Below are positions 1 to 64,000 of a stretch of DNA of 64,000 bases, piece by piece. How positions within the stretch are numbered: position 1 is the first letter of the stretch; every line of letters begins with the position of its first letter. Position numbers and translations under genes: made by a program. The notes beneath the pieces are model-generated. The model did no database searches. It was not told where the DNA came from and was given only the letters and a program-made list of their open reading frames with translations. This DNA comes from Acidobacteriota bacterium (GTDB lineage Bacteria > Acidobacteriota > Terriglobia > Terriglobales > Acidobacteriaceae): contig JAJZBZ010000003.1 of the NCBI GenBank assembly GCA_021846275.1, positions 62,001 to 126,000 on the forward strand, in the 5' to 3' direction.

Positions 1-989
1 ATGCCCTGGTACATGGAGGCGACGAAATCGCCGTAGCCGTTGTACATGAGGGTTTCACGGCGCTGGGCGTAAAAGGGAAGGCCGATGCGGCGCTCGGTTT
101 TCTGGCTCCAGCGGGGGTGATCGACGTTGGGGTTGACGTTGGCGTAGAAGCCGTATTCGTTGGGAGCCATGTCGTTCCAGGTGGTGGGCGGCTGTTTGGA
201 GAGGAATTTGACGGCGACGATGGATTTGGCGGATTTGAAGCCGTACTTCCAGGGCAGGGCGATGCGGACGGGCGCGCCGTTCTGGTTGGGCAGGATGTCG
301 CCGTAGAGGCCGACGGTGAGCAGGGTGAGGGGGTTCATGGCCTCGTCCATGCGCAGGCCCTCGGAGTAGGGCCAGTCGATGTAGCTTTCCGACCACCACT
401 TGTCCACTTTCTTGTTGAAGTAGCTGTAGAACTGGACGTATTTGGCGGTGCTGAGCGGCTGGCACTGCTTGATGAATTCAGAAAAGGAGTACCCGACCCA
501 GGGAATGACCATGCTCCAGGCCTCGACGCAGCGGTGACGATAAGTACGGTCTTCGAGGGCGTGCATTTTGAGAATGGCATCGATGTCGATGGTTTTTTCC
601 TGCTGCACAAGACCAGAGACGTGGATGGACCAGGGACGAGTGGGCAGTCCACCGGCGTTGTGGGCGGGGTCGCTTTTGCTGACGCCGAACTCGTAGAAGT
701 TGTTGAAGGTGGTCACATCCTGGTAGCTGGTGAGCTGTTCGCCGTGAGTGCTGAGCGGGCTGGGGATGGTCTGGAGCTTGCCGGCGGCGTGGACGGCGAG
801 GCCGGGATCAAGGAGGGACTGGACCGAGTGCGCGCCGAGGGCGGCTGCGCCCGCCGTGACGGCAGCGCGAGTGAGGAAGCTGCGGCGAGTGCGCTGCTCA
901 GCAAAGAAACGCTCGTATTCCTGGCGCGGAGTGATCTCGCTGGAGGGAATGTCGGAGCCGTCGAGAGAGTTGGGTTTGCGCAGCAGCAT
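1..989 (-). CDS. msrP: Protein-methionine-sulfoxide reductase catalytic subunit MsrP (partial, 3' end off the left edge)
   Basis: Molybdopterin enzyme that reduces methionine sulfoxide in periplasmic proteins, normally with the haem membrane partner MsrQ. The frame is open from the ATG at 987-989 to the window edge, giving 329 residues; the E. coli protein has about 334, so only the last few residues and the stop are missing. The N-terminus carries a Tat signal with twin arginine (RTRRSFLTRAA) and an Ala/Gly-rich h-region. The HRCVEAWSM segment holds the Cys expected to bind molybdenum, followed by the family-typical IPWVGYSF. The C-terminal part has MYNGYGDFVASMYQG. An msrQ gene would be expected just beyond the left edge. 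Family assignment is secure. Confidence 0.93.
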   Translation of the reverse strand, partial: MLLRKPNSLDGSDIPSSEITPRQEYERFFAEQRTRRSFLTRAAVTAGAAALGAHSVQSLLDPGLAVHAAGKLQTIPSPLSTHGEQLTSYQDVTTFNNFYEFGVSKSDPAHNAGGLPTRPWSIHVSGLVQQEKTIDIDAILKMHALEDRTYRHRCVEAWSMVIPWVGYSFSEFIKQCQPLSTAKYVQFYSYFNKKVDKWWSESYIDWPYSEGLRMDEAMNPLTLLTVGLYGDILPNQNGAPVRIALPWKYGFKSAKSIVAVKFLSKQPPTTWNDMAPNEYGFYANVNPNVDHPRWSQKTERRIGLPFYAQRRETLMYNGYGDFVASMYQG

Positions 990-1126
990 CGGTGACCTCG
1001 GAGAAGACGGATTCAGGCGCGACAGCCGGTGAGCCGGAACGCCTGTTGATAAGAGTACGTTTGAGATGGAAAGGGCACAAGGCACGGGAAAAGATTTTTT
1101 ACTCGCGAGTTGAGTCGATCAAAAGG

Positions 1127-1266
1127 GCATTGCATGCAGCGGACGCGCGCTTTGCGCGCCACGGACTTTTGTTACCGCTCCCGCTGGTCGCGGGCTGGCG
1201 TTTGCTGAGGCCGACGGGAACAGCAAAAACAAAGACAGAAGCAGATTCCCTTCGGGAATGACAACA
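1127..1266 (+). repeat. Dispersed intergenic stem-loop repeat, copy A
   Basis: About 140 bp also found in inverted orientation at 26821-26936. It contains three consecutive hairpins: GCGCGC-ttt-GCGCGC (about 1144-1158), CCCGC-tggtc-GCGGG (about 1180-1194) and ATTCCC-ttc-GGGAAT (about 1244-1259). Between them is a conserved GGCGxTTGCTGAGGC-type spacer. The two copies differ in sequence and in the length of the linker before the last hairpin, yet keep the stems. It is non-coding and resembles REP-type elements in organisation, but no known family could be named. Confidence 0.75.
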
Positions 1267-1345
1267 AAAATACAACAGCAAGAGCAACGGCAAAAGCAAA
1301 GGCAAAGGCTTTACTGACGACTGACGGCTGACGGCTGACGACTCG

Positions 1346-1372
1346 GAAGCAGATTCCCTGCGGGAATGAGAA
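1346..1372 (+). repeat. Partial copy of the dispersed repeat (last hairpin only)
   Basis: Repeats the 3' end of copy A: GAAGCAGATTCCC, then a CTGC/TTCG-type loop variant, then GGGAATGA. Only the terminal hairpin is present, as expected for a decayed or solo unit. Confidence 0.55.
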
Positions 1373-1402
1373 CCAGGAAGCAAGAGCAATGGCAAAAACA
1401 GA

Positions 1403-1425
1403 GGACGCAGCAGTTAGCTGCGTCC
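1403..1425 (-). terminator. Rho-independent terminator of the glutamine synthetase gene
   Basis: Nine-base-pair perfect stem GGACGCAGC/GCTGCGTCC with a 5-nt loop. Read on the minus strand it is followed by TCTGTTTTTGCC. It lies about 40 nt beyond the stop codon at 1465-1467. Confidence 0.75.
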
Positions 1426-1464
1426 TGTGTGGTTTTGCCCGGTGCTGGCGTGGACTGGGGCTGA

Positions 1465-2895
1465 TTAGAACTGCGTCCAGAGGGCCTGGTTGTAGACCTC
1501 GTGGTGGTACTGCACCTCGGAGCCTTTGACGAAGGTTCCGAGCGCGCGCGGCGAGCGGTCGGCTGCCGTGCGCTTAAGGTCCACGAAGCGGCTCTGCACA
1601 TCGGAGCCGAGGATCTCGGCGATCCACTTCGACTTGGAGAAATCCTCAATCGCCGAGTAGATGTTGTCCGGCAGGTAACGCTGAGCCTGGCGCAGGTTCT
1701 TGATCTTCGAGACCGAGCCGTCGATGCCGGTTTTGAAGAGCGAGTAGAGCGCGAGATACGGATTGGCATCCGGGCCGACCGAGCGGACCTCGACGCGCAT
1801 GGACTTCGAGTTGCCGATGGGGATGCGCACCATGGAGCCGCGATCCGTGGCCGAGGCCTTGATCTGGTTTGGGGCTTCAAAGTGAGGATCGAGGCGGCGA
1901 TAGGCGTTGACGCTGGAGTTGAGCACGAGGCAGATGTCCAGCGCGTGGGTCAGGATGCGGTCCACGAAATCCCATCCGGCGGTGGAGAGCTGTTCCTGGC
2001 CGCTGGCATCCCAGAAGAGATTGGTCTTGCCGTGGGTGATGGACATGTTGGTGTGCATGCCGCTGCCGTTGACGCCGACGACGGGCTTGGGCAGGAAGCT
2101 GGCGGTGAAGCCCATGTTGTTGGCGATCTGGCGGGCCAGCAGCTTGTAAAGCTGGATCTGATCGGCGGCGGCGACGACTTCGCCGTAACTGTAGTTGATC
2201 TCAAACTGGCTGGGCGCGACTTCGGGGTGATCTTTTTCGTTCTGGAAGCCCATGGCGCGCTGGACCTCGGCGGCGGTGTCAATGAAGCGGCGCAGCGGAT
2301 CGAGCGGCAGGGAGTGATAGTAGCCGCCGGTGTTGACGTAGTGGAATTTGCCGGTCTCGTGGTATTTGCGCTCGGCGTCGGTGCCCTCGAAGAGGAAGCC
2401 TTCGATTTCGTTGGCGGCGTTGAGGGTGTAGCCTTTTTCGGCGTGGAGCTTGTCGGAGTAGGTCTTGAGCACGCCGCGCAGGTCGCCGGAGTAGGCGGTG
2501 CCGTTCTTGTCGATGACGGTGCCGAAGACGAGGACTTTGCCGGTGCCGAAGACATCGGCGGGAACCCAGTAAAAGGCGCTCCAGTCGATGCCGAGGCGCA
2601 GGTCGCTCTCTTTTTGCGCGGTGAAGCCGCGGATGGACGAACCGTCGAAGGTGAGGTTGTCGTAGCTGGAGAGCAGGAATTTCTTGTCGTAGTCGAGCAG
2701 GTGGAGGCGGCCTTCGAGGTCAGTAAACAGAACCGTGACGGCCTTGATGCGTTTTTCATCTGTAAGGTATTTGAGGCGTTTTTCGCGGATGGCGTCGGGG
2801 GAGACGCGATTGATGCGCTCGGCTTTGGCGGCGAGGTTCAACTCTTCGAGTTCGTCGTAGCTGAGGGCAAGAAAATTGCGGAAACTATCGGACAC
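1465..2895 (-). CDS. Glutamine synthetase family protein
   Basis: Predicted ATP-dependent ligase joining ammonia to glutamate, or a related gamma-glutamyl ligase; cytoplasmic. The chosen start is GTG at 2893-2895, because AAGGAGT lies 6 nt upstream; a longer TTG start would bury that site. The 476 residues show GS signatures in order: an EIEGFLFEG metal-binding strand, EVAPSQFEINYS, the ATP-binding NGSGMHTNMS loop with its His, and the GSMVRIPIGNS/RVEVRSVGPDANPYLA block with the substrate Arg residues. The Tyr-containing adenylylation loop of enterobacterial GlnA (NLYDLPP) is replaced by RYLPDNIYSAIEDF, so adenylyltransferase control is unlikely. The protein ends in HHEVYNQ..W..F, unlike classical GlnA. 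It may be a GlnA paralogue rather than the main enzyme. Confidence 0.8.
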   Translation of the reverse strand: MSDSFRNFLALSYDELEELNLAAKAERINRVSPDAIREKRLKYLTDEKRIKAVTVLFTDLEGRLHLLDYDKKFLLSSYDNLTFDGSSIRGFTAQKESDLRLGIDWSAFYWVPADVFGTGKVLVFGTVIDKNGTAYSGDLRGVLKTYSDKLHAEKGYTLNAANEIEGFLFEGTDAERKYHETGKFHYVNTGGYYHSLPLDPLRRFIDTAAEVQRAMGFQNEKDHPEVAPSQFEINYSYGEVVAAADQIQLYKLLARQIANNMGFTASFLPKPVVGVNGSGMHTNMSITHGKTNLFWDASGQEQLSTAGWDFVDRILTHALDICLVLNSSVNAYRRLDPHFEAPNQIKASATDRGSMVRIPIGNSKSMRVEVRSVGPDANPYLALYSLFKTGIDGSVSKIKNLRQAQRYLPDNIYSAIEDFSKSKWIAEILGSDVQSRFVDLKRTAADRSPRALGTFVKGSEVQYHHEVYNQALWTQF

Positions 2896-3103
2896 GGAAG
2901 GACTCCTTTTTGAACAAATCAATGTAGGGTGGCCAGAGCCGTTTGGCCCGGACCTTACGAGGCGATTTCGTTTAGATTAAACCGGAACGGCGGGGTGCGC
3001 ACGGGAAAATCAAGGGGAAAATGAGCGAAATTGGATGGAATCCGGCGCGGGATTCGCGGCGGATGCGCCTGTTAGGATGCCATTCAAGGAGAATTGCACG
3101 CTT

Positions 3104-5032
3104 ATGTTTGCCAGAGGATTTGCCGGGTTCCATTTGCCGCGAGGTTTTCGTCTATCCATTGCCTCGACAGTTCTGCTGAGTGTGGCCGCCGCGGCGGCGC
3201 AACAGAAGCCGATTCACATTACGGCCGACCTGACCGACGCGCCGCGCAAGCTATATCACGCGGATGTCGATCTGCCGGTCACGGCGGGCGACGTGATGCT
3301 GACGACGCCGGAGTGGATTCCGGGCAATCATCGTCCGACGGGGCCGGTGAGCGATATTACCGGGGTGGTCTTCACGGCGAATGGGAAGACGCTGAAGTGG
3401 CGGCGCGACAACACCGATCTCTATGAGTTTCACGTCACGGTTCCGGCGGGTGTGACGATGCTGCATGCGCATCTGGACTGCATTGTGACGGCGCGCGTGA
3501 CGCAGAAGATGGCGGTGCTGGAGTGGGAGAAGCTGCTGCTGTATCCGGCGCACACGCCGGTGAGGGAGATTGCGATCCAGCCGGCGCTGAAGGTGCCCGC
3601 GGGGTGGGGTGTGGGCACGGCGCTGCAGCCGGTGGGCGGCGGCGCGTGGCCGGTTCCGGCGGCGGGCGCGGTGACGGAGTTTGCCGCGACGAACGTGGAG
3701 CAGCTGGAGGATTCGCCGATCATTGCCGGGGAGTATTTCAAGGAGTTTGCGCTGGCTCCGGAGATTTCGCCGAAGCATTATCTGGACGTGGTGGCCGACG
3801 ATCCGGCGGACGCGAACCTGAGGCCGAGCGTGCTGGCGGCGGTGAGCAATCTGGTGCGCGAGGCCAGCGTCGAGTATGCCTCGCATCACTATCACGTCTA
3901 CCACTTTCTGCTGACGCTTTCCGATGTGGCCGGCGGCGAGGGGCTGGAGCATGGGCAATCGTCGGACAACGGGGTGGGCGAAAAGGGATTTGCCGACGAC
4001 AGGCATCAACTGGCCGAGAGCGATCTGCTGGCGCATGAATTCACGCACTCGTGGAATGGAAAATATCGCCGACCCTGGAACCTGTATCAGCCGGATTTTG
4101 CGACGATGCAGCAGGGTTCGCTGCTGTGGGTTTACGAGGGGATGACGCAGTATCTGGGCAACGTGCTGGCGGCGCGCGCGGGGCTGAAGTCTCAGGCGCA
4201 GTATCGCGATGTGCTGGCGCTGTCGGCGGCGAATCTGGACGCGAAGCCGGGACGCGACTGGAGGCCGACGCTGGACACGGCGGTGGCGGCCAGCGTGCTG
4301 CGCGGCGGGAATCCCGCGTGGTCGAATTGGCGGCGCGGACAGGATTACTACCAGGAGGGCGAGCTGCTGTGGCTGGACGCGGATACGACGATTCGCAAGC
4401 TGACGGGCGACAGGAAATCGCTGGATGATTTCGAGAAGATTTTCCTGGCCAAGGGCGGCAACACCGGGCCGCTGATCGTGCCGTATCACTTCGACGAACT
4501 GGTGACGGACCTGAATCAGGTTGTGCCGTACGACTGGGCCAGCTTCCTGCATGATCGCATCGACGAGATTCATCCGCGCGCGGATCTCGCGGGCATTGAG
4601 CAGGGCGGCTACAAGCTGGTCTATCTGGACAAGCCGACGGCTTCGGAGAAGACGCTGATGACGACGGGACGCGGCGGGCCGAGGATCGATGTCTGGTACT
4701 CGATCGGGTTGCGTGTGAATCACGATGGCGGCATCCTGGATGTGCGCTGGGGCGGACCGGCAGACCAGGCCGAGCTTGCGCCGGGATACAGGATTCTGGC
4801 CGTCGATGGAAAGCTCTATTCGAGCGACGAACTGTTGCAGGCGATTGGCGACGCGAAGGGAACGACTGCGCCGATTGACCTGATTGTGGCGCGGGATTCG
4901 TTTGTCTCCACCTTCCACATCAACTACCACGACGGCTTGAAATATCCGGCGCTGGAGCGCGTGGCGGGAACGCCGGATTATCTGGACGAGATCACGACGC
5001 CGCGCGTGAAGGAGACGGGCGCGGCGAAGTAG
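3104..5032 (+). CDS. M61 family metallopeptidase with C-terminal PDZ domain
   Basis: Secreted or periplasmic zinc aminopeptidase-like protein of the glycyl-aminopeptidase (M61) family. The start at 3104 follows AAGGAG and gives a Sec signal peptide (hydrophobic core SIASTVLLSVAAAAA); an in-frame upstream start at 3035 would spoil it. The 642-residue product has an N-terminal beta domain, a GLEHGQSS motif characteristic of M61, the zinc site HEFTH (H311, E312, H315) followed by SWNGKYRRP, and the third ligand E345 in VYEGMTQY. The last ~120 residues form a PDZ domain (YSIGLRV to FHINY). It is the first of three exported hydrolases on the same strand and probably works in scavenging extracellular peptides. 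Confidence 0.88.
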   Translation: MFARGFAGFHLPRGFRLSIASTVLLSVAAAAAQQKPIHITADLTDAPRKLYHADVDLPVTAGDVMLTTPEWIPGNHRPTGPVSDITGVVFTANGKTLKWRRDNTDLYEFHVTVPAGVTMLHAHLDCIVTARVTQKMAVLEWEKLLLYPAHTPVREIAIQPALKVPAGWGVGTALQPVGGGAWPVPAAGAVTEFAATNVEQLEDSPIIAGEYFKEFALAPEISPKHYLDVVADDPADANLRPSVLAAVSNLVREASVEYASHHYHVYHFLLTLSDVAGGEGLEHGQSSDNGVGEKGFADDRHQLAESDLLAHEFTHSWNGKYRRPWNLYQPDFATMQQGSLLWVYEGMTQYLGNVLAARAGLKSQAQYRDVLALSAANLDAKPGRDWRPTLDTAVAASVLRGGNPAWSNWRRGQDYYQEGELLWLDADTTIRKLTGDRKSLDDFEKIFLAKGGNTGPLIVPYHFDELVTDLNQVVPYDWASFLHDRIDEIHPRADLAGIEQGGYKLVYLDKPTASEKTLMTTGRGGPRIDVWYSIGLRVNHDGGILDVRWGGPADQAELAPGYRILAVDGKLYSSDELLQAIGDAKGTTAPIDLIVARDSFVSTFHINYHDGLKYPALERVAGTPDYLDEITTPRVKETGAAK

Positions 5033-5071
5033 ACGACGAACAATCGGAAACGGATGGTTGCAAGACCGACT

Positions 5072-5121
5072 GGCATGGGGATGGTGTAACCTGATCGCTC
5101 AGGAGAGACCATCCCCATGCC
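5072..5121 (+). promoter_or_regulatory. 14-bp inverted repeat enclosing the RBS and including the start codon of the downstream hydrolase gene
   Basis: The arm GGCATGGGGATGGT (5072-5085) is exactly complementary to ACCATCCCCATGCC (5108-5121). The 22-nt loop contains the Shine-Dalgarno AGGAGAG (5101-5107), and the 3' arm contains the ATG at 5117-5119. In mRNA the start codon would be fully base-paired. The loop has no T-run after the stem, so this is not a terminator. Confidence 0.7.
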
Positions 5122-7081
5122 TTTGCGATTTGTGTCTTCGAGGATTGCGCTGTCGGGATTTGCCCGGCCGCTGCGTTCGCTTTGCCTTGCGCTGGTTGCC
5201 GCAGTTGTTTTCGCCGCTCCGCTGGTGGCGCAGACGAATGATGAAGCGGCATTTATCGAGTCGCACTACACGAAGTATGAGTACCGGATCGCGATGCGCG
5301 ACGGCGTGCATCTGTTTACGTCGGTGTACGTGCCGAAGGCGAGCGCGTTTGAGGATCACGGGCCGTATCCGTTTCTGATGGATCGCACGCCGTACAGCGT
5401 GGCGCCGTATGGCGAGGACAAGTATCCGCGCCGACTGGGGCCATCGCCGGAGTTTTCGCACGCGGGCTACATTTTTGTCTATCAGGATGTGCGCGGGCGA
5501 TGGATGAGCGAGGGCACGTTTGTGGAGATGAGGCCGCATATCGACGTGAAGAAATCGCCGCAGGATGTGGATGACTCCTCGGACACCTCGGACACGATTG
5601 ATTTTCTGCTGAAGCATGTTCCCAACAACAACGGCAAGGTGGGCATCTGGGGGATTTCTTATCCGGGATTTTATACGTCGGCGAGCATGATTGACGGCAA
5701 TCCGGCACTGGTGGCGGCCAGTCCGCAGGCTCCGATGACGAATCTGTTTCTGGGCGCGGATGATGCGTATCACGGCGGCGCGTTCATGCTGGACGCGAAC
5801 TTCGGCTTCTATGTTTTTTTTCATCCGCAGACGCATCCGCAGGAGCCGAAGCCGGAGGTGCCATTTGATTTTGGCACGCCGGATATTTACGAGTTCTATC
5901 TGAAGGGCGGTTCGTTGTCCGAGATGGAGCAGAAGTATCTGCACGGGATGAACTGGCTCTACACGGACCAGATGAAGCACGATACCTATGACAACTACTG
6001 GCAGCAGCGCGATCTGGCTCCGCACATGAAGAACGTTCACTGCGCGGTGCTGGCGGTGGGCGGATGGTTTGACGCCGAAGACCTGACGGGGCCGCTGAAG
6101 ACATTTGCGGCAACGTCGAAGATGAACCCGGAGACGCCGACGACGCTGGTGGAAGGTCCGTGGGTGCATGGCGGATGGGCGATTTCGTCGGGCGATCACC
6201 TGGGCGATGTTTCGTTCCACGCGAAGACGGCGGAGTATTTCCGGCAGCAGATTCAGTTTCCGTTCTTCGAGCACTATCTGAAGGGCAAGCCGTGGACGCA
6301 GCCGAAGGCGATTGTCTTTGAGACGGGCACGGATGGCTGGCGGACGTTTGACGCGTGGCCGCCGAAGGCCGCGCAGCCGAAGATGCTGTACTTCCACTCG
6401 AATGGCAAGCTGGGCTTCACGGCTCCGACGATGAGCAATTCGTCGGACAGCTATGTGAGCGATCCGGCGCACCCGGTGCCGTTCGTCGGTTACGTGACGG
6501 ACACGGTGCCGCAGCGGTACATGGTGGACGATCAGCGCTTCGCGCGGACGCGGCCCGATGTGGTCACCTATGAGACGGAGCCGCTGACCGAGGACCTGAC
6601 GATTGCGGGGCCGATTGCGCCGAAGCTGAGGATTGCCAGCACGGGCACGGACTCCGATTTCGTGGTCAAACTGATCGACGTGTATCCGGAGAATTATCCG
6701 AATCCGCCCGAGGAGGCGACGGGCAACAAGCGCATCCTGAGCGCACCGCCGCTGCTGATGGGCGGATATGAGCAACTGCTGCGCGGCGAGCCGATGCGGG
6801 CGAAGTTTCGCAAGAGCTGGGAGACGCCGGAGCCGCTGACCCCGGGCAAGATGACCGAGATTGACTTCACGATGGCCGACCTGTTTCACACCTTCCGGCG
6901 CGGACATCGCATCATGGTGCAGGTGCAGTCAAGCTGGTTCCCGCTGACGGATCGCAATCCGCAGACCTTTACGGATATTCCGTATGCGAAGGCGACGGAT
7001 TTTGTGAAGGCGACGGAGACGATCTATCACCAGAAGGACGCGGCCAGCGGCGTGGAGCTGATGGTGCTGCCGAATCCATAG
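5117..7081 (+). CDS. CocE/NonD family hydrolase, alpha-amino-acid ester hydrolase-like
   Basis: Secreted alpha/beta-hydrolase of the X-Pro dipeptidyl-peptidase S15/CocE superfamily, which hydrolyses acyl esters or amides of amino acids. The 654-residue product has a Sec signal (SLCLALVAAVVFAAPLVAQ), the nucleophile elbow GISYPGF (S181), the acid in GGWFDAEDL (D319), and the catalytic His in GPWVHGGW (H351). A C-terminal jelly-roll (about 440-640) is typical of the family. The spacing and the YDNYWQQRDL stretch are like alpha-amino-acid ester hydrolases and glutaryl-7-ACA acylases. It starts 84 nt after the M61 gene and is followed within 15 nt by the DUF1593 gene, suggesting an operon. Its translation start lies inside a 14-bp hairpin. 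Confidence 0.88.
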   Translation: MPLRFVSSRIALSGFARPLRSLCLALVAAVVFAAPLVAQTNDEAAFIESHYTKYEYRIAMRDGVHLFTSVYVPKASAFEDHGPYPFLMDRTPYSVAPYGEDKYPRRLGPSPEFSHAGYIFVYQDVRGRWMSEGTFVEMRPHIDVKKSPQDVDDSSDTSDTIDFLLKHVPNNNGKVGIWGISYPGFYTSASMIDGNPALVAASPQAPMTNLFLGADDAYHGGAFMLDANFGFYVFFHPQTHPQEPKPEVPFDFGTPDIYEFYLKGGSLSEMEQKYLHGMNWLYTDQMKHDTYDNYWQQRDLAPHMKNVHCAVLAVGGWFDAEDLTGPLKTFAATSKMNPETPTTLVEGPWVHGGWAISSGDHLGDVSFHAKTAEYFRQQIQFPFFEHYLKGKPWTQPKAIVFETGTDGWRTFDAWPPKAAQPKMLYFHSNGKLGFTAPTMSNSSDSYVSDPAHPVPFVGYVTDTVPQRYMVDDQRFARTRPDVVTYETEPLTEDLTIAGPIAPKLRIASTGTDSDFVVKLIDVYPENYPNPPEEATGNKRILSAPPLLMGGYEQLLRGEPMRAKFRKSWETPEPLTPGKMTEIDFTMADLFHTFRRGHRIMVQVQSSWFPLTDRNPQTFTDIPYAKATDFVKATETIYHQKDAASGVELMVLPNP

Positions 7082-7096
7082 CGCGCGAGGATGCCG

Positions 7097-8674
7097 ATGA
7101 GCGAGCATAGTCCGGTTGTCTTTGCGAAGCGAGGCATTGGTCGGAACTGGCAGCGCCCATTGCACGCGCTTGCCGCGCACTGGCTGCTGATGGTCGTGGC
7201 CGCGTCGGCTGTTGCCGGACCTGGCGCAGAAGCGCAGGCTGGAAGGACACAGCCGCCGCCGGTCGATGATTTCGTCGCACGGCCGCGTGTGGTCGTCATC
7301 AGCGACATTGGCAACGAGCCGGATGACCAGATGTCGCTGGTGCGGCTGCTGCTCTACTCGAACGAACTGGATATCGAGGGGCTGATTGCGGCGACCTCGA
7401 CGTGGCAGAAGACGACGACGCATCCGGAGACGATGCACGCGCTGATTCAGGCTTACGGCCAGGTGCGCGGCAATCTGCTGCTGCATGCCGAGGGCTGGCC
7501 GCGGGCTTCGGCGCTGGACGCGGTGGTCGCGCCGGGGCAGCCGGGTTATGGGATGGCCGCGACGGGCGCGGGCAAGTCTTCGCCCGGCTCGCGCGAGCTG
7601 GCGGCGGCCATCCTGCGCAACGACCCGCGTCCGCTGTGGATATGCCTGTGGGGCGGAGCGAATACGCTGGCGCAGGCGCTGCTCGATCTGCGCCAGTCGA
7701 TGCCGCGGGATCAGTTGGAGGCGCGGCTGCGAAAGGTTCGCGTCTCTTCGATTTCCGATCAGGACGATGCCGGACCGTGGATTCGCCGGGAGTTTCCGTC
7801 GATTGTCTACATCGTGACGCCGAGCGAGCCGAACTCGACGAACTACTACGCGGCGACGTGGACCGGGATCAGCGGAGATCGCTACTATCGCAACGGCGAG
7901 GGCGCGGATTTTTCATTTGTCACCAACGAGTGGCTGGATGCCAACATTCGCAGCAAAGGGCCGCTGGGCGCGAAGTATCCGAAGTATATGTTCATCATGG
8001 AAGGCGATACGCCGAGCTATCTGAATCTGATTGGCAACGGGCTGGACGGAGCGATGCATCCGGACTGGGGCGGATGGGGTGGTCGTTCTCTCTGGTTGCA
8101 GCCTTACGGCGAGACACATCCGATCTGGACCCAGGGCGGCGATGAGTTTGCGCGCGCGACGACGCAGGATGCGGTGATCGGCACCGATGGCCGCGAGCAT
8201 GTCTCCGACCAGGCGACGATCTGGCGCTGGCGCAGCGCGTTTCAGCGGGATTTTGCCGCGCGCATGGACTGGACGATCCGCGATTTTGCGCATGCGAATC
8301 ATCCGCCGATTGCAGTCGTGAACGGGCAGGGCGGACAGGCTCCGATTGAACTGGATGTGAAGGCCGGCGGGACGGTCACGCTCGATGCTTCGGCCTCGCA
8401 CGATCCCGATCACCAGCGGCTGCGCTTCCACTGGTTTCTCTATCCCGAGGCCGGGCTGGCCACCGAACACGGGGCCGAGGTCGCGCTCGACGGAGCCGAC
8501 TCCGCGGTAGCCCACGCGCGCGCGGTTTCAGCCTGTCGTCCGATGTGGATCACGGGACTGGTTCCCTGTCGCGGCACCGGCGTGATGCACATCCTGCTGG
8601 CCGTGACCGATGACGGAACGCCGAAGCTGACGGCGTATCGCCGTGTGATCCTGCACGTCCGTGCGGAGAAGTGA
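7097..8674 (+). CDS. DUF1593 protein (nucleoside-hydrolase-like fold), exported
   Basis: Protein of the DUF1593/Sde182 family, whose N-terminal domain has the inosine/uridine nucleoside-hydrolase fold; members are usually linked to polysaccharide use, but the reaction is unproven. The 525 residues begin with a signal-like hydrophobic segment (LAAHWLLMVVAASAVAG). The N-terminal domain shows VVISDIGNEPDDQMSLVRLL, equivalent to the calcium-binding DxDxxxDD loop of nucleoside hydrolases, and LWGGANTLAQAL. The C-terminal ~110 residues form an Ig/PKD-like beta domain containing DASASHDPD and a Cys pair. ATG 7097 is preferred to 7091 because GAGG lies 6 nt upstream. It follows the CocE-type gene closely. 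Confidence 0.8.
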   Translation: MSEHSPVVFAKRGIGRNWQRPLHALAAHWLLMVVAASAVAGPGAEAQAGRTQPPPVDDFVARPRVVVISDIGNEPDDQMSLVRLLLYSNELDIEGLIAATSTWQKTTTHPETMHALIQAYGQVRGNLLLHAEGWPRASALDAVVAPGQPGYGMAATGAGKSSPGSRELAAAILRNDPRPLWICLWGGANTLAQALLDLRQSMPRDQLEARLRKVRVSSISDQDDAGPWIRREFPSIVYIVTPSEPNSTNYYAATWTGISGDRYYRNGEGADFSFVTNEWLDANIRSKGPLGAKYPKYMFIMEGDTPSYLNLIGNGLDGAMHPDWGGWGGRSLWLQPYGETHPIWTQGGDEFARATTQDAVIGTDGREHVSDQATIWRWRSAFQRDFAARMDWTIRDFAHANHPPIAVVNGQGGQAPIELDVKAGGTVTLDASASHDPDHQRLRFHWFLYPEAGLATEHGAEVALDGADSAVAHARAVSACRPMWITGLVPCRGTGVMHILLAVTDDGTPKLTAYRRVILHVRAEK

Positions 8675-8681
8675 TTTGGCA

Positions 8682-8733
8682 AACAACAAACCCGTCGAAG
8701 CACATCTCTGCGCTTCGACGGGTCTGTTGTTTT
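8682..8733. terminator. Bidirectional terminator between converging genes
   Basis: A long hairpin, ACCCGTCGAAG / CTTCGACGGGT with a ~12-nt loop, is flanked by AACAACAA and TTGTTGTTTT. It can therefore end the + strand hydrolase transcript and the minus-strand tonB-like gene that begins its stop at 8761. Confidence 0.8.
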
Positions 8734-8760
8734 GGGGGATGCTTCGTGAGAAGCTGGCGA

Positions 8761-9147
8761 TTACCGCTGGACGTTGACGACCAGGTTCAGCGGAGCGTCG
8801 ATTTTGTGGTTGTTGAAGGTGGCAGGCTCAAAGCGAGCGGCGCTGATGGCGCGAGCGACGCGGAAGCTCATCTCCGGCGAGAAGGTGCGGAGGACGCGAA
8901 TGTCTTTCGCATGGCCGTAGGAGTCAACGTCCACGCGCAGAAGCACGGAGGCATTGGCCGGCACACCCTCGGGCAGATCGCTGGCGCTGACATGCAGGGC
9001 CATCGGGCTGACGAGGTGCGGCGCGACGTACTGCGACGCGGCCACGAGGTTGGAGGTGGGGATATCCGTGCTCGGCGCGGTTGCCATGGCCGAAGCGGAG
9101 AGTGCGGTGGTGGACAGCAGCAGGCTGGCGATCAGGTGTCGGGACAT
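8761..9147 (-). CDS. Small periplasmic TonB C-terminal-domain protein
   Basis: The 128-residue product has a Sec signal peptide (HLIASLLLSTTALSASA) and then a single TonB-C/energy-transducer-like fold: a VLLRVDVDSYGHAKDIRVLR strand and the closing segment AARFEPATFNNHKIDAPLNL match the ..F.PA...G..V...... pattern of the family. There is no N-terminal membrane anchor and no Pro-rich linker, so it is not a canonical energy transducer; a stand-alone periplasmic role is more likely. The start at 9147 is fixed by AAGGAGG 6 nt upstream. A good promoter lies about 40 nt further upstream. Confidence 0.72.
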   Translation of the reverse strand: MSRHLIASLLLSTTALSASAMATAPSTDIPTSNLVAASQYVAPHLVSPMALHVSASDLPEGVPANASVLLRVDVDSYGHAKDIRVLRTFSPEMSFRVARAISAARFEPATFNNHKIDAPLNLVVNVQR

Positions 9148-9485
9148 GGAATTCCTCCTTGATGGTTGTATAGTACCCATCACCATAATGATCCACATTC
9201 GCAACAGTTGTCAACAAAAAAAATTACATTCATTTATTTTCAATCACTTGAGTGAAGATTTTTTCAATTTCCCGTGAAAATCGAACTCGACTGACAGATG
9301 GAAACCCAAACCAGGCGGCCGGATCGCCGCAGCGGGAAAGAATTCGCAGCTGTGGCGGACTCAAGCAGTTTCGCGGCAGGTGTGCCCGGCGAGAGTGGAA
9401 CTTCGCGCCGCTTTTCCTCAGGAAAAGCTGCGCCTGACGATGTCGGCTCGGGCATGGGAATCGTGAAACTGCTCTAAGATGGACG
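9148..9485. other. Divergent intergenic region, partly AT-rich
   Basis: Between the TonB-C gene (minus) and the DnaC-like gene (plus). It holds a sigma-70-like promoter for the former at 9185-9214. The segment 9215-9290 is AT-rich for this genome (runs of A and T). Nothing recognisable was seen in 9290-9485. Confidence 0.5.
9185..9214 (-). promoter_or_regulatory. Sigma-70-type promoter of the TonB-C gene
   Basis: On the minus strand a perfect TTGACA (9209-9214) is separated by 18 nt from CATTAT (9185-9190), about 40 nt upstream of the ATG. An A/T-rich tract (TAATTTTTTTTG) lies just upstream and could act as an UP element. Confidence 0.65.
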
Positions 9486-10370
9486 ATGAAACCGAGGACG
9501 GAAATGTCAGGCAACGACGCAGGCAGTCGAGGGCAGGCCATGGAGCAGTGGCTGAGCCAAGCAAACAGCGCGGACGGTATCACCGACGAGACCACCGACG
9601 CGGCGAACACCCCGTTTTGTCCTGAATGCGGCGGGGCGGGGATGGTGTTGACGGCGGATGCGGCGGGTCGGCGCAGGGCGCGCGAGTGCGGCTGCCAGCA
9701 GAGTCTGCGGCAGCGGGTGAGGCTGCGCGAGGCGCGGATTCCGCGGCGCTATGAGCATTGCGTGCTGGGGAGTTTCGAGCCGCAGTATCCGAAGGCGGAT
9801 CCGACGCTGGGTATGGCGCTCAGAATGGCGCGAAAGTTTGTCGAGGGCTATCCGGTGGAGACGAGTGGGCGCGGGCTGCTGCTGACCGGCTCTGTGGGCG
9901 TGGGCAAGACGCATCTGGCGGTGGGGATGCTGCTGGCGCTGATGGAGCAGAAGGGCGTTGACGGTCTCTTCTGCGACTATCGCGAGCTGCTCAAGCAGAT
10001 TCAGAACAGCTACAATCCGCAGGTGAACTCGACGGAACTGGAGGTGCTGCGTCCGGTCTTTGAGGCTGAGGTGCTGGTGCTCGACGAGCTGGGCGCGCAG
10101 AAGCCGACGGACTGGGTGTGGGACACCGTTGCGCTCGTCCTCAATACGCGCTACAACGACAAGCGGACGACGATTATTACGACGAATTATGCGGACCTGC
10201 CGTCGGCGGCGCTGTTGACGGGAGAAGCAGCGAAGCGGGCGGCGCGCGAGGAGACGCTTGGCGACCGGATTGGCGAGCGGATGCGCTCGCGGCTGGCGGA
10301 GATGTGCGTGAGGGTGGAGATGACGGGCGCGGATTTTCGACAGGGCGCGGGGCGGGCAAGATTTGGCTGA
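9486..10370 (+). CDS. DnaC/IstB-like AAA+ ATPase (probable helicase loader)
   Basis: The 294-residue product has an N-terminal zinc-ribbon-like segment (C45, C48, C68, C70), then an AAA+ module: Walker A GSVGVGKT (135-142), Walker B VLVLDELG (D200, E201), and sensor-1 TTIITTNY. This is the layout of DnaC/DnaI-type loaders of the replicative helicase and of the related IstB proteins. No transposase gene is nearby, so a DnaC/DnaI-like role is favoured over IstB. Starts at 9486 (ATG) and 9504 (ATG with GAGGA upstream) are both possible. The end overlaps the region upstream of the DUF1648 gene, which probably belongs to the same transcript. Confidence 0.78.
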   Translation: MKPRTEMSGNDAGSRGQAMEQWLSQANSADGITDETTDAANTPFCPECGGAGMVLTADAAGRRRARECGCQQSLRQRVRLREARIPRRYEHCVLGSFEPQYPKADPTLGMALRMARKFVEGYPVETSGRGLLLTGSVGVGKTHLAVGMLLALMEQKGVDGLFCDYRELLKQIQNSYNPQVNSTELEVLRPVFEAEVLVLDELGAQKPTDWVWDTVALVLNTRYNDKRTTIITTNYADLPSAALLTGEAAKRAAREETLGDRIGERMRSRLAEMCVRVEMTGADFRQGAGRARFG

Positions 10371-10410
10371 GCCGCGCTGGCGGCGAGTGCGAGGCAACAA
10401 AGGAGCGGAG

Positions 10411-10899
10411 ATGGCGACTGAAAATCATGCAGATCGATCCCGCACCGCGCGTGAGATGGTGGCGCTGGCCGGGCTGGCGGCGATGTGGGCCATTGCCGGT
10501 TGGGCGCGCGGGAGCGTTCTGCCGCAGCGCATTCCTGTTCATTTCGGAATCGATGGCCGGCCGGACGCGTGGGGAACGGCGAGCCAGATTTTCCTGATGC
10601 CAGCGATTGCGCTGGGACTGTATCTCGTCCTGAGCGTGGCGGTGCGATTTCCGCAGAGTTTCCACTACGGGGTGGCGGTGACCGAGGAGAATCGGGCGCG
10701 GCTGCAGGCGACGGCGATCCGGATGATGGGCTGGATGAAAGCTGTTGTGATGTGGGTGATGGCGGTGCTGGTGGTGTTTCAGGTGGAGTCAGCCAGGACG
10801 GGGAGTTCGGGTGGGATCGGAGTGGCGGCGACCGTTGCTCCGCTGGCGATCTTCGGCGTGGTTGTCTGGCTTCTGGTGGCGCTGCGTCGCGCTGCCTGA
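10411..10899 (+). CDS. DUF1648-domain membrane protein
   Basis: The 162-residue inner-membrane protein starts at 10411, where AAAGGAG precedes the ATG by 5 nt. After a first TM (about 14-31) comes the DUF1648 signature LPQRIPVHFGIDGRPDAWGT, also found in SdpI-like proteins, and then three more hydrophobic segments (about 50-68, 95-115, 135-155). The function is unknown. It starts 40 nt after the DnaC-like gene. Confidence 0.72.
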   Translation: MATENHADRSRTAREMVALAGLAAMWAIAGWARGSVLPQRIPVHFGIDGRPDAWGTASQIFLMPAIALGLYLVLSVAVRFPQSFHYGVAVTEENRARLQATAIRMMGWMKAVVMWVMAVLVVFQVESARTGSSGGIGVAATVAPLAIFGVVVWLLVALRRAA

Positions 10900-10945
10900 C
10901 GGCGAAGCCACGCGTGATTGGACTGAGCCGCGAGGCGGCGAAGAC

Positions 10946-11050
10946 TCAGAAACCGGCGAGCAGCAGCACAATGGCGCAGATGACGGCAACGGGATAGAGC
11001 CAGAGGCTGGAGCCGGTGCGGGCGGCAAGAGCGGACGCGATGGAAGTCAT
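10946..11050 (-). CDS. 34-residue single-TM small protein (hypothetical)
   Basis: The frame MTSIASALAARTGSSLWLYP continues as VAVICAIVLLLAGF and ends in TGA at 10946-10948. The C-terminal half is a convincing TM helix. GTGAGG lies 6 nt upstream of the ATG at 11048-11050. It stands alone on the minus strand between two plus-strand genes. Small size and lack of comparison keep this tentative. Confidence 0.45.
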   Translation of the reverse strand: MTSIASALAARTGSSLWLYPVAVICAIVLLLAGF

Positions 11051-11233
11051 GAGATGCCTCACTGGGTTGGACGTGACGTGCAGCGAAAACGATGCGGTGT
11101 TCACGGAATTTTCATCCCTTCCGACAGCAACACAAGAGGTACGCGGATGAGCGAGGAATGGATGTCATACCGATGGCCGACAGGATGAGGATGCGACGGA
11201 AAGCGGTGTAAAATCCGCACCAGGGGCGAAGAA

Positions 11234-11731
11234 ATGCAGCTGGAGGCGCAAAAGCGGAACGAGCAGCGGGGTGAGGACCGAAACTGGCTTCCGGTCGGCA
11301 TCGCCTTCGCCGTGGTCGCGATGCTGGTGGTGATTCTGGCCGTGAGCCATCGGCACGGCGCTGCGGCCAGCGATGCGGCGTATCGTTCGCAGGTTCGGCT
11401 CAGCGATTTTGCGATGAGCGAGTCGGGAAATCTGGCCGGTGGCAAGGTCACCTATCTCGATGGCAAGATAACCAACGCCGGAGCGAAGACGCTGGTCGGC
11501 GTCGAGGTGCGCGTGATTTTTCGCAATGCGGCTGGCGAGGTGAGCCAGAACTCGACGATGCCGCTGAATGTGATCCGCGCGCGTGAGCCGTACATCGACA
11601 CCGAGCCTGTGGCCGCTGCGCCGCTGGCGCCGGGTGAGACGCGCGAGTTTCGGCTGATCTTCGACCAGGTGACGGCGGACTGGGATGGGCAGTATCCGGT
11701 TGTCACGGTGGATTCCGCGACGACTCGCTGA
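11234..11731 (+). CDS. Membrane-anchored hypothetical protein (DUF2393-like)
   Basis: The 165-residue product has one N-terminal TM helix (about 19-38, LPVGIAFAVVAMLVVILAV) and an extracytoplasmic Ig-like/FxLYD-type beta domain: VRLSDFAMSESGNLAGGKVTYLDG... with PLAPGETREFRLIFD near the end. The fold resembles DUF2393 proteins. The role is unknown. It is transcribed alone. Confidence 0.6.
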   Translation: MQLEAQKRNEQRGEDRNWLPVGIAFAVVAMLVVILAVSHRHGAAASDAAYRSQVRLSDFAMSESGNLAGGKVTYLDGKITNAGAKTLVGVEVRVIFRNAAGEVSQNSTMPLNVIRAREPYIDTEPVAAAPLAPGETREFRLIFDQVTADWDGQYPVVTVDSATTR

Positions 11732-11841
11732 TCGATTTCAGATCGATTTCATTTGGTGATTGCGCACAGGCGCTCCGGCGCGTTGCCGCTGGCCGTGGCG
11801 CATCCTGTGCGCGGATGGTGGGAGTGGTCGGCGGATTGCGG

Positions 11842-13443
11842 TCAGCGGACGAGGCGCGGGCGCGGTGCGCCGAAGTATTGCTGGTCCTGCTGGTCGAGGT
11901 AGCGGACGGCGAGGTGAGCCGGGAGCGGACGACCGAAGCGCCAGCCCTGGACGCGCATGGCGTGGCCGCGCGTGCGCAGGAACTCGACCTGGGCGTCGTT
12001 TTCGACGCCTTCAACGATGACGTGGAGGCCGAGCGAGTGGGCGATGAAGAGGATTTGCGGGAGGATGGTGGCGGTGACGGAGTCGGTGCCTGCGGTGCGG
12101 GTGAAGCTGCGATCGATCTTGATGGCGTCGACGGTGAGTTCGTGCAGATAGGAGAGGCTGGAGAATCCGGTGCCGAAGTCGTCGATGTGGATTTTGTAGC
12201 CACGCTCGTGGAGTTCGTGGATGGCGCGGCTGGCGGTGGCGAGGTCGGCGGTGGAGCGCTCCGTGATTTCGAGGGCGATCTGGCCGGCCTGGATGCCTTC
12301 GAGGGCGGCGTAGAGGTCGAGGCGGTCGAGGAGCAGGGAGCCGGTGAGGTCGCTGGGCGCGACGTTGAGGCTCAACTGGAGGTCGGGGTGAGCGTGAAGC
12401 AGGTCGCCCATCTCCTCGAAGGCGTGTCGAACGACCCAGTGGGTGAGTTCGTGGATGAAGCCGCGCTCCTCGGCGATGGCGACAAAGATGGAAGGAGCGA
12501 TGGGGATGCCGTCGCGGTCACGCCAGCGAACGAGCGTCTCAAAGCCGACGCAGCGCTCGGAGTCGAGATCGACGATGGGCTGGTAGACGAGGGTGAGCTT
12601 GTCGCGGCGGATGGCGCGGCGGAGCTGCTGGGGCATGCTGCGGCGGAGGGTGAGCGCGAAGACGACGGCCAGAGAGATGATGAGGCCGAGAATGGCGCCG
12701 GTGATGGTGAGGGTTGTGATCAGATACTTGCCGTGCGTGCGGACGAGTTGGCTGGATTCGCGGGCAACGACGCAGACGCTGTTGACGGTGGAACAGCGGG
12801 CGAGAATGAGGGATTGCTGTGTGCGCAGGTGGCCCTGAGCAAGCACCCATGCGGGATCAACGGGAATGTCGGTGCCGGCGATGCGGACCATTTGCCGCTT
12901 TGGCGCGTTGACCATGACGACCATGAAATCGAGGCCGTCGCGGCTGAGGCTGCTGAAGAGGAATGGGGCGAGCACGATGTCCACGGAGCGGATGCTGACG
13001 ACGACACCACGCTGACCGGGCGCGAAGTAGAGCGGCAGCTTGCCGTAGACGCTGGTGCCGCGGGTGGAGACAAGGAGCGGCGCGTGCATGGGCAGCGGAG
13101 TGGGCAGGCGTCCGGCACCGGCTGAACAAACGAGCAGGGGGCCGCGCATGCGGCCAATGTCCTTCACGGCGCTGGAGCGGAACATGAACACGCGCATGGA
13201 GGCGAGTTCAGCGTCGGAGCAGAAATCGGGGCCGACGTGATCAAAAGCGTGGAGGATGGTCTCAAACTGAGTGGTCGCATCGTCGGCCCGGCGGATCATC
13301 TGGTGGGAGTAATCGCGGAGGACGAACTCGGCGGCCTGAATCGAGGCGTAGATTCCGGCGAAAAATCCGCACACGGCACCGAGCGCCAGCCCGAGAAGCA
13401 GGATGCCAGCGATGCGGAGCGATTTCCGTCCAGCAGAGGCCAC
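11842..13443 (-). CDS. CSS-motif EAL-domain cyclic-di-GMP phosphodiesterase
   Basis: Inner-membrane enzyme predicted to hydrolyse c-di-GMP. The 533 residues begin with a TM (about 10-32), then a periplasmic CSS-type sensor domain with FCSDAELASMR and further Cys residues (VCSAGAG, LARCSTVNSVCVV), a second TM (about 240-262), and a cytoplasmic EAL domain. EAL motifs: FETLVRW in place of EALLRW, LNVAPSDL, EITE, IDDFGTGFSSL, IDRSF, EGVEN and GWRFGRPL. The metal-binding residues appear retained. In CSS proteins the periplasmic thiols sense redox state via DsbA/DsbB (established for E. coli homologues). Start is GTG at 13441-13443, with AAGGA 9-10 nt upstream. Confidence 0.88.
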   Translation of the reverse strand: MASAGRKSLRIAGILLLGLALGAVCGFFAGIYASIQAAEFVLRDYSHQMIRRADDATTQFETILHAFDHVGPDFCSDAELASMRVFMFRSSAVKDIGRMRGPLLVCSAGAGRLPTPLPMHAPLLVSTRGTSVYGKLPLYFAPGQRGVVVSIRSVDIVLAPFLFSSLSRDGLDFMVVMVNAPKRQMVRIAGTDIPVDPAWVLAQGHLRTQQSLILARCSTVNSVCVVARESSQLVRTHGKYLITTLTITGAILGLIISLAVVFALTLRRSMPQQLRRAIRRDKLTLVYQPIVDLDSERCVGFETLVRWRDRDGIPIAPSIFVAIAEERGFIHELTHWVVRHAFEEMGDLLHAHPDLQLSLNVAPSDLTGSLLLDRLDLYAALEGIQAGQIALEITERSTADLATASRAIHELHERGYKIHIDDFGTGFSSLSYLHELTVDAIKIDRSFTRTAGTDSVTATILPQILFIAHSLGLHVIVEGVENDAQVEFLRTRGHAMRVQGWRFGRPLPAHLAVRYLDQQDQQYFGAPRPRLVR

Positions 13444-14049
13444 AGTATTCCATCCTTCAATATAGCCAGATCAGGCAGACACCGGCTCATACACATTTAG
13501 AGCTCATGCAAGGCAACCGCATGCGCGGAAAACAAGGGGAGCGACTATGAGTTTATCGTGCGAAAAGACCCAAACGATGCGCCGGAACTCTTCTGTATCT
13601 GGACAGTAACATTCCTTTTGCCCCGGTGGCGAGGGTTTTTCCGCTGCGCAACGCTGTGCGGAGCGCGAAAGGCCGGGCTGAAAGCCGGGGAATCTCCGAT
13701 AAGTCCATCATTTTTTTGCGGCTGAAGAAAAATCTTTTGCCGGTGGTGATGTTGCGCGCCGTGGCCTCGTTTTTTCGGCTTTACGTTTCGTGCAGCGAGA
13801 CAGGGAGAATGCCGAAAAAGCTGCAACTGTCTGACACGCAGTTCGGTGGAACTGGCAGATGTTGGGCAGTGCATCTCTCGGACAAGGAGCGCGGTTTTAT
13901 GCGCCAATCCGCGGAAGGCATCGGTTGAGTAGCCCGCCGCGCAGATCGTGTTCCTGCTGCTCACTCATGGGTAATGGACGCAGCCTTTGTCGTTGTTCAG
14001 CGGCCCCGGAGACGGCAAGGATCGGTGAAAGAATTCCTCTCGTTCGCCT
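13444..14049. other. 600-bp gene-free region with stem-loops; left edge of the skew-inverted segment
   Basis: No coding frame with a credible start, RBS or recognisable product on either strand. It carries an inverted repeat TTTTTCGGC (13771-13779) / GCCGAAAAA (13811-13819), a short hairpin CCGG-gctgaaag-CCGG near 13674-13688, and a CCGC/GTGCGG stem near 13640-13660. GC skew of the + strand changes sign near 13.95-14.04 kb. A riboswitch was looked for (c-di-GMP, cobalamin) and not found. Confidence 0.55.
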
Positions 14050-15951
14050 CTACCGCCGACCGACCAGATACGTGACCCCGCCGGTGATCGACCGCCCCGG
14101 CATCGCCACGCCTAAGATTTCCTGGTAGCCCGTATTGCTCAGGTTCGCCAACCGCAGATAGGGCCGCCACTTCTGCCGCGTGCCCGCGTCGTATTCGAAC
14201 GCCACGTCCCACACCGGATACGCTGTCTGCTGGTAGCGCTGCGCCACCTGCAGACTGTTTCTCACCCTCAGCCGGTTGTGAATGTTCATCGTCCACAGCA
14301 TGTGCGCATTCTCCACCGGATAGTTGAAGATATACTCCGACTGCAAACCATGCAGCGCACTCTGCGCCCCGTACAGATTCGTCCAGTCCAGTTGCAGTTG
14401 CTGCGTGCGCGTCAGCGCAATCGTTGCGCTCGCCTCCGCGCCGGTGAAGCGCAACCCGTTCAGGTTCGTCGCCTGCCAGCGATCCGCCGCACTGGCGCGC
14501 ACATAATCGATCGTGTTCTGTTGCGGCTCATAAAATCCCGTCGCGGAAAACTCCAGCCGCGCGCCCGGCGTCCAGTCCACGCCAGCCTCGCTGCTCCACG
14601 CCGACTCCGCCTTCAGGTTCGGATCGCCAATCGTCGTCGGGTCCGAATAGTACAGGTCCGTATATGTCGGAATGCGAAACCCGTAGCCCACGCTCCCGCG
14701 CAGCTTCACGGTCGCGCTCACGCGATAGCTGCCCGCCACATTCGGCGCAAAGACCATCGGAAATCCCCCGGAAAATCCCTCCTCGCGCGCACCCACGGAC
14801 AATCCCCAGCGACGCTTCCCCGGATTCAGGTCCACGTCCACGTAACCTGCCGCGCGATTTCTGGCGTGATCGCCCAGATTGTTGCTGTGGATGCTGTCGC
14901 CATCGGCTTCCACTCCGGCCAGCATTACCGCGCCCGAGCCAAAATTCTCGGTCCGGTGCAGCGAAGCCTGCCACGATCCATCGATGTGATTGTTCTCATA
15001 GAGCGCCGGATCATCCCGCACCAGCACGAACTCATCCGTATGCCGCCGATACCCATAATCGGCCTCCGTCTTCGCGCCCAGCTCCTGTCGGATCGATCCA
15101 AACCATCCCTTCGTCCGCTCCCACGAGGGATAGTTCCCATAAAACTGATTCGCTCCAAACGAGCGATCGCTGCCAGCCACCAGAATATCCGTCAGCCCCA
15201 GCCTGGAAGCGGTCCAAAGCTCATCGGCAGCCGTCTCGTTGCGATAATCGCGGTCAAACATGAACCCGGTGGAAAGATTATGCGTCCCCGTCACGCGCGT
15301 GCTCCACCTGTGCCGCATCAGCTCGCCCATCAGCGCCTGTTCATTCTCGCCGAAGCTGCCGAAGCCCGCGCTCGCCATCAGCGAACTGCTGCGCGGCGCG
15401 GCCGTCAGAAAATCCACGACGCCGCTCAGAGCGTCCACTCCGTGCAGCGTCGATCCCGCCCCATGCAGCACCTGAATCGAGTCCATCGCATCCATGGGCA
15501 GCGGCAGGTCCAGATCATGATGCGCCGTCTGGCTGTCGTTGATGCGAAACCCATTCAGCAGCACCAGTGTCTGCTCAAAGCTGCCGCCCCGCAGCGTGAT
15601 GTCCGTCTGCGCGCCGCCGGCGCCGCGCTGCTCCAGAAAGATGGACGAATCATTCCGCAGCGGATCGAGCGGCGTGGCCAGCATGAATTGCCCCGGATGC
15701 AGCGGCTCCACCTCCACCACGCGCGCCGACTCGCTCAGCGGAATCGGCGTGCCCGCGCCGAGCACCACGACCGTCGTCTCTTCGCCCTTCAGCGATGCGC
15801 CCGCGCTCACAGCGCCCGACGCTTTCGCCGTCTTCTGTCTTGGTTTCGGCAGATGGCTCGGCAGCGTATTCGTCTGCGCCAGCCCACACACGCCCCACGC
15901 GCCCAGCAGCAGCGCGCACGGCAGGGAAATCCCGCGAAAATTCCTGGCCAT
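14050..15951 (-). CDS. TonB-dependent outer-membrane receptor, BtuB-like
   Basis: Outer-membrane receptor most like vitamin B12/cobinamide transporters. The 633 residues comprise a signal peptide ending at CGLAQ, a plug domain (about 95-205: DSSIFLEQRGAGGAQTDITLR, LVLLNGFRINDSQT, IQVLHGAGSTLHGVDALSGVVD), and a 22-strand-type barrel. A classical TonB box is not obvious; VVVLGAGTPI (about 61-70) may serve. The protein ends in VGRR rather than the usual terminal Phe. It begins only 34 nt after hslU on the same strand, so it is probably co-transcribed with hslVU; no riboswitch fits in that gap. Confidence 0.8.
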   Translation of the reverse strand: MARNFRGISLPCALLLGAWGVCGLAQTNTLPSHLPKPRQKTAKASGAVSAGASLKGEETTVVVLGAGTPIPLSESARVVEVEPLHPGQFMLATPLDPLRNDSSIFLEQRGAGGAQTDITLRGGSFEQTLVLLNGFRINDSQTAHHDLDLPLPMDAMDSIQVLHGAGSTLHGVDALSGVVDFLTAAPRSSSLMASAGFGSFGENEQALMGELMRHRWSTRVTGTHNLSTGFMFDRDYRNETAADELWTASRLGLTDILVAGSDRSFGANQFYGNYPSWERTKGWFGSIRQELGAKTEADYGYRRHTDEFVLVRDDPALYENNHIDGSWQASLHRTENFGSGAVMLAGVEADGDSIHSNNLGDHARNRAAGYVDVDLNPGKRRWGLSVGAREEGFSGGFPMVFAPNVAGSYRVSATVKLRGSVGYGFRIPTYTDLYYSDPTTIGDPNLKAESAWSSEAGVDWTPGARLEFSATGFYEPQQNTIDYVRASAADRWQATNLNGLRFTGAEASATIALTRTQQLQLDWTNLYGAQSALHGLQSEYIFNYPVENAHMLWTMNIHNRLRVRNSLQVAQRYQQTAYPVWDVAFEYDAGTRQKWRPYLRLANLSNTGYQEILGVAMPGRSITGGVTYLVGRR

Positions 15952-15985
15952 TTCTCTTTCGTTTGTCTCGCCTGTTGGGGAAGGT

Positions 15986-17536
15986 TTATAGGATATAGCG
16001 GCTCAGATCCTGACTCTTCACAATCTCAGCCACCATCTGCTTCACATACACGTCGCTCACCACGAACACGCGCTCGACGCCCGTCCCGGTCTCGCGCTCC
16101 ACATACGGCAGCGGCACCGTCGTCTCGGCCTTCACCATCGCCGCCATCGCGTCCGCCTGCGCCGCGTCCATCTTTGTTCCGTCTGCCGCCGCGCCCTCAG
16201 CCTGCGCCGCATTCGCCGCCGCGCGCGCCAGGTCCGGTGCCAGAAAACTGATCTCCTCCAGCACACGCTCCATGATCGTATGCAGCCGTCGCGCGCCGAT
16301 ATTTTCCGTCGTCTCGTTCACACGAAACGCAAACGCCGCCATCTCCCGCAGAGACTCCGGCGTAAACTCCAGGCGAATTCCCTCCGTCTCCAGCAGCGCC
16401 GTCGATTGCCGCGTCAGCGACGACTTCGGTTCGGTCAGAATCCGCAGAAAATCCTCCACCGTCAGCGACTGCAACTCCACGCGAATCGGAAACCGGCCCT
16501 GCAGCTCCGGAATCAGGTCCGACGGCTTCGACACATGAAACGCACCTGCCGCAATGAACAGAATGTGATCCGTCTTCACCATTCCGTAGCGCGTATTCAC
16601 CGTCGTCCCTTCCACAATCGGCAGAATGTCCCGCTGCACTCCCTCGCGCGAAATATCCGGCCCATGGCCGCCCTCGCGCCCGGCAATCTTGTCAATCTCA
16701 TCCAGAAACACGATCCCATTCGTCTCCACGCGCTCCACCGCCGCGCGCGTCACCTGGTCCATGTCAATCAGCCGTCCTTCTTCTTCCTGAATCAGATAAT
16801 CGAAGGCTTCATTCACCTTCATCTTCCGCTTCTTTGGCGCGCCGCCAAAGATATTCGGCAACATCTCCTTCAGGTTGATGTCCATCTCCTCCGGATTCTG
16901 CCCGGAGATGATCCCGAACTGCGGCGTATTCCGCTCCCGCGTCTCCAGTTCCACCATCCGCTCGTCCAGCTTGCCCTCGCGAAACTGCTGCCTCAGCTTC
17001 TCGCGCGTCCGTCCGTAGCTCTCCGCGCCCGGCAGCGTCAACTGTCCTTCCCCGTCGCCAGTCTGCGCATCCGGCGGCGGCGGCAACAGCAGGTCCAGCA
17101 GCCGCTCTTCCGCGCTCTGCTCCGCCTTGTCCTCCACCTCTTCCAGCCGTTCCTCGCGCACCATGTCAATGGCAATCTCCACCAGATCGCGCACCATCGA
17201 CTCCACGTCGCGCCCCACGTAGCCGACCTCGGTGAACTTGCTCGCTTCCACTTTGAGAAACGGCGAGTTCGTCAGCTTCGCCAGCCTTCGCGCAATCTCC
17301 GTCTTGCCCACGCCCGTCGGCCCGATCATGATGATGTTCTTCGGCATGATGTCGTCGGCCAGGTCCGGCGGCAGCTTCTGCCTGCGCGTCCGGTTGCGCA
17401 GCGCCACCGCCACCGCGCGCTTGGCCGCGCGCTGGCCCACCACATGCTTGTCCAGCTCCGCCACAATCTCCCGCGGCGTCAGTTCTTCCAGCACGATCTC
17501 GTGATCGTCCGCAACTCCCGGCAACGTAATCGCCAT
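15986..17536 (-). CDS. hslU: ATP-dependent protease ATPase subunit HslU
   Basis: AAA+ unfoldase of the HslUV (ClpYQ) protease. The 516-residue product has [17 protein letters not shown] at the N-terminus, Walker A GPTGVGKT (72-79), the pore motif GYVGRDVES, an intermediate (I) domain with acidic and Pro-rich stretches, Walker [11 protein letters not shown], and the C-terminal tail SQDLSRYIL, whose last residues dock into HslV. Near the C-terminus an Ala-rich insertion (about 430-465) makes it longer than the E. coli protein (443 residues). hslV ends 36 nt upstream, the normal hslVU order. Confidence 0.96.
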
Positions 17537-17572
17537 AGCCTCAAAGGCAGGCCGAGCGCAACCTTCGCGCTC

Positions 17573-18163
17573 TTAAGCCCGCAACTCCTCGATCGTAATT
17601 TTGTCGTTGGTATAAATGCAGATCTCGCCGGCAATGCGCAGCGACTTCTCCACAATCTCACGCGCGCTCAGCTCCGTATTCTCCAGCAGCGCCCGCGCCG
17701 CCGCCGTCGCATAGCTGCCGCCCGATCCAATGGCCGCAATCGGCTCATCCGGATCAATCACGTCGCCCGAGCCGGAGATCAGAAACGTCTGCCCCGCATC
17801 CGCCACAATCAGCAGCGCCTCCAGATTCCGCAGCATCTTGTCCGTCCGCCAGTCCTTGGCCAGCTCCACCGCCGCGCGTCCCAGGTTGCCGCTGAACTGC
17901 TCCAGCTTCGCCTCAAACCGCGCAAACAGCGAGAACGCATCCGCCGTCGATCCGGCAAATCCCGCCAGAATCTTCTCCTGATACAGCCGTCGAATCTTCT
18001 TCGCCGTATGCTTCAGCACATGGTCGCCCAGCGTCACCTGCCCGTCGGCGGCCATCACCACCACGCCGCCGCGCCGCACGCAGACCACCGTCGTCGAACG
18101 AATCCGCGCGCGCGCCTCGGCCGTCGTCGGACCAGCAGTTGCAACGACCGCTTCACGCTCCAC
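17573..18163 (-). CDS. hslV: ATP-dependent protease subunit HslV with an N-terminal extension
   Basis: Proteolytic subunit of HslUV, an N-terminal-threonine hydrolase. The catalytic core begins at [10 protein letters not shown], followed by [26 protein letters not shown] and IGSGGSYA, all family hallmarks, ending [13 protein letters not shown]. No start codon lies right before the catalytic Thr. The nearest in-frame start with a good RBS (GGCGGAG, 5 nt) is the GTG at 18161-18163, which leaves a propeptide of about 23 residues; an ATG at 18221-18223 would add 20 more. E. coli HslV has only Met before Thr. Either the propeptide is cleaved autocatalytically or a non-standard start is used. The stop is 36 nt before hslU. 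Confidence 0.93.
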
Positions 18164-18438
18164 TCGATCTCCGCCGCGCTCTGACCTCTTGCTCGCTTTC
18201 AACAGAAAAATCTCCCGACCCATCTCGTTTTCGCCCCGTGATTCCTTGCGATTCTCGCGCGAGGCGTAAACTCTGATTGTATCGCAGCCGCTCCCAGCGC
18301 CCATCCTGAAACTTCTATCTCCACTTTCACGCCACAGTTGCCGCCGGGGTTGCGCGGTTTGCCACACAGCGCCATCCCGCCGTATCGTCAACTCATCCGC
18401 CGGAGCGGCTCGTCCGGCATCCAACGCCGGGAGTCCGC

Positions 18439-19467
18439 ATGAACCCCATGAACCGCCGCGCCTTCGTCCGCAACTCCGCACTGACCGCTGCGGCGCTCGC
18501 CGAATCCATCGCCCATCTCCACGCGCTCACCGCGCAGCAGCCCGCTCCCGCGCGCGACTCCAGCGGCATGATCCACCGCACTCTGGGCCGCACCGGCGAG
18601 CGCGTCTCCGCCATCGGCCTGGGCGGCTACCACATCGGCAGACCCATCCTCACCGAAGCCGAATCCATCGCCCTCATCCGCCAGTCCATCGACAGCGGCA
18701 TCAACTTCCTCGACAACTGCTGGGACTACAACGGCGGCGTCAGCGAAATACGCATGGGCAAGGCGCTCCGTGACGGCTACCGCGATCGCGTCTTCCTCAT
18801 GACCAAAATCGATGGTCGCACCCGCGTGGCCGCCGCCCAGCAGATCGACCAGAGCCTTCAGCGCCTCCAGACGGATCACGTCGATCTCATGCAGCTTCAC
18901 GAGGTCATACGCCTCGAAGACCCCGACCGCGCCTTCGCGCCCGGTGGCGCCATCGAAGCCCTCGTCGCCGCGCGACAGGCCGGCAAAATCCGCTTCATCG
19001 GCTTCACCGGCCACAAAGACCCCTACGTCCACCTCCGCATGCTGGAGATGGCACGCAAACACGACTTCCACTTTGACACCGTACAGATGCCGCTCAACGT
19101 CATGGACGCCCACTTCCGCAGCTTCGCCCACGACGTGCTCCCCGTGCTCGTCCGCGAAGGCATCGCGCCGCTCGGCATGAAGGCCTTTGGTGACCACTTC
19201 ATCCTGGACAGCCACACCGTGCAGCCCATCGAGTGCCTCCACTACTGCCTGAACCTGCCCATCTCCGTCCAGATCACCGGCATCGACAGCGTACCCATCC
19301 TGGAGCAGGCGCTCACCGCCGCGCGCACCTTCCGCCCGCTCACCCAGGCTCAGGTCGCCGCCATCCTCGACAAAACCCGCCTCGCCGCCGCTGACGGCCA
19401 GTTCGAACTCTACAAAACCACCACCCACTTCGACGGCACCGCCCACAATCCCGCCGAACTCGGTTAA
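18439..19467 (+). CDS. Tat-exported aldo/keto reductase
   Basis: NAD(P)H-dependent oxidoreductase of the AKR superfamily. The 342-residue product begins with a Tat signal ([19 protein letters not shown]) and then the TIM-barrel: [19 protein letters not shown], catalytic tetrad D92, Y97, K123, H154 ([20 protein letters not shown]). The end of the barrel ([14 protein letters not shown]) fits the usual cofactor-binding region. Export with a folded nicotinamide cofactor would need Tat. It is divergent from hslV, with which it shares an intergenic region of ~215-275 bp. Confidence 0.85.
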
Positions 19468-19752
19468 CCGCCTCTGCGCGACCGCTTCACCCCTTCGCCT
19501 GACCCAGTTTCACCGCGCGGTTACCAGCCCGGCTGACGCTTCTGACGCATCCAGCGCTCGCCCCGCGCGAGTGCCTGTTTCACGCTGCAAAGTCGTCTTC
19601 GCTAATATATTCACTCCGTCAAAAATCTTTGAAGTAAATCTCGTTTCGCTCTCTTTCGCGCTGGACACGGATTTTTCCACTGGATACCGTCGAAATGGCG
19701 CAGGCTGCGCACGTTCAGCTTTCGCCATATTTGATCAATTATCGAGGTCACC
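19468..19752. other. Intergenic region upstream of a lipoprotein gene
   Basis: No coding frame. A possible promoter is at 19579-19608. No terminator for the aldo/keto reductase was recognised, although the T-rich 19610-19660 segment follows. Confidence 0.45.
19579..19608 (+). promoter_or_regulatory. Possible promoter of the lipoprotein gene at 19753
   Basis: TTCACG (19579-19584) and TAATAT (19603-19608) are 18 nt apart; four of six and four or five of six consensus positions match. The leader would be about 140 nt. Confidence 0.35.
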
Positions 19753-20958
19753 ATGCGTCCTGCTTCTCTCCTGAAACTCGCACCCGCCGCTCTCGCCCTC
19801 TGCGCCACCGCTATGCTCATCACCAGTTGCTCCGGCGGCGGCATGTACGGCTCCATGACATCCGGCTCCGGCAACACCATGGCAAACAGCAGCGTGCTCA
19901 ACCAGCTCGTCACCGTACAGACCATCGGCTCCACCGTCGATCCCATGAATGGCGACAACAATCCCTACGGACTCGCCATCGAACCCCTCACCGCCGGCAC
20001 CGAGACGATGGGCAACCTCATGGTGTGCAACTTCAATAACTCCTCGGGTACATCCGGCGCGGGCACCACCATGGTCCAGCTTGCCCCCACGCCCGGCTCC
20101 AAGCCCATGCGCTTCGCCCAGGACGCCAGCCTGATGGGCTGCGACGCCATCGCCATCAACACCGGAGCCGGCTTCCCGTGGGTCGCTGCTTACACCGCCA
20201 TGGATAACCCCATCGTCAGCACCTCCGGCACCATCAAAACCACGCTCAGCACGAACTGGAAATGGATGCACCCCTGGGGTCAGGTCTACGCCGTTCCCGC
20301 CGCCTCGCTCACCATGGCCGTTCCCACCTTCTACATTACGGATGCCGGTAACGGCTCGGTCATCGCCGCCCGCATCACCAGCACTGGCATCATGTTCCAG
20401 CAGATCGCCATTGGATTTCCGACGAATCTGACCTCGTCCTACGGCATTCTCGCTCCGGCTGGTCTCACCTATGACCAGCCCTCGGACACGCTTTACATCG
20501 TCTCCAGCGACACCAACAGTATCGTCGCTTTCACCAATGCCTCCACGCTCACCAGCGGAGCCATCACCGTCTCCGGCACTGCTTCGACCGGCCTCAGCTT
20601 CAGCGGTCCCATGGCCAGCCACGCCAAGGTCATCTACAGCGGCGCGCCACTCAACTACCCCGTGAGCATGGCCGAGCTGTATAACGGCGACCTCATCGTC
20701 GGCAACACCGGCGACAACAACATGATCGAGATCACGCCCAGCGGACTGGTATCCGCCACCAAGATCGTGGACAGCGGAGCCGCCGGAGCCATCTTCGGCA
20801 TCGCCACCGCCGGCACCAGCGTCGATACCCAGGTCATCTTCTTCAACGACGATAACACCAACTCCGTCGTCGCCATCAGCCTCGCCGGCTCCACCGCCTC
20901 GATGGGCGGCTCCGGCTCCGGCTCCGGTTACGACAAGGGCTACAACAAGGGCGCATAG
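19753..20958 (+). CDS. Beta-propeller-like surface lipoprotein (hypothetical)
   Basis: The 401-residue product starts with a lipoprotein signal peptide (lipobox ITSC, Cys26) after GAGGT 4 nt upstream of ATG. Repeated blade-like segments follow, of the kind NPYGLAIEPLTAG, SYGILAPAGLTYDQ, SDTLYIVSSDTNSIVAF, NGDLIVGNTGDNNMIEI, similar to NHL/YncE-type propellers. The C-terminal tail is Gly/Ser-rich (MGGSGSGSGYDKGYNKG). Likely faces the periplasm or cell surface. No function can be given. Confidence 0.65.
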   Translation: MRPASLLKLAPAALALCATAMLITSCSGGGMYGSMTSGSGNTMANSSVLNQLVTVQTIGSTVDPMNGDNNPYGLAIEPLTAGTETMGNLMVCNFNNSSGTSGAGTTMVQLAPTPGSKPMRFAQDASLMGCDAIAINTGAGFPWVAAYTAMDNPIVSTSGTIKTTLSTNWKWMHPWGQVYAVPAASLTMAVPTFYITDAGNGSVIAARITSTGIMFQQIAIGFPTNLTSSYGILAPAGLTYDQPSDTLYIVSSDTNSIVAFTNASTLTSGAITVSGTASTGLSFSGPMASHAKVIYSGAPLNYPVSMAELYNGDLIVGNTGDNNMIEITPSGLVSATKIVDSGAAGAIFGIATAGTSVDTQVIFFNDDNTNSVVAISLAGSTASMGGSGSGSGYDKGYNKGA

Positions 20959-20979
20959 CCCAGCGTTCCAGAACAAAAG

Positions 20980-21016
20980 CGAACGGCGCGGGATCACTCC
21001 CGCGCCGTTCGTTTTT
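20980..21016. terminator. Bidirectional terminator between the lipoprotein gene and nrdB
   Basis: A 12-bp stem GAACGGCGCGGG/CCCGCGCCGTTC with a 6-nt loop is flanked by AAAAGC on the left and GTTTTTT on the right. It serves both converging genes; nrdB stops at 21037. Confidence 0.88.
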
Positions 21017-21036
21017 TCGCCTGCTCGCGCCCTGCT

Positions 21037-22086
21037 TCAGAACTCCTCGCTGAACGCGACCTCACCCTCGACCGCCGACTGATACGCCGACACCCTCCGT
21101 TCAAAGAAGTTCGTGAGTTCCTGCACATCCTGCAACTCCATAAACGCGAACGGATTCTTCGTCCGGAACACCGGCTCAATCCCCATCCGCTTCAGCCTTG
21201 CATCCGCCACATAGCCCAGATACTCGCGCATCTCCTTCAGCGACAGCCCGGCCACGCCGCCCGCCAGCAGATCCTCGGCAAACTGCGCCTCGGCATCCAC
21301 CGCCTCGCGCAGCATCTCGGCAATCTGCCGCTCCATATCCGCGTCCCACAGGTCCGGCTCCTGCGCCCGCACCACATTCACCACCTCAAAGGCAAACTCC
21401 AGGTGGCAGCTCTCGTCGCGAAAGACCCAGTTCGTTCCCGCCGCCAGCCCATGCAGCAGCCCACGCGAGCGGAAGTAGTACACATACGCAAACGCCGCAA
21501 AGAAAAACAGCCCCTCAATGCACGACGCAAAGCAGATCAGGTTCAGCAGAAACTCCCGCCTGTCCTCGCGCGACCGCAACTCGTCCAGCTTCTGGATCGA
21601 GTCCATCCACTTCATGCAAAAATCGGCCTTCTTGGCAATCGACGGAATATTTTCAACCGCCGCAAACGCCGCCGCGCGCTCGTCGGGGTCCGGCACATAG
21701 TTGTCCAGCAGCGTCAGATAAAACTGCACATGCACAGCCTCTTCAAACAACTGCCGCGACAGATACAGCCGCGCCTCCGGCGAGTTGATGTGCTTGTACA
21801 GATTCAGCACCAGATTGTTCGACACAATGCTGTCGCCCGTGGCGAAAAACGCCACCAGCCGCTGAATCACATGCACCTCGGCCGGGGTAAACTTCTGCTT
21901 CAGGTCCACCAGATCGGTCTGGAAATCAATCTCCTCCACCGTCCACGTATTCTTGATCCCGTCGCGAAACATATCGAAAAACACCGGAAACCGCATCGGC
22001 CGCAGCGTCAGACACAATCCCGGATCCAGAATATGCTGCGGCGGCGCCACCGAACTTCGCTTCTGCACTACCTCTGTCGTTGCCAT
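21037..22086 (-). CDS. nrdB: Ribonucleoside-diphosphate reductase class Ia, beta subunit NrdB
   Basis: Radical-generating R2 subunit. The 349-residue product keeps the full di-iron set: D85, E116, H119, E191, E225, H228, and the radical tyrosine Y123 placed seven residues after E116 as in E. coli (E115...Y122). It is thus a tyrosyl-radical (oxygen-dependent) enzyme. The C-terminal VAFSEEF tail is the type that docks into NrdA. It lies 143 nt downstream of nrdA on the same strand and presumably shares its transcript and the upstream riboswitch control. The start ATG at 22086 is preceded by GGAGAGCGAAG. Confidence 0.95.
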   Translation of the reverse strand: MATTEVVQKRSSVAPPQHILDPGLCLTLRPMRFPVFFDMFRDGIKNTWTVEEIDFQTDLVDLKQKFTPAEVHVIQRLVAFFATGDSIVSNNLVLNLYKHINSPEARLYLSRQLFEEAVHVQFYLTLLDNYVPDPDERAAAFAAVENIPSIAKKADFCMKWMDSIQKLDELRSREDRREFLLNLICFASCIEGLFFFAAFAYVYYFRSRGLLHGLAAGTNWVFRDESCHLEFAFEVVNVVRAQEPDLWDADMERQIAEMLREAVDAEAQFAEDLLAGGVAGLSLKEMREYLGYVADARLKRMGIEPVFRTKNPFAFMELQDVQELTNFFERRVSAYQSAVEGEVAFSEEF

Positions 22087-22229
22087 CTCTTCGCTCTCCT
22101 CATTTCTTCGTCGTCCTTCGCGCCGCCGTCTCTCGCGCCGCTCCAGCCGCGCCTGCCCTGCTATTGTCCATCCCCGGATCGTCGTGCGTCGTCAGCAACC
22201 CCCTGAGCACTGACTACTGACAACTCCGC

Positions 22230-24671
22230 CTACTGGCACGCTTCGCACGAGCCAGGATTCTCCAGCGAACACGCCACGGCGGCCTGTGCGCTCACTTCCG
22301 GTCGCGCAGTTGCAGTCTGCGCTGTCGTCGTCTGCACCGTCGTTTTGGCAATCTTCGTCGCCGGGCGCGAGCGAAGATAATACGTCGTCTTCAGCCCTTT
22401 TTTCCACGCGTACATATACATCGAAGACAGCTTGCCGATCGTCGGCGACTCCACAAACAGATTCAGGGACTGCGCCTGATCGATAAACGCCCCGCGCGCC
22501 GCCGCCGCGTCAATCAGTCCACGCATCGGAATCTCCCACACCGTCCGATACAGCAGCTTCAGATCCTCCGGCAGCTCCTCAATTCCCTGCACCGATCCCT
22601 CGCCCAGCTTCAGCCGCGTGCGAATCGTCTCATTCCACAGCCCGCGCTGCTTCAGCTCCTCGATCAAGTAACGATTCACCTGCAGAAACTCGCCCGAAAG
22701 CGTCTCCCGCTTGAAGAGATTCGAAATCTGCGGCTCAATGCACTCATAGCAGCCCACAATCGAGGCAATCGTCGCCGTCGGAGCCACCGCAATCAGCAGC
22801 GAATTCCTCACGCCCGACCTCCTCACGCGCTCCCGCAGCGCGTCCCACCGCGCCTCGTCGCGCGGCGTCACGCCCCACAGATCAAACTGGAAATCCCCCT
22901 TCGCCAGCCGCGTTTCGCCGAACCGCTCATGCGGCCCCGCAATCTCGGCCAGCTCCACCGAAGCCATCACCGCGTGATAATAAATCTCCTCCTGGATGCG
23001 CGCGGAAAGCTCCAGCGCTTCCACCGAATCGAACGGCAGCCGAAGCTGGAAAAACACATCCTGCAATCCCATCACGCCCAGGCCCACCGGCCTCCACTGC
23101 GCATTCGACACCGCCGCCGTCTCAATCGGATAGAAGTTGATGTCTATCACACGATCCAGCATCGGAATCGCCGCCGCCACCGTCCGCCCCAGTTTGGCAA
23201 AATCAAACTCCGCGCGTCCCGCCGCGTCCACCATCACATGCCGACCCAGGTTGATCGATCCCAGATTGCACACCGCCGTCTGGTCCTTCGACGTCACCTC
23301 TGTAATCTCCGTGCACAGGTTCGACAGATGCACCACATTGCCCGCCGCGCCCGTCTGGTTGCACTTCCGGTTCGTCGCGTCCTTGAACGTCATCCATCCG
23401 TTGCCCGTCTCGGCCAGCGTACGCATCATCCGCGCATACAGCTCGCGCGCCTTCACCTGCTTCTTCCAGATGCCGCGCGCCTCAACCTCTTCATACGCGC
23501 GATTGAACTCCTCGCCAAAGAGATCCGGCAGCGTCGGCGCGTCCTTCGGATCAAACAGCGACCACAGCCCATCCGACTCCACGCGCTCCATGAACAGGTC
23601 CGGAATCCAGTTCGCCAGATTCAGGTTGTAGGTCCTCCGCGCGCCGTCGCCCGTATTGTCCTTCAGCTCCAGAAACGACTCCACATCCGCATGCCACGGC
23701 TCCAGATACACACAGCACGCGCCCTTGCGCTTGCCGCCCTGGTTCACCGCCGCCACCGACGCATCCAGCGTCCGCAGCCACGGCACAATCCCGTTCGACA
23801 GCCCGTTCGTCGCGCGGATCAACGAACCCTCCGACCGCACCCGATGAAACGCCAGGCCAATTCCGCCGGAAAACTTCGACAGCAGCGCCACATCCTTGTA
23901 CGTCTCGTAAATGCTCTCCAGCGAATCCAGCGGCGAATCGTGCAGATAGCACGACGACATCTGTGCATGCTTCGTCCCCGAGTTGAACAGCGTCGGCGAC
24001 GACGGCATATAGTCCAGCGAGGCAATCAGCCGATAAAACTCGATCGCCTCCTGCGGACCCTGCGCCAGCCCGCAGGCCACGCGCAAAAAGAAGTACTGCG
24101 GCGTCTCCATCACCCGACGCGAAATCGGATCCCGCAGCAGATACCGGTCATAGACCGTCCTCAGCCCGAAGTACTCAAATCTGTCGGAAAATCCCTCATC
24201 CACCGCATGGTTCAGCTTCCGCGCATGCTGCTGCACAAACTCCGCCGTCGCCGCGCTCACCACGCCTTCCTGATGTCCGTACGCAATCGCCTGCGAGAAC
24301 GAATGCAGATTCTGCCCACCCACCTCCTTCACAATCGTGCCCAGCAGCAGCCGCGCCGCCAGCCGCGAATACTGCGGCTCCTCGGCGATCAGCGCCGCCG
24401 CCGTATCAATCGAGATCGCGTCCAGCTCCCGCGTCGTCGCACCGTCATACAGCCCGCCAATCGTCTTCGACGCCACACGCATCGCGTCCACATGCGTCAG
24501 CCCCACGCAGCAGCGCTCCACCGCGCGAACAATCTTGTTCACGTCCACCGGCTCCAGCGCGCCGTTCCGCTTCTTCACGTGCATCACGGAAACTTCCTCG
24601 CGCGCCGGAAACCCGGGGTCCAGCTCGGAAAGGCTCGTCTGCAACTGCGCTGTTTCGGTCATCGTGGCCAT
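22230..24671 (-). CDS. nrdA: Ribonucleoside-diphosphate reductase class Ia, alpha subunit NrdA
   Basis: Catalytic R1 subunit converting NDPs to dNDPs. Start chosen at 24671 (ATG, AGGAG 9 nt upstream); a longer frame reading into the leader would overlap the cobalamin riboswitch and is rejected. The 813 residues begin with an ATP-cone (about 28-115, VMHVKKRNGALEPVD...), the allosteric activity site. Then come the active-site cysteines (QMSSCYL, HLSNLCTEI, AVCNLGSINL), the radical-transfer pair in KTTYYLR, and the C-terminal shuttle CEAC two residues from the end in a Ser/Thr/Ala-rich tail. Upstream are a B12 riboswitch and two NrdR-like boxes. Confidence 0.96.
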   Translation of the reverse strand: MATMTETAQLQTSLSELDPGFPAREEVSVMHVKKRNGALEPVDVNKIVRAVERCCVGLTHVDAMRVASKTIGGLYDGATTRELDAISIDTAAALIAEEPQYSRLAARLLLGTIVKEVGGQNLHSFSQAIAYGHQEGVVSAATAEFVQQHARKLNHAVDEGFSDRFEYFGLRTVYDRYLLRDPISRRVMETPQYFFLRVACGLAQGPQEAIEFYRLIASLDYMPSSPTLFNSGTKHAQMSSCYLHDSPLDSLESIYETYKDVALLSKFSGGIGLAFHRVRSEGSLIRATNGLSNGIVPWLRTLDASVAAVNQGGKRKGACCVYLEPWHADVESFLELKDNTGDGARRTYNLNLANWIPDLFMERVESDGLWSLFDPKDAPTLPDLFGEEFNRAYEEVEARGIWKKQVKARELYARMMRTLAETGNGWMTFKDATNRKCNQTGAAGNVVHLSNLCTEITEVTSKDQTAVCNLGSINLGRHVMVDAAGRAEFDFAKLGRTVAAAIPMLDRVIDINFYPIETAAVSNAQWRPVGLGVMGLQDVFFQLRLPFDSVEALELSARIQEEIYYHAVMASVELAEIAGPHERFGETRLAKGDFQFDLWGVTPRDEARWDALRERVRRSGVRNSLLIAVAPTATIASIVGCYECIEPQISNLFKRETLSGEFLQVNRYLIEELKQRGLWNETIRTRLKLGEGSVQGIEELPEDLKLLYRTVWEIPMRGLIDAAAARGAFIDQAQSLNLFVESPTIGKLSSMYMYAWKKGLKTTYYLRSRPATKIAKTTVQTTTAQTATARPEVSAQAAVACSLENPGSCEACQ

Positions 24672-24783
24672 CGCTCTCGTCTCCTCATTCGCCGCCCCTC
24701 GGGCAGAACGCAACAGAGGCCGCGCGGCCACCTGCTGCATCCCTCCCCTCGGAGGCGCAGTCCCCGGTCCCAATCCGGGCATC

Positions 24784-24948
24784 CATGGCAGGTCTTCGGA
24801 CTCGACGGGCCACCTACTCACCTGACTTCCCGGCACCCGCTCATCGCCAGTGTCTTTTCCAGGCTTTCGTTCCCGTTCACCGCTGCGGGGCAGCTCCGGA
24901 TTCTCACCGGATTCCCTTTTCACTCCGCCCTGAAACCGGAGCACCATG
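24784..24948 (-). ncRNA. Cobalamin (AdoCbl-type) riboswitch upstream of nrdAB
   Basis: Read on the minus strand, the leader contains the conserved core in order: AAAAGGGAATCCGGTGAGAA then TCCGG, CTGCCCCGCAGCGGTGA, GGGAACGAA, CACTGGCGATGAGCGGG, GCCGGGAAGTCAGG, and the closing GAGTCCGAAGACCTGCC (B12 box). CATGG near 24944-24948 pairs with CCATG at 24784-24788 as P1. Order and spacing are those of Rfam-type cobalamin aptamers. About 110 nt separate it from the nrdA start, enough for an expression platform. Confidence 0.95.
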
Positions 24949-24961
24949 AACATGAACATCC

Positions 24962-24977
24962 CAACACTATCTTGCGT
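24962..24977 (-). promoter_or_regulatory. NrdR-like box 2 (proximal)
   Basis: Minus-strand ACGCAAGATAGTGTTG matches the published NrdR consensus acaCwAtATaTwGtgt at about 11 of 16 positions. It lies 14 nt upstream of the riboswitch P1 and exactly 31 bp from box 1. Confidence 0.7.
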
Positions 24978-24992
24978 CCGCCAAAATAGCAA

Positions 24993-25008
24993 GCTCTATA
25001 TCTTGCGC
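24993..25008 (-). promoter_or_regulatory. NrdR-like box 1 (distal)
   Basis: Minus-strand GCGCAAGATATAGAGC matches the NrdR consensus at about 11 of 16 positions, including the core ATATa. Spacing to box 2 is 31 bp, three helical turns, as in known NrdR pairs. The nrd core promoter probably overlaps the pair. Confidence 0.72.
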
Positions 25009-25095
25009 TTATTGTGGAAAATCCCTCGACGGCTCGACCCGCGCACGCCGCCCACCCGAATCCATCCGCAAGGGGACGCTTCTTCATATTTTTTG

Positions 25096-25123
25096 TTGAC
25101 ACGAAAGATTTTTCTGCTATGCT
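25096..25123 (+). promoter_or_regulatory. Sigma-70-type promoter of the DUF4382 lipoprotein gene
   Basis: TTGACA (25096-25101) and TATGCT (25118-25123) with a 16-nt spacer, preceded by the AT-rich ATATTTTTTG. The leader would be about 110 nt to the ATG at 25239. Confidence 0.72.
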
Positions 25124-25238
25124 CCATCTTCAGAGAGGCGCGGTTTTCAAGCCTCCGCAGATTCACGCTCTCCTCGCTGGCTGTGCCTGAGTTCTCCCGA
25201 ATCGAGAGAATCTGCAATCCCACGAGGAGACACATCCC

Positions 25239-26678
25239 ATGAAACCCACATTCAGGTCATTGCTCATGCCGTCCGCTTTTTTCGCATGCGGCCTGTTGAT
25301 CCTTGCGCTCTGCATCTCCGCCTGCGGCAGCGGCGGCTCCACCACCCCCACCGCCTCCAGCATGGGCACGCTGAACACCTCGCTCAGCGACCCGGCCACC
25401 TGCCAGGCGCCCGACGGCCAGTTCTCCCACGTTTACGTCACCATCACGGACATTCAGGCCAACACCAGCGCCACTGCCTCCAGTTCCGACAGCGGCTGGG
25501 CCGATCTCACCCCAGGACTGTCCAACGCGCCGAAGCAGATCGACCTCCTCGGCCAGGCCAACAACCAGTGCTTCCTGGCCACGCTCGGTGACAACGTCGA
25601 GCTTCAGGCCGGCTCCTACCAGCAAATCCGGCTCATCCTCGCCGACAACAGCGTGAGCCTGAGCAACAACGCCTGCGGCAGCGCCGCCAACTGCGTCGTC
25701 CTCACCTCCGACGGCAGCGTTCACACCCTCCAGCTTTCCAGCGAGGCCCAGACCGGCATCAAGATTCCCTCCGGCCAGATCGCCTCCGGCAACTTCACCA
25801 TCAGCGCCGGCCAGACCGAAGACCTCGACATCGACTTCAACACCTGCGCCTCCATCGTCGAAGAGGGCAACGGCCAGTTCCGTCTGAAGCCCGTCCTCCA
25901 CGCCGGCGAGGTCTCGACAACCTCCAGTTCCATCAACGGCAAGGCCTATGACTCGGCCACTGGCAACCCCGTCAACGGCATGACCACCGTCTCGCTTGAA
26001 CAGAAGGACTCGACGGGCGTCGATCGCGTCATCATGTCCACCATGGCCGCCTCGGACGGTTCCTTTGTCTTCTGTCCGCTGCCCGCCGGAACCTATGACG
26101 TCGTCGTCACGGCCACGCGCGCCGACGGCACCATTTACGCGCCGTCGATCGTCACCGGCGTGGCCACCGGCAGCACCACCGGCACCGTGATGATGCACGC
26201 GCCGTCGGCAGCCGCGCCCACCAGCACGGCCACCATCACGGGCCTCATCACCTCCCAGAACAGCTCGATGGCCGGCACCATCGCCGACATTCAGCTCAGC
26301 ACGCTGGAGACGGTCAGTTCAACCATCTACACCATCCCGCTGCCACCCACCTCCACCCAGCAGGCGGCCACGCTCACGCTCGAAACCGCCGCCACGGCAG
26401 GCACAACCACCTGTCCCACCGGCACGGACTGCTCCGCCTACTCCATCCAGCAGGCCTCCGGCGGCGTCTACATCGGCGCATGGTCAGCCAGCGGCGCTAC
26501 GCTCGCCCAGAGCACTCCGCTCGCTGCCTACACCCTTGATGCCGAAGCGTTCGTCCAATCCTCCGGCGGCACTCCGGATTGTTCGCCCAGCGAACTGCAA
26601 TCCACCGCCTACACCCTCACCGGCTCCGGCCCCTACGCCGTCGCCGCAAGCAACCTGGCCTTCACCTCCTGCCAGTAA
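25239..26678 (+). CDS. DUF4382 domain lipoprotein
   Basis: The 479-residue product has a lipoprotein signal (lipobox ISAC, Cys28) and GAGGAG upstream of ATG. Residues about 45-225 match the DUF4382 pattern: LNTSLSDPATC, FSHVYVTITDIQA, IDLLGQANNQCFLATLG, LQAGSYQQIRLIL, LTSDGSVHTLQL, GIKIPSGQIASGNFTI and LDIDFNTCASI. This is followed by a carboxypeptidase-regulatory-like beta-sandwich (SINGKAYDSATGNPVNGMT..., SDGSFVFCPLPAGTYDVVV) and a further beta-rich C-terminal part. Such proteins are common and unassigned in acidobacteria; surface exposure is inferred. Confidence 0.8.
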   Translation: MKPTFRSLLMPSAFFACGLLILALCISACGSGGSTTPTASSMGTLNTSLSDPATCQAPDGQFSHVYVTITDIQANTSATASSSDSGWADLTPGLSNAPKQIDLLGQANNQCFLATLGDNVELQAGSYQQIRLILADNSVSLSNNACGSAANCVVLTSDGSVHTLQLSSEAQTGIKIPSGQIASGNFTISAGQTEDLDIDFNTCASIVEEGNGQFRLKPVLHAGEVSTTSSSINGKAYDSATGNPVNGMTTVSLEQKDSTGVDRVIMSTMAASDGSFVFCPLPAGTYDVVVTATRADGTIYAPSIVTGVATGSTTGTVMMHAPSAAAPTSTATITGLITSQNSSMAGTIADIQLSTLETVSSTIYTIPLPPTSTQQAATLTLETAATAGTTTCPTGTDCSAYSIQQASGGVYIGAWSASGATLAQSTPLAAYTLDAEAFVQSSGGTPDCSPSELQSTAYTLTGSGPYAVAASNLAFTSCQ

Positions 26679-26698
26679 TCAGCACGGGGAAACACCAG

Positions 26699-26732
26699 GG
26701 GGCTGCGCGGCTCCAACCCGCCGCGCAGCCCC
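26699..26732. terminator. Hairpin downstream of the DUF4382 gene
   Basis: GGGCTGCGCGG / CCGCGCAGCCC stem with about a 10-nt loop, 20 nt after the stop codon. There is no long T-run directly after it. Confidence 0.55.
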
Positions 26733-26739
26733 AAACACC

Positions 26740-26788
26740 AGCGGGTGCCTCGAGTCTCGATCCTGAGACCCGGCACCCGCTGCTTCTT
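26740..26788. terminator. Second hairpin, probable terminator
   Basis: AGCGGGTGCC / GGCACCCGCT stem with an inner GAGTCTCGA/CTGAGACC-type stem, followed on + by GCTTCTTTG. It probably ends the + strand transcript. It lies just before repeat copy B. Confidence 0.55.
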
Positions 26789-26820
26789 TGCCCGTTGCCC
26801 TCGCTGCCCTCGCCGTCTGG

Positions 26821-26936
26821 TTGTCATTCCCGAAGGGAATCTGCTTCTCCGATCAGCCTCAGCAACCGCCCACCCGCGACCAGCGGGAGCGGCCACGGCG
26901 CGAACGCGCGGCTGCCGCATGCAATGCTGCAATGCT
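26821..26936 (-). repeat. Dispersed intergenic stem-loop repeat, copy B
   Basis: The reverse complement aligns with copy A at 1127-1266: GCATTGCATGC, a CGCGCG-tt-CGCGC hairpin, CTCCCGCTGGTCGCGGG, GGTTGCTGAGGC and GAAGCAGATTCCC-ttc-GGGAATGACAA. The linker before the last hairpin is shorter. It ends where the rluB stop codon begins, so it may also influence the 3' end of that mRNA. Confidence 0.75.
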
Positions 26937-29182
26937 TATTTGCGCCTGGGCTTTGCCGACCACTTCGGCTTGCCCTTGCTCTTGCCCTCGAAAGAATCCC
27001 GCCAGCGCTTTTTCTCGCGCGGCTTTCCGTCCGGACCCATGCGCGGCACGCTATTCCGTCCGCCCGGCTGCGGCTTTTCGTCCTCGGTCTTCCACCGGCC
27101 ATCCCTCGGACCCGCTCCTGCCCGGTTGCCTGCGCCTGCCCTGCTACCCGGGCTAAACTCCGCGCCGCGACCAAACGCGCGCCCACCGCTGCGCCCGTCG
27201 CTGCCGGAGCCAAACCCGGACCGACCATCCCTGCCGAAACCGGCCTTACTGAAACCAGACTTGCCCGCTCCAGACTTGCCCGACGTTGACCGTCCAAAGC
27301 CGGGCTTCCCAAACCCAGGCTTCGCAAAACCGGGCCGCGCTGGCCGCGATTCCGGCCCGCGATCTTCCCGGCTCCCAAACCGCCCCGTCGACCTGTTCTC
27401 GCTCCGGTTCTCAGGCCGGTTCTCAGGCCGGTTCTCTGGCCGACCAGCCGGTCGCCCGGCAAACTTCCCCGCCCGCGCCGAGCCGCCTTCGCGCCGAAAA
27501 TCACCCTCGCGCCGAAAATCCCCGCCGCGCTCGAAGCCGCCGCGCGCCGCGTGCTCCGCGCCGCCGCGATCCCGCCACTGCCCACTACCCGCGCGATCCC
27601 CCGCGCGATCTCCCGCGCCCGGCCGCTGCCCAAACCGTTCGCCTGATTTCGGCCCGAACTTCGGCCCAGCGCCAGCCCGTCCGTCACCAGCGCGACCACC
27701 GGGCCTGCCCGCAAAACCGCCCGGCCTCCCAGAAAACCCGCTTCGCTGGCCGCCGCGCCCACGCTCCGCGCCGCGTCCGTGCTGCACGCTGCGCCCGGCC
27801 TCTTTCGGCAGCGCAATCGGCTCGCGCCTCCGCTTCGGCTTCCATTTTCCCTCGGACGCCAGCTTCAGCAGCCGCAGCTCGTCCTCATCCAGCTCCCTCA
27901 GCTTGCCCGGCTCCACATCCAGCTCCAGCGGACCATACCCCACCCGCCGAATCTTCTCCACATGGTGCCCAATCTCCTCAAACATCTTCCGCAGCTCGCG
28001 ATTTCGCCCCTCGATCAGCACCACCTCAAACCACGGATTGTCGCCCTCGCGCACCTTCTGCACCTGCGCCGGAGCCGTCCTCACCCGACCCTCCCCGCTG
28101 CCCGGCCTTCCGCGCTCGATCACCACTCCCTCGCGCAGCGAGGCCAGTTCCGCCTCCGTCGGCTCGCCCGACACCTTCACCAGATACCGCTTTTCCACCC
28201 CATGCGCCGCCCGCGTCAGCCCATTCGCCAGCTCGCCGTCATTGGTCATCACCAGCAGACCCTCACTCAGATAATCCAGCCTGCCCACCGGATACAACCG
28301 CTCCCGAACGCCGCGGAAAAACTCCATCACCGTCGGCCGACCCTCCGGATCGCTCACCGTCGTCACATACCCCTTCGGCTTGTTCAGCACGAAGTACCGC
28401 ATCCGCTCCGCCGCCTGGATCAGCTTCCCGTCGACGCGCACATGGTCCCGACCCATCACCGCCCGCGTCCCCGGCTCCGTCACCACCTGCCCGTTCACCT
28501 GCACGCGACCCTCGGCAATCAGCTCCTCGGCCCGGCGCCGCGAAGCCACTCCGGCCCGCGCCAGCAGCTTCTGCAGCCGCTCGCCCACCGGCTCACTGTC
28601 CACCCACTCCGCAGCAGGCTCAGCAACCAGCTCGGCCATCGGCTCAACCTCCGCGGCAGCCGCGCGCCCAGCCTCCAACTCCGCTTCCGCCGTCGGCTCG
28701 GCCTCCGGCTTCTTCCTCGGCCTGCGGCTCTTCCCCGTCGGCTGCACCACTTCAGCCTCCAGTTCAGCCTCCAGCTTCGCCGCAACAGCCTTCTTCGCCG
28801 TCGCTGGCTTCGCCGTCGCTGGCCTCTCGGCAACTGTTTCCTCGGCTACAGATTTCTTCGCAACCGGCTTTCCCGCAACCGGCTTTTCAGGCCGATCCTT
28901 CTTCACAGCCGCCTTCTTCGCCGTCGGCTTTTCCACCACCGGCTCGTCGGCCACTCTTTGCTGCGCAGCTGGCTTCTGCGCAACTGGCTCGTCCGGCGCT
29001 GCCTTCTTCGTCGCAGGCTTCTTCGTCGCAGGCTTCTTCATCCCCGGCTCCGCGCTCTTTCGCGCCGCGCGCGCCCGCTCCGGCTCGCCCGTCACTTCCT
29101 CCACCACCAGCTTCACCGTCGGAGCGTCCACCCACATCTCGCTCTGCTTCTCAAACAACCCCTGCTGTCTTCGCTTCGCCAT
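26936..29182 (-). CDS. rluB: RluB/RsuA-type pseudouridine synthase with long low-complexity tails
   Basis: Predicted 23S rRNA pseudouridine synthase of the RsuA/RluB/E/F family. The enzyme core is residues about 198-445 of 748: S4 RNA-binding domain (ERLQKLLARAGVASRRRAEELI), then the catalytic domain with LNKPKGYVTTVSD and GRLDYLSEG (catalytic D303). Around it are an N-terminal ~195-residue tail rich in Lys/Ala/Pro/Glu repeats (KPATKKPATKK type) and a C-terminal ~300-residue tail rich in Gly/Arg/Phe/Ser with RENRPENRPENR-like and FGKPGFGKPGFG-like repeats. Typical members have 240-290 residues. It lies 60 nt downstream of scpB, the usual scpB-rluB order. Confidence 0.9.
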   Translation of the reverse strand: MAKRRQQGLFEKQSEMWVDAPTVKLVVEEVTGEPERARAARKSAEPGMKKPATKKPATKKAAPDEPVAQKPAAQQRVADEPVVEKPTAKKAAVKKDRPEKPVAGKPVAKKSVAEETVAERPATAKPATAKKAVAAKLEAELEAEVVQPTGKSRRPRKKPEAEPTAEAELEAGRAAAAEVEPMAELVAEPAAEWVDSEPVGERLQKLLARAGVASRRRAEELIAEGRVQVNGQVVTEPGTRAVMGRDHVRVDGKLIQAAERMRYFVLNKPKGYVTTVSDPEGRPTVMEFFRGVRERLYPVGRLDYLSEGLLVMTNDGELANGLTRAAHGVEKRYLVKVSGEPTEAELASLREGVVIERGRPGSGEGRVRTAPAQVQKVREGDNPWFEVVLIEGRNRELRKMFEEIGHHVEKIRRVGYGPLELDVEPGKLRELDEDELRLLKLASEGKWKPKRRREPIALPKEAGRSVQHGRGAERGRGGQRSGFSGRPGGFAGRPGGRAGDGRAGAGPKFGPKSGERFGQRPGAGDRAGDRAGSGQWRDRGGAEHAARGGFERGGDFRREGDFRREGGSARAGKFAGRPAGRPENRPENRPENRSENRSTGRFGSREDRGPESRPARPGFAKPGFGKPGFGRSTSGKSGAGKSGFSKAGFGRDGRSGFGSGSDGRSGGRAFGRGAEFSPGSRAGAGNRAGAGPRDGRWKTEDEKPQPGGRNSVPRMGPDGKPREKKRWRDSFEGKSKGKPKWSAKPRRK

Positions 29183-29242
29183 CTCTCATCTCCTGACCGT
29201 CTCTCGACCGTCTTCTTTCTTTATTCCTGCGTTCCAGCCTCT

Positions 29243-30136
29243 TCAGCCTTCCACCGGCTCGGCACTCTCTGCCTCCCGGTGCAACGTTTCTTCCGTCTCG
29301 CCGCCATCCACAGCGGCAAAAATCTCCGGTTCCTCCACCATCCCTTCGCTCACGCCGTCGCCGACCGCTTCGCCCAGCTCCTCGGCCGCCATCTTCTCAA
29401 ACTCTTCCATCGATGGCAGCTCGCCCAAATCCTTCAGCCCAAACCGCAGCAGAAACTCCTTCGTCGTCCTGTAGAGCATCGGCCTTCCCACCACCTGCTT
29501 CCGCCCCGCCGTCGCAATCAGCTTCCGGCTGATCAGCGAACCCAGAACCCCCGACGAATCCACCCCGCGAATCTCCGCCACCTCCGGTGCCGTCACCGGC
29601 TGCTTGTACGCCACCACGGCGAGCGTCTCCAGCGCCGGCAAACTCAGCTTCAACGCCGGCTTCAGCCCCTTCACAAACTGCCTCACCGCGTCATGACACT
29701 CCGGCTTGGTCGCAAACCGATACCCACCCGCCACCTCGCGAATCTCAATCCCGCGCTCGGCCGCCTGATACTCCTCCATCAGATCCTCCACCAGCCCGCG
29801 CAGCAACTCCCTCACCGCGCGCTCCTCGCGCCGACGCTGCTGCTCCCGCGCCTTCGCCTCGTCGGCGGTCGCCGCGTCGGGGTCAACATCAGCGCCAGCG
29901 CCAGCGTCCACAGCAAGCTCCGCGCCCGACTCCGCGCCCGACTCAAACTCCAACTCTGCCGTCGCACCCAACGGCTCAGCCGCCGCAGCCTCACCACCCC
30001 CGGCGTCCCGCTGCGCCGCCTCGCGCTCGGCCTTCCACGCCAGCGCCTCAAACGCAAAAACATCCGCCAACTGCCCCAGCGTCACCGGCTCTTCCGCCGC
30101 ATAGATCACCGCTTCCAGCTTTGCCTTCAGGCTCAT
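29243..30136 (-). CDS. scpB: Segregation and condensation protein B (ScpB)
   Basis: Winged-helix subunit of the SMC-ScpAB condensin involved in chromosome organisation. Start at ATG 30134-30136 (LKAKLEAVIYAAEEPVTLGQL), typical for ScpB. The second winged helix, LPALETLAVVAYKQPVTAPEVAEIRGVDSSGVLGSL, and the RPMLYRTTKEFLLRFGL block are diagnostic. Between the first helices an Ala/Glu/Asp-rich insertion of about 65 residues (37-103) interrupts the N-terminal domain, and the C-terminus has an acidic tail; 297 residues compares with about 180-200 in most ScpB. scpA is not adjacent; upstream is unrelated sequence. Confidence 0.92.
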   Translation of the reverse strand: MSLKAKLEAVIYAAEEPVTLGQLADVFAFEALAWKAEREAAQRDAGGGEAAAAEPLGATAELEFESGAESGAELAVDAGAGADVDPDAATADEAKAREQQRRREERAVRELLRGLVEDLMEEYQAAERGIEIREVAGGYRFATKPECHDAVRQFVKGLKPALKLSLPALETLAVVAYKQPVTAPEVAEIRGVDSSGVLGSLISRKLIATAGRKQVVGRPMLYRTTKEFLLRFGLKDLGELPSMEEFEKMAAEELGEAVGDGVSEGMVEEPEIFAAVDGGETEETLHREAESAEPVEG

Positions 30137-30402
30137 TCCACGCTCTCTCCAGTGCCCGCTTTCAACGGCCCGCCCGCGCGCCCAGTCCCGCCGCGCACAC
30201 TCAGCCCATCCCTCCATCCTACCGGAATTCCTACCATATGATTGTCCTGCGCAGCATGGAACTCGGGAAGAATTCCACGCCGATGCCAGGCAGGATGGAA
30301 TGATGGCTGATCAGGGATTCTCTGAATTTTTCGGCAAGGATGCGACGCTGCTCACTGAAAATGAGGCTCTCCGCTGTCCGGCTGAGTGTGCGGAGGATGG
30401 AT
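30137..30402. other. Gene-free region at the right edge of the skew-inverted segment
   Basis: The first ~80 bp are C-rich like the scpB side; from about 30235 the composition turns more AT-rich and then G-rich. The palindromic GAATTC occurs twice (near 30225 and 30274). The minus-strand frame running on from the next gene is open here but lacks a start and a recognisable product. Nothing else supportable was seen. Confidence 0.5.
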
Positions 30403-31287
30403 TCACCGGACGATGCGGCGCGCAGTTGCGTGGGGGTCGAACTCGTCGGCGGGCAGTGAGCGGTCGTACTCGGCGCCGAGCAGGAAGCGCTCGTTGAGCA
30501 TCTCGCCGTTGCGGTAGCGGGTGATGTTGTAGGGCGTCTCAATGCCGTCGACGATGCGGTAGTTGTCGTACTCCTCGGCGTCCTCGTCGTAGTCCTTGTA
30601 GGTGGGGTTGCGCCAGCGGAAGATGCGGCGCAGCGGAAGGTGAGTTTCGGCGTCAAGCTGGAGGGTGACGGAGTCGTTCGAGGCGGAAATGAGCGTGACC
30701 TGGTCGGCAAGGTGACGCTCGGCAAGCTGCTGGCCGTCGTAGGTAAGGATGGTTTGCGAGTCGGGCAGCCAGGTGTGGATGACGGTTTCGATGGAGTGGG
30801 CGCGGCGGCGCAGGTAGTCGTCGAGCTGATCCTGGGGCAGCGGCGTGAGGCCGCGATAGGTGATCTCCCAGCCCTCGTGCGCAGTGATGATCTGCACGTC
30901 GTCGCGGTGTTTGGTGAACTCCCAGCGGTCGCGGTCGGGCGACTGGTGAAAGAACCAGAAGTGCGTGTTCATGCCGTTGGGCGTGCCGTGGTAGAACTGC
31001 GCGATGGTGCCCCACCACTCGTAGTTGGGCATGTCGAGCCAGAGGCCGCCGCCGAGGGCCTGGACCATCTGCTGAAGCAGGCGGCGGGCGTGGGCGGAGT
31101 TGGCTTCGGTGGCGGGGTCGGTGGTCGCTGTGCCAGTGGCTGCGCTGGCTGTGCCGATGGCCGCGCTTGCGGAGTTCGGCGCGGCGTCCTGTGTTCGGAC
31201 GGGCTGTGCGGATGACTGCGCTGAAAGCAGCGCGGCGAGCAGAGCTGTGAAGAGCGGCGGCGCGGGCTTGCGCAGGGATCGCTGCAT
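30403..31287 (-). CDS. Exported lipoprotein-sorting-like protein (hypothetical)
   Basis: The 294-residue product has a signal peptide (PPLFTALLAALLSAQSSAQ), an Ala/Thr-rich linker (about 35-60), and a beta-rich domain with HARRLLQQMVQALGG, YEWWGTIAQFYHG, WFFHQSPDRDRWEF, LTYDGQQLAE, VTLQLDAETHLPLRRIFRW and DNYRIVDGIETPYNITRYRNGEM. The pattern resembles LolA/outer-membrane-lipoprotein-sorting folds seen in acidobacterial proteins. Its ATG overlaps the stop codon of the preceding SDR gene (TGATG), so translation is probably coupled. Confidence 0.65.
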   Translation of the reverse strand: MQRSLRKPAPPLFTALLAALLSAQSSAQPVRTQDAAPNSASAAIGTASAATGTATTDPATEANSAHARRLLQQMVQALGGGLWLDMPNYEWWGTIAQFYHGTPNGMNTHFWFFHQSPDRDRWEFTKHRDDVQIITAHEGWEITYRGLTPLPQDQLDDYLRRRAHSIETVIHTWLPDSQTILTYDGQQLAERHLADQVTLISASNDSVTLQLDAETHLPLRRIFRWRNPTYKDYDEDAEEYDNYRIVDGIETPYNITRYRNGEMLNERFLLGAEYDRSLPADEFDPHATARRIVR

Positions 31288-32135
31288 CAGCCGACCAGGA
31301 CGGCTCCGCCGTTGACGTTGAGGATTTCGCCGGAGATGAATGCAGCGTGCGGCGTGCAGAGAAAGACGATGGGCGCGGCGATCTCTTCCACTGACCCGGC
31401 GCGGCCGACGGGAATGGCCGAGGCGATCCGCGGGCCGCGCACGGGGTCTGTGAGCGCGGCGGCGGACATCTCGGTCGCGACCCAGCCGGGCGCGACGCAG
31501 TTGACGCGGAAGCCGCGCGGAGCGAGTTCCGACGAGAGGCTTTTGGTGAGGCTGATGAGCGCGCCCTTGGTGGTGGCGTAGTCGGCGTGAAAGGCTTCGC
31601 CGCGCTGGCCGGCGGTGGAGCTGATGAGGACGATGTGGCCGCGGAGTGGGGCGATGTTGGACGATGCCGGGTCCGGCGTCGTGTTTTGCGCGGCTGGCAG
31701 GGCTGCGGCCTGGGCGTTCGTTTGCGCGTCCATTTGCGCGACGGCGGCGCGGACGAGGCCGAAGACGGAGTGGAGATTGATGGCGAGGGTGGACTGCCAC
31801 TGCGCATCGGACATTACGCCGATGGGCGCGTCATGGGGGGGCCAGACGCCGTGGTTGACGATGAGTGAGTCGAGGCGGCCGAAGGCGTGGACGGCGGACT
31901 GAACCAGAGCTTCGCCATCGGCTGCCGAAGCTAGCTCCTGGCGGATGGCGACGCAGTGATCGGGACCGCCGCATTCGGCGGCGAGCGCGGCGGCTTGTTC
32001 GGCGGCGGCGCGGAAGCTGAAGGCGACGCGCGCACCGGACAGACGCAGCAGGCGCACGGTGGCTGCGCCGATGCCGCGCGAGCCGCCGGTGACGAGGGCG
32101 ACGCGGCCGGTGAGGTCGAGTGAGAAACCGCTCAT
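31287..32135 (-). CDS. Short-chain dehydrogenase/reductase (FabG-like)
   Basis: NAD(P)-dependent oxidoreductase of the classical SDR family. The 282-residue product has the cofactor motif TGGSRGIG (16-23), NHG in place of NNAG (94-96), catalytic Ser in LISSTAG (172-173), Y186 and K190 (YATTK), and PGWVATEM. A ~25-residue Ala/Gln/Asn-rich insertion (137-163) precedes the catalytic strand. The end NVNGGAVLVG is typical. Substrate unknown. Coupled to the following lipoprotein-sorting-like gene. Confidence 0.88.
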   Translation of the reverse strand: MSGFSLDLTGRVALVTGGSRGIGAATVRLLRLSGARVAFSFRAAAEQAAALAAECGGPDHCVAIRQELASAADGEALVQSAVHAFGRLDSLIVNHGVWPPHDAPIGVMSDAQWQSTLAINLHSVFGLVRAAVAQMDAQTNAQAAALPAAQNTTPDPASSNIAPLRGHIVLISSTAGQRGEAFHADYATTKGALISLTKSLSSELAPRGFRVNCVAPGWVATEMSAAALTDPVRGPRIASAIPVGRAGSVEEIAAPIVFLCTPHAAFISGEILNVNGGAVLVG

Positions 32136-32370
32136 GGGGCAACGCTATCGCACGGCGCGGAGGGACTGCAAATGGTGGATTGGATAAGACGTTTGGATAT
32201 CTGGAATGTTTCCTGTCATGAAAACTTCATTGATGGCGGCGTGGATTCAGCCGATGAGAAAAGTCTAAGATGCAGTCACGTCCGGATCATTGCTGGCAAT
32301 TTGTTCCCTTCCGGCCCCACCAATCTGGTGCGCGGCCTGCCGCGCACCCATCCAGACAGGAGTACGTGCA

Positions 32371-33837
32371 ATGCAATCCCCCAAGACAAAAATGATGACG
32401 AAAACCCTGATGGTCGCATGCGCGGCGGCGATGACGCTGCTGGCTGGATGCGGCTCGAATTCCACGATGACAAGCATGACCGGAGGCTCTGGAACAGCGG
32501 CGCCGATGGTGGTGACGGTGAGCGATGCGCCACTTGGCAATATCCTTTCAGCGCGCGTAACGCTTGCGTCGGTTTCACTGAGCACGGGCGCGAGTGGATC
32601 GACGCCGGTATCGGCGCTGAGCAGTCCGGTGACGGTGGAGTTGTCCGGGCTGGGCGCGATGCAGGAGCCGATCGAGGTATCGACGATTCCAAGTGGGACG
32701 TACACGTCGGTGACGCTGACGGTGAGCGCGGCGACTGTGGTTTATACGAATGCGAGCGGGCAGGTGACGACGGCGACAGCGACGCTGAGCAATCCGACGA
32801 TCACGGTGCCGCTGTCTCCGAGCCTGGTGGTGAACTCGAATGCGGAGATTCAGCTTCAGCTCGCGTTCAATCTGGCGCAGTCGTTCAGCATCACGGGCAC
32901 GACGGTGACGTTTACGCCCGCGATCAACACAAGTGGTGCGCAGGTGGGACAGGAAAATCCCGGCGACCGACAGGTGGAGGTGACGGGCAACGTGGTCTCG
33001 ACCAGCTCCAGCTCGATTGTGGTGCAATCGGGCGACTCGGGAAAGCAGTTCACGTTCACAGTGAACAGCACGACGCAGTTGCCCTCTGGAGTGATGCTGA
33101 GCGCGATTCCGACGGGAGCGATTGTGCAGGTGATGGGCCAGACGCAAACGGATGGAACGATTCTGGCGACATCGATCACGGTGGAGTCCACGCAGTCTTC
33201 GGCGGGATCGGATCAGAACGGAGCGAAGGGAATTGTGCTGAGCGTGAACAGCAGCGGTGGAACGATCACGAGCTTCACGATGCTGCCGCGTGAGGACTTC
33301 GGCACCGGGATGGGCAACGTGACCGGGTCGCTGACGGTGAATCTGTCTTCGGCGACGATGTACGCGCTGCCGGAAGATGCCGTGAATGCGGGTCTGAGCA
33401 GCAGTTCGTTCGGCGCGGCGGATTTGTTTCCGGGCGAGGCGGTGATGGTGAGCGGCGGCCTGTCCGGGACGACGAACGCGCCGGTGATTGCGGCAACGCA
33501 GATCATGCTGGCGGCCGAAAGCATTCCCGGAACGCTGGTGGCGACGCCGACCGGCACCGCGCCGAATTACAGCTTCTCGATGAGCATCAGCGTGCCGTCT
33601 TTCCTGACGACCTATGGGAAGATGGTGACGCTGAATGCGACGACCAGTTCGGCGACCGAGTACGGCAACGGGCTGACGGAGAGCGGGTTTGCGGCTCTGG
33701 CGGCCAGCACCAGCATCGAGGTGCATGGCTATCTGTTGCAGACCAGCCCTGGAACCTTCCAGCTTTACGCGACAAAGATCGCGCAGGTGGAAGCGCCGGA
33801 GACGCCGGAAGGCGGCAACAGCGGCGGCGACAACTGA
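32371..33837 (+). CDS. DUF5666/DUF4382-type lipoprotein (hypothetical)
   Basis: The 488-residue product starts at ATG 32371 with AGGAG 8 nt upstream. It has a lipoprotein signal (LLAGC, Cys27). The first ~200 residues look like a DUF4382-type domain (VVTVSDAPLGNILSARVTLAS, IPSGTYTSVTLTVSAATVVY). Two or three OB-like repeats follow, of the DUF5666 type (VEVTGNVVSTSSSSIVVQSGD, LPSGVMLSAIPTGAIVQVMG, ILATSITVE). It is very rich in Ser/Thr and almost free of Cys. Cell-envelope location is inferred; function unknown. Confidence 0.72.
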   Translation: MQSPKTKMMTKTLMVACAAAMTLLAGCGSNSTMTSMTGGSGTAAPMVVTVSDAPLGNILSARVTLASVSLSTGASGSTPVSALSSPVTVELSGLGAMQEPIEVSTIPSGTYTSVTLTVSAATVVYTNASGQVTTATATLSNPTITVPLSPSLVVNSNAEIQLQLAFNLAQSFSITGTTVTFTPAINTSGAQVGQENPGDRQVEVTGNVVSTSSSSIVVQSGDSGKQFTFTVNSTTQLPSGVMLSAIPTGAIVQVMGQTQTDGTILATSITVESTQSSAGSDQNGAKGIVLSVNSSGGTITSFTMLPREDFGTGMGNVTGSLTVNLSSATMYALPEDAVNAGLSSSSFGAADLFPGEAVMVSGGLSGTTNAPVIAATQIMLAAESIPGTLVATPTGTAPNYSFSMSISVPSFLTTYGKMVTLNATTSSATEYGNGLTESGFAALAASTSIEVHGYLLQTSPGTFQLYATKIAQVEAPETPEGGNSGGDN

Positions 33838-33863
33838 CAGGCAACCCGATCCTGAAAAGCGAT

Positions 33864-33902
33864 CAAAAAACCGGAATGCGCCGACGCATTCCGGTTTTTT
33901 TG
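33864..33902 (+). terminator. Rho-independent terminator of the DUF5666-type gene
   Basis: AAACCGGAATGCG-ccga-CGCATTCCGGTTT, a near-perfect stem with a 4-nt loop followed by a run of T. Flanking A and T runs would also permit termination from the other strand. Confidence 0.92.
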
Positions 33903-34034
33903 TGGTCCGATAAGCGCGTTTGCGATTGGCGTGCGGGTTGGATGAGAGTTCACGAATGACAGGCTGTGGTCGATAACAAAATTGAGTGAGTTGCTGTCAT
34001 AATTAGGCTAGGGAAAGGGGTCAGAAAAGAATCC

Positions 34035-35207
34035 ATGCCCACGACACAGAACAAGGACTACTACGGCATCCTTGGGGTGAAGAAAGGCGCGTCGTCGGAG
34101 GAGATTCGCAAGGCCTTCCGGAAGCTGGCGCGCAGGTATCACCCGGACGTGAACCCGAATGACAAGCGCGCGGAGGAGAAGTTCAAGGAAATTTCAGAAG
34201 CGCATGACATTCTGAGCGACGAAAAAAAGCGGAAGATCTACGACCAGCTTGGTTTTTACAGCGACCAGATTGATCCGGCGGCGGCGGAAGCGTATGCGCA
34301 CCAGGGCGCGGGACGCCGGACGCCGGTGGATTTTGGCGGGTTCGATTTTTCGGGATTTCAGCCGGGTGCGAGCCAGAACGCAAGCTCTTCGTGGGGAAGT
34401 TTTCGCGATATTTTCAGCGGCATCTTCAGCGGCAACGCGCCGGGGCAGGCGCAGCGCGGGCCGGTGGCGGGCAGCGATCTGGAGTATCAGGCACCGGTGG
34501 ATTTCTGGACGGCGATTCGCGGCGGGAATGCGCGGCTCGCGGTGCAGCGGCAGGAGATCTGTCCGACGTGCCACGGACGGGCGTCGTCGGGCGCGCCGAT
34601 GCAGTGTCCGGAGTGCAACGGGAGCGGACAGGTGACGCAGATGGGCGGGCGTATGAAGTTCAACATCGCGTGCCCGCGCTGCGGAGGTTCGGGACGGATT
34701 TCGAGCGCGTGCAACACCTGCCAGGGCGAGGGCGTGGTCTCGCGCGCCGAGCAGGTGGAGTTTCGCATCAAGGCGGGAACCCGAGACGGTCAGCGTATAC
34801 GGTTGCAGGGCAAGGGCAACGCGGGCGTGAATGGCGGGGCAGCCGGTGATCTGTACGTGATTATCCGCGCGGGCAGCCATCCGCTGTTTCGGCGCGTGGG
34901 CGATGACATCCAACTGAACGTGCCGATCACGATTGCCGAGGCGACGCTGGGCGCGAAGGTGGACGTGCCGACGATCGATGGGCGCGCACAGTTGCGGATT
35001 CCGCCGGGCACGCAGAGCGGACAGAAGCTGAGGATGCGGGAGCGCGGCGTGGAGAGCGCGCAGGCGGCCGGGCAGCGCGGCGACCAGATTGTGACGGTCG
35101 AGATCGTGGTGCCGCAGTTGAGCGACGAGCGCAGCCGGGAGATCATGCGTGAGTTTGCGAAGCTGAACAATCAGGACCCGCGCGTGAGCCTGTTTGACAA
35201 GCTGTGA
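34035..35207 (+). CDS. dnaJ: DnaJ-type chaperone (class A J-protein)
   Basis: Hsp40 co-chaperone that stimulates the DnaK ATPase. The 390 residues hold a J-domain (8-75, with HPD in [10 protein letters not shown]), a Gly/Phe-rich linker (about 95-140), four CxxCxGxG-like zinc motifs ([32 protein letters not shown]), and C-terminal beta domains ending in LFDKL. The N-terminal linker is longer than in E. coli DnaJ. A MerR-family regulator of HspR type follows 87 nt later, as in dnaK-grpE-dnaJ-hspR loci, but dnaK and grpE are not next to it. TTGAGTGAG near 33986 resembles half of an HspR (HAIR) site; this is weak. Confidence 0.9.
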
Positions 35208-35294
35208 ACGCGGTGCGGCGCGAGGCTGAGTTTTTGATTGCGCCCGAGGCGCTGGTCGGGGGAGAATCGAGAGCGGAGAAGCACGGGAACGACG

Positions 35295-35720
35295 ATGGCG
35301 GCGAAGCGAAAATCCAAAGGCGCGTACATGATCTCGGCGGTGGCCGAGATGTATGAGATTCATCCGCAGACGCTGCGGCTCTATGAGCGCGAGGGATTGC
35401 TGAAGCCGAGCCGCACGGATGGGAATACGCGGCTGTATACCGAGGAAGATATTGAGCGGCTGGAGTTCATCCTGAATCTGGCGCGTGACCTGGGCGTGAA
35501 CATCGCCGGGATTGCCATCATCCTGCAGATGCGCGAGCGCATGGAGGAGATGAACCGGCAGATGCAGAGCTTTGTGGAGTATGTGCGCACGGAGATGCTG
35601 ACGCATATGCAGCAGGCTGCGCAGGGCGCGACGGCGGCTATGGTGCCGGCGCGCAGGCCGATGATGGTGCCGCGCGGAGACGCTGCACCGGAGAAGCCGC
35701 GGCGCGCGCCACGGAAGTGA
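35295..35720 (+). CDS. MerR-family regulator, HspR-like
   Basis: The 141-residue protein has one MerR winged helix: YMISAVAEMYEIHPQTLRLYEREGLLKPSRTDGNTRLYTEEDIERL, the pattern of heat-shock repressor HspR, followed by a dimerisation helix (LARDLGVNIAGIAIILQMRERM). The C-terminal 35 residues are basic and Pro-rich. Directly downstream of dnaJ, it is likely to repress the chaperone operon. The start at 35295 is preferred to upstream TTG codons because it gives the standard N-terminus; its RBS is weak. Confidence 0.82.
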   Translation: MAAKRKSKGAYMISAVAEMYEIHPQTLRLYEREGLLKPSRTDGNTRLYTEEDIERLEFILNLARDLGVNIAGIAIILQMRERMEEMNRQMQSFVEYVRTEMLTHMQQAAQGATAAMVPARRPMMVPRGDAAPEKPRRAPRK

Positions 35721-35727
35721 AGACCTC

Positions 35728-36894
35728 TTGATCGCCTTGTCCATCCTGTTTGCGCTGGGCTGCTTTGGCCTGCTGACCTCGACGGTTTTTGCGGGGATGG
35801 TGCTGGCGGGCGCGCGGTTTCACTTGCGCTCGCAGCACGAGAAATCGCGGACCGATTTCACGCCGCCGCTGAGCTTGCTGAAGCCGCTGCACGGAGCCGA
35901 GCCGGGGCTGGAAGCGAATCTGGCGACATTTTTCGAGCAGGAGTATCCGGAGTTTGAGATTCTCTTCTGCGCGCGCACGGACGACGACGCGGGTCTCGAG
36001 ATGGCGCGGCGCGTGGCGGCGCGGTATCCGCACGTGGCCGCGCGATTTTTCTGCGCCGGTGAGCGGCGCATGGCAAATGCGAAGGCGCAGTCGATGGAGG
36101 TGATGGCCCAGGCGGCGCGCTGCGAGATTCTCGTCGTGAGCGACAGCGATGTGCGCGTGCGGCCGGAGTATCTGCGCGCGGTGGCGACGGAGTTTGCCGA
36201 CGAGCGCGTGGGCGCGATGACGTGTCTCTACCGCGGCGTGGCGGCTGAGGGCGGATTGTGGTCGCGGCTGGAGGCGGTGGGAATGTCGGTGGAGATGACG
36301 GCTGGAGTGCTGGTCGCGAACATGCTGGAAGGGATGCGTTTCGTGCTGGGGCCGACGATGGCCTTTCGCGCCGAGGCGCTGCGGCAGATGGGCGGATTTG
36401 CGGTGACTGCCGATTACTGCGCGGATGATTTTGTGCTGGGCAGCAAGGCGTTTGAGCAGGGATGGAAGGTGGCGCTGAGTCCTCATGCGATTGACCATAT
36501 CGTGCTGCATGCGCGGTTTGTGGCGTCGCTGCGGCACCAGACGCGCTGGATGAAATCGACGCGGTTTTCGCGGCCCAAAGGACACTTTGGCACGGCGCTG
36601 ACCTTCAGCATGCCGTTTGCGCTGGTGGCCTGCGGCGCGGCGCTGGCGCTGCACCGGCCCGCGCTGGCGCTGGCGACGCTCGCGTGGGGCGTGCTGACGC
36701 GCGTGGCGATTGCCTGGGCTGCGGGGCGGCGCGTGGTGGGCGACCGAAGCTGGCTCAATATGCTGGTGCTTTATCCGCTGCGCGACCTGATGGGATTTGG
36801 ATTCTGGGCGGCGAGTTATCTCTCGGACAAGGTGCTGTGGCGCGGGCGCGTCTATCGGCTGCTGCCGGGCGGACGGATGGAAGCGGCGGACTGA
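35728..36894 (+). CDS. GT21-type glycosyltransferase (HpnI/ceramide glucosyltransferase-like)
   Basis: Membrane glycosyltransferase of the ceramide-glucosyltransferase family, to which HpnI of hopanoid biosynthesis belongs. The 388 residues begin with a TM helix (ALSILFALGCFGLLTSTVFA), then the GT2/GT21 core: SLLKPLHGAEPGLEANL, CARTDDDAG, VVSDSDVRV (DxD region), and the product-site motif RHQTRWMKSTR (Q/RxxRW). The C-terminus has three or four TM helices. Its TTG start lies 7 nt after the regulator gene, so they may be co-transcribed. Hopanoid substrate is inferred from family likeness only. Confidence 0.8.
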   Translation: MIALSILFALGCFGLLTSTVFAGMVLAGARFHLRSQHEKSRTDFTPPLSLLKPLHGAEPGLEANLATFFEQEYPEFEILFCARTDDDAGLEMARRVAARYPHVAARFFCAGERRMANAKAQSMEVMAQAARCEILVVSDSDVRVRPEYLRAVATEFADERVGAMTCLYRGVAAEGGLWSRLEAVGMSVEMTAGVLVANMLEGMRFVLGPTMAFRAEALRQMGGFAVTADYCADDFVLGSKAFEQGWKVALSPHAIDHIVLHARFVASLRHQTRWMKSTRFSRPKGHFGTALTFSMPFALVACGAALALHRPALALATLAWGVLTRVAIAWAAGRRVVGDRSWLNMLVLYPLRDLMGFGFWAASYLSDKVLWRGRVYRLLPGGRMEAAD

Positions 36895-36901
36895 GCAGCG
36901 G

Positions 36902-37855
36902 CTATTTGCCGCGATGGAGATGCGCTGCGAGGCTGGCCATGAGGCTCTCGGAGTGGACGGCGGGAAGTCCGGCGGCGGGCTTTGCGGCGGATGGTTTTGC
37001 CGAGGCCGCTGAGTTTGCCGAAGCAGGATTAGCAGGGGAGGGCTTTGCGGGTGCGGCGGATTGCGCAGTGTTTTTCTCGCTGGGCTGCGTGGGCGCGGTG
37101 GTGGTGCCGGGCGACTGGATCTGCGGCGTGCCATCGGTGGTGGACCACTCGACGATGAGCGAGATGCGGCGATTGGATGGGTCGTAGGGATTGTTTTTGA
37201 CGCGCAGCATCTGGTCGGCGTAGCCGCGCACCTGGGAGACCTGATCGGCGCGGACGCCATCCTGCTGGAGCAGGCGGCGCGCGGAGTTGGCGCGGTCGGC
37301 GGAGAGTTCCCAGTTGGTGTAGGCGCTGCCGGGTGAGTAAGCCTGCGCGTCGGTGTGGCCCTCAATGAGCAGGCGGTTGGGCAGGGATTTCAACTGGCCG
37401 GCAAGCATGGCGAGCAGCTCGCGACCGTTCTGGCTGAGCACGGCGCTGCCGCTCTGGAAAAAGGTTCCGTTCTTGTCTTCGATCAGCTCGATGCGCAGGC
37501 CCTCCGGAGTGATGGTGATCTCGATCTGCTTGGCGAGTTTTTTCAGGTCCGGCTGCTGCTGGATGGCTTTCTCGATCTGCGCTTTGAGGTTCTCGACGTT
37601 CTTTCGATCAATGGGAATGTTTTCGTCATCGCCGGCAAGCGCGGTGCCGGTTTCCTTCATGGAGCTTTTGGGATCCTGGAAGTATCCGGCGACGGCCTTT
37701 TTGACCTGGGGCGTGGAGTTGAGCAGCCAGAGGACGATGAACAGCGCCATCATGGCGGTGACGAAGTCGGCGTAGGCGACCTTCCACGCGCCGCCGTGAT
37801 GGCCGCCGTGGCCGCCTTTCTTTTTGATGACGATGATGGGTCGCTTTTCCGACAT
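36902..37855 (-). CDS. motB: Flagellar motor stator protein MotB
   Basis: Stator subunit anchoring MotA to peptidoglycan. The 317 residues comprise a Gly/His/Lys-rich cytoplasmic start, one TM with the proton-binding Asp D30 (YADFVTAMMALFIVLWLL), a linker, and an OmpA/MotB peptidoglycan domain (FQSGSAVLSQNGRELLAMLA, IEGHTDAQ, NWELSADRANSARRLL). A C-terminal Ala/Pro/Ser/Lys-rich tail (about 262-305) extends beyond the domain, unlike E. coli MotB. AGGAG is 9 nt upstream of the ATG. It starts 46 nt after motA. Confidence 0.94.
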   Translation of the reverse strand: MSEKRPIIVIKKKGGHGGHHGGAWKVAYADFVTAMMALFIVLWLLNSTPQVKKAVAGYFQDPKSSMKETGTALAGDDENIPIDRKNVENLKAQIEKAIQQQPDLKKLAKQIEITITPEGLRIELIEDKNGTFFQSGSAVLSQNGRELLAMLAGQLKSLPNRLLIEGHTDAQAYSPGSAYTNWELSADRANSARRLLQQDGVRADQVSQVRGYADQMLRVKNNPYDPSNRRISLIVEWSTTDGTPQIQSPGTTTAPTQPSEKNTAQSAAPAKPSPANPASANSAASAKPSAAKPAAGLPAVHSESLMASLAAHLHRGK

Positions 37856-37901
37856 GATGCACGGCTCCTGGGTGAGATCCGGGGTGAGTGGTCAGCGGGT
37901 C

Positions 37902-38792
37902 TCAGGCTGCGGCGGCCGGCGCTGCGGCAGCATCACCTGCGCCGCCGCCCTTGCAGGCTTTTTCCATTTCGTCGAAGCCGGGACGGAGGTGAGCGGGAAT
38001 GGCGCGGCGCGCGATTTCAAGCGCGATCATGGGCGCGTTGCCCTTGAGAAAAGCCAGCAGCAGGACGCGCAGGACGTGGAGATATTCCTTCTCGGCGTCG
38101 GCGATCTTGGTCATGTTTGCGGCGAGCGGGCCGACGACGCCGTAGCACATGAGGATGCCGAGGAATGTGCCGACGAGCGCGGCAGCGACCTTGTGGCCAA
38201 CCTCGGCGGGTGGTCCGCCGATGGCTCCCATGGTGATGACGACGCCGAGCACGGCGGCGACGATGCCGAGACCGGGCAGCGAGTCGGCGACGGTGGACAG
38301 CGCGGCGATGGGCGCGGCGGTTTCGTGGTGATGGACCTCCATGTCGAGTTCCATCATCTGGTCCATGTCGAACGGCTCGACGCCGCCGGTGATGGCCATG
38401 CGCAGCGTGTCGCAGACGAAGTCCATGACGTGGTGGTTGTGGATGAAGTCGGGATACTTCTTGAAAATCGCGCTTTCCTTGGGCTTTTCGACATCCATCT
38501 CGACGGAGAGCAGACCCTCCTTGCGGACCTTATTGAGAAATTCAAACATCATCTTCAGCGTGTCGAGGTAGCGTTTTTTGCTGAAGGGCGAGCCTTTGAG
38601 GACGCCGAGCACCTGACCAATGATGCTCTTGAGAATGTGGATGGGATTGGCGATGAGCAGCGTGCCGAGAGCCGCGCCGCCGATGATGATCAACTCGGCG
38701 GGCTGGACGAGGACGAGCAGGTTGCCGTGCTCCATCAGGTAGCCCGCGAGGATGGCTCCGAGCACGACGACGATTCCGATGATGGCGAACAT
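37902..38792 (-). CDS. motA: Flagellar motor stator protein MotA
   Basis: Four-TM stator channel subunit. Start at 38792 (GGAGG, 7 nt). The 296 residues show FAIIGIVVVLGAILAGYLMEHGNLLVLVQPAELIIIGGAALG at the N-terminus, a cytoplasmic loop with KPKESAIFKKYPDFI, and TM3-4 LPGLGIVAAVLGVVITMG and AALVGTFLGILMCYGVVGPLA. The conserved prolines are in place. The C-terminus ends in an Ala-rich tail. It lies 26 nt downstream of a PAS-GGDEF gene and upstream of motB. Confidence 0.95.
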   Translation of the reverse strand: MFAIIGIVVVLGAILAGYLMEHGNLLVLVQPAELIIIGGAALGTLLIANPIHILKSIIGQVLGVLKGSPFSKKRYLDTLKMMFEFLNKVRKEGLLSVEMDVEKPKESAIFKKYPDFIHNHHVMDFVCDTLRMAITGGVEPFDMDQMMELDMEVHHHETAAPIAALSTVADSLPGLGIVAAVLGVVITMGAIGGPPAEVGHKVAAALVGTFLGILMCYGVVGPLAANMTKIADAEKEYLHVLRVLLLAFLKGNAPMIALEIARRAIPAHLRPGFDEMEKACKGGGAGDAAAAPAAAA

Positions 38793-38818
38793 TTTTGAGC
38801 CTCCAGATCGAAAGTTTT

Positions 38819-39814
38819 TCAGGGCGCGACGGCTGCGCCATCGGCGTGAGCGCGACTGACCTGATTGCCGCCGGCGAACTCGCTGGCCTGCATGGCGGAC
38901 TGCGCCTGGGCGAGCAGATGGGCGAGCGAAACTTCGGGCTGCCACTGCGCGGCACCGACGCTGACGGTGAGCGCGACGCGGTCGCCCCACCAGCGGAAAT
39001 CGGCGGTGCGCGCAAGGCCGGCAAGCTGGTGGGCGTGGTCGAGCAGCATCTCGACGGTGCGTTCGCGCGAGAGGACAAGGAACTCGCTTTCGCCCCAGCG
39101 GCCGAGCATCTCCGACGGACGCAGGCCGTGGCGCAGCGCGCGCTCGACGGACTGCATCATCTCTTCACTGGCGTCGGCACCGTGGGTGCGGCGCAGGGAT
39201 TTTCCCTGATCGACGGAGAGCCAGAGAATGCCGAAGGGAATGGCGGTGTGAGCGGCCGAGCGCCAGGTTTCTTCCAGCCACTCCCGCATCTCGCCCTGAG
39301 CCTGACTGACGCGCGCGTCGCCGCCGCCTTCGCCGTGGGGCAGGCGGTCAATCTCCTCCGCGGGATAAAAGCTGAGCATGGCGCCGATGCGCGTGCCGAG
39401 CGCGTCGCGCAGCGGCGACTGGCGCATCATGACGGGAACGGAGTGGCCGTGAGCATGATGGAGCAGGCGATGGACGGCGTGCTCCTGCGCGGCGACTCCG
39501 AGGTGCGCCGGATCATCCTGATCGCTCAGCGCGGCGGAGACGGCGGGCGAGCCGGTATAGAAATGACCTTTCGTTGCGGCGGTGCCGGCTGCGGACGGAT
39601 GCTCGGCGTGAAGCCAGCGCTCGGGCAGCGGATGGCCGATGCGCTCAACGCGCGAGTGGCCGGTGATCTGCTCGGCGGCGCAGTTCCAGAGCACGACGCG
39701 GCCATCGCGGTCGAGCACGACGAGCGCGTCTTCGATGCCGTCAAAGGCGGCGTCAAGCAGCGACTGTCGTCGCGTTTGGTCTTCCGCCGCTTGCATGGAT
39801 TTTGTCTCGCTCAC
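38819..39814 (-). CDS. PAS domain protein with degenerate GGDEF domain
   Basis: The 331 residues contain an N-terminal PAS domain (about 18-150, GIEDALVVLDRDGRVVLWNCAAEQITGHSR...) and a C-terminal GGDEF-like domain (about 195-315). The signature loop reads GRWGESEFLVL rather than R(Y/F)GGDEF: the second Gly and the Asp are replaced, so diguanylate cyclase activity is doubtful. A nucleotide-binding or scaffolding role is possible. The GTG start at 39814 has AGGTGG 7 nt upstream. The gene is placed directly before motAB (26 nt), suggesting a link to motor control. Confidence 0.8.
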   Translation of the reverse strand: MSETKSMQAAEDQTRRQSLLDAAFDGIEDALVVLDRDGRVVLWNCAAEQITGHSRVERIGHPLPERWLHAEHPSAAGTAATKGHFYTGSPAVSAALSDQDDPAHLGVAAQEHAVHRLLHHAHGHSVPVMMRQSPLRDALGTRIGAMLSFYPAEEIDRLPHGEGGGDARVSQAQGEMREWLEETWRSAAHTAIPFGILWLSVDQGKSLRRTHGADASEEMMQSVERALRHGLRPSEMLGRWGESEFLVLSRERTVEMLLDHAHQLAGLARTADFRWWGDRVALTVSVGAAQWQPEVSLAHLLAQAQSAMQASEFAGGNQVSRAHADGAAVAP

Positions 39815-39945
39815 GGATCATCCACCTCGACTGCGCCTGGGCTGCCCGTGGGCAGCGCGACAAGAGTTGTATCGGCGAGGCGGATGGAAACTTGACGCGC
39901 GGGAAAATGAGAGAAACGTAAGAAAAGTGCGCGCTGCGGCGCGAA

Positions 39946-41385
39946 TCAGGCCGTGGCGCGCGGCAGGCGCACGAGGAACTCGGTGTGGCCGGGATGGGAA
40001 TCGAAGGTGAGCGTTCCGTGGAAGTTTTGCGTGACGACGCGGTGAGCGATTTCCAATCCGAGTCCGGTTCCCTTGCCGACGGGCTTGGTGGTGAAGAACG
40101 GCTCGAAGATGTGAGCGCGTATCTCTTCCGGAATGCCGGAGCCGTGATCGACGATGCCGACGCAGAAGGCATCGGGTTCGTTCCAGGTGCGGACTTCGAT
40201 AACGCCCTCATCAGGCGAGGCGTCGATGGCGTTGTCGAGCAGGTTGGTCCAGACCTGGCTGAGAGCGATGCCGCCGGTTTCGATGCCGGGGTCGGTGGCG
40301 TCGAAGTGCTTGACGATCTGGATGCTGCGCTGGCGGAGCTTGTGGCCGAGGATGGTGAGCGTGGTCTGGATGTTGTCGTGAACATCGACGCGGCGCAGGG
40401 AGCAGCGATCCTCGTAGGCGAATTTTTTGACGGCCATGAACAGCTCGGACATGCGGGCGACGCTTTGCTCGATGGTATCGACGAGCGCGAAGCTGGAGAC
40501 GAGCGACTCCAGCCAGTTGAGCGCGTCGGAGAGCCGACCGTCACTGAAGGACTGGCGCGTGCATTCCAGTTCGCCGGGAGTGATACCCATCGAGACGAGC
40601 TGAGGCGCGATGCGCGTGGCGTTTTTCACTCCGGCGCGCTCCAGCCACTCGATCATGATCTCCTCGGCGTCCATCTGTTCGACCGAACTCATGGCGGTGC
40701 AGCAGGTGTGGCCGATGGCCTCCTGTTGCAGGTCGCGCATGCAGGTGAGCTGGTCCTGGCTGACGGGCTGATCGCAGAAGCGCAGGCTCAGATCCTGAAG
40801 ACGGGTGATGTTTTCGCGCAGTTGCGAGGAGGCGCGGCGCGCGGCGGAGCCGGGATTGTGCAGCTCGTGCATGAGTCCGGCGGCAAGCGTGCCGAGGGAG
40901 ATGAGTTTTTCCCGATGCAGCGCCCCGACCTGCTTGGCGTACTGACGACGCGCGGCGTCGGCGAGGATGACCCGGCGCACGGCGGGGCAACAGGCCATCA
41001 TGCGCCAGAAGCTCTCCTCGTCGATGCGCAGCATGCGAGATGGCACCAGCGCATAGACGCGGATGGGAACCGGACGCCCTTCCAGCAAACGGGTTTCCCC
41101 AAAGCATTCTCCCGCCTTGGCGACGGCGATGCGCGTGCGCGAGCCATCGGCTTCGTCCTTGTCGGCGACGACTTCGCCATCGAGCAGGACGCAGTAGCCG
41201 CTGAGTTGGTTCTCCGGCGAGTAGAGTTCGCCTTCGGCCGGGACTTCGAGGATGTCGCATTCGCCGAGAGAAGCGAGTTCGTCGTCGCTCATCGAAGCGA
41301 AGACGGAAAATCGCCGCAGGTTGAGAGCGGGGTCGGCGAGCGAGATGCGCCCGGTGCGCCAGGGAATGGAATCGTCCATTGGCAT
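39946..41385 (-). CDS. Cyclic-nucleotide-binding-domain sensor histidine kinase
   Basis: The 479-residue soluble kinase has an N-terminal CRP/cNMP-binding domain (about 25-140: FSVFASMSDDELASL, GELYSPENQLSGYCVLLDGEV, GECFGETRLLEG), then a HisKA-like helix with the phospho-acceptor H173 (GLMHELHNPGSAARRASSQL), a long helical linker, and a HATPase domain (N in WTNLLDNAIDASPDE, DHGSGIPEE, GKGTGLGLEIAHRVV). It has no TM. In the CRP domain GETRLLEGRPVPIRV lacks the typical cAMP-binding RxS context, so the ligand is uncertain. Start codon uncertain; an upstream GTG near 41508 is possible. Upstream is the receiver-reductase fusion. Confidence 0.85.
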   Translation of the reverse strand: MPMDDSIPWRTGRISLADPALNLRRFSVFASMSDDELASLGECDILEVPAEGELYSPENQLSGYCVLLDGEVVADKDEADGSRTRIAVAKAGECFGETRLLEGRPVPIRVYALVPSRMLRIDEESFWRMMACCPAVRRVILADAARRQYAKQVGALHREKLISLGTLAAGLMHELHNPGSAARRASSQLRENITRLQDLSLRFCDQPVSQDQLTCMRDLQQEAIGHTCCTAMSSVEQMDAEEIMIEWLERAGVKNATRIAPQLVSMGITPGELECTRQSFSDGRLSDALNWLESLVSSFALVDTIEQSVARMSELFMAVKKFAYEDRCSLRRVDVHDNIQTTLTILGHKLRQRSIQIVKHFDATDPGIETGGIALSQVWTNLLDNAIDASPDEGVIEVRTWNEPDAFCVGIVDHGSGIPEEIRAHIFEPFFTTKPVGKGTGLGLEIAHRVVTQNFHGTLTFDSHPGHTEFLVRLPRATA

Positions 41386-41614
41386 GACAAAGTCCGGATG
41401 TGCCGCGACGAGCGAATGAGCACGCGGAGCGGGCTGAGCGCAATTGCGCGCAAAGCCGCTAAGAGAGTGGATGACGCTCCGGGCCGAGGGATTCGATTTC
41501 CTGCGCACCTGGATTCATTTTTTTGCGGAGTGGACATCAGACGGGAAGATTCCGCGCCGACGGTTCCGCTCTGCCAGCACCGACAAGAGTCCGTAGGCAG
41601 GACGACGGGGCGGT

Positions 41615-43267
41615 TCAGAAGCTGGCCAGGTACTGGTGAGCAAACTGGACGGCAATGGAGCCTTCGCCGACGGCAGAGGCCGCACGCTTGACCGATCCGT
41701 GGCGAACGTCGCCGGCGACGAGCACACCGGGAATGCTGGACTCCAGCAGATATGGCTCGCGCGGCAGCGTCCAGAGGCGACGGAAATCGGCGGCGGCGCG
41801 CAGGTCGGCTCCGGCGAGCAGGAAGCCGTGCTCGTCGCGAAGGATATGCTCGGGCAGCCAGTCGGTGCGCGGGGCGGCGCCGATGAAGACAAAAAGCGAA
41901 GACGCACTGCGCTCCCGCTCGCCGCCGGGGCCGAGCGTGCGTATGCTCTCCAGTCGCTCGGAGCCGGAGACGGCGGTGACCTGGGTGCGGGTTTCGACGG
42001 CGATGTTGGGGATGCGCTCGATCTCGTCAATGAGGTATTTGGACATGCTGATGGCGAGGCTTTCGGCGCGGACGAGCAGGGTGACGCGGCGGGCGTAGCG
42101 GGCGAAGTGAAGCGCGGCCTGACCGGCGGAGTTGGCACCGCCGACGAGGAAGACCTCTTCGTCGCGGCAGGCCGAGGCCTCGACCAGCGCCGCGCCGTAG
42201 TAGAGGCCGCGACCGGTGAGCGCGTCGGCACCGGGAATGGTGAGGCGGCGATATTGCACGCCCATGGCGAGCAGGACGACGTGGGCGGAGATTTCGCGTC
42301 CGTCGGCGAGTTGGAGGAAGCGATACTGACCCTCGGCGCGCAGGCCGGTGGCGCGCTGTGTGAGGAACTCGGCTCCGAAGCGCACACCCTGCATGTGAGC
42401 GCGGCGACCGAGATCGCTGCCGGTGATGCCGGCGGGGAAACCGAGGTAATTTTCGATCTTTGAGGACGAGCCGGCCTGGCCGCCGGGCGCTTCCGGTTCA
42501 ATGACGAGCGTGCTCAGCCCCTCGGATGCGCCGTAAACGGCGGCGGCAAGGCCAGCGGGACCGGCACCGACGATGGCGAGGTCATAAAAGCTGCTGGCCG
42601 CCTGGGTGCGCAGACCGACGCGCGCGGCCACGGCGTCCAGCGATGGAGTGACAAGCGCGTGGCCATCCTCGCAGAGCACGACGGGCAGCGCGGCGGAGTC
42701 GAGTCCGCGCTCGGCCAGCAGGCTGCGGGCTTCGTCGCTGGCGGCTGCGTCCAGCCAGCGATAGGGAACGTGATTGCGCGAGAGGAAGCTGCGCAGCTCG
42801 TGATCGCGCTGGGACCAGCGATGGCCGATGACGCGGAGGCCCTGGAATGGCGGCTGATGCCGCGCCTTCCAGTCGCTGAGCAGGTCGTCGAGGACGGGGT
42901 AGAGCAGCTCTTCGGGCGGATCCCAGGGCTTGGTCAGGTAGTAGTGGATGCGCGCGGAGTTGATGGCGCGGATGGCGGCCTCGGTGTCGGCGTAGGCGGT
43001 GAGCAGGACGCGGCGCGCTTCGGGGTACTGCTCGCGGGCGCGCTCCAGAAACTCGACGCCGGTCATGCCAGGCATCCGCTGATCGCTCACGATGAGGGCG
43101 AGCGATTCCTGCCGCTCCTGCAACTGGCGCATGGTGTCAAGCGCGGCCTGGCCGCTGGCGGCGCGGGCGATGCGGTACTGCTCGCCGTAACGGGCGCGCA
43201 AATCCTGCACGACCGCCTCCAGCACACTGACATCATCATCGACTGCAAGCAGAATGGGCCGTTTCAT
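41615..43267 (-). CDS. Receiver / thioredoxin-like / FAD-dependent reductase fusion protein
   Basis: The 550-residue three-domain protein has: a receiver domain (1-125; D10-D12, phospho-acceptor D62, K113), a thioredoxin/glutaredoxin-like domain (about 142-218, LRVIGHRWSQRDHELRSFL...PVVLCEDGHAL) whose CxxC position is WSQR and so lacks cysteines, and a thioredoxin-reductase-like domain (228-550; FAD motif VGAGPAGLAAAVYG, IENYLGFPAGITG, NADPH motif VGGANSAGQAALHF, final VAGDVRHGSVKRAASAVGEGSIAV). The reductase domain lacks the CATC redox motif. It is thus likely a phosphorylation-gated flavin oxidoreductase. The adjacent cNMP-binding kinase is the probable partner. Confidence 0.87.
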   Translation of the reverse strand: MKRPILLAVDDDVSVLEAVVQDLRARYGEQYRIARAASGQAALDTMRQLQERQESLALIVSDQRMPGMTGVEFLERAREQYPEARRVLLTAYADTEAAIRAINSARIHYYLTKPWDPPEELLYPVLDDLLSDWKARHQPPFQGLRVIGHRWSQRDHELRSFLSRNHVPYRWLDAAASDEARSLLAERGLDSAALPVVLCEDGHALVTPSLDAVAARVGLRTQAASSFYDLAIVGAGPAGLAAAVYGASEGLSTLVIEPEAPGGQAGSSSKIENYLGFPAGITGSDLGRRAHMQGVRFGAEFLTQRATGLRAEGQYRFLQLADGREISAHVVLLAMGVQYRRLTIPGADALTGRGLYYGAALVEASACRDEEVFLVGGANSAGQAALHFARYARRVTLLVRAESLAISMSKYLIDEIERIPNIAVETRTQVTAVSGSERLESIRTLGPGGERERSASSLFVFIGAAPRTDWLPEHILRDEHGFLLAGADLRAAADFRRLWTLPREPYLLESSIPGVLVAGDVRHGSVKRAASAVGEGSIAVQFAHQYLASF

Positions 43268-43601
43268 GGTCGCTGAGGATTCCCTATGGATAGTGTAGCG
43301 CCGCGACAATGCGGGGTTTTCTCGGAGCGGGACGCGCGCCCGGCGATGAGCGCGGTCGAACACAGGCTTCTTCATAGGCGGAAATGGATTTCTGTGCCAA
43401 AATCAGTTTGAGGCGGTTCGATTCCCTCAGCCGTCATATTTAGCCCCGGATTTTGTCTCAAAATGAGACAGGCGCAAGACCTGTCAATCCACGTCGATAA
43501 AACGAAGACAAGGCGTTGTTGCGCTTCGAGAGCTGACCTGTCCTCATCCGGGTCAGATGACGGAGAGTCGCACCGGTAGCCGGAAGCAAGGGCTGTGTCC
43601 T
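43268..43601. other. Divergent intergenic region with nested inverted repeats
   Basis: Holds the upstream regions of the receiver/reductase fusion (minus) and of the LuxR-type gene (plus). The only clear elements are the overlapping palindromes at 43454-43485. No promoter could be fixed. Confidence 0.5.
43454..43485. promoter_or_regulatory. Overlapping inverted repeats, candidate operator
   Basis: Perfect palindrome TGTCTCA-AAA-TGAGACA (43454-43470) overlaps a second one, GACAGG-cgcaaga-CCTGTC (43467-43485). They lie about 117-148 bp upstream of the LuxR-type start and about 190 bp upstream of the fusion gene. The regulator is unknown. Confidence 0.5.
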
Positions 43602-44336
43602 ATGACGAAACTGATTCTGGCGGATGTTCAGCCGATTTATCGAGCCGGCATCGGCAGGCTGCTGGCGGCGGAAAGTGATTTCCGGATCGTGGCCCAGTGC
43701 TCGGATCTGGAGCGGACACTGCACGCCATTACGACGTTTCCGGAGTCGGTGGTGCTGATTGCCTCCTCGCTGCGACCGGACTGGCAGCGCGTGATGATGC
43801 TGCTGGAGGCTGCCCAGAGTCGCGCGATTGTGATTCTGGAAAGTGCCGAGGTTGCCGAGCCGTTCATGAAGGCCGGCCTGAGCGGTGTGCTCTATCGCGG
43901 ATCGAGTGGAACGCTGCTGATGGAGTGTCTGCGGACGGTGGCTGGTGGTGCCGTGTCGAAGCCGGTGATTCCGGAGACGACGCGCCTGGCGACGGAGGAT
44001 TCCGTGGGCATGAGGGTGCGCGACCGGCTGACGCCGAAGGAGATGCGGATCGTCGCGCTGATCGTCCAAGGGTGCAAGAATCGCGAGATTGCCATACGGC
44101 TGAGGACGACCGAGCAGGTGGTGAAGAACTATCTGCGCTCGATCTATGACAAGACGGGCGTGAGCGACCGTCTGGAGCTGGCGCTGTTCACGCTGCACCA
44201 CCGCGTGCTGGCCGAGGCGGCATCGGAGATGGGCCAGCAGATGGACCGCGAAGAGCACCAAGGCCCGCGCGGCCGGAACAGCCAGGCAATGGATGCGCTG
44301 GAAGCCAGCGCCGCGATTCAGAGGACAGGGACGTAA
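43602..44336 (+). CDS. LuxR-type response regulator with degenerate receiver
   Basis: The 244-residue product has a NarL/FixJ layout: receiver-like domain (1-120), linker, and LuxR-type HTH (about 142-205: DRLTPKEMRIVALIVQGCKNREIAIRLRTTEQVVKNYLRSIYDKTGV). In the receiver, the phospho-acceptor Asp is absent (VVLIASSLRP, Ala54 in its place), and one of the two acidic residues is Gln (LADVQP). Phosphorylation-independent activity is therefore likely. A ~40-residue tail rich in Gln/Glu follows the HTH. Start ATG at 43602. Confidence 0.85.
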   Translation: MTKLILADVQPIYRAGIGRLLAAESDFRIVAQCSDLERTLHAITTFPESVVLIASSLRPDWQRVMMLLEAAQSRAIVILESAEVAEPFMKAGLSGVLYRGSSGTLLMECLRTVAGGAVSKPVIPETTRLATEDSVGMRVRDRLTPKEMRIVALIVQGCKNREIAIRLRTTEQVVKNYLRSIYDKTGVSDRLELALFTLHHRVLAEAASEMGQQMDREEHQGPRGRNSQAMDALEASAAIQRTGT

Positions 44337-44348
44337 ATTCGACGACTG

Positions 44349-45242
44349 CTATTTGAGCCGCACGGGCGTGACGCCTTCGGGGAAGTTCACATGGAACTGC
44401 TCGTCGGTGAGCGGCGGGTTTGCGGTGATGTGCTCGACGCTGACGGTGAGCTGGTAGTCTTCCTCGGGACGCTTGAGGAAGAGCGTCGCGGGATACTGGG
44501 TGCCATCAAAATTCTGATAGGGACCATAGATGACCTGGGTTTGCAGATTGCCCTGATCGTCGTAGAGATCCTGTTCGTTGGGCAGCAGGGTGACGCGATC
44601 AAACCGCACGACGCGCACCGGGATCAGCCCCTGTTGGGCGCTGCCGCGTCGCATCACGCTGAGCACGTACTCGGGCCGAGCGAGAAGATGACGCTTGGCC
44701 GCGTCCTCTTCGGTGAGGGTTTCGGCGATGACCGAGTAGTACTCGTCGGCGGAGACGCCGCGCACGACGAAGGCGCGAAAAAGAAAGCCGGGGCGCAGGT
44801 TCTCGTACCAGTTGTGCGAGGTGCCTTTTTCGCGACTGTTGCCGATGTATGCCTTGCCTTTGGGCGGGACCGAGAGCCGGAACTGCTGTCCATCGCTGCC
44901 GAGATCAAACATGACGGTTTGCAGAAGCGGAGCCTTGCCGAGGATGCGCAGCATCTCCGGGCGGCGCAGCAGGACGTTGGCGCGGAAGCTGGGATAATCG
45001 GTGGCCTCGCCCTGATTTTCGCGCAGGCGGCTGGCGACAATATCGACCGTCGCGGTCATGCTCTGGAAGCTGGCCCAGCGCTGGTTCATGCGCTCGACAA
45101 GCTGATCCGCGGTGACGGTCTGGATGATGGGCGGAGCGACGGGAACGGGCAGCTTGCGCTTGGAGGTGACGAGGCTGAGGCAGCCGGTGAGCGCGGGCGC
45201 GAACGCGGCGAAGAGCAGACAGGCGAGCAGGCGGCGGTTCAT
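44349..45242 (-). CDS. LolA-like/DUF4292-type lipoprotein
   Basis: The 297-residue product has a lipoprotein signal (FAPALTGC, Cys21). It then has VTADQLVERMNQRWASFQSMTATVDIVAS, FRANVLLRRPEMLRILGKAPLL, VMFDLGSDGQQFRLSVP, KAYIGNS and LKRPEEDYQLTVSVEHITANPPLTDEQF. The pattern agrees with LolA/LppX-type lipid-carrier folds and DUF4292. It overlaps the end of mltG by four bases (ATGA), so translation is coupled. A role in outer-membrane lipoprotein or lipid handling is inferred. Confidence 0.72.
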   Translation of the reverse strand: MNRRLLACLLFAAFAPALTGCLSLVTSKRKLPVPVAPPIIQTVTADQLVERMNQRWASFQSMTATVDIVASRLRENQGEATDYPSFRANVLLRRPEMLRILGKAPLLQTVMFDLGSDGQQFRLSVPPKGKAYIGNSREKGTSHNWYENLRPGFLFRAFVVRGVSADEYYSVIAETLTEEDAAKRHLLARPEYVLSVMRRGSAQQGLIPVRVVRFDRVTLLPNEQDLYDDQGNLQTQVIYGPYQNFDGTQYPATLFLKRPEEDYQLTVSVEHITANPPLTDEQFHVNFPEGVTPVRLK

Positions 45243-46291
45243 TGCGCACCTCGGCTCTCGATGGCCTTGCGATAGGTGGCCACGTTTTTCTGGTGATCGG
45301 CAAGCGTGGCGGCGAAGAGCGAATGGCCCTGGGGATTGTCACCGGAGGCGACGAAGTAAAGATAATCCGTCGCGGCGGGATGGAGCGCGGCCGCAAGTGA
45401 TGCCGCACCGGGATTGGAGATCGGTCCCGGCGGCAGGCCGGCGTGGCGATAGGTGTTGTAGGGCGTGTCGTGGCCGGGATCGCTGAGGTCCGAGGCGTAG
45501 ATCGCGCCGCGCCACTGGCCTTGTTCGCGCAGGCCGTAGATGACGGCGGGATCGGTCATGAGCGGCATGCCTTTCGCAAGGCGATTCACGAGGACGCTGG
45601 CGACCAGCGGACGCTCGGCGGCGACGGCTGTTTCCTTTTCGATGATCGAGGCCAGCGTGACGATCTCGTGGACGCGCGCGGTGAGCGCGAGTCGGCGAGC
45701 CTCTTCGCGAAAGCGGCGGACCATGGCGTCGGCCATCTGCGCCTCAGAGGCGTGACGCGAAAAGCGATAGGTGTCGGGGAACAGATACCCTTCGAGGCTC
45801 GCGGCCTCGGGATCGAGATCGCGGATGCGGCTGGCCTCGGTGACGGTGGCGTCAAGAAAACCCTGCGCCGTGCCGAGTCCGGCCTGTTCGAGGCGAGCGG
45901 CAATCTCGCGCCGGTCGAGTCCTTCGGGAAGCGTGACGGCGATGGTGAAGACATCGCCGCGCGCGATGCGGTCGTAGACCTGGGTGACGGTGGCGGATCG
46001 CTCGAAGCGGTATTCACCGGCCTTGAGCCGGTCGTTGCGCACGAGTCGCTTGACCAGCCGCGCCGCCACAAAGGCCCAGCGCGAGCGGATGACTCCGGCC
46101 TGCTCCAGCTGCGTGGCGATGCTGAGAGCAGTACTGCCGGGAGCGATGTCAACGAATGCAGGCTCAGCGGGACGCAGCGGCAGCAGAGCGTAAACAGCGG
46201 CGGCGGCAAGCGCGAAGGCGAGCAGAACAAGGATTGCTCCGCCCGACCCCGACCTGCGCCCTGAACTCCGCCTGCTGCGCCCGCTTGCCAT
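45239..46291 (-). CDS. mltG: Endolytic murein transglycosylase MltG
   Basis: Inner-membrane lytic transglycosylase that cuts nascent peptidoglycan strands. The 350 residues start with an Arg/Ser-rich cytosolic stretch, one TM (GGAILVLLAFALAAAAVYALLPL), a LysM-like domain (about 45-110), and the YceG catalytic domain with VTLPEGLDRREIAARL, EGYLFPDTYRF, ASIIEKETAVAAERPLVASVLVNRL (catalytic Glu in the EKET segment), YNTYRHAGLPPGPISNPG. GGAGG lies 11 nt upstream of the chosen ATG. In many bacteria mltG neighbours ruvX, here divergent on the other strand. Confidence 0.95.
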   Translation of the reverse strand: MASGRSRRSSGRRSGSGGAILVLLAFALAAAAVYALLPLRPAEPAFVDIAPGSTALSIATQLEQAGVIRSRWAFVAARLVKRLVRNDRLKAGEYRFERSATVTQVYDRIARGDVFTIAVTLPEGLDRREIAARLEQAGLGTAQGFLDATVTEASRIRDLDPEAASLEGYLFPDTYRFSRHASEAQMADAMVRRFREEARRLALTARVHEIVTLASIIEKETAVAAERPLVASVLVNRLAKGMPLMTDPAVIYGLREQGQWRGAIYASDLSDPGHDTPYNTYRHAGLPPGPISNPGAASLAAALHPAATDYLYFVASGDNPQGHSLFAATLADHQKNVATYRKAIESRGAQ

Positions 46292-46547
46292 CGACTGCAC
46301 TTCCTCCGAGCGAGAGCCTGCGCGAGTGGCGCGGTTCGTTCGTCCCCTGTGGTGAGATTGAGATGATTCCTGTTACATCCGGATTCGCATTGAAACTGGA
46401 TTCGCAACGAATATCGGAATTTTGCGGAATCAGAATTCACCGCGAATCCGTTTCCATTGTAACGTTGGCGCAACAAAAACGGGTCTCCGCGCGCGGCTTA
46501 TCCGGACGGATACTCCGGACTTACTCAGGCATATACTCAGGAACAGA

Positions 46548-47093
46548 GTGGAAGAGTCACCGACACAGACAAGCCCGGCAGGCACGACGCGACGCGGTGC
46601 CGCGCGCTATCTGGCGCTGGACGTGGGAACGAAACGGATTGGCGTGGCCATCTCCGACCCGCTGGGGCTGACGGCGCAGCCGCTGCTGACGATGACGCGC
46701 AAGACCAATCCGCGCGAAGACCTGCGCTCGCTCAGCCGCCTGGCGCGGCAACATGGCTGCACGGAGTTTGTGGTGGGCCTGCCGCTGCGCCTCTCCGGCG
46801 AAGCCAGCGCGCAGACCGAGCGCGTGCGGCGATTTGCCGCACAACTGGGCGAGTACAGCGGGCTGCCTATTCGCATGTGGGACGAGCGGCTGACAACAGC
46901 CGAGGCGCACGCGATGCTGTACGCTGCGGGCAAAAAACGACAGCAGCACGCGGCGCTGGTCGATCAGGTGGCGGCAGTGCTGATCCTGCAATCGTTTCTG
47001 GACCATCCCGGCCCAGTGCCAAGCGTAGATGTCGAGCAGCAGTCGGCGCCGGACGCGAGACTGGACGAAACGGCGCATCCCAGGCTCTTCTGA
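46548..47093 (+). CDS. ruvX: Holliday-junction-resolvase-like protein RuvX (YqgF)
   Basis: RNase H-fold nuclease of the YqgF/RuvX family, linked to rRNA maturation and possibly recombination. The 181 residues include ALDVGTKRIGVAISDPLGLTAQPL (metal-binding first Asp), FVVGLPLRLSGEASAQTERVRRFA, WDERLTTAEAH and VDQVAAVLILQSFLD. A short extra C-terminal segment of ~25 residues follows. The start GTG at 46548 is chosen because AGGA is 5 nt upstream and it leaves a short N-terminal extension; the upstream frame has no better site. Confidence 0.9.
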   Translation: MEESPTQTSPAGTTRRGAARYLALDVGTKRIGVAISDPLGLTAQPLLTMTRKTNPREDLRSLSRLARQHGCTEFVVGLPLRLSGEASAQTERVRRFAAQLGEYSGLPIRMWDERLTTAEAHAMLYAAGKKRQQHAALVDQVAAVLILQSFLDHPGPVPSVDVEQQSAPDARLDETAHPRLF

Positions 47094-47245
47094 GCACGAA
47101 GCCAGGCGCGAACTTCGGCCGCAAAGATCGAATGCAACGACACGGAGCGAAAGCGCGGCGCGATCATTCCGGACCAGCGGCACTGCTCCGGTCAATGGCG
47201 AGGGCGAAAGTAGCCTGGCGCGCGTGTAGGCGTTTCCCGGCATCG

Positions 47246-47251
47246 TATAAT
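47246..47251 (+). promoter_or_regulatory. Possible -10 element of greA
   Basis: A perfect TATAAT lies 115 nt upstream of the greA start, but no good -35 is seen at the right distance. The segment 47094-47366 otherwise contains nothing recognisable. Confidence 0.35.
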
Positions 47252-47366
47252 CAGGGTTTCAGGGTTTGGACCCAATTCTGCGGGTCTGGCCTGTGTCTGG
47301 CGCGTGCGGGCGAGCCGCCGCAGTCCGCAACACAGTCCACACGCACCCGCGCAGATACGGATTGCA

Positions 47367-47849
47367 ATGACGGATCACATCAAGCGACAACTCCAGGAAG
47401 AGATCGAAAAAATGGAGCATGAGCTGGCGCACGAACTGCCAGCCGAGATCAAGAAAGCCGTGGCGCTGGGCGATCTCTCCGAGAATGCCGAGTATCACAT
47501 GGCCAAGCAGCGGCAGGAGTTTGTGAACGCGCGGCTGGGCCAGCTCAAGAAGCGCATGGCCGAGCTTTCGCTGGTGAATCTGGCGAACATTCCGCACGAC
47601 CGCGCAGCCTTTGGCTCGACCATCACCGTCTACGATTCGTCGAAGGACGAGGAGATTGTCTACAAGCTGGTGACGAGCGAGGAGTCGGACGTGGCCAACG
47701 GGCTGATCTCGACCACCTCGCCCATCGGACGCGGACTGATCGGCAAGCAGGTGGGCGACGTGGCGACGATTGTGACGCCGAACGGCAAGCGCGAACTGGA
47801 AGTGCTGAAACTGGTCACGATCCACGACGAAGCGGACGCGGAGAGGTAG
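47367..47849 (+). CDS. greA: Transcription elongation factor GreA
   Basis: Factor that restarts backtracked RNA polymerase by stimulating transcript cleavage. The 160 residues have an N-terminal coiled coil with the acidic tip (ALGDLSENAEYHMAKQRQEF) and the FKBP-like C-terminal domain (FGSTITVYDSS, YKLVTSEESDVANGLISTTSPIGRGLIGKQVGD). Start at ATG 47367. The CDP-alcohol phosphotransferase gene follows after 2 nt, so they share a transcript. Confidence 0.96.
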   Translation: MTDHIKRQLQEEIEKMEHELAHELPAEIKKAVALGDLSENAEYHMAKQRQEFVNARLGQLKKRMAELSLVNLANIPHDRAAFGSTITVYDSSKDEEIVYKLVTSEESDVANGLISTTSPIGRGLIGKQVGDVATIVTPNGKRELEVLKLVTIHDEADAER

Positions 47850-47851
47850 CG

Positions 47852-48484
47852 ATGGCAACCACCTGGACCAGCGCATTTGGCCGCGCCTGCGGATGGCTGC
47901 TGGACCGCATCGTTCACGGACTGGCGCTGACGCGCATCTCGCCCAACACCCTGACCTTCATCGGGCTGATTATCAATATCGCCGCGGCGGTCTTCTTCGG
48001 GCGCGCGAACTCCTACAACTCCGTGCGCATGTTTCTCTATGCCGGGCTGACGATCATCGGCGCGGGCATCTTTGACATGGTGGACGGGCGCGTGGCGCGC
48101 AAGACAAATCAAGTGACCGTTTTTGGCGCGTACTTCGATTCGGTGATCGACCGCTACTCGGACGTGGTGCTCTTTTTCGGGCTGATTATTTATTACGCGC
48201 GCATCAACCATCTGCGTTATGTTTTTCTGGTTGCCTTCGTCATGGTCACGTCGCTGATGGTGAGCTACACGCGGGCGCGCGCCGAGGCGCTGATCGGCTC
48301 CTGCAAGGTGGGCTTCATGGAGCGACCGGAGCGGATTGTGCTCATCATTCTGGGCGCGCTCTTTCATCGCTGGGGCGTGATGGCTCCGGTGCTGTGGGTT
48401 CTGGCCGTGCTGTCCACGATCACGGTCATCAATCGCATCACGTACACGCACGCGCAGACGCGGCTGATGCCGCCGATTGGCTGA
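47852..48484 (+). CDS. CDP-alcohol phosphatidyltransferase family protein
   Basis: Integral membrane enzyme that transfers a phosphatidyl (or related) group from a CDP-lipid to an alcohol. The 210 residues hold six TM segments and the complete signature DMVDGRVARKTNQVTVFGAYFD...D (D75, D78, D96, D100). The signature lies between TM2 and TM3. The lipid made cannot be told: phosphatidylglycerol-phosphate, phosphatidylinositol-phosphate or similar. Co-transcribed with greA. Confidence 0.88.
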   Translation: MATTWTSAFGRACGWLLDRIVHGLALTRISPNTLTFIGLIINIAAAVFFGRANSYNSVRMFLYAGLTIIGAGIFDMVDGRVARKTNQVTVFGAYFDSVIDRYSDVVLFFGLIIYYARINHLRYVFLVAFVMVTSLMVSYTRARAEALIGSCKVGFMERPERIVLIILGALFHRWGVMAPVLWVLAVLSTITVINRITYTHAQTRLMPPIG

Positions 48485-48604
48485 TGTTCTCATTCGGCTG
48501 CGACCCGCTCAGCGCGGGCGTATGCTGGATGCAGAACTCCGCAACCGCTGTGCGATGCGCTGATCACTGAGGATTGCAGCTTCGATTTCATTTCAGGAAA
48601 CATC

Positions 48605-49447
48605 ATGACTGACGAACCGATCGCTCCCGCTCAACTGCCCAACCTTCGCGTGGCCGTGCTTGGCACGGGCAAGATGGGCGGCATCCTGTTGCAGGCTTTT
48701 CTGAAGCAGAGCCTCTTTGCTCCGGAGCAGATTCACGCGACGGTGGCGCACGCCGACCGCGCGATCGCGCTGGCCTCGCAGTGGGGCGTCGATGTCTCCA
48801 CCGACAACCTGACGGCGGCGCGCGACGCGGACCTGATTCTGCTGGGCGTAAAGCCGTTTCAGGTGCCGGAGCTGGTGGCGCAGATTCGTCCGGCGCTGAA
48901 CGCGAAGAAAACTATCGTCTCCTTTGCCGCGTCCGTAAAGACGGCGGCGATTGAAGAGGCCGCCGGAATCGAGCTTGCCGTGATTCGCGCGATGCCGAAT
49001 ACGCCTTCGGCGCTGGGCGCGGGCGTGGCCGGGCTGTGTCGCGGGCGATTTGTGAGTGACGAGCAGATGGAGCTGGCGCGGCGGATTTTTGAAACTGTCG
49101 GACGCACCGTGGTCGTGGACGAGAAACACATGGACGCGGTGACGGGTTTGTCCGCCTCGGGTCCGGCGTTCATCTACATCATCCTGGAGGCGCTGGCCGA
49201 GGCTGGCGTGAAGGTGGGTCTGCCGCGCGAAACGGCGACGCTGCTGGCGGCGCAGACAACCTTTGGCGCGGCGCGCATGGTGCTCGACACGGGCTACCAT
49301 CCGGCACTGCTGAAGGACGCGGTGACGACCCCGGCAGGATGCACGATTGACGGCATTCTGGAGCTGGAGGACGGCGGACTGCGCGTGACCCTGATCAAGG
49401 CCGTGATGCGCGCGACGCAGCGAGCCAAAGAACTGGCCGCTGGCTGA
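48605..49447 (+). CDS. proC: Pyrroline-5-carboxylate reductase
   Basis: Last step of proline biosynthesis, reducing P5C with NAD(P)H; cytoplasmic. The 280 residues have the Rossmann start VAVLGTGKMGGILLQAFL, the pattern GVKPFQVPELV, VIRAMPNTPSALGAGVAGL, and the C-terminal signature DAVTGLSASGPAFIYIILEALAEAGVKVGL with KDAVTTPAGCTIDGI. Start ATG 48605 after CAGGAAACATC. The intergenic 120 bp before it holds no visible element. Confidence 0.96.
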   Translation: MTDEPIAPAQLPNLRVAVLGTGKMGGILLQAFLKQSLFAPEQIHATVAHADRAIALASQWGVDVSTDNLTAARDADLILLGVKPFQVPELVAQIRPALNAKKTIVSFAASVKTAAIEEAAGIELAVIRAMPNTPSALGAGVAGLCRGRFVSDEQMELARRIFETVGRTVVVDEKHMDAVTGLSASGPAFIYIILEALAEAGVKVGLPRETATLLAAQTTFGAARMVLDTGYHPALLKDAVTTPAGCTIDGILELEDGGLRVTLIKAVMRATQRAKELAAG

Positions 49448-49457
49448 GGTTGCCCCG

Positions 49458-50570
49458 TTGAGCACGACCGAGGCTGTGCGGCAGAACCCCGAAACACCTG
49501 GCGCGAGCGCTGGCTCGGAGATGGCTGCGGGCCGACCCGCGTGGCTGCCGCGTTATCTGCCGGAGTTGCAGGGACTGCGCGGGCTGGCCGTGCTCGGCGT
49601 CGTGGTCTACCACTGCCATCCGCTGCTCACGGGCACGGCGCTCTATGGCGCGTCGCTGTGGGGATGGGCGGGCGTCAATCTTTTCTTTGTACTCTCCGGA
49701 TTTCTGATCACCTCGATCCTGCTGGAATCACGCGGCAGGGAACATTATTTTCGCAACTTCTATGCGCGGCGCGCGCTGCGCATCTGGCCGGTGTATCTGC
49801 TGCTGCTCGCCGTCTGCTACGCGGTGCCGGCGTGGTTTCTGGGCGATACGCTGGCGCACCAGACGCACTGGCGAACGCTGGCCGCGTATGCGCTGTTTCT
49901 GCAGAATCTGCGCCACACGCCGCTGCCCGGCACGCTGGGGCCGACGTGGTCGCTGGCCATCGAGGAGCAGTATTACCTGCTGTGGGCGCCGCTGGTTTGG
50001 CTGCTGGGCGCGCGGCGCGGCGTGCTGGCTGCCGTGCTCGGGCTGCTGCTGGTCGCCTCGCCCTCGCTGCGGCTGCTGCACCCGCACTGGCTCACGAGCA
50101 CGCACACGCTCATACATCTGGACGGAATCGCGCTGGGCAGCCTGATGGCTGTGGCGCTGCTGACGCTGCGGCTGCGGCGCGAGACATGGCTCGTCATCGG
50201 CTGCGCGGCTGCGCTGGCCGGGTGGCTGGCTGCGGCGACCATCGCGGGTGGCACGCCGTTTCTCGATTCGGCGCTGGCGCTGCTCTTTGCCGGAGTGACG
50301 CTGGTGGCGATTGCAGCGGGTGGCGCGCGTTGGCTCAGCCCGCTGCGGCGCGGGCCGCTGGCGTTTTACGGCACAATCAGCTACGGCCTCTACATGACGC
50401 ACATTCTGGTCTTCGTCTACTTTGGCTCGTTCAGCGCGCGACTGGCCGCGATGGGCACGACCGGGAATCTGTTGATCGTCCTGCTGCGCGTCGCGGCCTC
50501 GACGCTTGCGGCGACGGCGCTCTGGTTCGGCTTCGAGTCGCAGATACTGAAACTCAAGGCCCGGTTTTGA
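49458..50570 (+). CDS. Acyltransferase 3 family membrane protein (OafA/YrhL-like)
   Basis: Inner-membrane O-acyltransferase likely to modify an exported glycan or lipid. The 370 residues show the family pattern YLPELQGLRGLAVLGVVVYHC, GWAGVNLFFVLSGFLITSILL, FYARRALRIWPVYLLLL (R-x-R-x-x-R), and GPTWSLAIEEQYYLLWAPLVWLLG, with about ten TM segments. The start TTG at 49458 has GAGG 7 nt upstream; ATG 49519 (after CGGAG) would give a 350-residue version starting just before the first TM. The gene begins 10 nt after proC. Confidence 0.85.
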   Translation: MSTTEAVRQNPETPGASAGSEMAAGRPAWLPRYLPELQGLRGLAVLGVVVYHCHPLLTGTALYGASLWGWAGVNLFFVLSGFLITSILLESRGREHYFRNFYARRALRIWPVYLLLLAVCYAVPAWFLGDTLAHQTHWRTLAAYALFLQNLRHTPLPGTLGPTWSLAIEEQYYLLWAPLVWLLGARRGVLAAVLGLLLVASPSLRLLHPHWLTSTHTLIHLDGIALGSLMAVALLTLRLRRETWLVIGCAAALAGWLAAATIAGGTPFLDSALALLFAGVTLVAIAAGGARWLSPLRRGPLAFYGTISYGLYMTHILVFVYFGSFSARLAAMGTTGNLLIVLLRVAASTLAATALWFGFESQILKLKARF

Positions 50571-50616
50571 GCAGCAATTTTCCACCTGTTCATCACTGCT
50601 GCTTTACCATCACGGT

Positions 50617-51516
50617 ATGCGACCCACGGTCATTGTGCTCACCTTCAACTCCGAGGAGACGCTCGCGGCAACGCTCACGCAGGCGGGCAAAGTGGCCGAC
50701 GCGATCTTTGTCGTCGACTCGTTCAGCACGGACGGAACGGTCGCCGTGGCCGAGCGGTTCGGCGCGCAGGTGGTGACGCACGCCTTTGAACACTATGGCG
50801 CGCAGCGCAACTGGGCCATTGACAACCTGCCGATACGGAACGCGTGGCAACTGCATCTGGACGCCGACGAAGTGATGGACGACGCGCTGGTTTCGTCCAT
50901 CCTGGCGCTGCCCGATGAGCCGGAGCACGACGGCTATTTCCTGCCGCGCTATGTGCGTTTTCTGGGCCGCGTGATGCGCCACGGCGCGATGAGTCCGACC
51001 TGGCATCTGCGGCTGTTTCGCTCTGGCGTGGGGCGGTGCGAGGATCGCAGATATGACCAACACTTTCTGCTGCTGAGCGGGGCCGACGGGACAGACGCGA
51101 CCAGCGGGCAGTTGCGTGGCGTGATGATTGACGACATGGCAATGAGCATCTCGGAGTGGACGGCGCGGCACAATCGCTGGGCCGATGGCGAAGTGGAGGA
51201 ATTATTCGCCGCGCAGGAGGTGAATCGGCTGAAGCCGGATTTCTTCGGCACGAAGGCGCAGCGCAAGCGATTTCTGCGCGAGCGATACAACCGTATGCCC
51301 TTGTTCGTGCGGCCGTTTCTGTTTTTCGTTTATCGCTACTTTGTGCGGCTGGGATTTCTGGATGGCCGCGAGGGCTTCATCTACTGGACGCTGCAAACCT
51401 TCTGGTTTCGCTTTCTGATCGACGCGAAGATTTGGGAGCGGCGCAATCGCGAGCGCATTCGCCGCCCGATCGACGCGAGGCTCGTGGTAGGCGGAAAAAC
51501 AGTGGAGAAAAAATAA
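50617..51516 (+). CDS. Glycosyltransferase family 2 protein (WaaE/KdtX-like)
   Basis: Cytoplasmic, membrane-associated GT-A glycosyltransferase. The 299 residues include TVIVLTFNSEETL, FVVDSFSTDGTVAVAERFGA, YGAQRNWAID, LHLDADEVM (DxD), and a C-terminal part with MSPTWHLRLFRSG and several aromatic helices (LFVRPFLFFVYRYFVRLGFLDGREGFIYW) typical of WaaE-type enzymes of lipopolysaccharide core synthesis. Next to an acyltransferase, it may belong to a surface-glycan module. ackA starts 4 nt after its stop. Confidence 0.85.
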   Translation: MRPTVIVLTFNSEETLAATLTQAGKVADAIFVVDSFSTDGTVAVAERFGAQVVTHAFEHYGAQRNWAIDNLPIRNAWQLHLDADEVMDDALVSSILALPDEPEHDGYFLPRYVRFLGRVMRHGAMSPTWHLRLFRSGVGRCEDRRYDQHFLLLSGADGTDATSGQLRGVMIDDMAMSISEWTARHNRWADGEVEELFAAQEVNRLKPDFFGTKAQRKRFLRERYNRMPLFVRPFLFFVYRYFVRLGFLDGREGFIYWTLQTFWFRFLIDAKIWERRNRERIRRPIDARLVVGGKTVEKK

Positions 51517-51519
51517 GCC

Positions 51520-52722
51520 GTGAGCACCGTTCTGGTTCTGAATGCGGGATCGTCGTCGATCAAATTTGCCATCTTTGCGGCGGACGAGCGCCAGCAGCGG
51601 AGACTCTGCTCCGGCGCGGTGGAGGGGATTGGCTCAGCCAGTCGCGGACGTGTGTGGATGAGCGATGCGACCGGCGCAAAACCCTGGGACGAAGCAGTCG
51701 AGATTGCTGACGCCGCGGAAGGATTTGCGCGCATCGTACGGATGCTGGCCGCGCACCGGAAACTGCCGCAGCCAGAGGCGATCGGGCATCGCATGGTTTC
51801 GAGCAGCCCGGAGGTGACGGAAAATCAGTTCGTGACGCCGGAGCTGGTCGAGCGGCTGGAGCGCTACGTGCATTTTGCGCCGCTGCACACGCCACCCGCG
51901 CTGCATATTCTGCGCCAGACGCTGCGCGCGTATCCGCGCGTGCCGAGTTTTATTGCGCTCGATAGCTGGTTTCATCGCGATCTGCCGCCGGTCGCGCGCA
52001 CGCTGCCGGTGTCGGCGAGCATCACTGCGCTGGGAGTGCATCGCTACGGCGCGCACGGGCTGTCCTGTGAGTCGATTGTGGATCAGCTTGGAGCGGCGAT
52101 TCCGGAGCGCGTGATCGTGGCGCATCTGGGAAATGGTTCGAGCATCACGGCGATTCGCAATGGACGATCAGCGGACACGTCGATGGGCCTGACGCCGACC
52201 GGCGGACTGATCTCCGCCACGCGCACCGGCGAGATCGATCCCGGCGTGCTGCTCTTCCTGATGCGCGAGGCGGCGCGGACGGCGGCGAGCGCCGAGGATG
52301 CCATCGACAGCGTGGAGCGCATGGTCAATCGCGAGTCCGGACTGCTGGGCGTGAGCGGCGTCTCGAACGACATGCGCGCGCTGCGGCAGGCGATTGCGAC
52401 GGGCGACGCGCAGGCGCGGCTGGCCGTCGATCTCTACACGGCGGCAATTCGCAAATACATCGGCGCGTACATGGCCGTGCTGGGCGGAGCAGACCTGGTG
52501 GTCTTCACCGGAGGCATCGGCGAGCACGACGCGGCGACGCGCGCGGAGGTCTGCGCGGGACTGGAGGCGCTCGGCATTGCGCTGGACGCCGGGCGCAATG
52601 CGGCGCAGAACGCTGAGCGCATCTCGGCAGACAACTCGCCGGTCGCCGTGCGGCGGATGGCTCCCGATGAGGAGCGGATGATTGCGCGGCACGTTGCAAG
52701 ATTGATGACTTCGCGAGATTGA
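51520..52722 (+). CDS. ackA: Acetate/propionate kinase family protein (divergent)
   Basis: Converts acyl phosphate and ADP to carboxylate and ATP. The 400 residues have VLVLNAGSSSIKFAIF, HLGNGSSITAIRNGRSADTSMGLTPTGGL, GEIDPGVLLFLM and VVFTGGIGEHDAATRAEV, so ATP- and substrate-binding regions are conserved. Divergent points are GHRMVSSSPEVTENQ instead of GHRVVHGG..., FAPLHTPPAL, and LDSWFHRDLPP instead of the DTAFHQTMP-type loop. Substrate may therefore not be acetate. Start GTG at 51520, 4 nt after the glycosyltransferase gene. No pta or phosphoketolase is seen nearby. The stop codon lies within a tandem repeat. Confidence 0.85.
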   Translation: MSTVLVLNAGSSSIKFAIFAADERQQRRLCSGAVEGIGSASRGRVWMSDATGAKPWDEAVEIADAAEGFARIVRMLAAHRKLPQPEAIGHRMVSSSPEVTENQFVTPELVERLERYVHFAPLHTPPALHILRQTLRAYPRVPSFIALDSWFHRDLPPVARTLPVSASITALGVHRYGAHGLSCESIVDQLGAAIPERVIVAHLGNGSSITAIRNGRSADTSMGLTPTGGLISATRTGEIDPGVLLFLMREAARTAASAEDAIDSVERMVNRESGLLGVSGVSNDMRALRQAIATGDAQARLAVDLYTAAIRKYIGAYMAVLGGADLVVFTGGIGEHDAATRAEVCAGLEALGIALDAGRNAAQNAERISADNSPVAVRRMAPDEERMIARHVARLMTSRD

Positions 52723-52749
52723 TGACTTCGCGAGATTGATGTCTTCGTG
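52699..52749 (+). repeat. Three tandem 17-bp repeats across the ackA stop codon
   Basis: The unit AGATTGATGACTTCGCG occurs twice exactly (52699-52715, 52716-52732) and a third time with two changes (52733-52749, GTCTTCGTG). The unit length is not a multiple of three; the stop TGA (52720-52722) is inside copy 2. Confidence 0.9.
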
Positions 52750-52829
52750 AGACGGATGGTTGCGCCCGACGGACAGCGCGCGCGACTCAGCCACGCTCCG
52801 TCGGCGTGGACTACACTGTAGGGGACGCG

Positions 52830-53783
52830 ATGCCGACAGCCGCCCCATCCCACGCCGCAACGAGACCCGCAGTGCGACGGTTTGCCTGGGGCGTGCTTGG
52901 GTATTTCATTGCGACGATCCTGTGGGGCACGGTGGTGCGCGCGACCGGATCGGGCGCGGGCTGCGGCGACCACTGGCCGCTCTGCAACGGGACGGTGATG
53001 CAGCAGTCGCCGAGCCTGCAAACGATGATTGAGTTCACGCATCGCATCACGGCCGGCCTTGACGTGATGCTGGTGCTGGCGCTGCTGGTCTTCACCTGGC
53101 GCGGCACGGTGCGGCGGCACCTGGCGCGATGGGCCGCAAGTGCAGCGGTCTTTTTCACCTTCACGGAAGCGCTTCTCGGTGCGCTGCTGGTGAAGCTGGG
53201 GCTGACTGCGGCCAGCCAGTCGCCGCTGCGTCCGCCGTTTCTGGCGCTGCACCTGAGCAATACGCTGCTGCTGGTGGCGGCGCTGGCGATGACGGCGCAC
53301 TTCCTGGGCCGCAGCGAAGGCACGCGCTGGCGCGACCTGCGCATCACCCATCCGGTGGGCACGACGATTGGCATGATTGCGGTGATGGTGGTTGGCGTGA
53401 CCGGGTCGCTGGCCGCGCTGGGCGACACTCTGTTTCCGGCCACGTCGCTGCGCTCCTCGCTGGCGGAGGATTTTTCCGCGCGCAGCACCTGGCTGCTGCG
53501 CTGGCGATGGACGCATCCGACCTTTGCCATTCTGGCGAGCATCTTTCTGATCTGGGTGCTCATTCGCGCGAATCGTCGCGGCGGGCCGTGGGACAATCGC
53601 AGGCTGTCGGCGCTGGTGGTGGGGCTGCTGGCGCTGCAATACCTGCTGGGCGCGCTGGACGTGTGGCTGCTGGCCCCGGTGTGGATGCAGGTAATTCACC
53701 TGCTGGGCGCGGATGTGCTGTGGTCGGCGCTGGTGGTGCTGACGGCGCGGCTGACGATGGTGCCGCGCGCGCATCGCGGCTGA
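52830..53783 (+). CDS. ctaA: Haem A synthase (CtaA/COX15)
   Basis: Membrane enzyme that oxidises haem O to haem A for cytochrome oxidase. The 317 residues start at ATG 52830 (AGGGG, 5 nt). Eight TM helices are evident; GTVVRATGSGAGCGDHWPLC carries the C45/C52 pair of the first extracellular loop, and H71 (EFTHRITAGLDVM) and LALHLSNTLLLVAAL supply haem-ligand histidines. A later HP motif (WRWTHPTFAIL) and IHLLGADVLW complete the second half. CtaB and oxidase genes are not in the window. Ends convergently with the M24 homologue gene. Confidence 0.9.
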   Translation: MPTAAPSHAATRPAVRRFAWGVLGYFIATILWGTVVRATGSGAGCGDHWPLCNGTVMQQSPSLQTMIEFTHRITAGLDVMLVLALLVFTWRGTVRRHLARWAASAAVFFTFTEALLGALLVKLGLTAASQSPLRPPFLALHLSNTLLLVAALAMTAHFLGRSEGTRWRDLRITHPVGTTIGMIAVMVVGVTGSLAALGDTLFPATSLRSSLAEDFSARSTWLLRWRWTHPTFAILASIFLIWVLIRANRRGGPWDNRRLSALVVGLLALQYLLGALDVWLLAPVWMQVIHLLGADVLWSALVVLTARLTMVPRAHRG

Positions 53784-53838
53784 ATCCGCAGAGACAAAAA
53801 CGAAGAGCGCACACGACGGTTCAGCGCGAGCGTTTCGC

Positions 53839-54987
53839 TCAGAGCGCGAGCACTCCGGCGCAGGTGTATTCCGCGCCCTCGCAGGCGGCGCGCAGGACCG
53901 GAAGATCAGGCGTGGCGGTGAGGTTTTCGATCCGGCCATCGCGCAGTAGCACGGTGTCCTCGGCCTTGCCTCCGGCTGCGCTCGGGTTCCACGCGAAAGC
54001 CTGGCGATCCAGAACGCGCTCGGTGCCCGAGGGCGTGGCGACCCATTCGCGCTCCCAGTAGCCGGTGGCTCCGCCCTGATGGTGACGCAGCTCTTCGTCG
54101 GCAAATCCGGCGTCGGCGTACGCATCGGCTGCGACGCGATACAACTCGGCGGAAGTGGCTCCGACGCGCGTGTGATGGAGCAGCGCGGCGTTGACCTGCG
54201 CTGCAACCTCGAATCCGCGTTCGAGCGCGGCAGGCAACGGGCCAGCGTGGGCAAAGCGCGTGATGGAGACGGTGAGTCCCCAGCGGCGCGCGCAGAGGTT
54301 GAGCATGGCAAATCGCTCCAGGCGGCGGCCACGCGCGACGGCGTGCTTGTAGCGCAGAATGCGATCATCGACGGCCATCAGATAGACCGAGGGCAGGATG
54401 CCGCGGGAGAGCAAAGCAGCGGCGACGCGCGCCTCCATTTCGAACTCGCTCACGCCCGGACGAAGCGTGCGCAGAACTTCCGCCGTGGCCGCAGCCGTCG
54501 CCGCGCCCAGCCAGCGAAAGCGGCGAATCTCGGTCTCGGAAAGGCTGGCGCGCAGCGGAGCCATGTGAGCCGGAGCCATGCCCGGCGTGGGCGTGTCGCA
54601 GGCGACGTGAGGCCCGGCCAACTCCAGAGCGCGATCCGCCGTCGCATCCGCAGCCCACGGGAAGATGACTGGCTCGAAGCCGAGCGCGCCGAACTCTTCT
54701 TCGCTGAGGCGCGGCGCTTCGTTGGCCGTGGTCAGGTAGAAGCAGCGGCCATCGTGAGTGACGAGCACCGAGCCGACGCCCGTCTCTGACGGAGTGAGCA
54801 CGCGCAGTTCAGCGGCTCCGCCCGTGAGCCAGGCAATGTTTTCGTTGCGCCGCAGCAGCAGGCCCTCGAAGTGCCGCTCGCGCATCCACTCGACGAGCAG
54901 CGCGCGTTTGGCGTCAATCTCCGCGCTCCAGTCAGAGGCGGAGACGAGCACCGCTCCATCGACAGTCAGATCCTTTGCAATGCCCAT
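53839..54987 (-). CDS. M24 peptidase-family homologue, probably non-peptidase
   Basis: The 382-residue protein has the creatinase-like N-terminal domain (about 25-140, MRERHFEGLLLRRNENIAWLTGG) and the pita-bread C-terminal domain (RRFRWLGAATAAATAEVLRTLRPGVSEFEMEARVAAALLSRG). The two metal-binding Asp of true M24 enzymes are not seen (the equivalent strand reads NLCARRWGLTVSITRF), and GHGIG is replaced by HQGGATGYWERE. A metal-free catalytic or binding role is likely. It is the last gene of the sugar operon, 39 nt after the isomerase; such homologues occur in sugar loci. Confidence 0.78.
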   Translation of the reverse strand: MGIAKDLTVDGAVLVSASDWSAEIDAKRALLVEWMRERHFEGLLLRRNENIAWLTGGAAELRVLTPSETGVGSVLVTHDGRCFYLTTANEAPRLSEEEFGALGFEPVIFPWAADATADRALELAGPHVACDTPTPGMAPAHMAPLRASLSETEIRRFRWLGAATAAATAEVLRTLRPGVSEFEMEARVAAALLSRGILPSVYLMAVDDRILRYKHAVARGRRLERFAMLNLCARRWGLTVSITRFAHAGPLPAALERGFEVAAQVNAALLHHTRVGATSAELYRVAADAYADAGFADEELRHHQGGATGYWEREWVATPSGTERVLDRQAFAWNPSAAGGKAEDTVLLRDGRIENLTATPDLPVLRAACEGAEYTCAGVLAL

Positions 54988-55026
54988 GGCACCTCGTGTT
55001 GGCTCAATTGTGCTGCGTTCGCGTCG

Positions 55027-56454
55027 TTAGTCCTCAAGCTCGGGATGGTAATGGCTCTCAAAGCCGAGGTAGCGCACGGCGGCCTCGTGGACGGCGCGCG
55101 AGACATCGCTGAAGTTGGCTGCGACGTGATGCTCGAAGCCTTCGCGACAGATGTAGCGCAGCAGCTTCTGGAGGTGAGGAATCTCGGCCACGCCAGCGCC
55201 GCCGAAGGTGGTGAGCGGATCGTCGGTGAAGCGGCCCGGTCCGACGTAGCCGCGAACGACGCCACGACGGTCGTCTGTGGAGAAACGCGCGTAGCTCATC
55301 GCTCCGCTCTTCACGCGGCCCACGCAGGTGCCGAAGGTGTTTTCCTTGCCCACCGTGCCGGCAATGATCTCCTGAAAATCCATCTTCACGTCGTTGAAGA
55401 AATGCTTGGGCAGGTTGGAGCAGTGGAAGCAGACGCATTTGTTCGGGTCAGCGCCGTAGTTGTTGTTCCAGTCCAGCAGCGCGGACGGCGTGCCGGAGGC
55501 AAGCGCCAGCATGTGCATGCTGAGCGTGCCGGGCACGTCCACCTCGCAGGCCGAGGGAATCAGGTCGTTCGACATCATGCTCATGATGGTGCACGGCACG
55601 ACGCCGAAATACTCTTCGAGCGAGGTCCAGCACTGCACGGCGCTCACGGTGACGGCCGTCTGCTTCATCCAGATGTCGATGACCGCGCCGAGCTTGGCCA
55701 TCTTGAGCAGCGCGGCCTCGGGAATGCCGGAGGTCGAGACGTAGCCCTTGATCGCGGCCAGCTTCGACTGCGCCGCGTCGTCGGAGTCCTTCATGCGCTC
55801 GATGCGGCCCATGATTTCCGACAGGTCAATCGGCTCGACCGAGATGCCGTGCGTCTCCAGAATGCGCTCCGAGTAGCGCACCGTGTTGAAGGCCGAGGGC
55901 CGCGCGCCAATCGCGCCGATGCGCAGGTTTTTCAGCCCGCGCACGATGCGGCAGACCTGACCAAACCAGGCAAGGTCGGCGGTGAACTCCGCCGACTGCG
56001 GCGACTCGGTGTGCAGCGTGGTGAGCGAGTAGGGAATGCCGTACTGCATGAGGTTGTTGCAGGCGCTCATCTTGCCGCAGAAGCTGTCGCGGCGCGTGGC
56101 GATGGTCATGGCGTCGCTCTTGTCCGGCGTGGCCTGAATGAGCACCGGCACATGCAGACCGGCCAGACGAATGGCGTCGGCCACGCCGCGCTCGTCACCG
56201 AAGTTGGGCAGCGTGACGATGAGGCCGTCGATCTGGGCCGAGTGTTTGCGGAACAGTTCGGCGCAGCGCTGCGCCTCGGCGAAGGTTTCCACCGCGCCGA
56301 ACTTCGACTCTTCCGGCGAAAGCACGATGGCCTTTGCTCCGGCCGCTTCGATGGCGCGAACCATCTCTTCGCGTCCGGACTTCGCAAGCTGATCCGGGAA
56401 AAATCCGCGATTGCCGACCACCACACCAAACGTCAACTGTCTCTGCGCTGCCAT
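55027..56454 (-). CDS. L-fucose/L-arabinose isomerase family protein
   Basis: Cytoplasmic aldose-ketose isomerase candidate. The 475 residues show the family start GVVVGNRGFFPDQLAKSGREEMVRAIEAAGA, VTLPNFGDERGVADAI, and, in the C-terminal half, SMMSNDLIPSACEVDVPGTLSMHMLALAS and CFHCSNLPKHFF, with Glu/Asp and His suited to manganese binding. The exact sugar is not evident from sequence; fucose, arabinose, or a modified hexose are all possible. It is in an operon with an SSS symporter and a small two-TM protein. Confidence 0.85.
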   Translation of the reverse strand: MAAQRQLTFGVVVGNRGFFPDQLAKSGREEMVRAIEAAGAKAIVLSPEESKFGAVETFAEAQRCAELFRKHSAQIDGLIVTLPNFGDERGVADAIRLAGLHVPVLIQATPDKSDAMTIATRRDSFCGKMSACNNLMQYGIPYSLTTLHTESPQSAEFTADLAWFGQVCRIVRGLKNLRIGAIGARPSAFNTVRYSERILETHGISVEPIDLSEIMGRIERMKDSDDAAQSKLAAIKGYVSTSGIPEAALLKMAKLGAVIDIWMKQTAVTVSAVQCWTSLEEYFGVVPCTIMSMMSNDLIPSACEVDVPGTLSMHMLALASGTPSALLDWNNNYGADPNKCVCFHCSNLPKHFFNDVKMDFQEIIAGTVGKENTFGTCVGRVKSGAMSYARFSTDDRRGVVRGYVGPGRFTDDPLTTFGGAGVAEIPHLQKLLRYICREGFEHHVAANFSDVSRAVHEAAVRYLGFESHYHPELED

Positions 56455-56599
56455 GTTTTCTTCACTCCCTTTTCATTCGTTGATCCTGTTTTCATTCGTT
56501 GATCTTTTGCAGTGCCACAATTTCGGCATGCGAGCCAACCGCTTCGATTCGGCCTCGTTGATCAAGCTCGGTTCCAGAGCCGATGGTTTGTGGCCAGTC

Positions 56600-56812
56600 C
56601 TACCGTCCGGGGCGAAACTTCACCAGATAAAACAATCCGAGCACAAGCATGAGCGCGCCCCACCAGACCGGCGCGTGGAGCCGCGCCAGCACGACGTGCG
56701 CGACGTTTCCGGTGATCAGCTCCCACAATCCGTAGCCGAAGATCATGACGCCGTAAATCGTCAACAGCACGCCAATGAAAAACCAGATCGGTATCTCGCG
56801 GGATCGTTCCAT
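56600..56812 (-). CDS. Small two-TM membrane protein
   Basis: The 70-residue protein has two TM helices (about 8-30, PIWFFIGVLLTIYGVMIFGYGLW, and about 48-65, WWGALMLVLGLFYLVKF) with a short polar loop. Its start lies 9 nt after the stop of the symporter gene, so it is co-transcribed and may be an accessory subunit. The 145 bp between it and the isomerase gene hold a direct repeat (ttttcattcgttgatc, twice, 56470-56504). No function known. Confidence 0.75.
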   Translation of the reverse strand: MERSREIPIWFFIGVLLTIYGVMIFGYGLWELITGNVAHVVLARLHAPVWWGALMLVLGLFYLVKFRPGR

Positions 56813-56821
56813 TTTTTACTC

Positions 56822-58594
56822 CTACCAGAAGATCAGATTCAGTGCCACGAAGACCACGACGGCGATGGCGGCCCAGAAGAGTTCGCTCTTGTAGAACGCG
56901 ACCTGCTCCTCGACCGGCAGCACCGTGGCTCCGTAGACCAGCCCGTTCAGTTCGCTCTCCGGCCTGGGCCGCGTGAAGAGGCTGACGACGAAGGTGACAA
57001 CGAGCGTGGTGCTCAGGCTCCAGAGCGCGCGATACATGTTCTCGGCCATGTCGCGCGCGTCCGGCGAGAGCGCGACATAGCGCAGCGCAGACGGGTCGAA
57101 GTGTACCCAGGCCCAGAGCGCGACCGAGGTGACGGTGCCGATCAGCAGTCCCCAGAAGCCGCCGGCGCGCGTGGCGCGCTTCCAGAACATGCCCATCAGA
57201 ATGGCTCCGAGCAGAGGCGCGATGAAGAAGCTGAAGAGCGCCTGCACGTAATCCATGATGCCCTGCGCGTTCATGACCAGATAGGCCGCTCCGATGGAGA
57301 TGACCACGCCGAGCACGGTGGCCCAGCGTCCGACGGCGACGTAGTGCTCATCGCGCGCGTTGCGGCGCAGCATGGGCTGATAAATGTCATAGGTCCAGAC
57401 GGCGGCAAAGGCGCTGACGTTGCCGGCCATGCCGCTCATGAAGCCGGCGATGAGCGCCGTGATGCCAAGACCGAGCAGGCCGGGACCGCAGTAGCGGACG
57501 AGCATCAGCGGCAGAACTTCGTTGTAGCTGTGAAGGCCCGCGCCGGGGTGAGCGCTGACGACGTTTTCGCCCACCAGGTGCATGAGGCTGCCATCGGGAT
57601 TCTGAAGCAGCACGAGGCCGAGCAGGCCGGGCAGAATGACGATGAACGGCACGGCCATCTTGAAGAACGAACCGATGACCGGGGCCATGCGCGCCGAGCG
57701 AAGGCTGTTGGCCGCGAGCACGCGCTGCACGACGAGGAAGTCCGTCGTCCAGTAGCCGAAGCTGATGGCAAAGCCGAGGCCGAAGATGATGCCGGTCCAG
57801 TGAACGCCCATCGGATTGTCATGGAAGTGGCCGAGGCCGCGCCAGAGGTGAAGGTAATCCTGGCCGGGAAAGTTGGTGAGGATGCGCGTCTTCAGCCCGG
57901 TCCAGCCGCCGGCGTCGATGAGGCCGAGAATGGGCACCAGCAGCGCGCCGCCCCAGATGAGCACGAATTGCAGCACCTCGTTGAAGATGGCCGAGCGCAG
58001 TCCGCCGAGAGCCACGTAAGCGGCGACGGCCAGCGAGGAGACGACGATGCTGAAGGTGATATTCCAGCCCAGCACGACCTTCATCACCAGCGCCATCGAG
58101 AACATGTTCACGCCGCTCATCAGGATGGTCATGAAAGCGAAGGAAACCGCGGCCACCGTGCTTGATCCCTGGCCGAAGCGCAGCTTCAGATAGCCGGGCA
58201 CCGAGTGCGTCTTCGAGACGTAGTAGAAGGGCATCATGATGATGCCGAGGAAGAGCATCGCGGGAATGGCGCCGATCCAGTACCAGTGCGCGGCGAGGAT
58301 GCCGTACTGGTAGGCCGATCCGGCCCAGCCCATCAGTTCGAGCGAGCCGAGATTGGCCGAGACGAAGCTGAGGCCGGCGATCCAGGCGGTCATCTCTCGG
58401 CCCGCCATGAAGAACTCTTCGCTGGTGTTGGCGCGGCTCTTCAGGTAGTAGCCGATCCACATGACCATGGCGAAGTAGACGACGATGACGGCAAGGTCAA
58501 GCGCCCCCAGGTGAACCAGGGATGCGGTGGTGAACACCGCGGCCGTGGCGGCGGGCAGAGCATTGCCGAGGGAAAAAACAGGTGCGGTCAGCAT
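56822..58594 (-). CDS. Sodium:solute symporter (SSS/SGLT family)
   Basis: Sodium-coupled uptake of a sugar or related solute across the inner membrane. The 590 residues hold about 13-15 TM segments with SSS hallmarks: YFAMVMWIGYYLKSRANTSEEFFMAGREMTAWIAGLSFVSANLGSLELMG, PFYYVSKTHSVPGYLKLRFG, and the second-repeat Na-site region around GFMSGMAGNVSAFAAVWTYDIYQPML. The layout is like SglT-type sugar transporters. First gene of the operon with the isomerase; promoter and operator lie upstream. Confidence 0.9.
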   Translation of the reverse strand: MLTAPVFSLGNALPAATAAVFTTASLVHLGALDLAVIVVYFAMVMWIGYYLKSRANTSEEFFMAGREMTAWIAGLSFVSANLGSLELMGWAGSAYQYGILAAHWYWIGAIPAMLFLGIIMMPFYYVSKTHSVPGYLKLRFGQGSSTVAAVSFAFMTILMSGVNMFSMALVMKVVLGWNITFSIVVSSLAVAAYVALGGLRSAIFNEVLQFVLIWGGALLVPILGLIDAGGWTGLKTRILTNFPGQDYLHLWRGLGHFHDNPMGVHWTGIIFGLGFAISFGYWTTDFLVVQRVLAANSLRSARMAPVIGSFFKMAVPFIVILPGLLGLVLLQNPDGSLMHLVGENVVSAHPGAGLHSYNEVLPLMLVRYCGPGLLGLGITALIAGFMSGMAGNVSAFAAVWTYDIYQPMLRRNARDEHYVAVGRWATVLGVVISIGAAYLVMNAQGIMDYVQALFSFFIAPLLGAILMGMFWKRATRAGGFWGLLIGTVTSVALWAWVHFDPSALRYVALSPDARDMAENMYRALWSLSTTLVVTFVVSLFTRPRPESELNGLVYGATVLPVEEQVAFYKSELFWAAIAVVVFVALNLIFW

Positions 58595-58668
58595 GGCGGC
58601 ATCATAACCTCAGGCTCGGTCGTCTCCGGCTTGCGCACGGCGCGGGGAGACAGTCTTCGCGTCCCCTC

Positions 58669-58698
58669 AGTAAATTGGTTTAGTAGGAAAGTTGTCAA
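58669..58698 (-). promoter_or_regulatory. Probable promoter of the symporter operon
   Basis: TTGACA (58693-58698) and TTTACT (58669-58674), 18 nt apart on the minus strand, 75 nt upstream of the ATG. The -10 is weak; the LacI-type operator lies upstream of the -35. Confidence 0.5.
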
Positions 58699-58724
58699 GT
58701 GCCCTATCCAAACAATTCGCGGCG

Positions 58725-58738
58725 TAAAAACGTTTTCA
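58725..58738. promoter_or_regulatory. LacI-family-type operator
   Basis: TAAAAACGTTTTCA is a 14-bp near-palindrome centred on CG, agreeing with the TGAAAACGTTTTCA consensus of the GalR/LacI family at 13 of 14 positions. It lies about 27 bp upstream of the -35 of the minus-strand promoter and about 245 bp from the + strand gene. No lacI gene is in the window. Confidence 0.7.
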
Positions 58739-58851
58739 TTCGGGTTGGAACCATTCCACACTCGGACTGGCTGCCACGCGAGGATTGTACAGCCTTGCCA
58801 TGCCTGCGCGGCGGGCGCGCGTGAAATCGCCGCCACCCCTCCACTTTTTTC

Positions 58852-58880
58852 TTGATATTCATCCGGCTCAAGGCTACGGT
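58852..58880 (+). promoter_or_regulatory. Probable promoter of the aminotransferase gene
   Basis: TTGATA (58852-58857) and TACGGT (58875-58880) separated by 17 nt. The leader is about 100 nt to the ATG at 58984. Confidence 0.5.
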
Positions 58881-58983
58881 GGGATATGGGGCGCATTTTT
58901 ATCTCTCCGCTATCTTTCCCTGCCTGGCGTTCCGCCCTCCTGTGCTCCTCATATCCACCTTCCACACACAAGGAGTTCCGTAT

Positions 58984-60204
58984 ATGACGTTGCCTACCCT
59001 TCCGCAGTCCATCTCCGGCGGACTCTCCCGCCGCAATTTCCTGCGTGCCGCTGCCGCCAGTTCCCTGCTTGCCGGGATTCCCTACGTGACAGAAGCGCAT
59101 CTGGCCCATGCCGACATTCCGAAGTTCGCGCCTTCGGACCAGGGCATACACATCGACGCCAACGAGAACCCGATGGGACCGTCGGAGGGCGCGCAAAAGG
59201 CCATTGCGGCCATCATTCCCAAGGGCGGCCGATACCTCTTTGACAAGGAGATTGGCTTCTCGGATCTGTTTGCGCAGCAACAGGGACTGGACCCGTCGAT
59301 GGTGATCGCCTATCCCGGATCGAGCGAGCCGCTGCACCTGGCGGTGATGGCATACACCTCTCCGACGCGACCGCTGGTTGTGGCCGACCCCAGCTATGAG
59401 GCGCCGATGTATGCGGCCATGGCCACGAAGGCTCCCATCCTGAAGGTGCCGCTTGCCGATCCCAGGGGAGCGGCCATCAATGACATTCCCGCCATGCTGG
59501 CCGCCTCCTCGACGCCGGGCCTGATCTACATCTGCAACCCGAACAACCCGACCGGAACGGTCACGCCCTTCGAGCAGATCGAAAAGGCCATCGACAGCGT
59601 GCCAAAGGATTCGGTGGTGATGGTCGATGAGGCCTACATTCACTTCTCTGACGCGCCGTCCTGCATTCCGCTGGTGAAGCAGGGCAAGAACGTTGTGGTG
59701 CTGCGCACGTTCTCCAAGCTCTACGGCATGGCGGGCATCCGCATGGGCTTCATCGTGGGCCAGCCGGATACGCTGAAGAAGATTGCCGCGCTGGGCGGAC
59801 AGAATCCACTGCCCATCACGGCCGTGGCCGCGGCCAGGGCCAGCCTGCTTGATCCCAGTCTGGTGCCTACGCGCAAGAAGATCATGGCCGGACTGCGCGA
59901 GGAGAATATCGACTTCCTGCGCAGCCAGGGCTACACGGTCACGCCTTCGGTGAGCAACTGCTTCATGCTGGATGTGCGCAGGCCGGGCAAGCAGGTGAAG
60001 GCGGCGCTGGCGGCGAAGGAAATCTACATCGGGCGCGTGTGGCCGGCGTGGCCGGATTCGGTGCGCATCACCGTGGGCACGCAGGCGGAGATGTCGGCCT
60101 TCCAGAAAGCCTTCGTCCAGGTGATGCAGAGCAACACGGCCGGACTGGAGCCTGCGCCGCTGCATCCCCGGATGCGCGAGATGCCGTTCAGCCAGGTCTC
60201 GTAA
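58984..60204 (+). CDS. Tat-exported HisC-like PLP aminotransferase
   Basis: PLP-dependent fold-type I aminotransferase, most like histidinol-phosphate aminotransferase. The 406 residues begin with a Tat signal (SRRNFLRAAAASSLLAG) and continue with DANENPMGPS (HisC-type), CNPNNPTG, VVMVDEAYIHFSD (D215, Y218 region) and the Schiff-base lysine K245 in RTFSKLYGMAGIRMGF. Start fixed by AAGGAG 8 nt upstream of ATG 58984. A Tat-exported aminotransferase would act in the periplasm, away from histidine synthesis. The neighbours do not form a biosynthetic cluster. Confidence 0.88.
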   Translation: MTLPTLPQSISGGLSRRNFLRAAAASSLLAGIPYVTEAHLAHADIPKFAPSDQGIHIDANENPMGPSEGAQKAIAAIIPKGGRYLFDKEIGFSDLFAQQQGLDPSMVIAYPGSSEPLHLAVMAYTSPTRPLVVADPSYEAPMYAAMATKAPILKVPLADPRGAAINDIPAMLAASSTPGLIYICNPNNPTGTVTPFEQIEKAIDSVPKDSVVMVDEAYIHFSDAPSCIPLVKQGKNVVVLRTFSKLYGMAGIRMGFIVGQPDTLKKIAALGGQNPLPITAVAAARASLLDPSLVPTRKKIMAGLREENIDFLRSQGYTVTPSVSNCFMLDVRRPGKQVKAALAAKEIYIGRVWPAWPDSVRITVGTQAEMSAFQKAFVQVMQSNTAGLEPAPLHPRMREMPFSQVS

Positions 60205-60243
60205 TCGCAGTCAGCAGGCGGCCCGATTCCCAAGCGAACCAAA

Positions 60244-60279
60244 CAGAACGGCCATCGGAGTGATCCGATGGCCGTTCTG
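60244..60279. terminator. Terminator between the aminotransferase and Oar genes
   Basis: A perfect 16-bp stem CAGAACGGCCATCGGA / TCCGATGGCCGTTCTG with a 4-nt loop, flanked by CAAA and TGTTTGG. It serves the converging genes. Confidence 0.85.
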
Positions 60280-60357
60280 CTGTTTGGGCTGTGATCCGCT
60301 GCTCGGAACTGCTGTGTTAACCCGCAGCGGTTCCGAGCCGGTGCTTCGCGCCGCCGC

Positions 60358-63300
60358 TCAGAAGATGAGCTTCAGCGCGAGCTGGGTGTTGAACGGCTCG
60401 CCGGCTCCGATGCCCGGCGCGCCGTTGTATGCGCCGATCGTGGTGTTGATGGCGCAGGCTTCGGGGTTCGCCCCGTTGTTGGTGTCGGTGCAGAATCCGT
60501 CACCGGGCGGTGCCAGATTCAGGTGATTGAAGAGGTTGAACATCTCCACGCGGAACTGCGCGTTTACCCATTTTGTGACCCTGGTGTTCTTGAAGACCGA
60601 GAAGTCCACGTCGGAGTATCCGGGACCGTGCAGGTCATTGCGATGGCTGTCGCCAAACTGCCCGTTGAGCGAGGGCGTGTAGGCGGTGGAGGTCCAGTTG
60701 ACGAAGAAGCCGGTGGTGCTGTTGCCCTGCACACTCTTCGAGATGCCGGTGTTGGGATTGATGCCGGGAGTGCGGTTGGCGCGCTCGGCAAATTCGTTCG
60801 TGCCGCTGCCGCCGCTGTTGCTGGAGTAGATGGTGAAGGGCTGGCCCGTGTGGAAGCTGAGCAGCGCATTGAACTGCCAGCCATTGACCAGCGCCGAAGG
60901 ACCGTGGTGAAAGACGGGAAGCTGGTAGGTGAAGTAGCTGACCGAGGTGTTATGCACATCGAAGTCGCTGTTGCCGTATTCGCCGCGCAGATCGAAGCTG
61001 TTCTGCGGGTTGTATAAAACGATTTGGCTCGACTCATCCAGGGAGTGGGAAAACGTATAGGCCGACTGAGCGGTGAGGCCGTACCAGCCATTGAGGCGCA
61101 GCGTGGCCTGGAGCGAGTTGTAGTTGGAGACGGCTTCGGACTGAATCTGGTTGATGACGGAGTAGTTGGGATACTGGCTGTAATAGGGGCGCGTGGAGTT
61201 GGCTCCGTTGCTGCCAAGACCCGCCTGGTTGATGTCCACCAGGTCGCGCAGCCGGTGCCCGGCGCTGCCCACATAGCCAAGCTGGATTTCGATGTTGCTG
61301 CCCAGCGAGTGCTGGACGTTGAGGTTGTAGTTTTCGATGTAGCTGGGCCGCAGATTCTGTTGAATCGAAAAAACGTTCAGGCTGGAGCAGTTGGGCTGCA
61401 CGGCGCTTGGGTTGGCCAGGCAGGTGTTGCTGGAGCTGAGCGCGTTGGGAAACATTGGCTGGCCATAGGTGATGTATCCGGACGAGGGCGCGGTGTCGAT
61501 GGTCTGAACCGAGCCTGCCGGGTTGTCCTGCACGCCGAAGGCTCCGCCGTTGCTGGAGAAGCGCGAGTTGAGGAAGTTGACGACGTTGGGGTTGTCATAG
61601 CCGAGGCCGTAGCCCGCGCGGACGACCGTCCTGCCATCGTTGCCCGGCTGCCAGGCGATGCCGACGCGCGGCCCGAGGCCCGCATAGTACTGCTGGTAGA
61701 GATTGGCAACATTCACACCGGCCACGGCGAGGCCGTTCGGCGCGCCGGGCAGGAACGTGCTCAGGTCTTTGTTGCCATCGTGAATCGGGCCTTCGTACTC
61801 GTAGCGCATGCCGTAGTTGACGCTGATGCGCGGCGTAATCTGAAAGGTATCCTGCGCGAAGATGCCGTAGGAGTTCAGGAAGACCTGGCGCTTGGGATCG
61901 CCCTGCACGATGGATGTTGCGCCGGCGTTGTAGCAGCCGGCGAGAAAGTCCGCAAGCTGCATGAAGCGTGGGTCTGTGGTGACGGATGCGGACAGATTGA
62001 CCGATCCGGGAGCCATTGAACTGAGTGTGTCGCAGGCCGTGCCCGCGTTGCCGGACCACGGACCCTGTGAGCCGTCAAAGACGAAGGTGCCGCGCTGGTC
62101 CGCCTGATAGAAATCATCCACCTGCGCCTGGCGGAACTCACCGCCGAAGTGCATCTGGTGGCGGCCCACGGTCCAGGAGAGCGATTCGTCGAGATGGCCG
62201 GTGATGTCGTTGCGCCCTGAGTTGGGCGTGCCGCCAACAATGTCGAAACCATCCGACGACGAGCCGAGGCCGCTGCTGGCCGACGGCGCTTCAATCTGTA
62301 TGCGCGGCGCGCCGGCCAGCGAGAGTGCGGTCGCGCCCGTATCGAGGCCCAGGCCGATCGGGTTGAAGGCTGTGCTTGAGTCGGAAAACACCTGATTGAA
62401 GTAGTTCACGCCCATGAATATCTGGTTGCTCAACTGCGGCGTAATCACGGTGTTATAGGTGAGCGAGTAGTTCTGCACATGGATCGGCGCGGCCTCATAG
62501 TAGGGCGTGAGCAGCGAGACCGTGGGCGCGACCTGGGTTCCCTGCCCCACGTACCACTTGAACGAGAGATTGTTGTTGCTGTTGATGGAGTAATCGAGCT
62601 TCACCAGTCCGTTGTGGCTGAAGCCGAATTCATTCTCCGGATTGGTGTAGTTGAACGGCGTCGCCCCGCCGGTGAGCGCATTCGAGGGCCACAGAGCCTG
62701 ATTGCTGCCGGAGCCGTGCAGCAGGTTGAACGAAGCCTGGTTGACGGGCACGTTGTAAGCATTCAGGATCGATGTCGCCCCTGCCTGATAAGCCGCCGAA
62801 GGCTCGGTCGAAGGCTGGTTGACGCCGATGGTGAAACGCTGATCCTCGTAGGTGGTGAAGAAGAAAAACCGATTCTTCAGGAAGGGTCCGCCAGCCGAGT
62901 AGCCAAACTGCTGATTGCGCAGCTCCGGCTTGGTGGTCGACAAGGCCGACATTGCAGCCAGCGCTTCGTTGCGGTTGTAGTAGTAGGCCGAACCGTGAAG
63001 CTGGTTGGTGCCGGACTTGATCGACAGGTTCACCGTCGCGCCGGGACTGCGGCCAATATCCGGGCCGGCCTGGGTGACGACGGAAACCTGCTGAATGGCA
63101 TCCAGCGGCAGCGTGACGCCTGCGATGCCCGAGACGCCGCCCTGGTTGGCGGCGGGAATGTTCCACCAGACATCGTTGTTGTCCGCGCCCTCGATCTGCC
63201 AGTTCACCATGTCCGGACGCGTACCGTTCACCGAACCGTAGCCGCCGCCGGAGTAACCCGCGTAGCCGGGCGTGATGGCGATCATCTGCGTGAAATCGCG

Positions 63301-63828
63301 GCCATTCATCGGCGTATCCTGAACGACCTGCGTGGGAATATCGGTGGTCTGCACGGTCGATGTGGTATCGAGCGCCAGCGCCTCGGCGGAGACCTGAACC
63401 GTCTCGCCCGTGGAAGCCAGGCCAAGCTTTACCGGCAGCGTGTAGACCGCGCCGGCTGAGACGGGCACGGACTCCACCGTCTCCGGCTTGAATCCCTGGC
63501 CGGTGACCGTGATGTTGTAGTTGCCGATGGGAATGTCGCGGAAGGCAAACTCACCGGCGCTTGAGGTAACCGACTTCAGCGTGACCCCGGTGGCCGCGTG
63601 CGTGGCCGTGACCGCTGCGCCGGGAATGACCGCGCCGCTGGGATCGGTGACCGTGCCGTTGATGGCTCCGCGAAAGGTCTGCGCAGCGGCGGGCAGGAGA
63701 GCCATCAAGGCGAAAAGCAGCAAAAGAAAAAGCGCACGGGAATGGACGCGAACACTGTCTGGAACCGAAGGACGCGTCGAAGGACTCCATGGGAAAAAAA
63801 GCCGACTATAACTGCGGATACCGCGCAT
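60358..63828 (-). CDS. Oar-like TonB-dependent outer-membrane receptor with carboxypeptidase-regulatory-like domain
   Basis: A very large outer-membrane receptor typical of acidobacteria. The 1156-residue product starts at 63828, where GGAGGT lies 7 nt upstream of the ATG. It has a signal peptide (ALFLLLLFALMALLPAAAQ), an Ig-like CarboxypepD_reg domain (about 50-130, FRGAINGTVTDPSGAVIPGAAVTATH...), a TonB plug (TPMNGRDFTQMIAITPGYAG, IEGADNNDVWW, SIKSGTNQLHGSAYYYNRNEA), and a long beta barrel ending in QLALKLIF with the terminal Phe. A classical TonB box is not obvious. Probable substrates are polymers or oligosaccharides, by family analogy. Confidence 0.92.
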   Translation of the reverse strand: MRGIRSYSRLFFPWSPSTRPSVPDSVRVHSRALFLLLLFALMALLPAAAQTFRGAINGTVTDPSGAVIPGAAVTATHAATGVTLKSVTSSAGEFAFRDIPIGNYNITVTGQGFKPETVESVPVSAGAVYTLPVKLGLASTGETVQVSAEALALDTTSTVQTTDIPTQVVQDTPMNGRDFTQMIAITPGYAGYSGGGYGSVNGTRPDMVNWQIEGADNNDVWWNIPAANQGGVSGIAGVTLPLDAIQQVSVVTQAGPDIGRSPGATVNLSIKSGTNQLHGSAYYYNRNEALAAMSALSTTKPELRNQQFGYSAGGPFLKNRFFFFTTYEDQRFTIGVNQPSTEPSAAYQAGATSILNAYNVPVNQASFNLLHGSGSNQALWPSNALTGGATPFNYTNPENEFGFSHNGLVKLDYSINSNNNLSFKWYVGQGTQVAPTVSLLTPYYEAAPIHVQNYSLTYNTVITPQLSNQIFMGVNYFNQVFSDSSTAFNPIGLGLDTGATALSLAGAPRIQIEAPSASSGLGSSSDGFDIVGGTPNSGRNDITGHLDESLSWTVGRHQMHFGGEFRQAQVDDFYQADQRGTFVFDGSQGPWSGNAGTACDTLSSMAPGSVNLSASVTTDPRFMQLADFLAGCYNAGATSIVQGDPKRQVFLNSYGIFAQDTFQITPRISVNYGMRYEYEGPIHDGNKDLSTFLPGAPNGLAVAGVNVANLYQQYYAGLGPRVGIAWQPGNDGRTVVRAGYGLGYDNPNVVNFLNSRFSSNGGAFGVQDNPAGSVQTIDTAPSSGYITYGQPMFPNALSSSNTCLANPSAVQPNCSSLNVFSIQQNLRPSYIENYNLNVQHSLGSNIEIQLGYVGSAGHRLRDLVDINQAGLGSNGANSTRPYYSQYPNYSVINQIQSEAVSNYNSLQATLRLNGWYGLTAQSAYTFSHSLDESSQIVLYNPQNSFDLRGEYGNSDFDVHNTSVSYFTYQLPVFHHGPSALVNGWQFNALLSFHTGQPFTIYSSNSGGSGTNEFAERANRTPGINPNTGISKSVQGNSTTGFFVNWTSTAYTPSLNGQFGDSHRNDLHGPGYSDVDFSVFKNTRVTKWVNAQFRVEMFNLFNHLNLAPPGDGFCTDTNNGANPEACAINTTIGAYNGAPGIGAGEPFNTQLALKLIF

Positions 63829-64000
63829 GCGAACTACCTCCGAAAATGAAGTAAGTAAAGGCGTGCGCCTCAAGAACCACAGATCAAGAGACGTGGGCTG
63901 AATCGAAATTTGGAAAGACCGCCGGGAACTGCGGAGAAACTACCCCGAACCACTTGTGGACCGAATCGACTTACGCGAAAAGGAGGTGTGTCTCGGATTT
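63829..64000. other. Upstream region of the Oar gene, right edge of the window
   Basis: No coding frame. AAAAGGAGGTGTG (63978-63990) on + is a strong ribosome-binding-site-like sequence; a start codon, if any, would lie at or beyond the window edge and cannot be judged. Confidence 0.4.

Follow-up and report, generated by a model that had tools for sequence, protein, structure and literature searches.

A class I ribonucleotide reductase operon of an acidobacterium with predicted NrdR and B12 riboswitch control, and the co-occurrence of its riboswitch with nrdJ in related genomes

The closest described counterpart of the locus analyzed here is found in Streptomyces, where experimental work placed the class I ribonucleotide reductase operon nrdABS under a B12 riboswitch (Borovok 2006, as cited in PMC3293853 and PMC4991794); the title of that study, as cited in PMC3293853, calls the control transcriptional. 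Grinberg 2006 (cited in PMC12051234) announces in its title that NrdR binds at the class Ia and class II promoters of Streptomyces. Comparative genomics led to the proposal that B12 elements control B12-independent isozymes in genomes that also have the B12-dependent one, as for nrdDG alongside NrdJ in delta-proteobacteria (PMC545781) and for metE (PMC2211319, PMC9600662). In three Streptomyces loci that we scanned, an NrdR box pair at 31 bp and then a B12 aptamer preceded the class I nrdAB genes. An aptamer also preceded nrdA in Micromonospora, Nocardioides, Actinokineospora, Paractinoplanes, Virgisporangium, Metallococcus, and Edaphobacter aggregans.

The window, that is, the whole 64-kb stretch of acidobacterial DNA analyzed here, holds a locus laid out like nrdABS/nrdRJ of Streptomyces coelicolor: an NrdR pair at 31 bp is followed by a B12 riboswitch and class I nrdAB, with nrdJ elsewhere under its own NrdR control. 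Very probably, this nrdAB operon is subject to two stacked negative controls, NrdR at the promoter and the B12 riboswitch in the leader. Unlike its Streptomyces counterpart, the locus belongs to another phylum, the operon has no third gene nrdS, nrdR and nrdJ are not adjacent, and the aptamer is of the RF00174 class, whereas two of the three Streptomyces loci carry AdoCbl-II; the features of the Streptomyces-type nrdABS/nrdRJ module, nrdS in third place and nrdR beside nrdJ, are both absent. The locus also resembles the isozyme cases of metE, nrdAB, and nrdDG, in which the switch lies on a B12-independent isozyme that coexists with a B12-dependent one. It differs from those cases in being an nrdAB operon of the Acidobacteriota, in the within-family contrast between genomes that have nrdJ and genomes that do not, and in the use of two aptamer classes at a single gene. 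A literature search, covering mostly open-access full texts, found no report for Acidobacteriota.

The large subunit, NrdA (813 aa; 22230..24671, minus strand, ATG at 24671), matched TIGR02506 (699 bits vs 341) along with PF02867, PF00317, and the ATP-cone family PF03477. The class I catalytic cysteines, the C-terminal CxxC, the Tyr-Tyr pair, and the ATP-cone are all present as motifs. NrdB (349 aa; 21037..22086, minus) was assigned to the class I small subunits by PF00268 and by alignment with Chlamydia R2, and the nrdAB unit ends in a strong terminator-like hairpin with a T-rich tail (20980..21011, minus) right after nrdB. As a sequence-only reading of this DNA had stated, the catalytic residues and the radical tyrosine are retained: besides the cysteines of NrdA, the metal ligands of NrdB are in place, and its Tyr123 aligns with Phe127 of the wild-type Chlamydia R2. 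The same reading called the enzyme class Ia, which is borne out by the residues, Asp85 (at the position of a Glu in Chlamydia R2) and Tyr123, and less so by sequence lineage; the best alignment of NrdB was to Chlamydia R2 (204-206 bits), and the nearest solved R2 structures are Chlamydia proteins, which we take to be class Ic. Because NrdB is nearest to Chlamydia R2 in sequence yet has Asp85 and Tyr123, class Ia serves as an operational label, a reasonable one on these residues, and NrdAB would be expected to need oxygen.

To the leader of nrdA, cmscan assigned the sole RNA family that reached its gathering threshold in the window, RF00174 (Cobalamin). The match (24963..24770, minus) is complete, covering model positions 1-189, and scored 127.6 bits against a threshold of 31.5 (E 1e-31), with 98 nt separating the aptamer from the nrdA ATG. 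The complete aptamer claimed by the sequence-only reading was thus recovered by the covariance-model scan that it had named as a check; the span it gave, 24784-25008, takes in the aptamer apart from a trivial 14 nt at the 3' end. Judged by this match, the leader is predicted to be an RNA that binds B12 and thereby changes expression. The aptamer itself does not differ from the RF00174 family, and the core of the hairpin that follows it is common to the nrdA leaders of relatives.

That hairpin, CCTCCGAGGGGAGG (24742..24755, minus), lies just 3' of the aptamer and probably corresponds to P13/L13 of the expression platform. It is nearly invariant in relatives, as is its core CTCCGAGGGGAG, and the core CUCCGAGGGGAG recurs in their nrdA leaders. 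A Shine-Dalgarno-like GAGGAG of nrdA can be read directly at 24681..24686 (minus); across the leaders, a good Shine-Dalgarno sequence follows the hairpin after about 60-70 nt, and the whole platform measures about 100 nt. RNAalifold, applied to 24 leaders, paired the CUCC of the hairpin with the nrdA Shine-Dalgarno sequence within a long alternative structure. This pairing and the hairpin's own are mutually exclusive, and either state of the platform could hide the ribosome site. The inner pairs of the hairpin are mostly retained in pair counts; because they are nearly invariant, covariation says little here. An SD-like GGGGAGG and a GUG are frequent in the platform hairpin. We rejected a conserved leader peptide, and with it upstream-ORF control, because the frames range from 6 nt to more than 2 kb and some members have no start codon.

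The terminator scan found no intrinsic-terminator-like site between the aptamer and nrdA, and this result together with the CUCC pairing favours an action on translation; the OFF direction would follow known cobalamin riboswitches. It is possible, if rather doubtful, that the B12-sensing switch controls transcription instead, through a Rho-dependent or hidden terminator. The Streptomyces precedent is transcriptional by its title, and Rho sites are invisible to a terminator scan, but the interval is free of intrinsic-terminator-like sites and relatives have a well-formed Shine-Dalgarno sequence that the consensus pairing reaches. Adenosylcobalamin binding would refold the platform and so keep NrdAB from being produced as long as the B12-dependent NrdJ is able to function.

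Terriglobus roseus and Edaphobacter aggregans rank among the closest named matches, in keeping with the assignment of this DNA to the acidobacteria. The rest of the genome (3.34 Mb, 13 contigs, 98.6% complete) supplied the class II enzyme whose presence the sequence-only reading had surmised. Its nrdJ is intact, with 535 bits to TIGR02504 against the NCBIfam cut-off of 399.95, the N-terminal domain PF08471, a TSCPD domain, and a Cys-rich C-terminus; it lies on contig C11, about 100 kb from nrdA on that contig. The nrdR gene, for which that reading had advised a search, is present in a single copy (TIGR00244, 190 bits vs 124.65) on contig C3, separate from the nrdJ contig (C11). Neither nrdD nor metE was found in the genome, and MetH is present. 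Three cobalamin riboswitches occur in addition to that of nrdA. Two of them are divergent and are surrounded by an aerobic cobalamin locus (CobG, CobF, CobM, CobI/J, and others), and the fourth of the genome lies upstream of a TonB-dependent receptor. The B12-switch regulon of this genome therefore comprises nrdAB together with B12 synthesis and, probably, B12 uptake, and no B12-independent isozyme other than nrdAB was found in it.

We surveyed related genomes for the riboswitch and nrdJ in two sets. Among 150 genomes sampled from the order, an N-terminal probe detected class I nrdA in 57, and 46 of these had nrdJ over the TIGR02504 cut-off. Rfam models placed an aptamer upstream of nrdA in 45 of the 46 (42 RF00174 and 3 RF01689, AdoCbl-II) and in 0 of the 11 genomes without nrdJ; for this set alone Fisher's test gave p 6.5e-11, a statistic that ignores kinship. 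A 398-genome sample of the family added 48 nrdA genomes with usable matches. Here nrdJ exceeded the cut-off in 36 and was judged present in 3 more (G215, G338, and G404) from partial matches near contig ends, and all 39 had the switch (37 RF00174-type and 2 AdoCbl-II), as detected with a nucleotide HMM derived from the first-set sequences and rechecked with Rfam at 20 loci. Nine genomes of this set had no detected nrdJ, and the switch was absent from six of them and present in three (G349, G370, and G408; 74, 74, and 85% complete); since these assemblies are incomplete, nrdJ may just be missing from them.

Over all 105 genomes, an intact B12 riboswitch preceded nrdA in 84 of the 85 with nrdJ (79 RF00174-type and 5 AdoCbl-II) and in 3 of the 20 without detected nrdJ, a count that falls to 0 of 16 where the assembly is more than 85% complete. 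Parsimony on the NrdA trees gave 3 changes of nrdJ state in the first set and 4 in all genomes, and 4 and 5 changes of the switch, respectively. The tree holds 3-4 independent pairs, all of them concordant, a number with which a phylogeny-aware sign test cannot be significant. The comparison across these genomes supports the view that the B12 switch accompanies NrdJ.

Only one of the 85 nrdJ-bearing genomes departs from this pattern, G128, which is closely related to the window organism. Its nrdJ, nrdA, and NrdR boxes are intact, and the aptamer core is deleted, leaving 19.6 bits (L013:2200-2308); it may be a natural switch knock-out or an assembly error. This genome, with nrdJ and the boxes kept and the core lost, is what speaks for regarding the switch of the window genome as a functionless inherited remnant, with NrdR alone controlling nrdAB. 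We consider this very improbable, as the window aptamer is full length at its high score and the close relatives G267, G275, G283, G288, G292, and G302 keep theirs. Without nrdJ the aptamer is seen to decay, so that its retention suggests its use. In G082, which has no nrdJ, the aptamer is a remnant of 15.6 bits beside intact NrdR boxes; other nrdJ-less leaders have no aptamer over threshold and keep NrdR pairs at 30-31 bp, some with scores barely above chance. No switch was found before nrdA in Terriglobus roseus.

Directly upstream of the aptamer lie NrdR box 1, GCGCAAGATATAGAGC (25008..24993, minus), and box 2, ACGCAAGATAGTGTTG (24977..24962, minus), 31 bp apart from start to start. In an NrdR operator, two 16-bp boxes stand whole helix turns apart; their 15-bp spacer here accords with the 15-16 bp given in PMC12051234. 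With a matrix trained on relatives, the window genome left out, the pair scored 24.2 bits and stood alone above 12 within the window; in twelve random 64-kb Markov sequences the top pairs reached 8.4-12.8, and the textbook consensus alone also ranked this pair first. The two boxes and their interval had been noticed by the sequence-only reading, and the matrix scan placed them far above chance. Box 1 is identical in G128 and nearly so in other relatives, and the pair is retained across relatives at a spacing of about 30-31 bp. A further pair, spaced 30 bp and scoring 21.6 bits, precedes nrdJ; none was found upstream of the organism's own nrdR (best 2.4 bits). Divergent from nrdA lies a DUF4382 gene with a lipoprotein-like start (25239-26678, plus), near which a good sigma-70-like promoter, TTGACA-16-TATGCT, was seen at 25096-25123.

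Many relatives have TTGAC as a -35 element between the two boxes and TATAGT as a -10 element within box 2, about 17 bp apart, and the aptamer starts a few bases past TATAGT. The corresponding elements of the window (TTGCTA and TAGTGT) are weaker, and the promoter scanner makes no call there. Because the boxes frame the -35/-10 elements and the aptamer follows within bases, bound NrdR would lie over the promoter, and the aptamer would form the start of the transcript. A very improbable alternative is that the boxes are mere promoter elements mimicking a pair, an idea prompted by the overlap of box 2 with the -10 element and by the TTG of the -35 element between the boxes in many relatives, but opposed by the conservation of box 1 upstream of the -35 element, the fixed spacing, the same arrangement at nrdJ, and the presence of nrdR. 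We read the pair as a predicted NrdR operator. NrdR loaded with dATP/ATP would bind both boxes and block transcription, tuning nrdAB, and nrdJ through its own pair, to the nucleotide pool; the transcript, subject to the second of the two stacked controls, would begin almost at the aptamer's 5' end.

Five nrdJ-bearing genomes of a Terriglobus-like genus, g9 (L022, L029, L030, L191, and L194), use AdoCbl-II rather than RF00174 as the aptamer ahead of nrdA, with the same NrdR pair upstream of it. We lean slightly toward the view that in this one family the B12 riboswitch acts as a plug-in module whose presence follows that of nrdJ, being lost or decaying along with it, and that it occurs in two aptamer classes, RF00174 and AdoCbl-II, behind one retained NrdR promoter; this would imply that the aptamer was replaced, or gained independently, at a single site.

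Several further arrangements were seen in the relatives' loci. In five of them a second cobalamin riboswitch is located between nrdB and a downstream metE (L042:4674-6500, L045:4789-6499, L046:3-1952, L051:4858-6801, and L057:4857-6599), so that nrdAB and metE, both B12-independent isozymes, adjoin with one B12 switch each. Five others carry a second cobalamin riboswitch on the opposite strand, pointing away from nrdA, identified with Rfam at L023:2784-2982 and with the HMM at L088:412-553, L180:672-827, L188:646-794, and L209:631-775; the ORF next to that of L023 starts like an outer-membrane receptor. In L060-L068 and others of the same family, the nrdA present is not of the 813-aa type but of a second subfamily, about 1000 aa long and 42-44% identical, which likewise has NrdR boxes and a cobalamin riboswitch upstream. 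Near nrdA in eight nrdJ-less, Terriglobus-like loci (L024, L028, L041, L092, L096, L192, L195, and L199) lies a tRNA gene with an identical score of 51.5 bits.

Streptomyces had already provided an example of this arrangement, which is ordinary in kind; its occurrence here extends that regulatory design to another phylum, the Acidobacteriota. For the idea that a B12-independent isozyme carries a B12 switch only alongside its B12-dependent counterpart, the family offers an internal contrast in which decayed switches serve as evidence. Specialists may find interest in that contrast, in the decayed switches, and in the use of two aptamer classes at a single promoter. Sister strains that differ in whether they have nrdJ, and in whether their switch is intact or deleted, offer natural material on the cost and saving of the switch.
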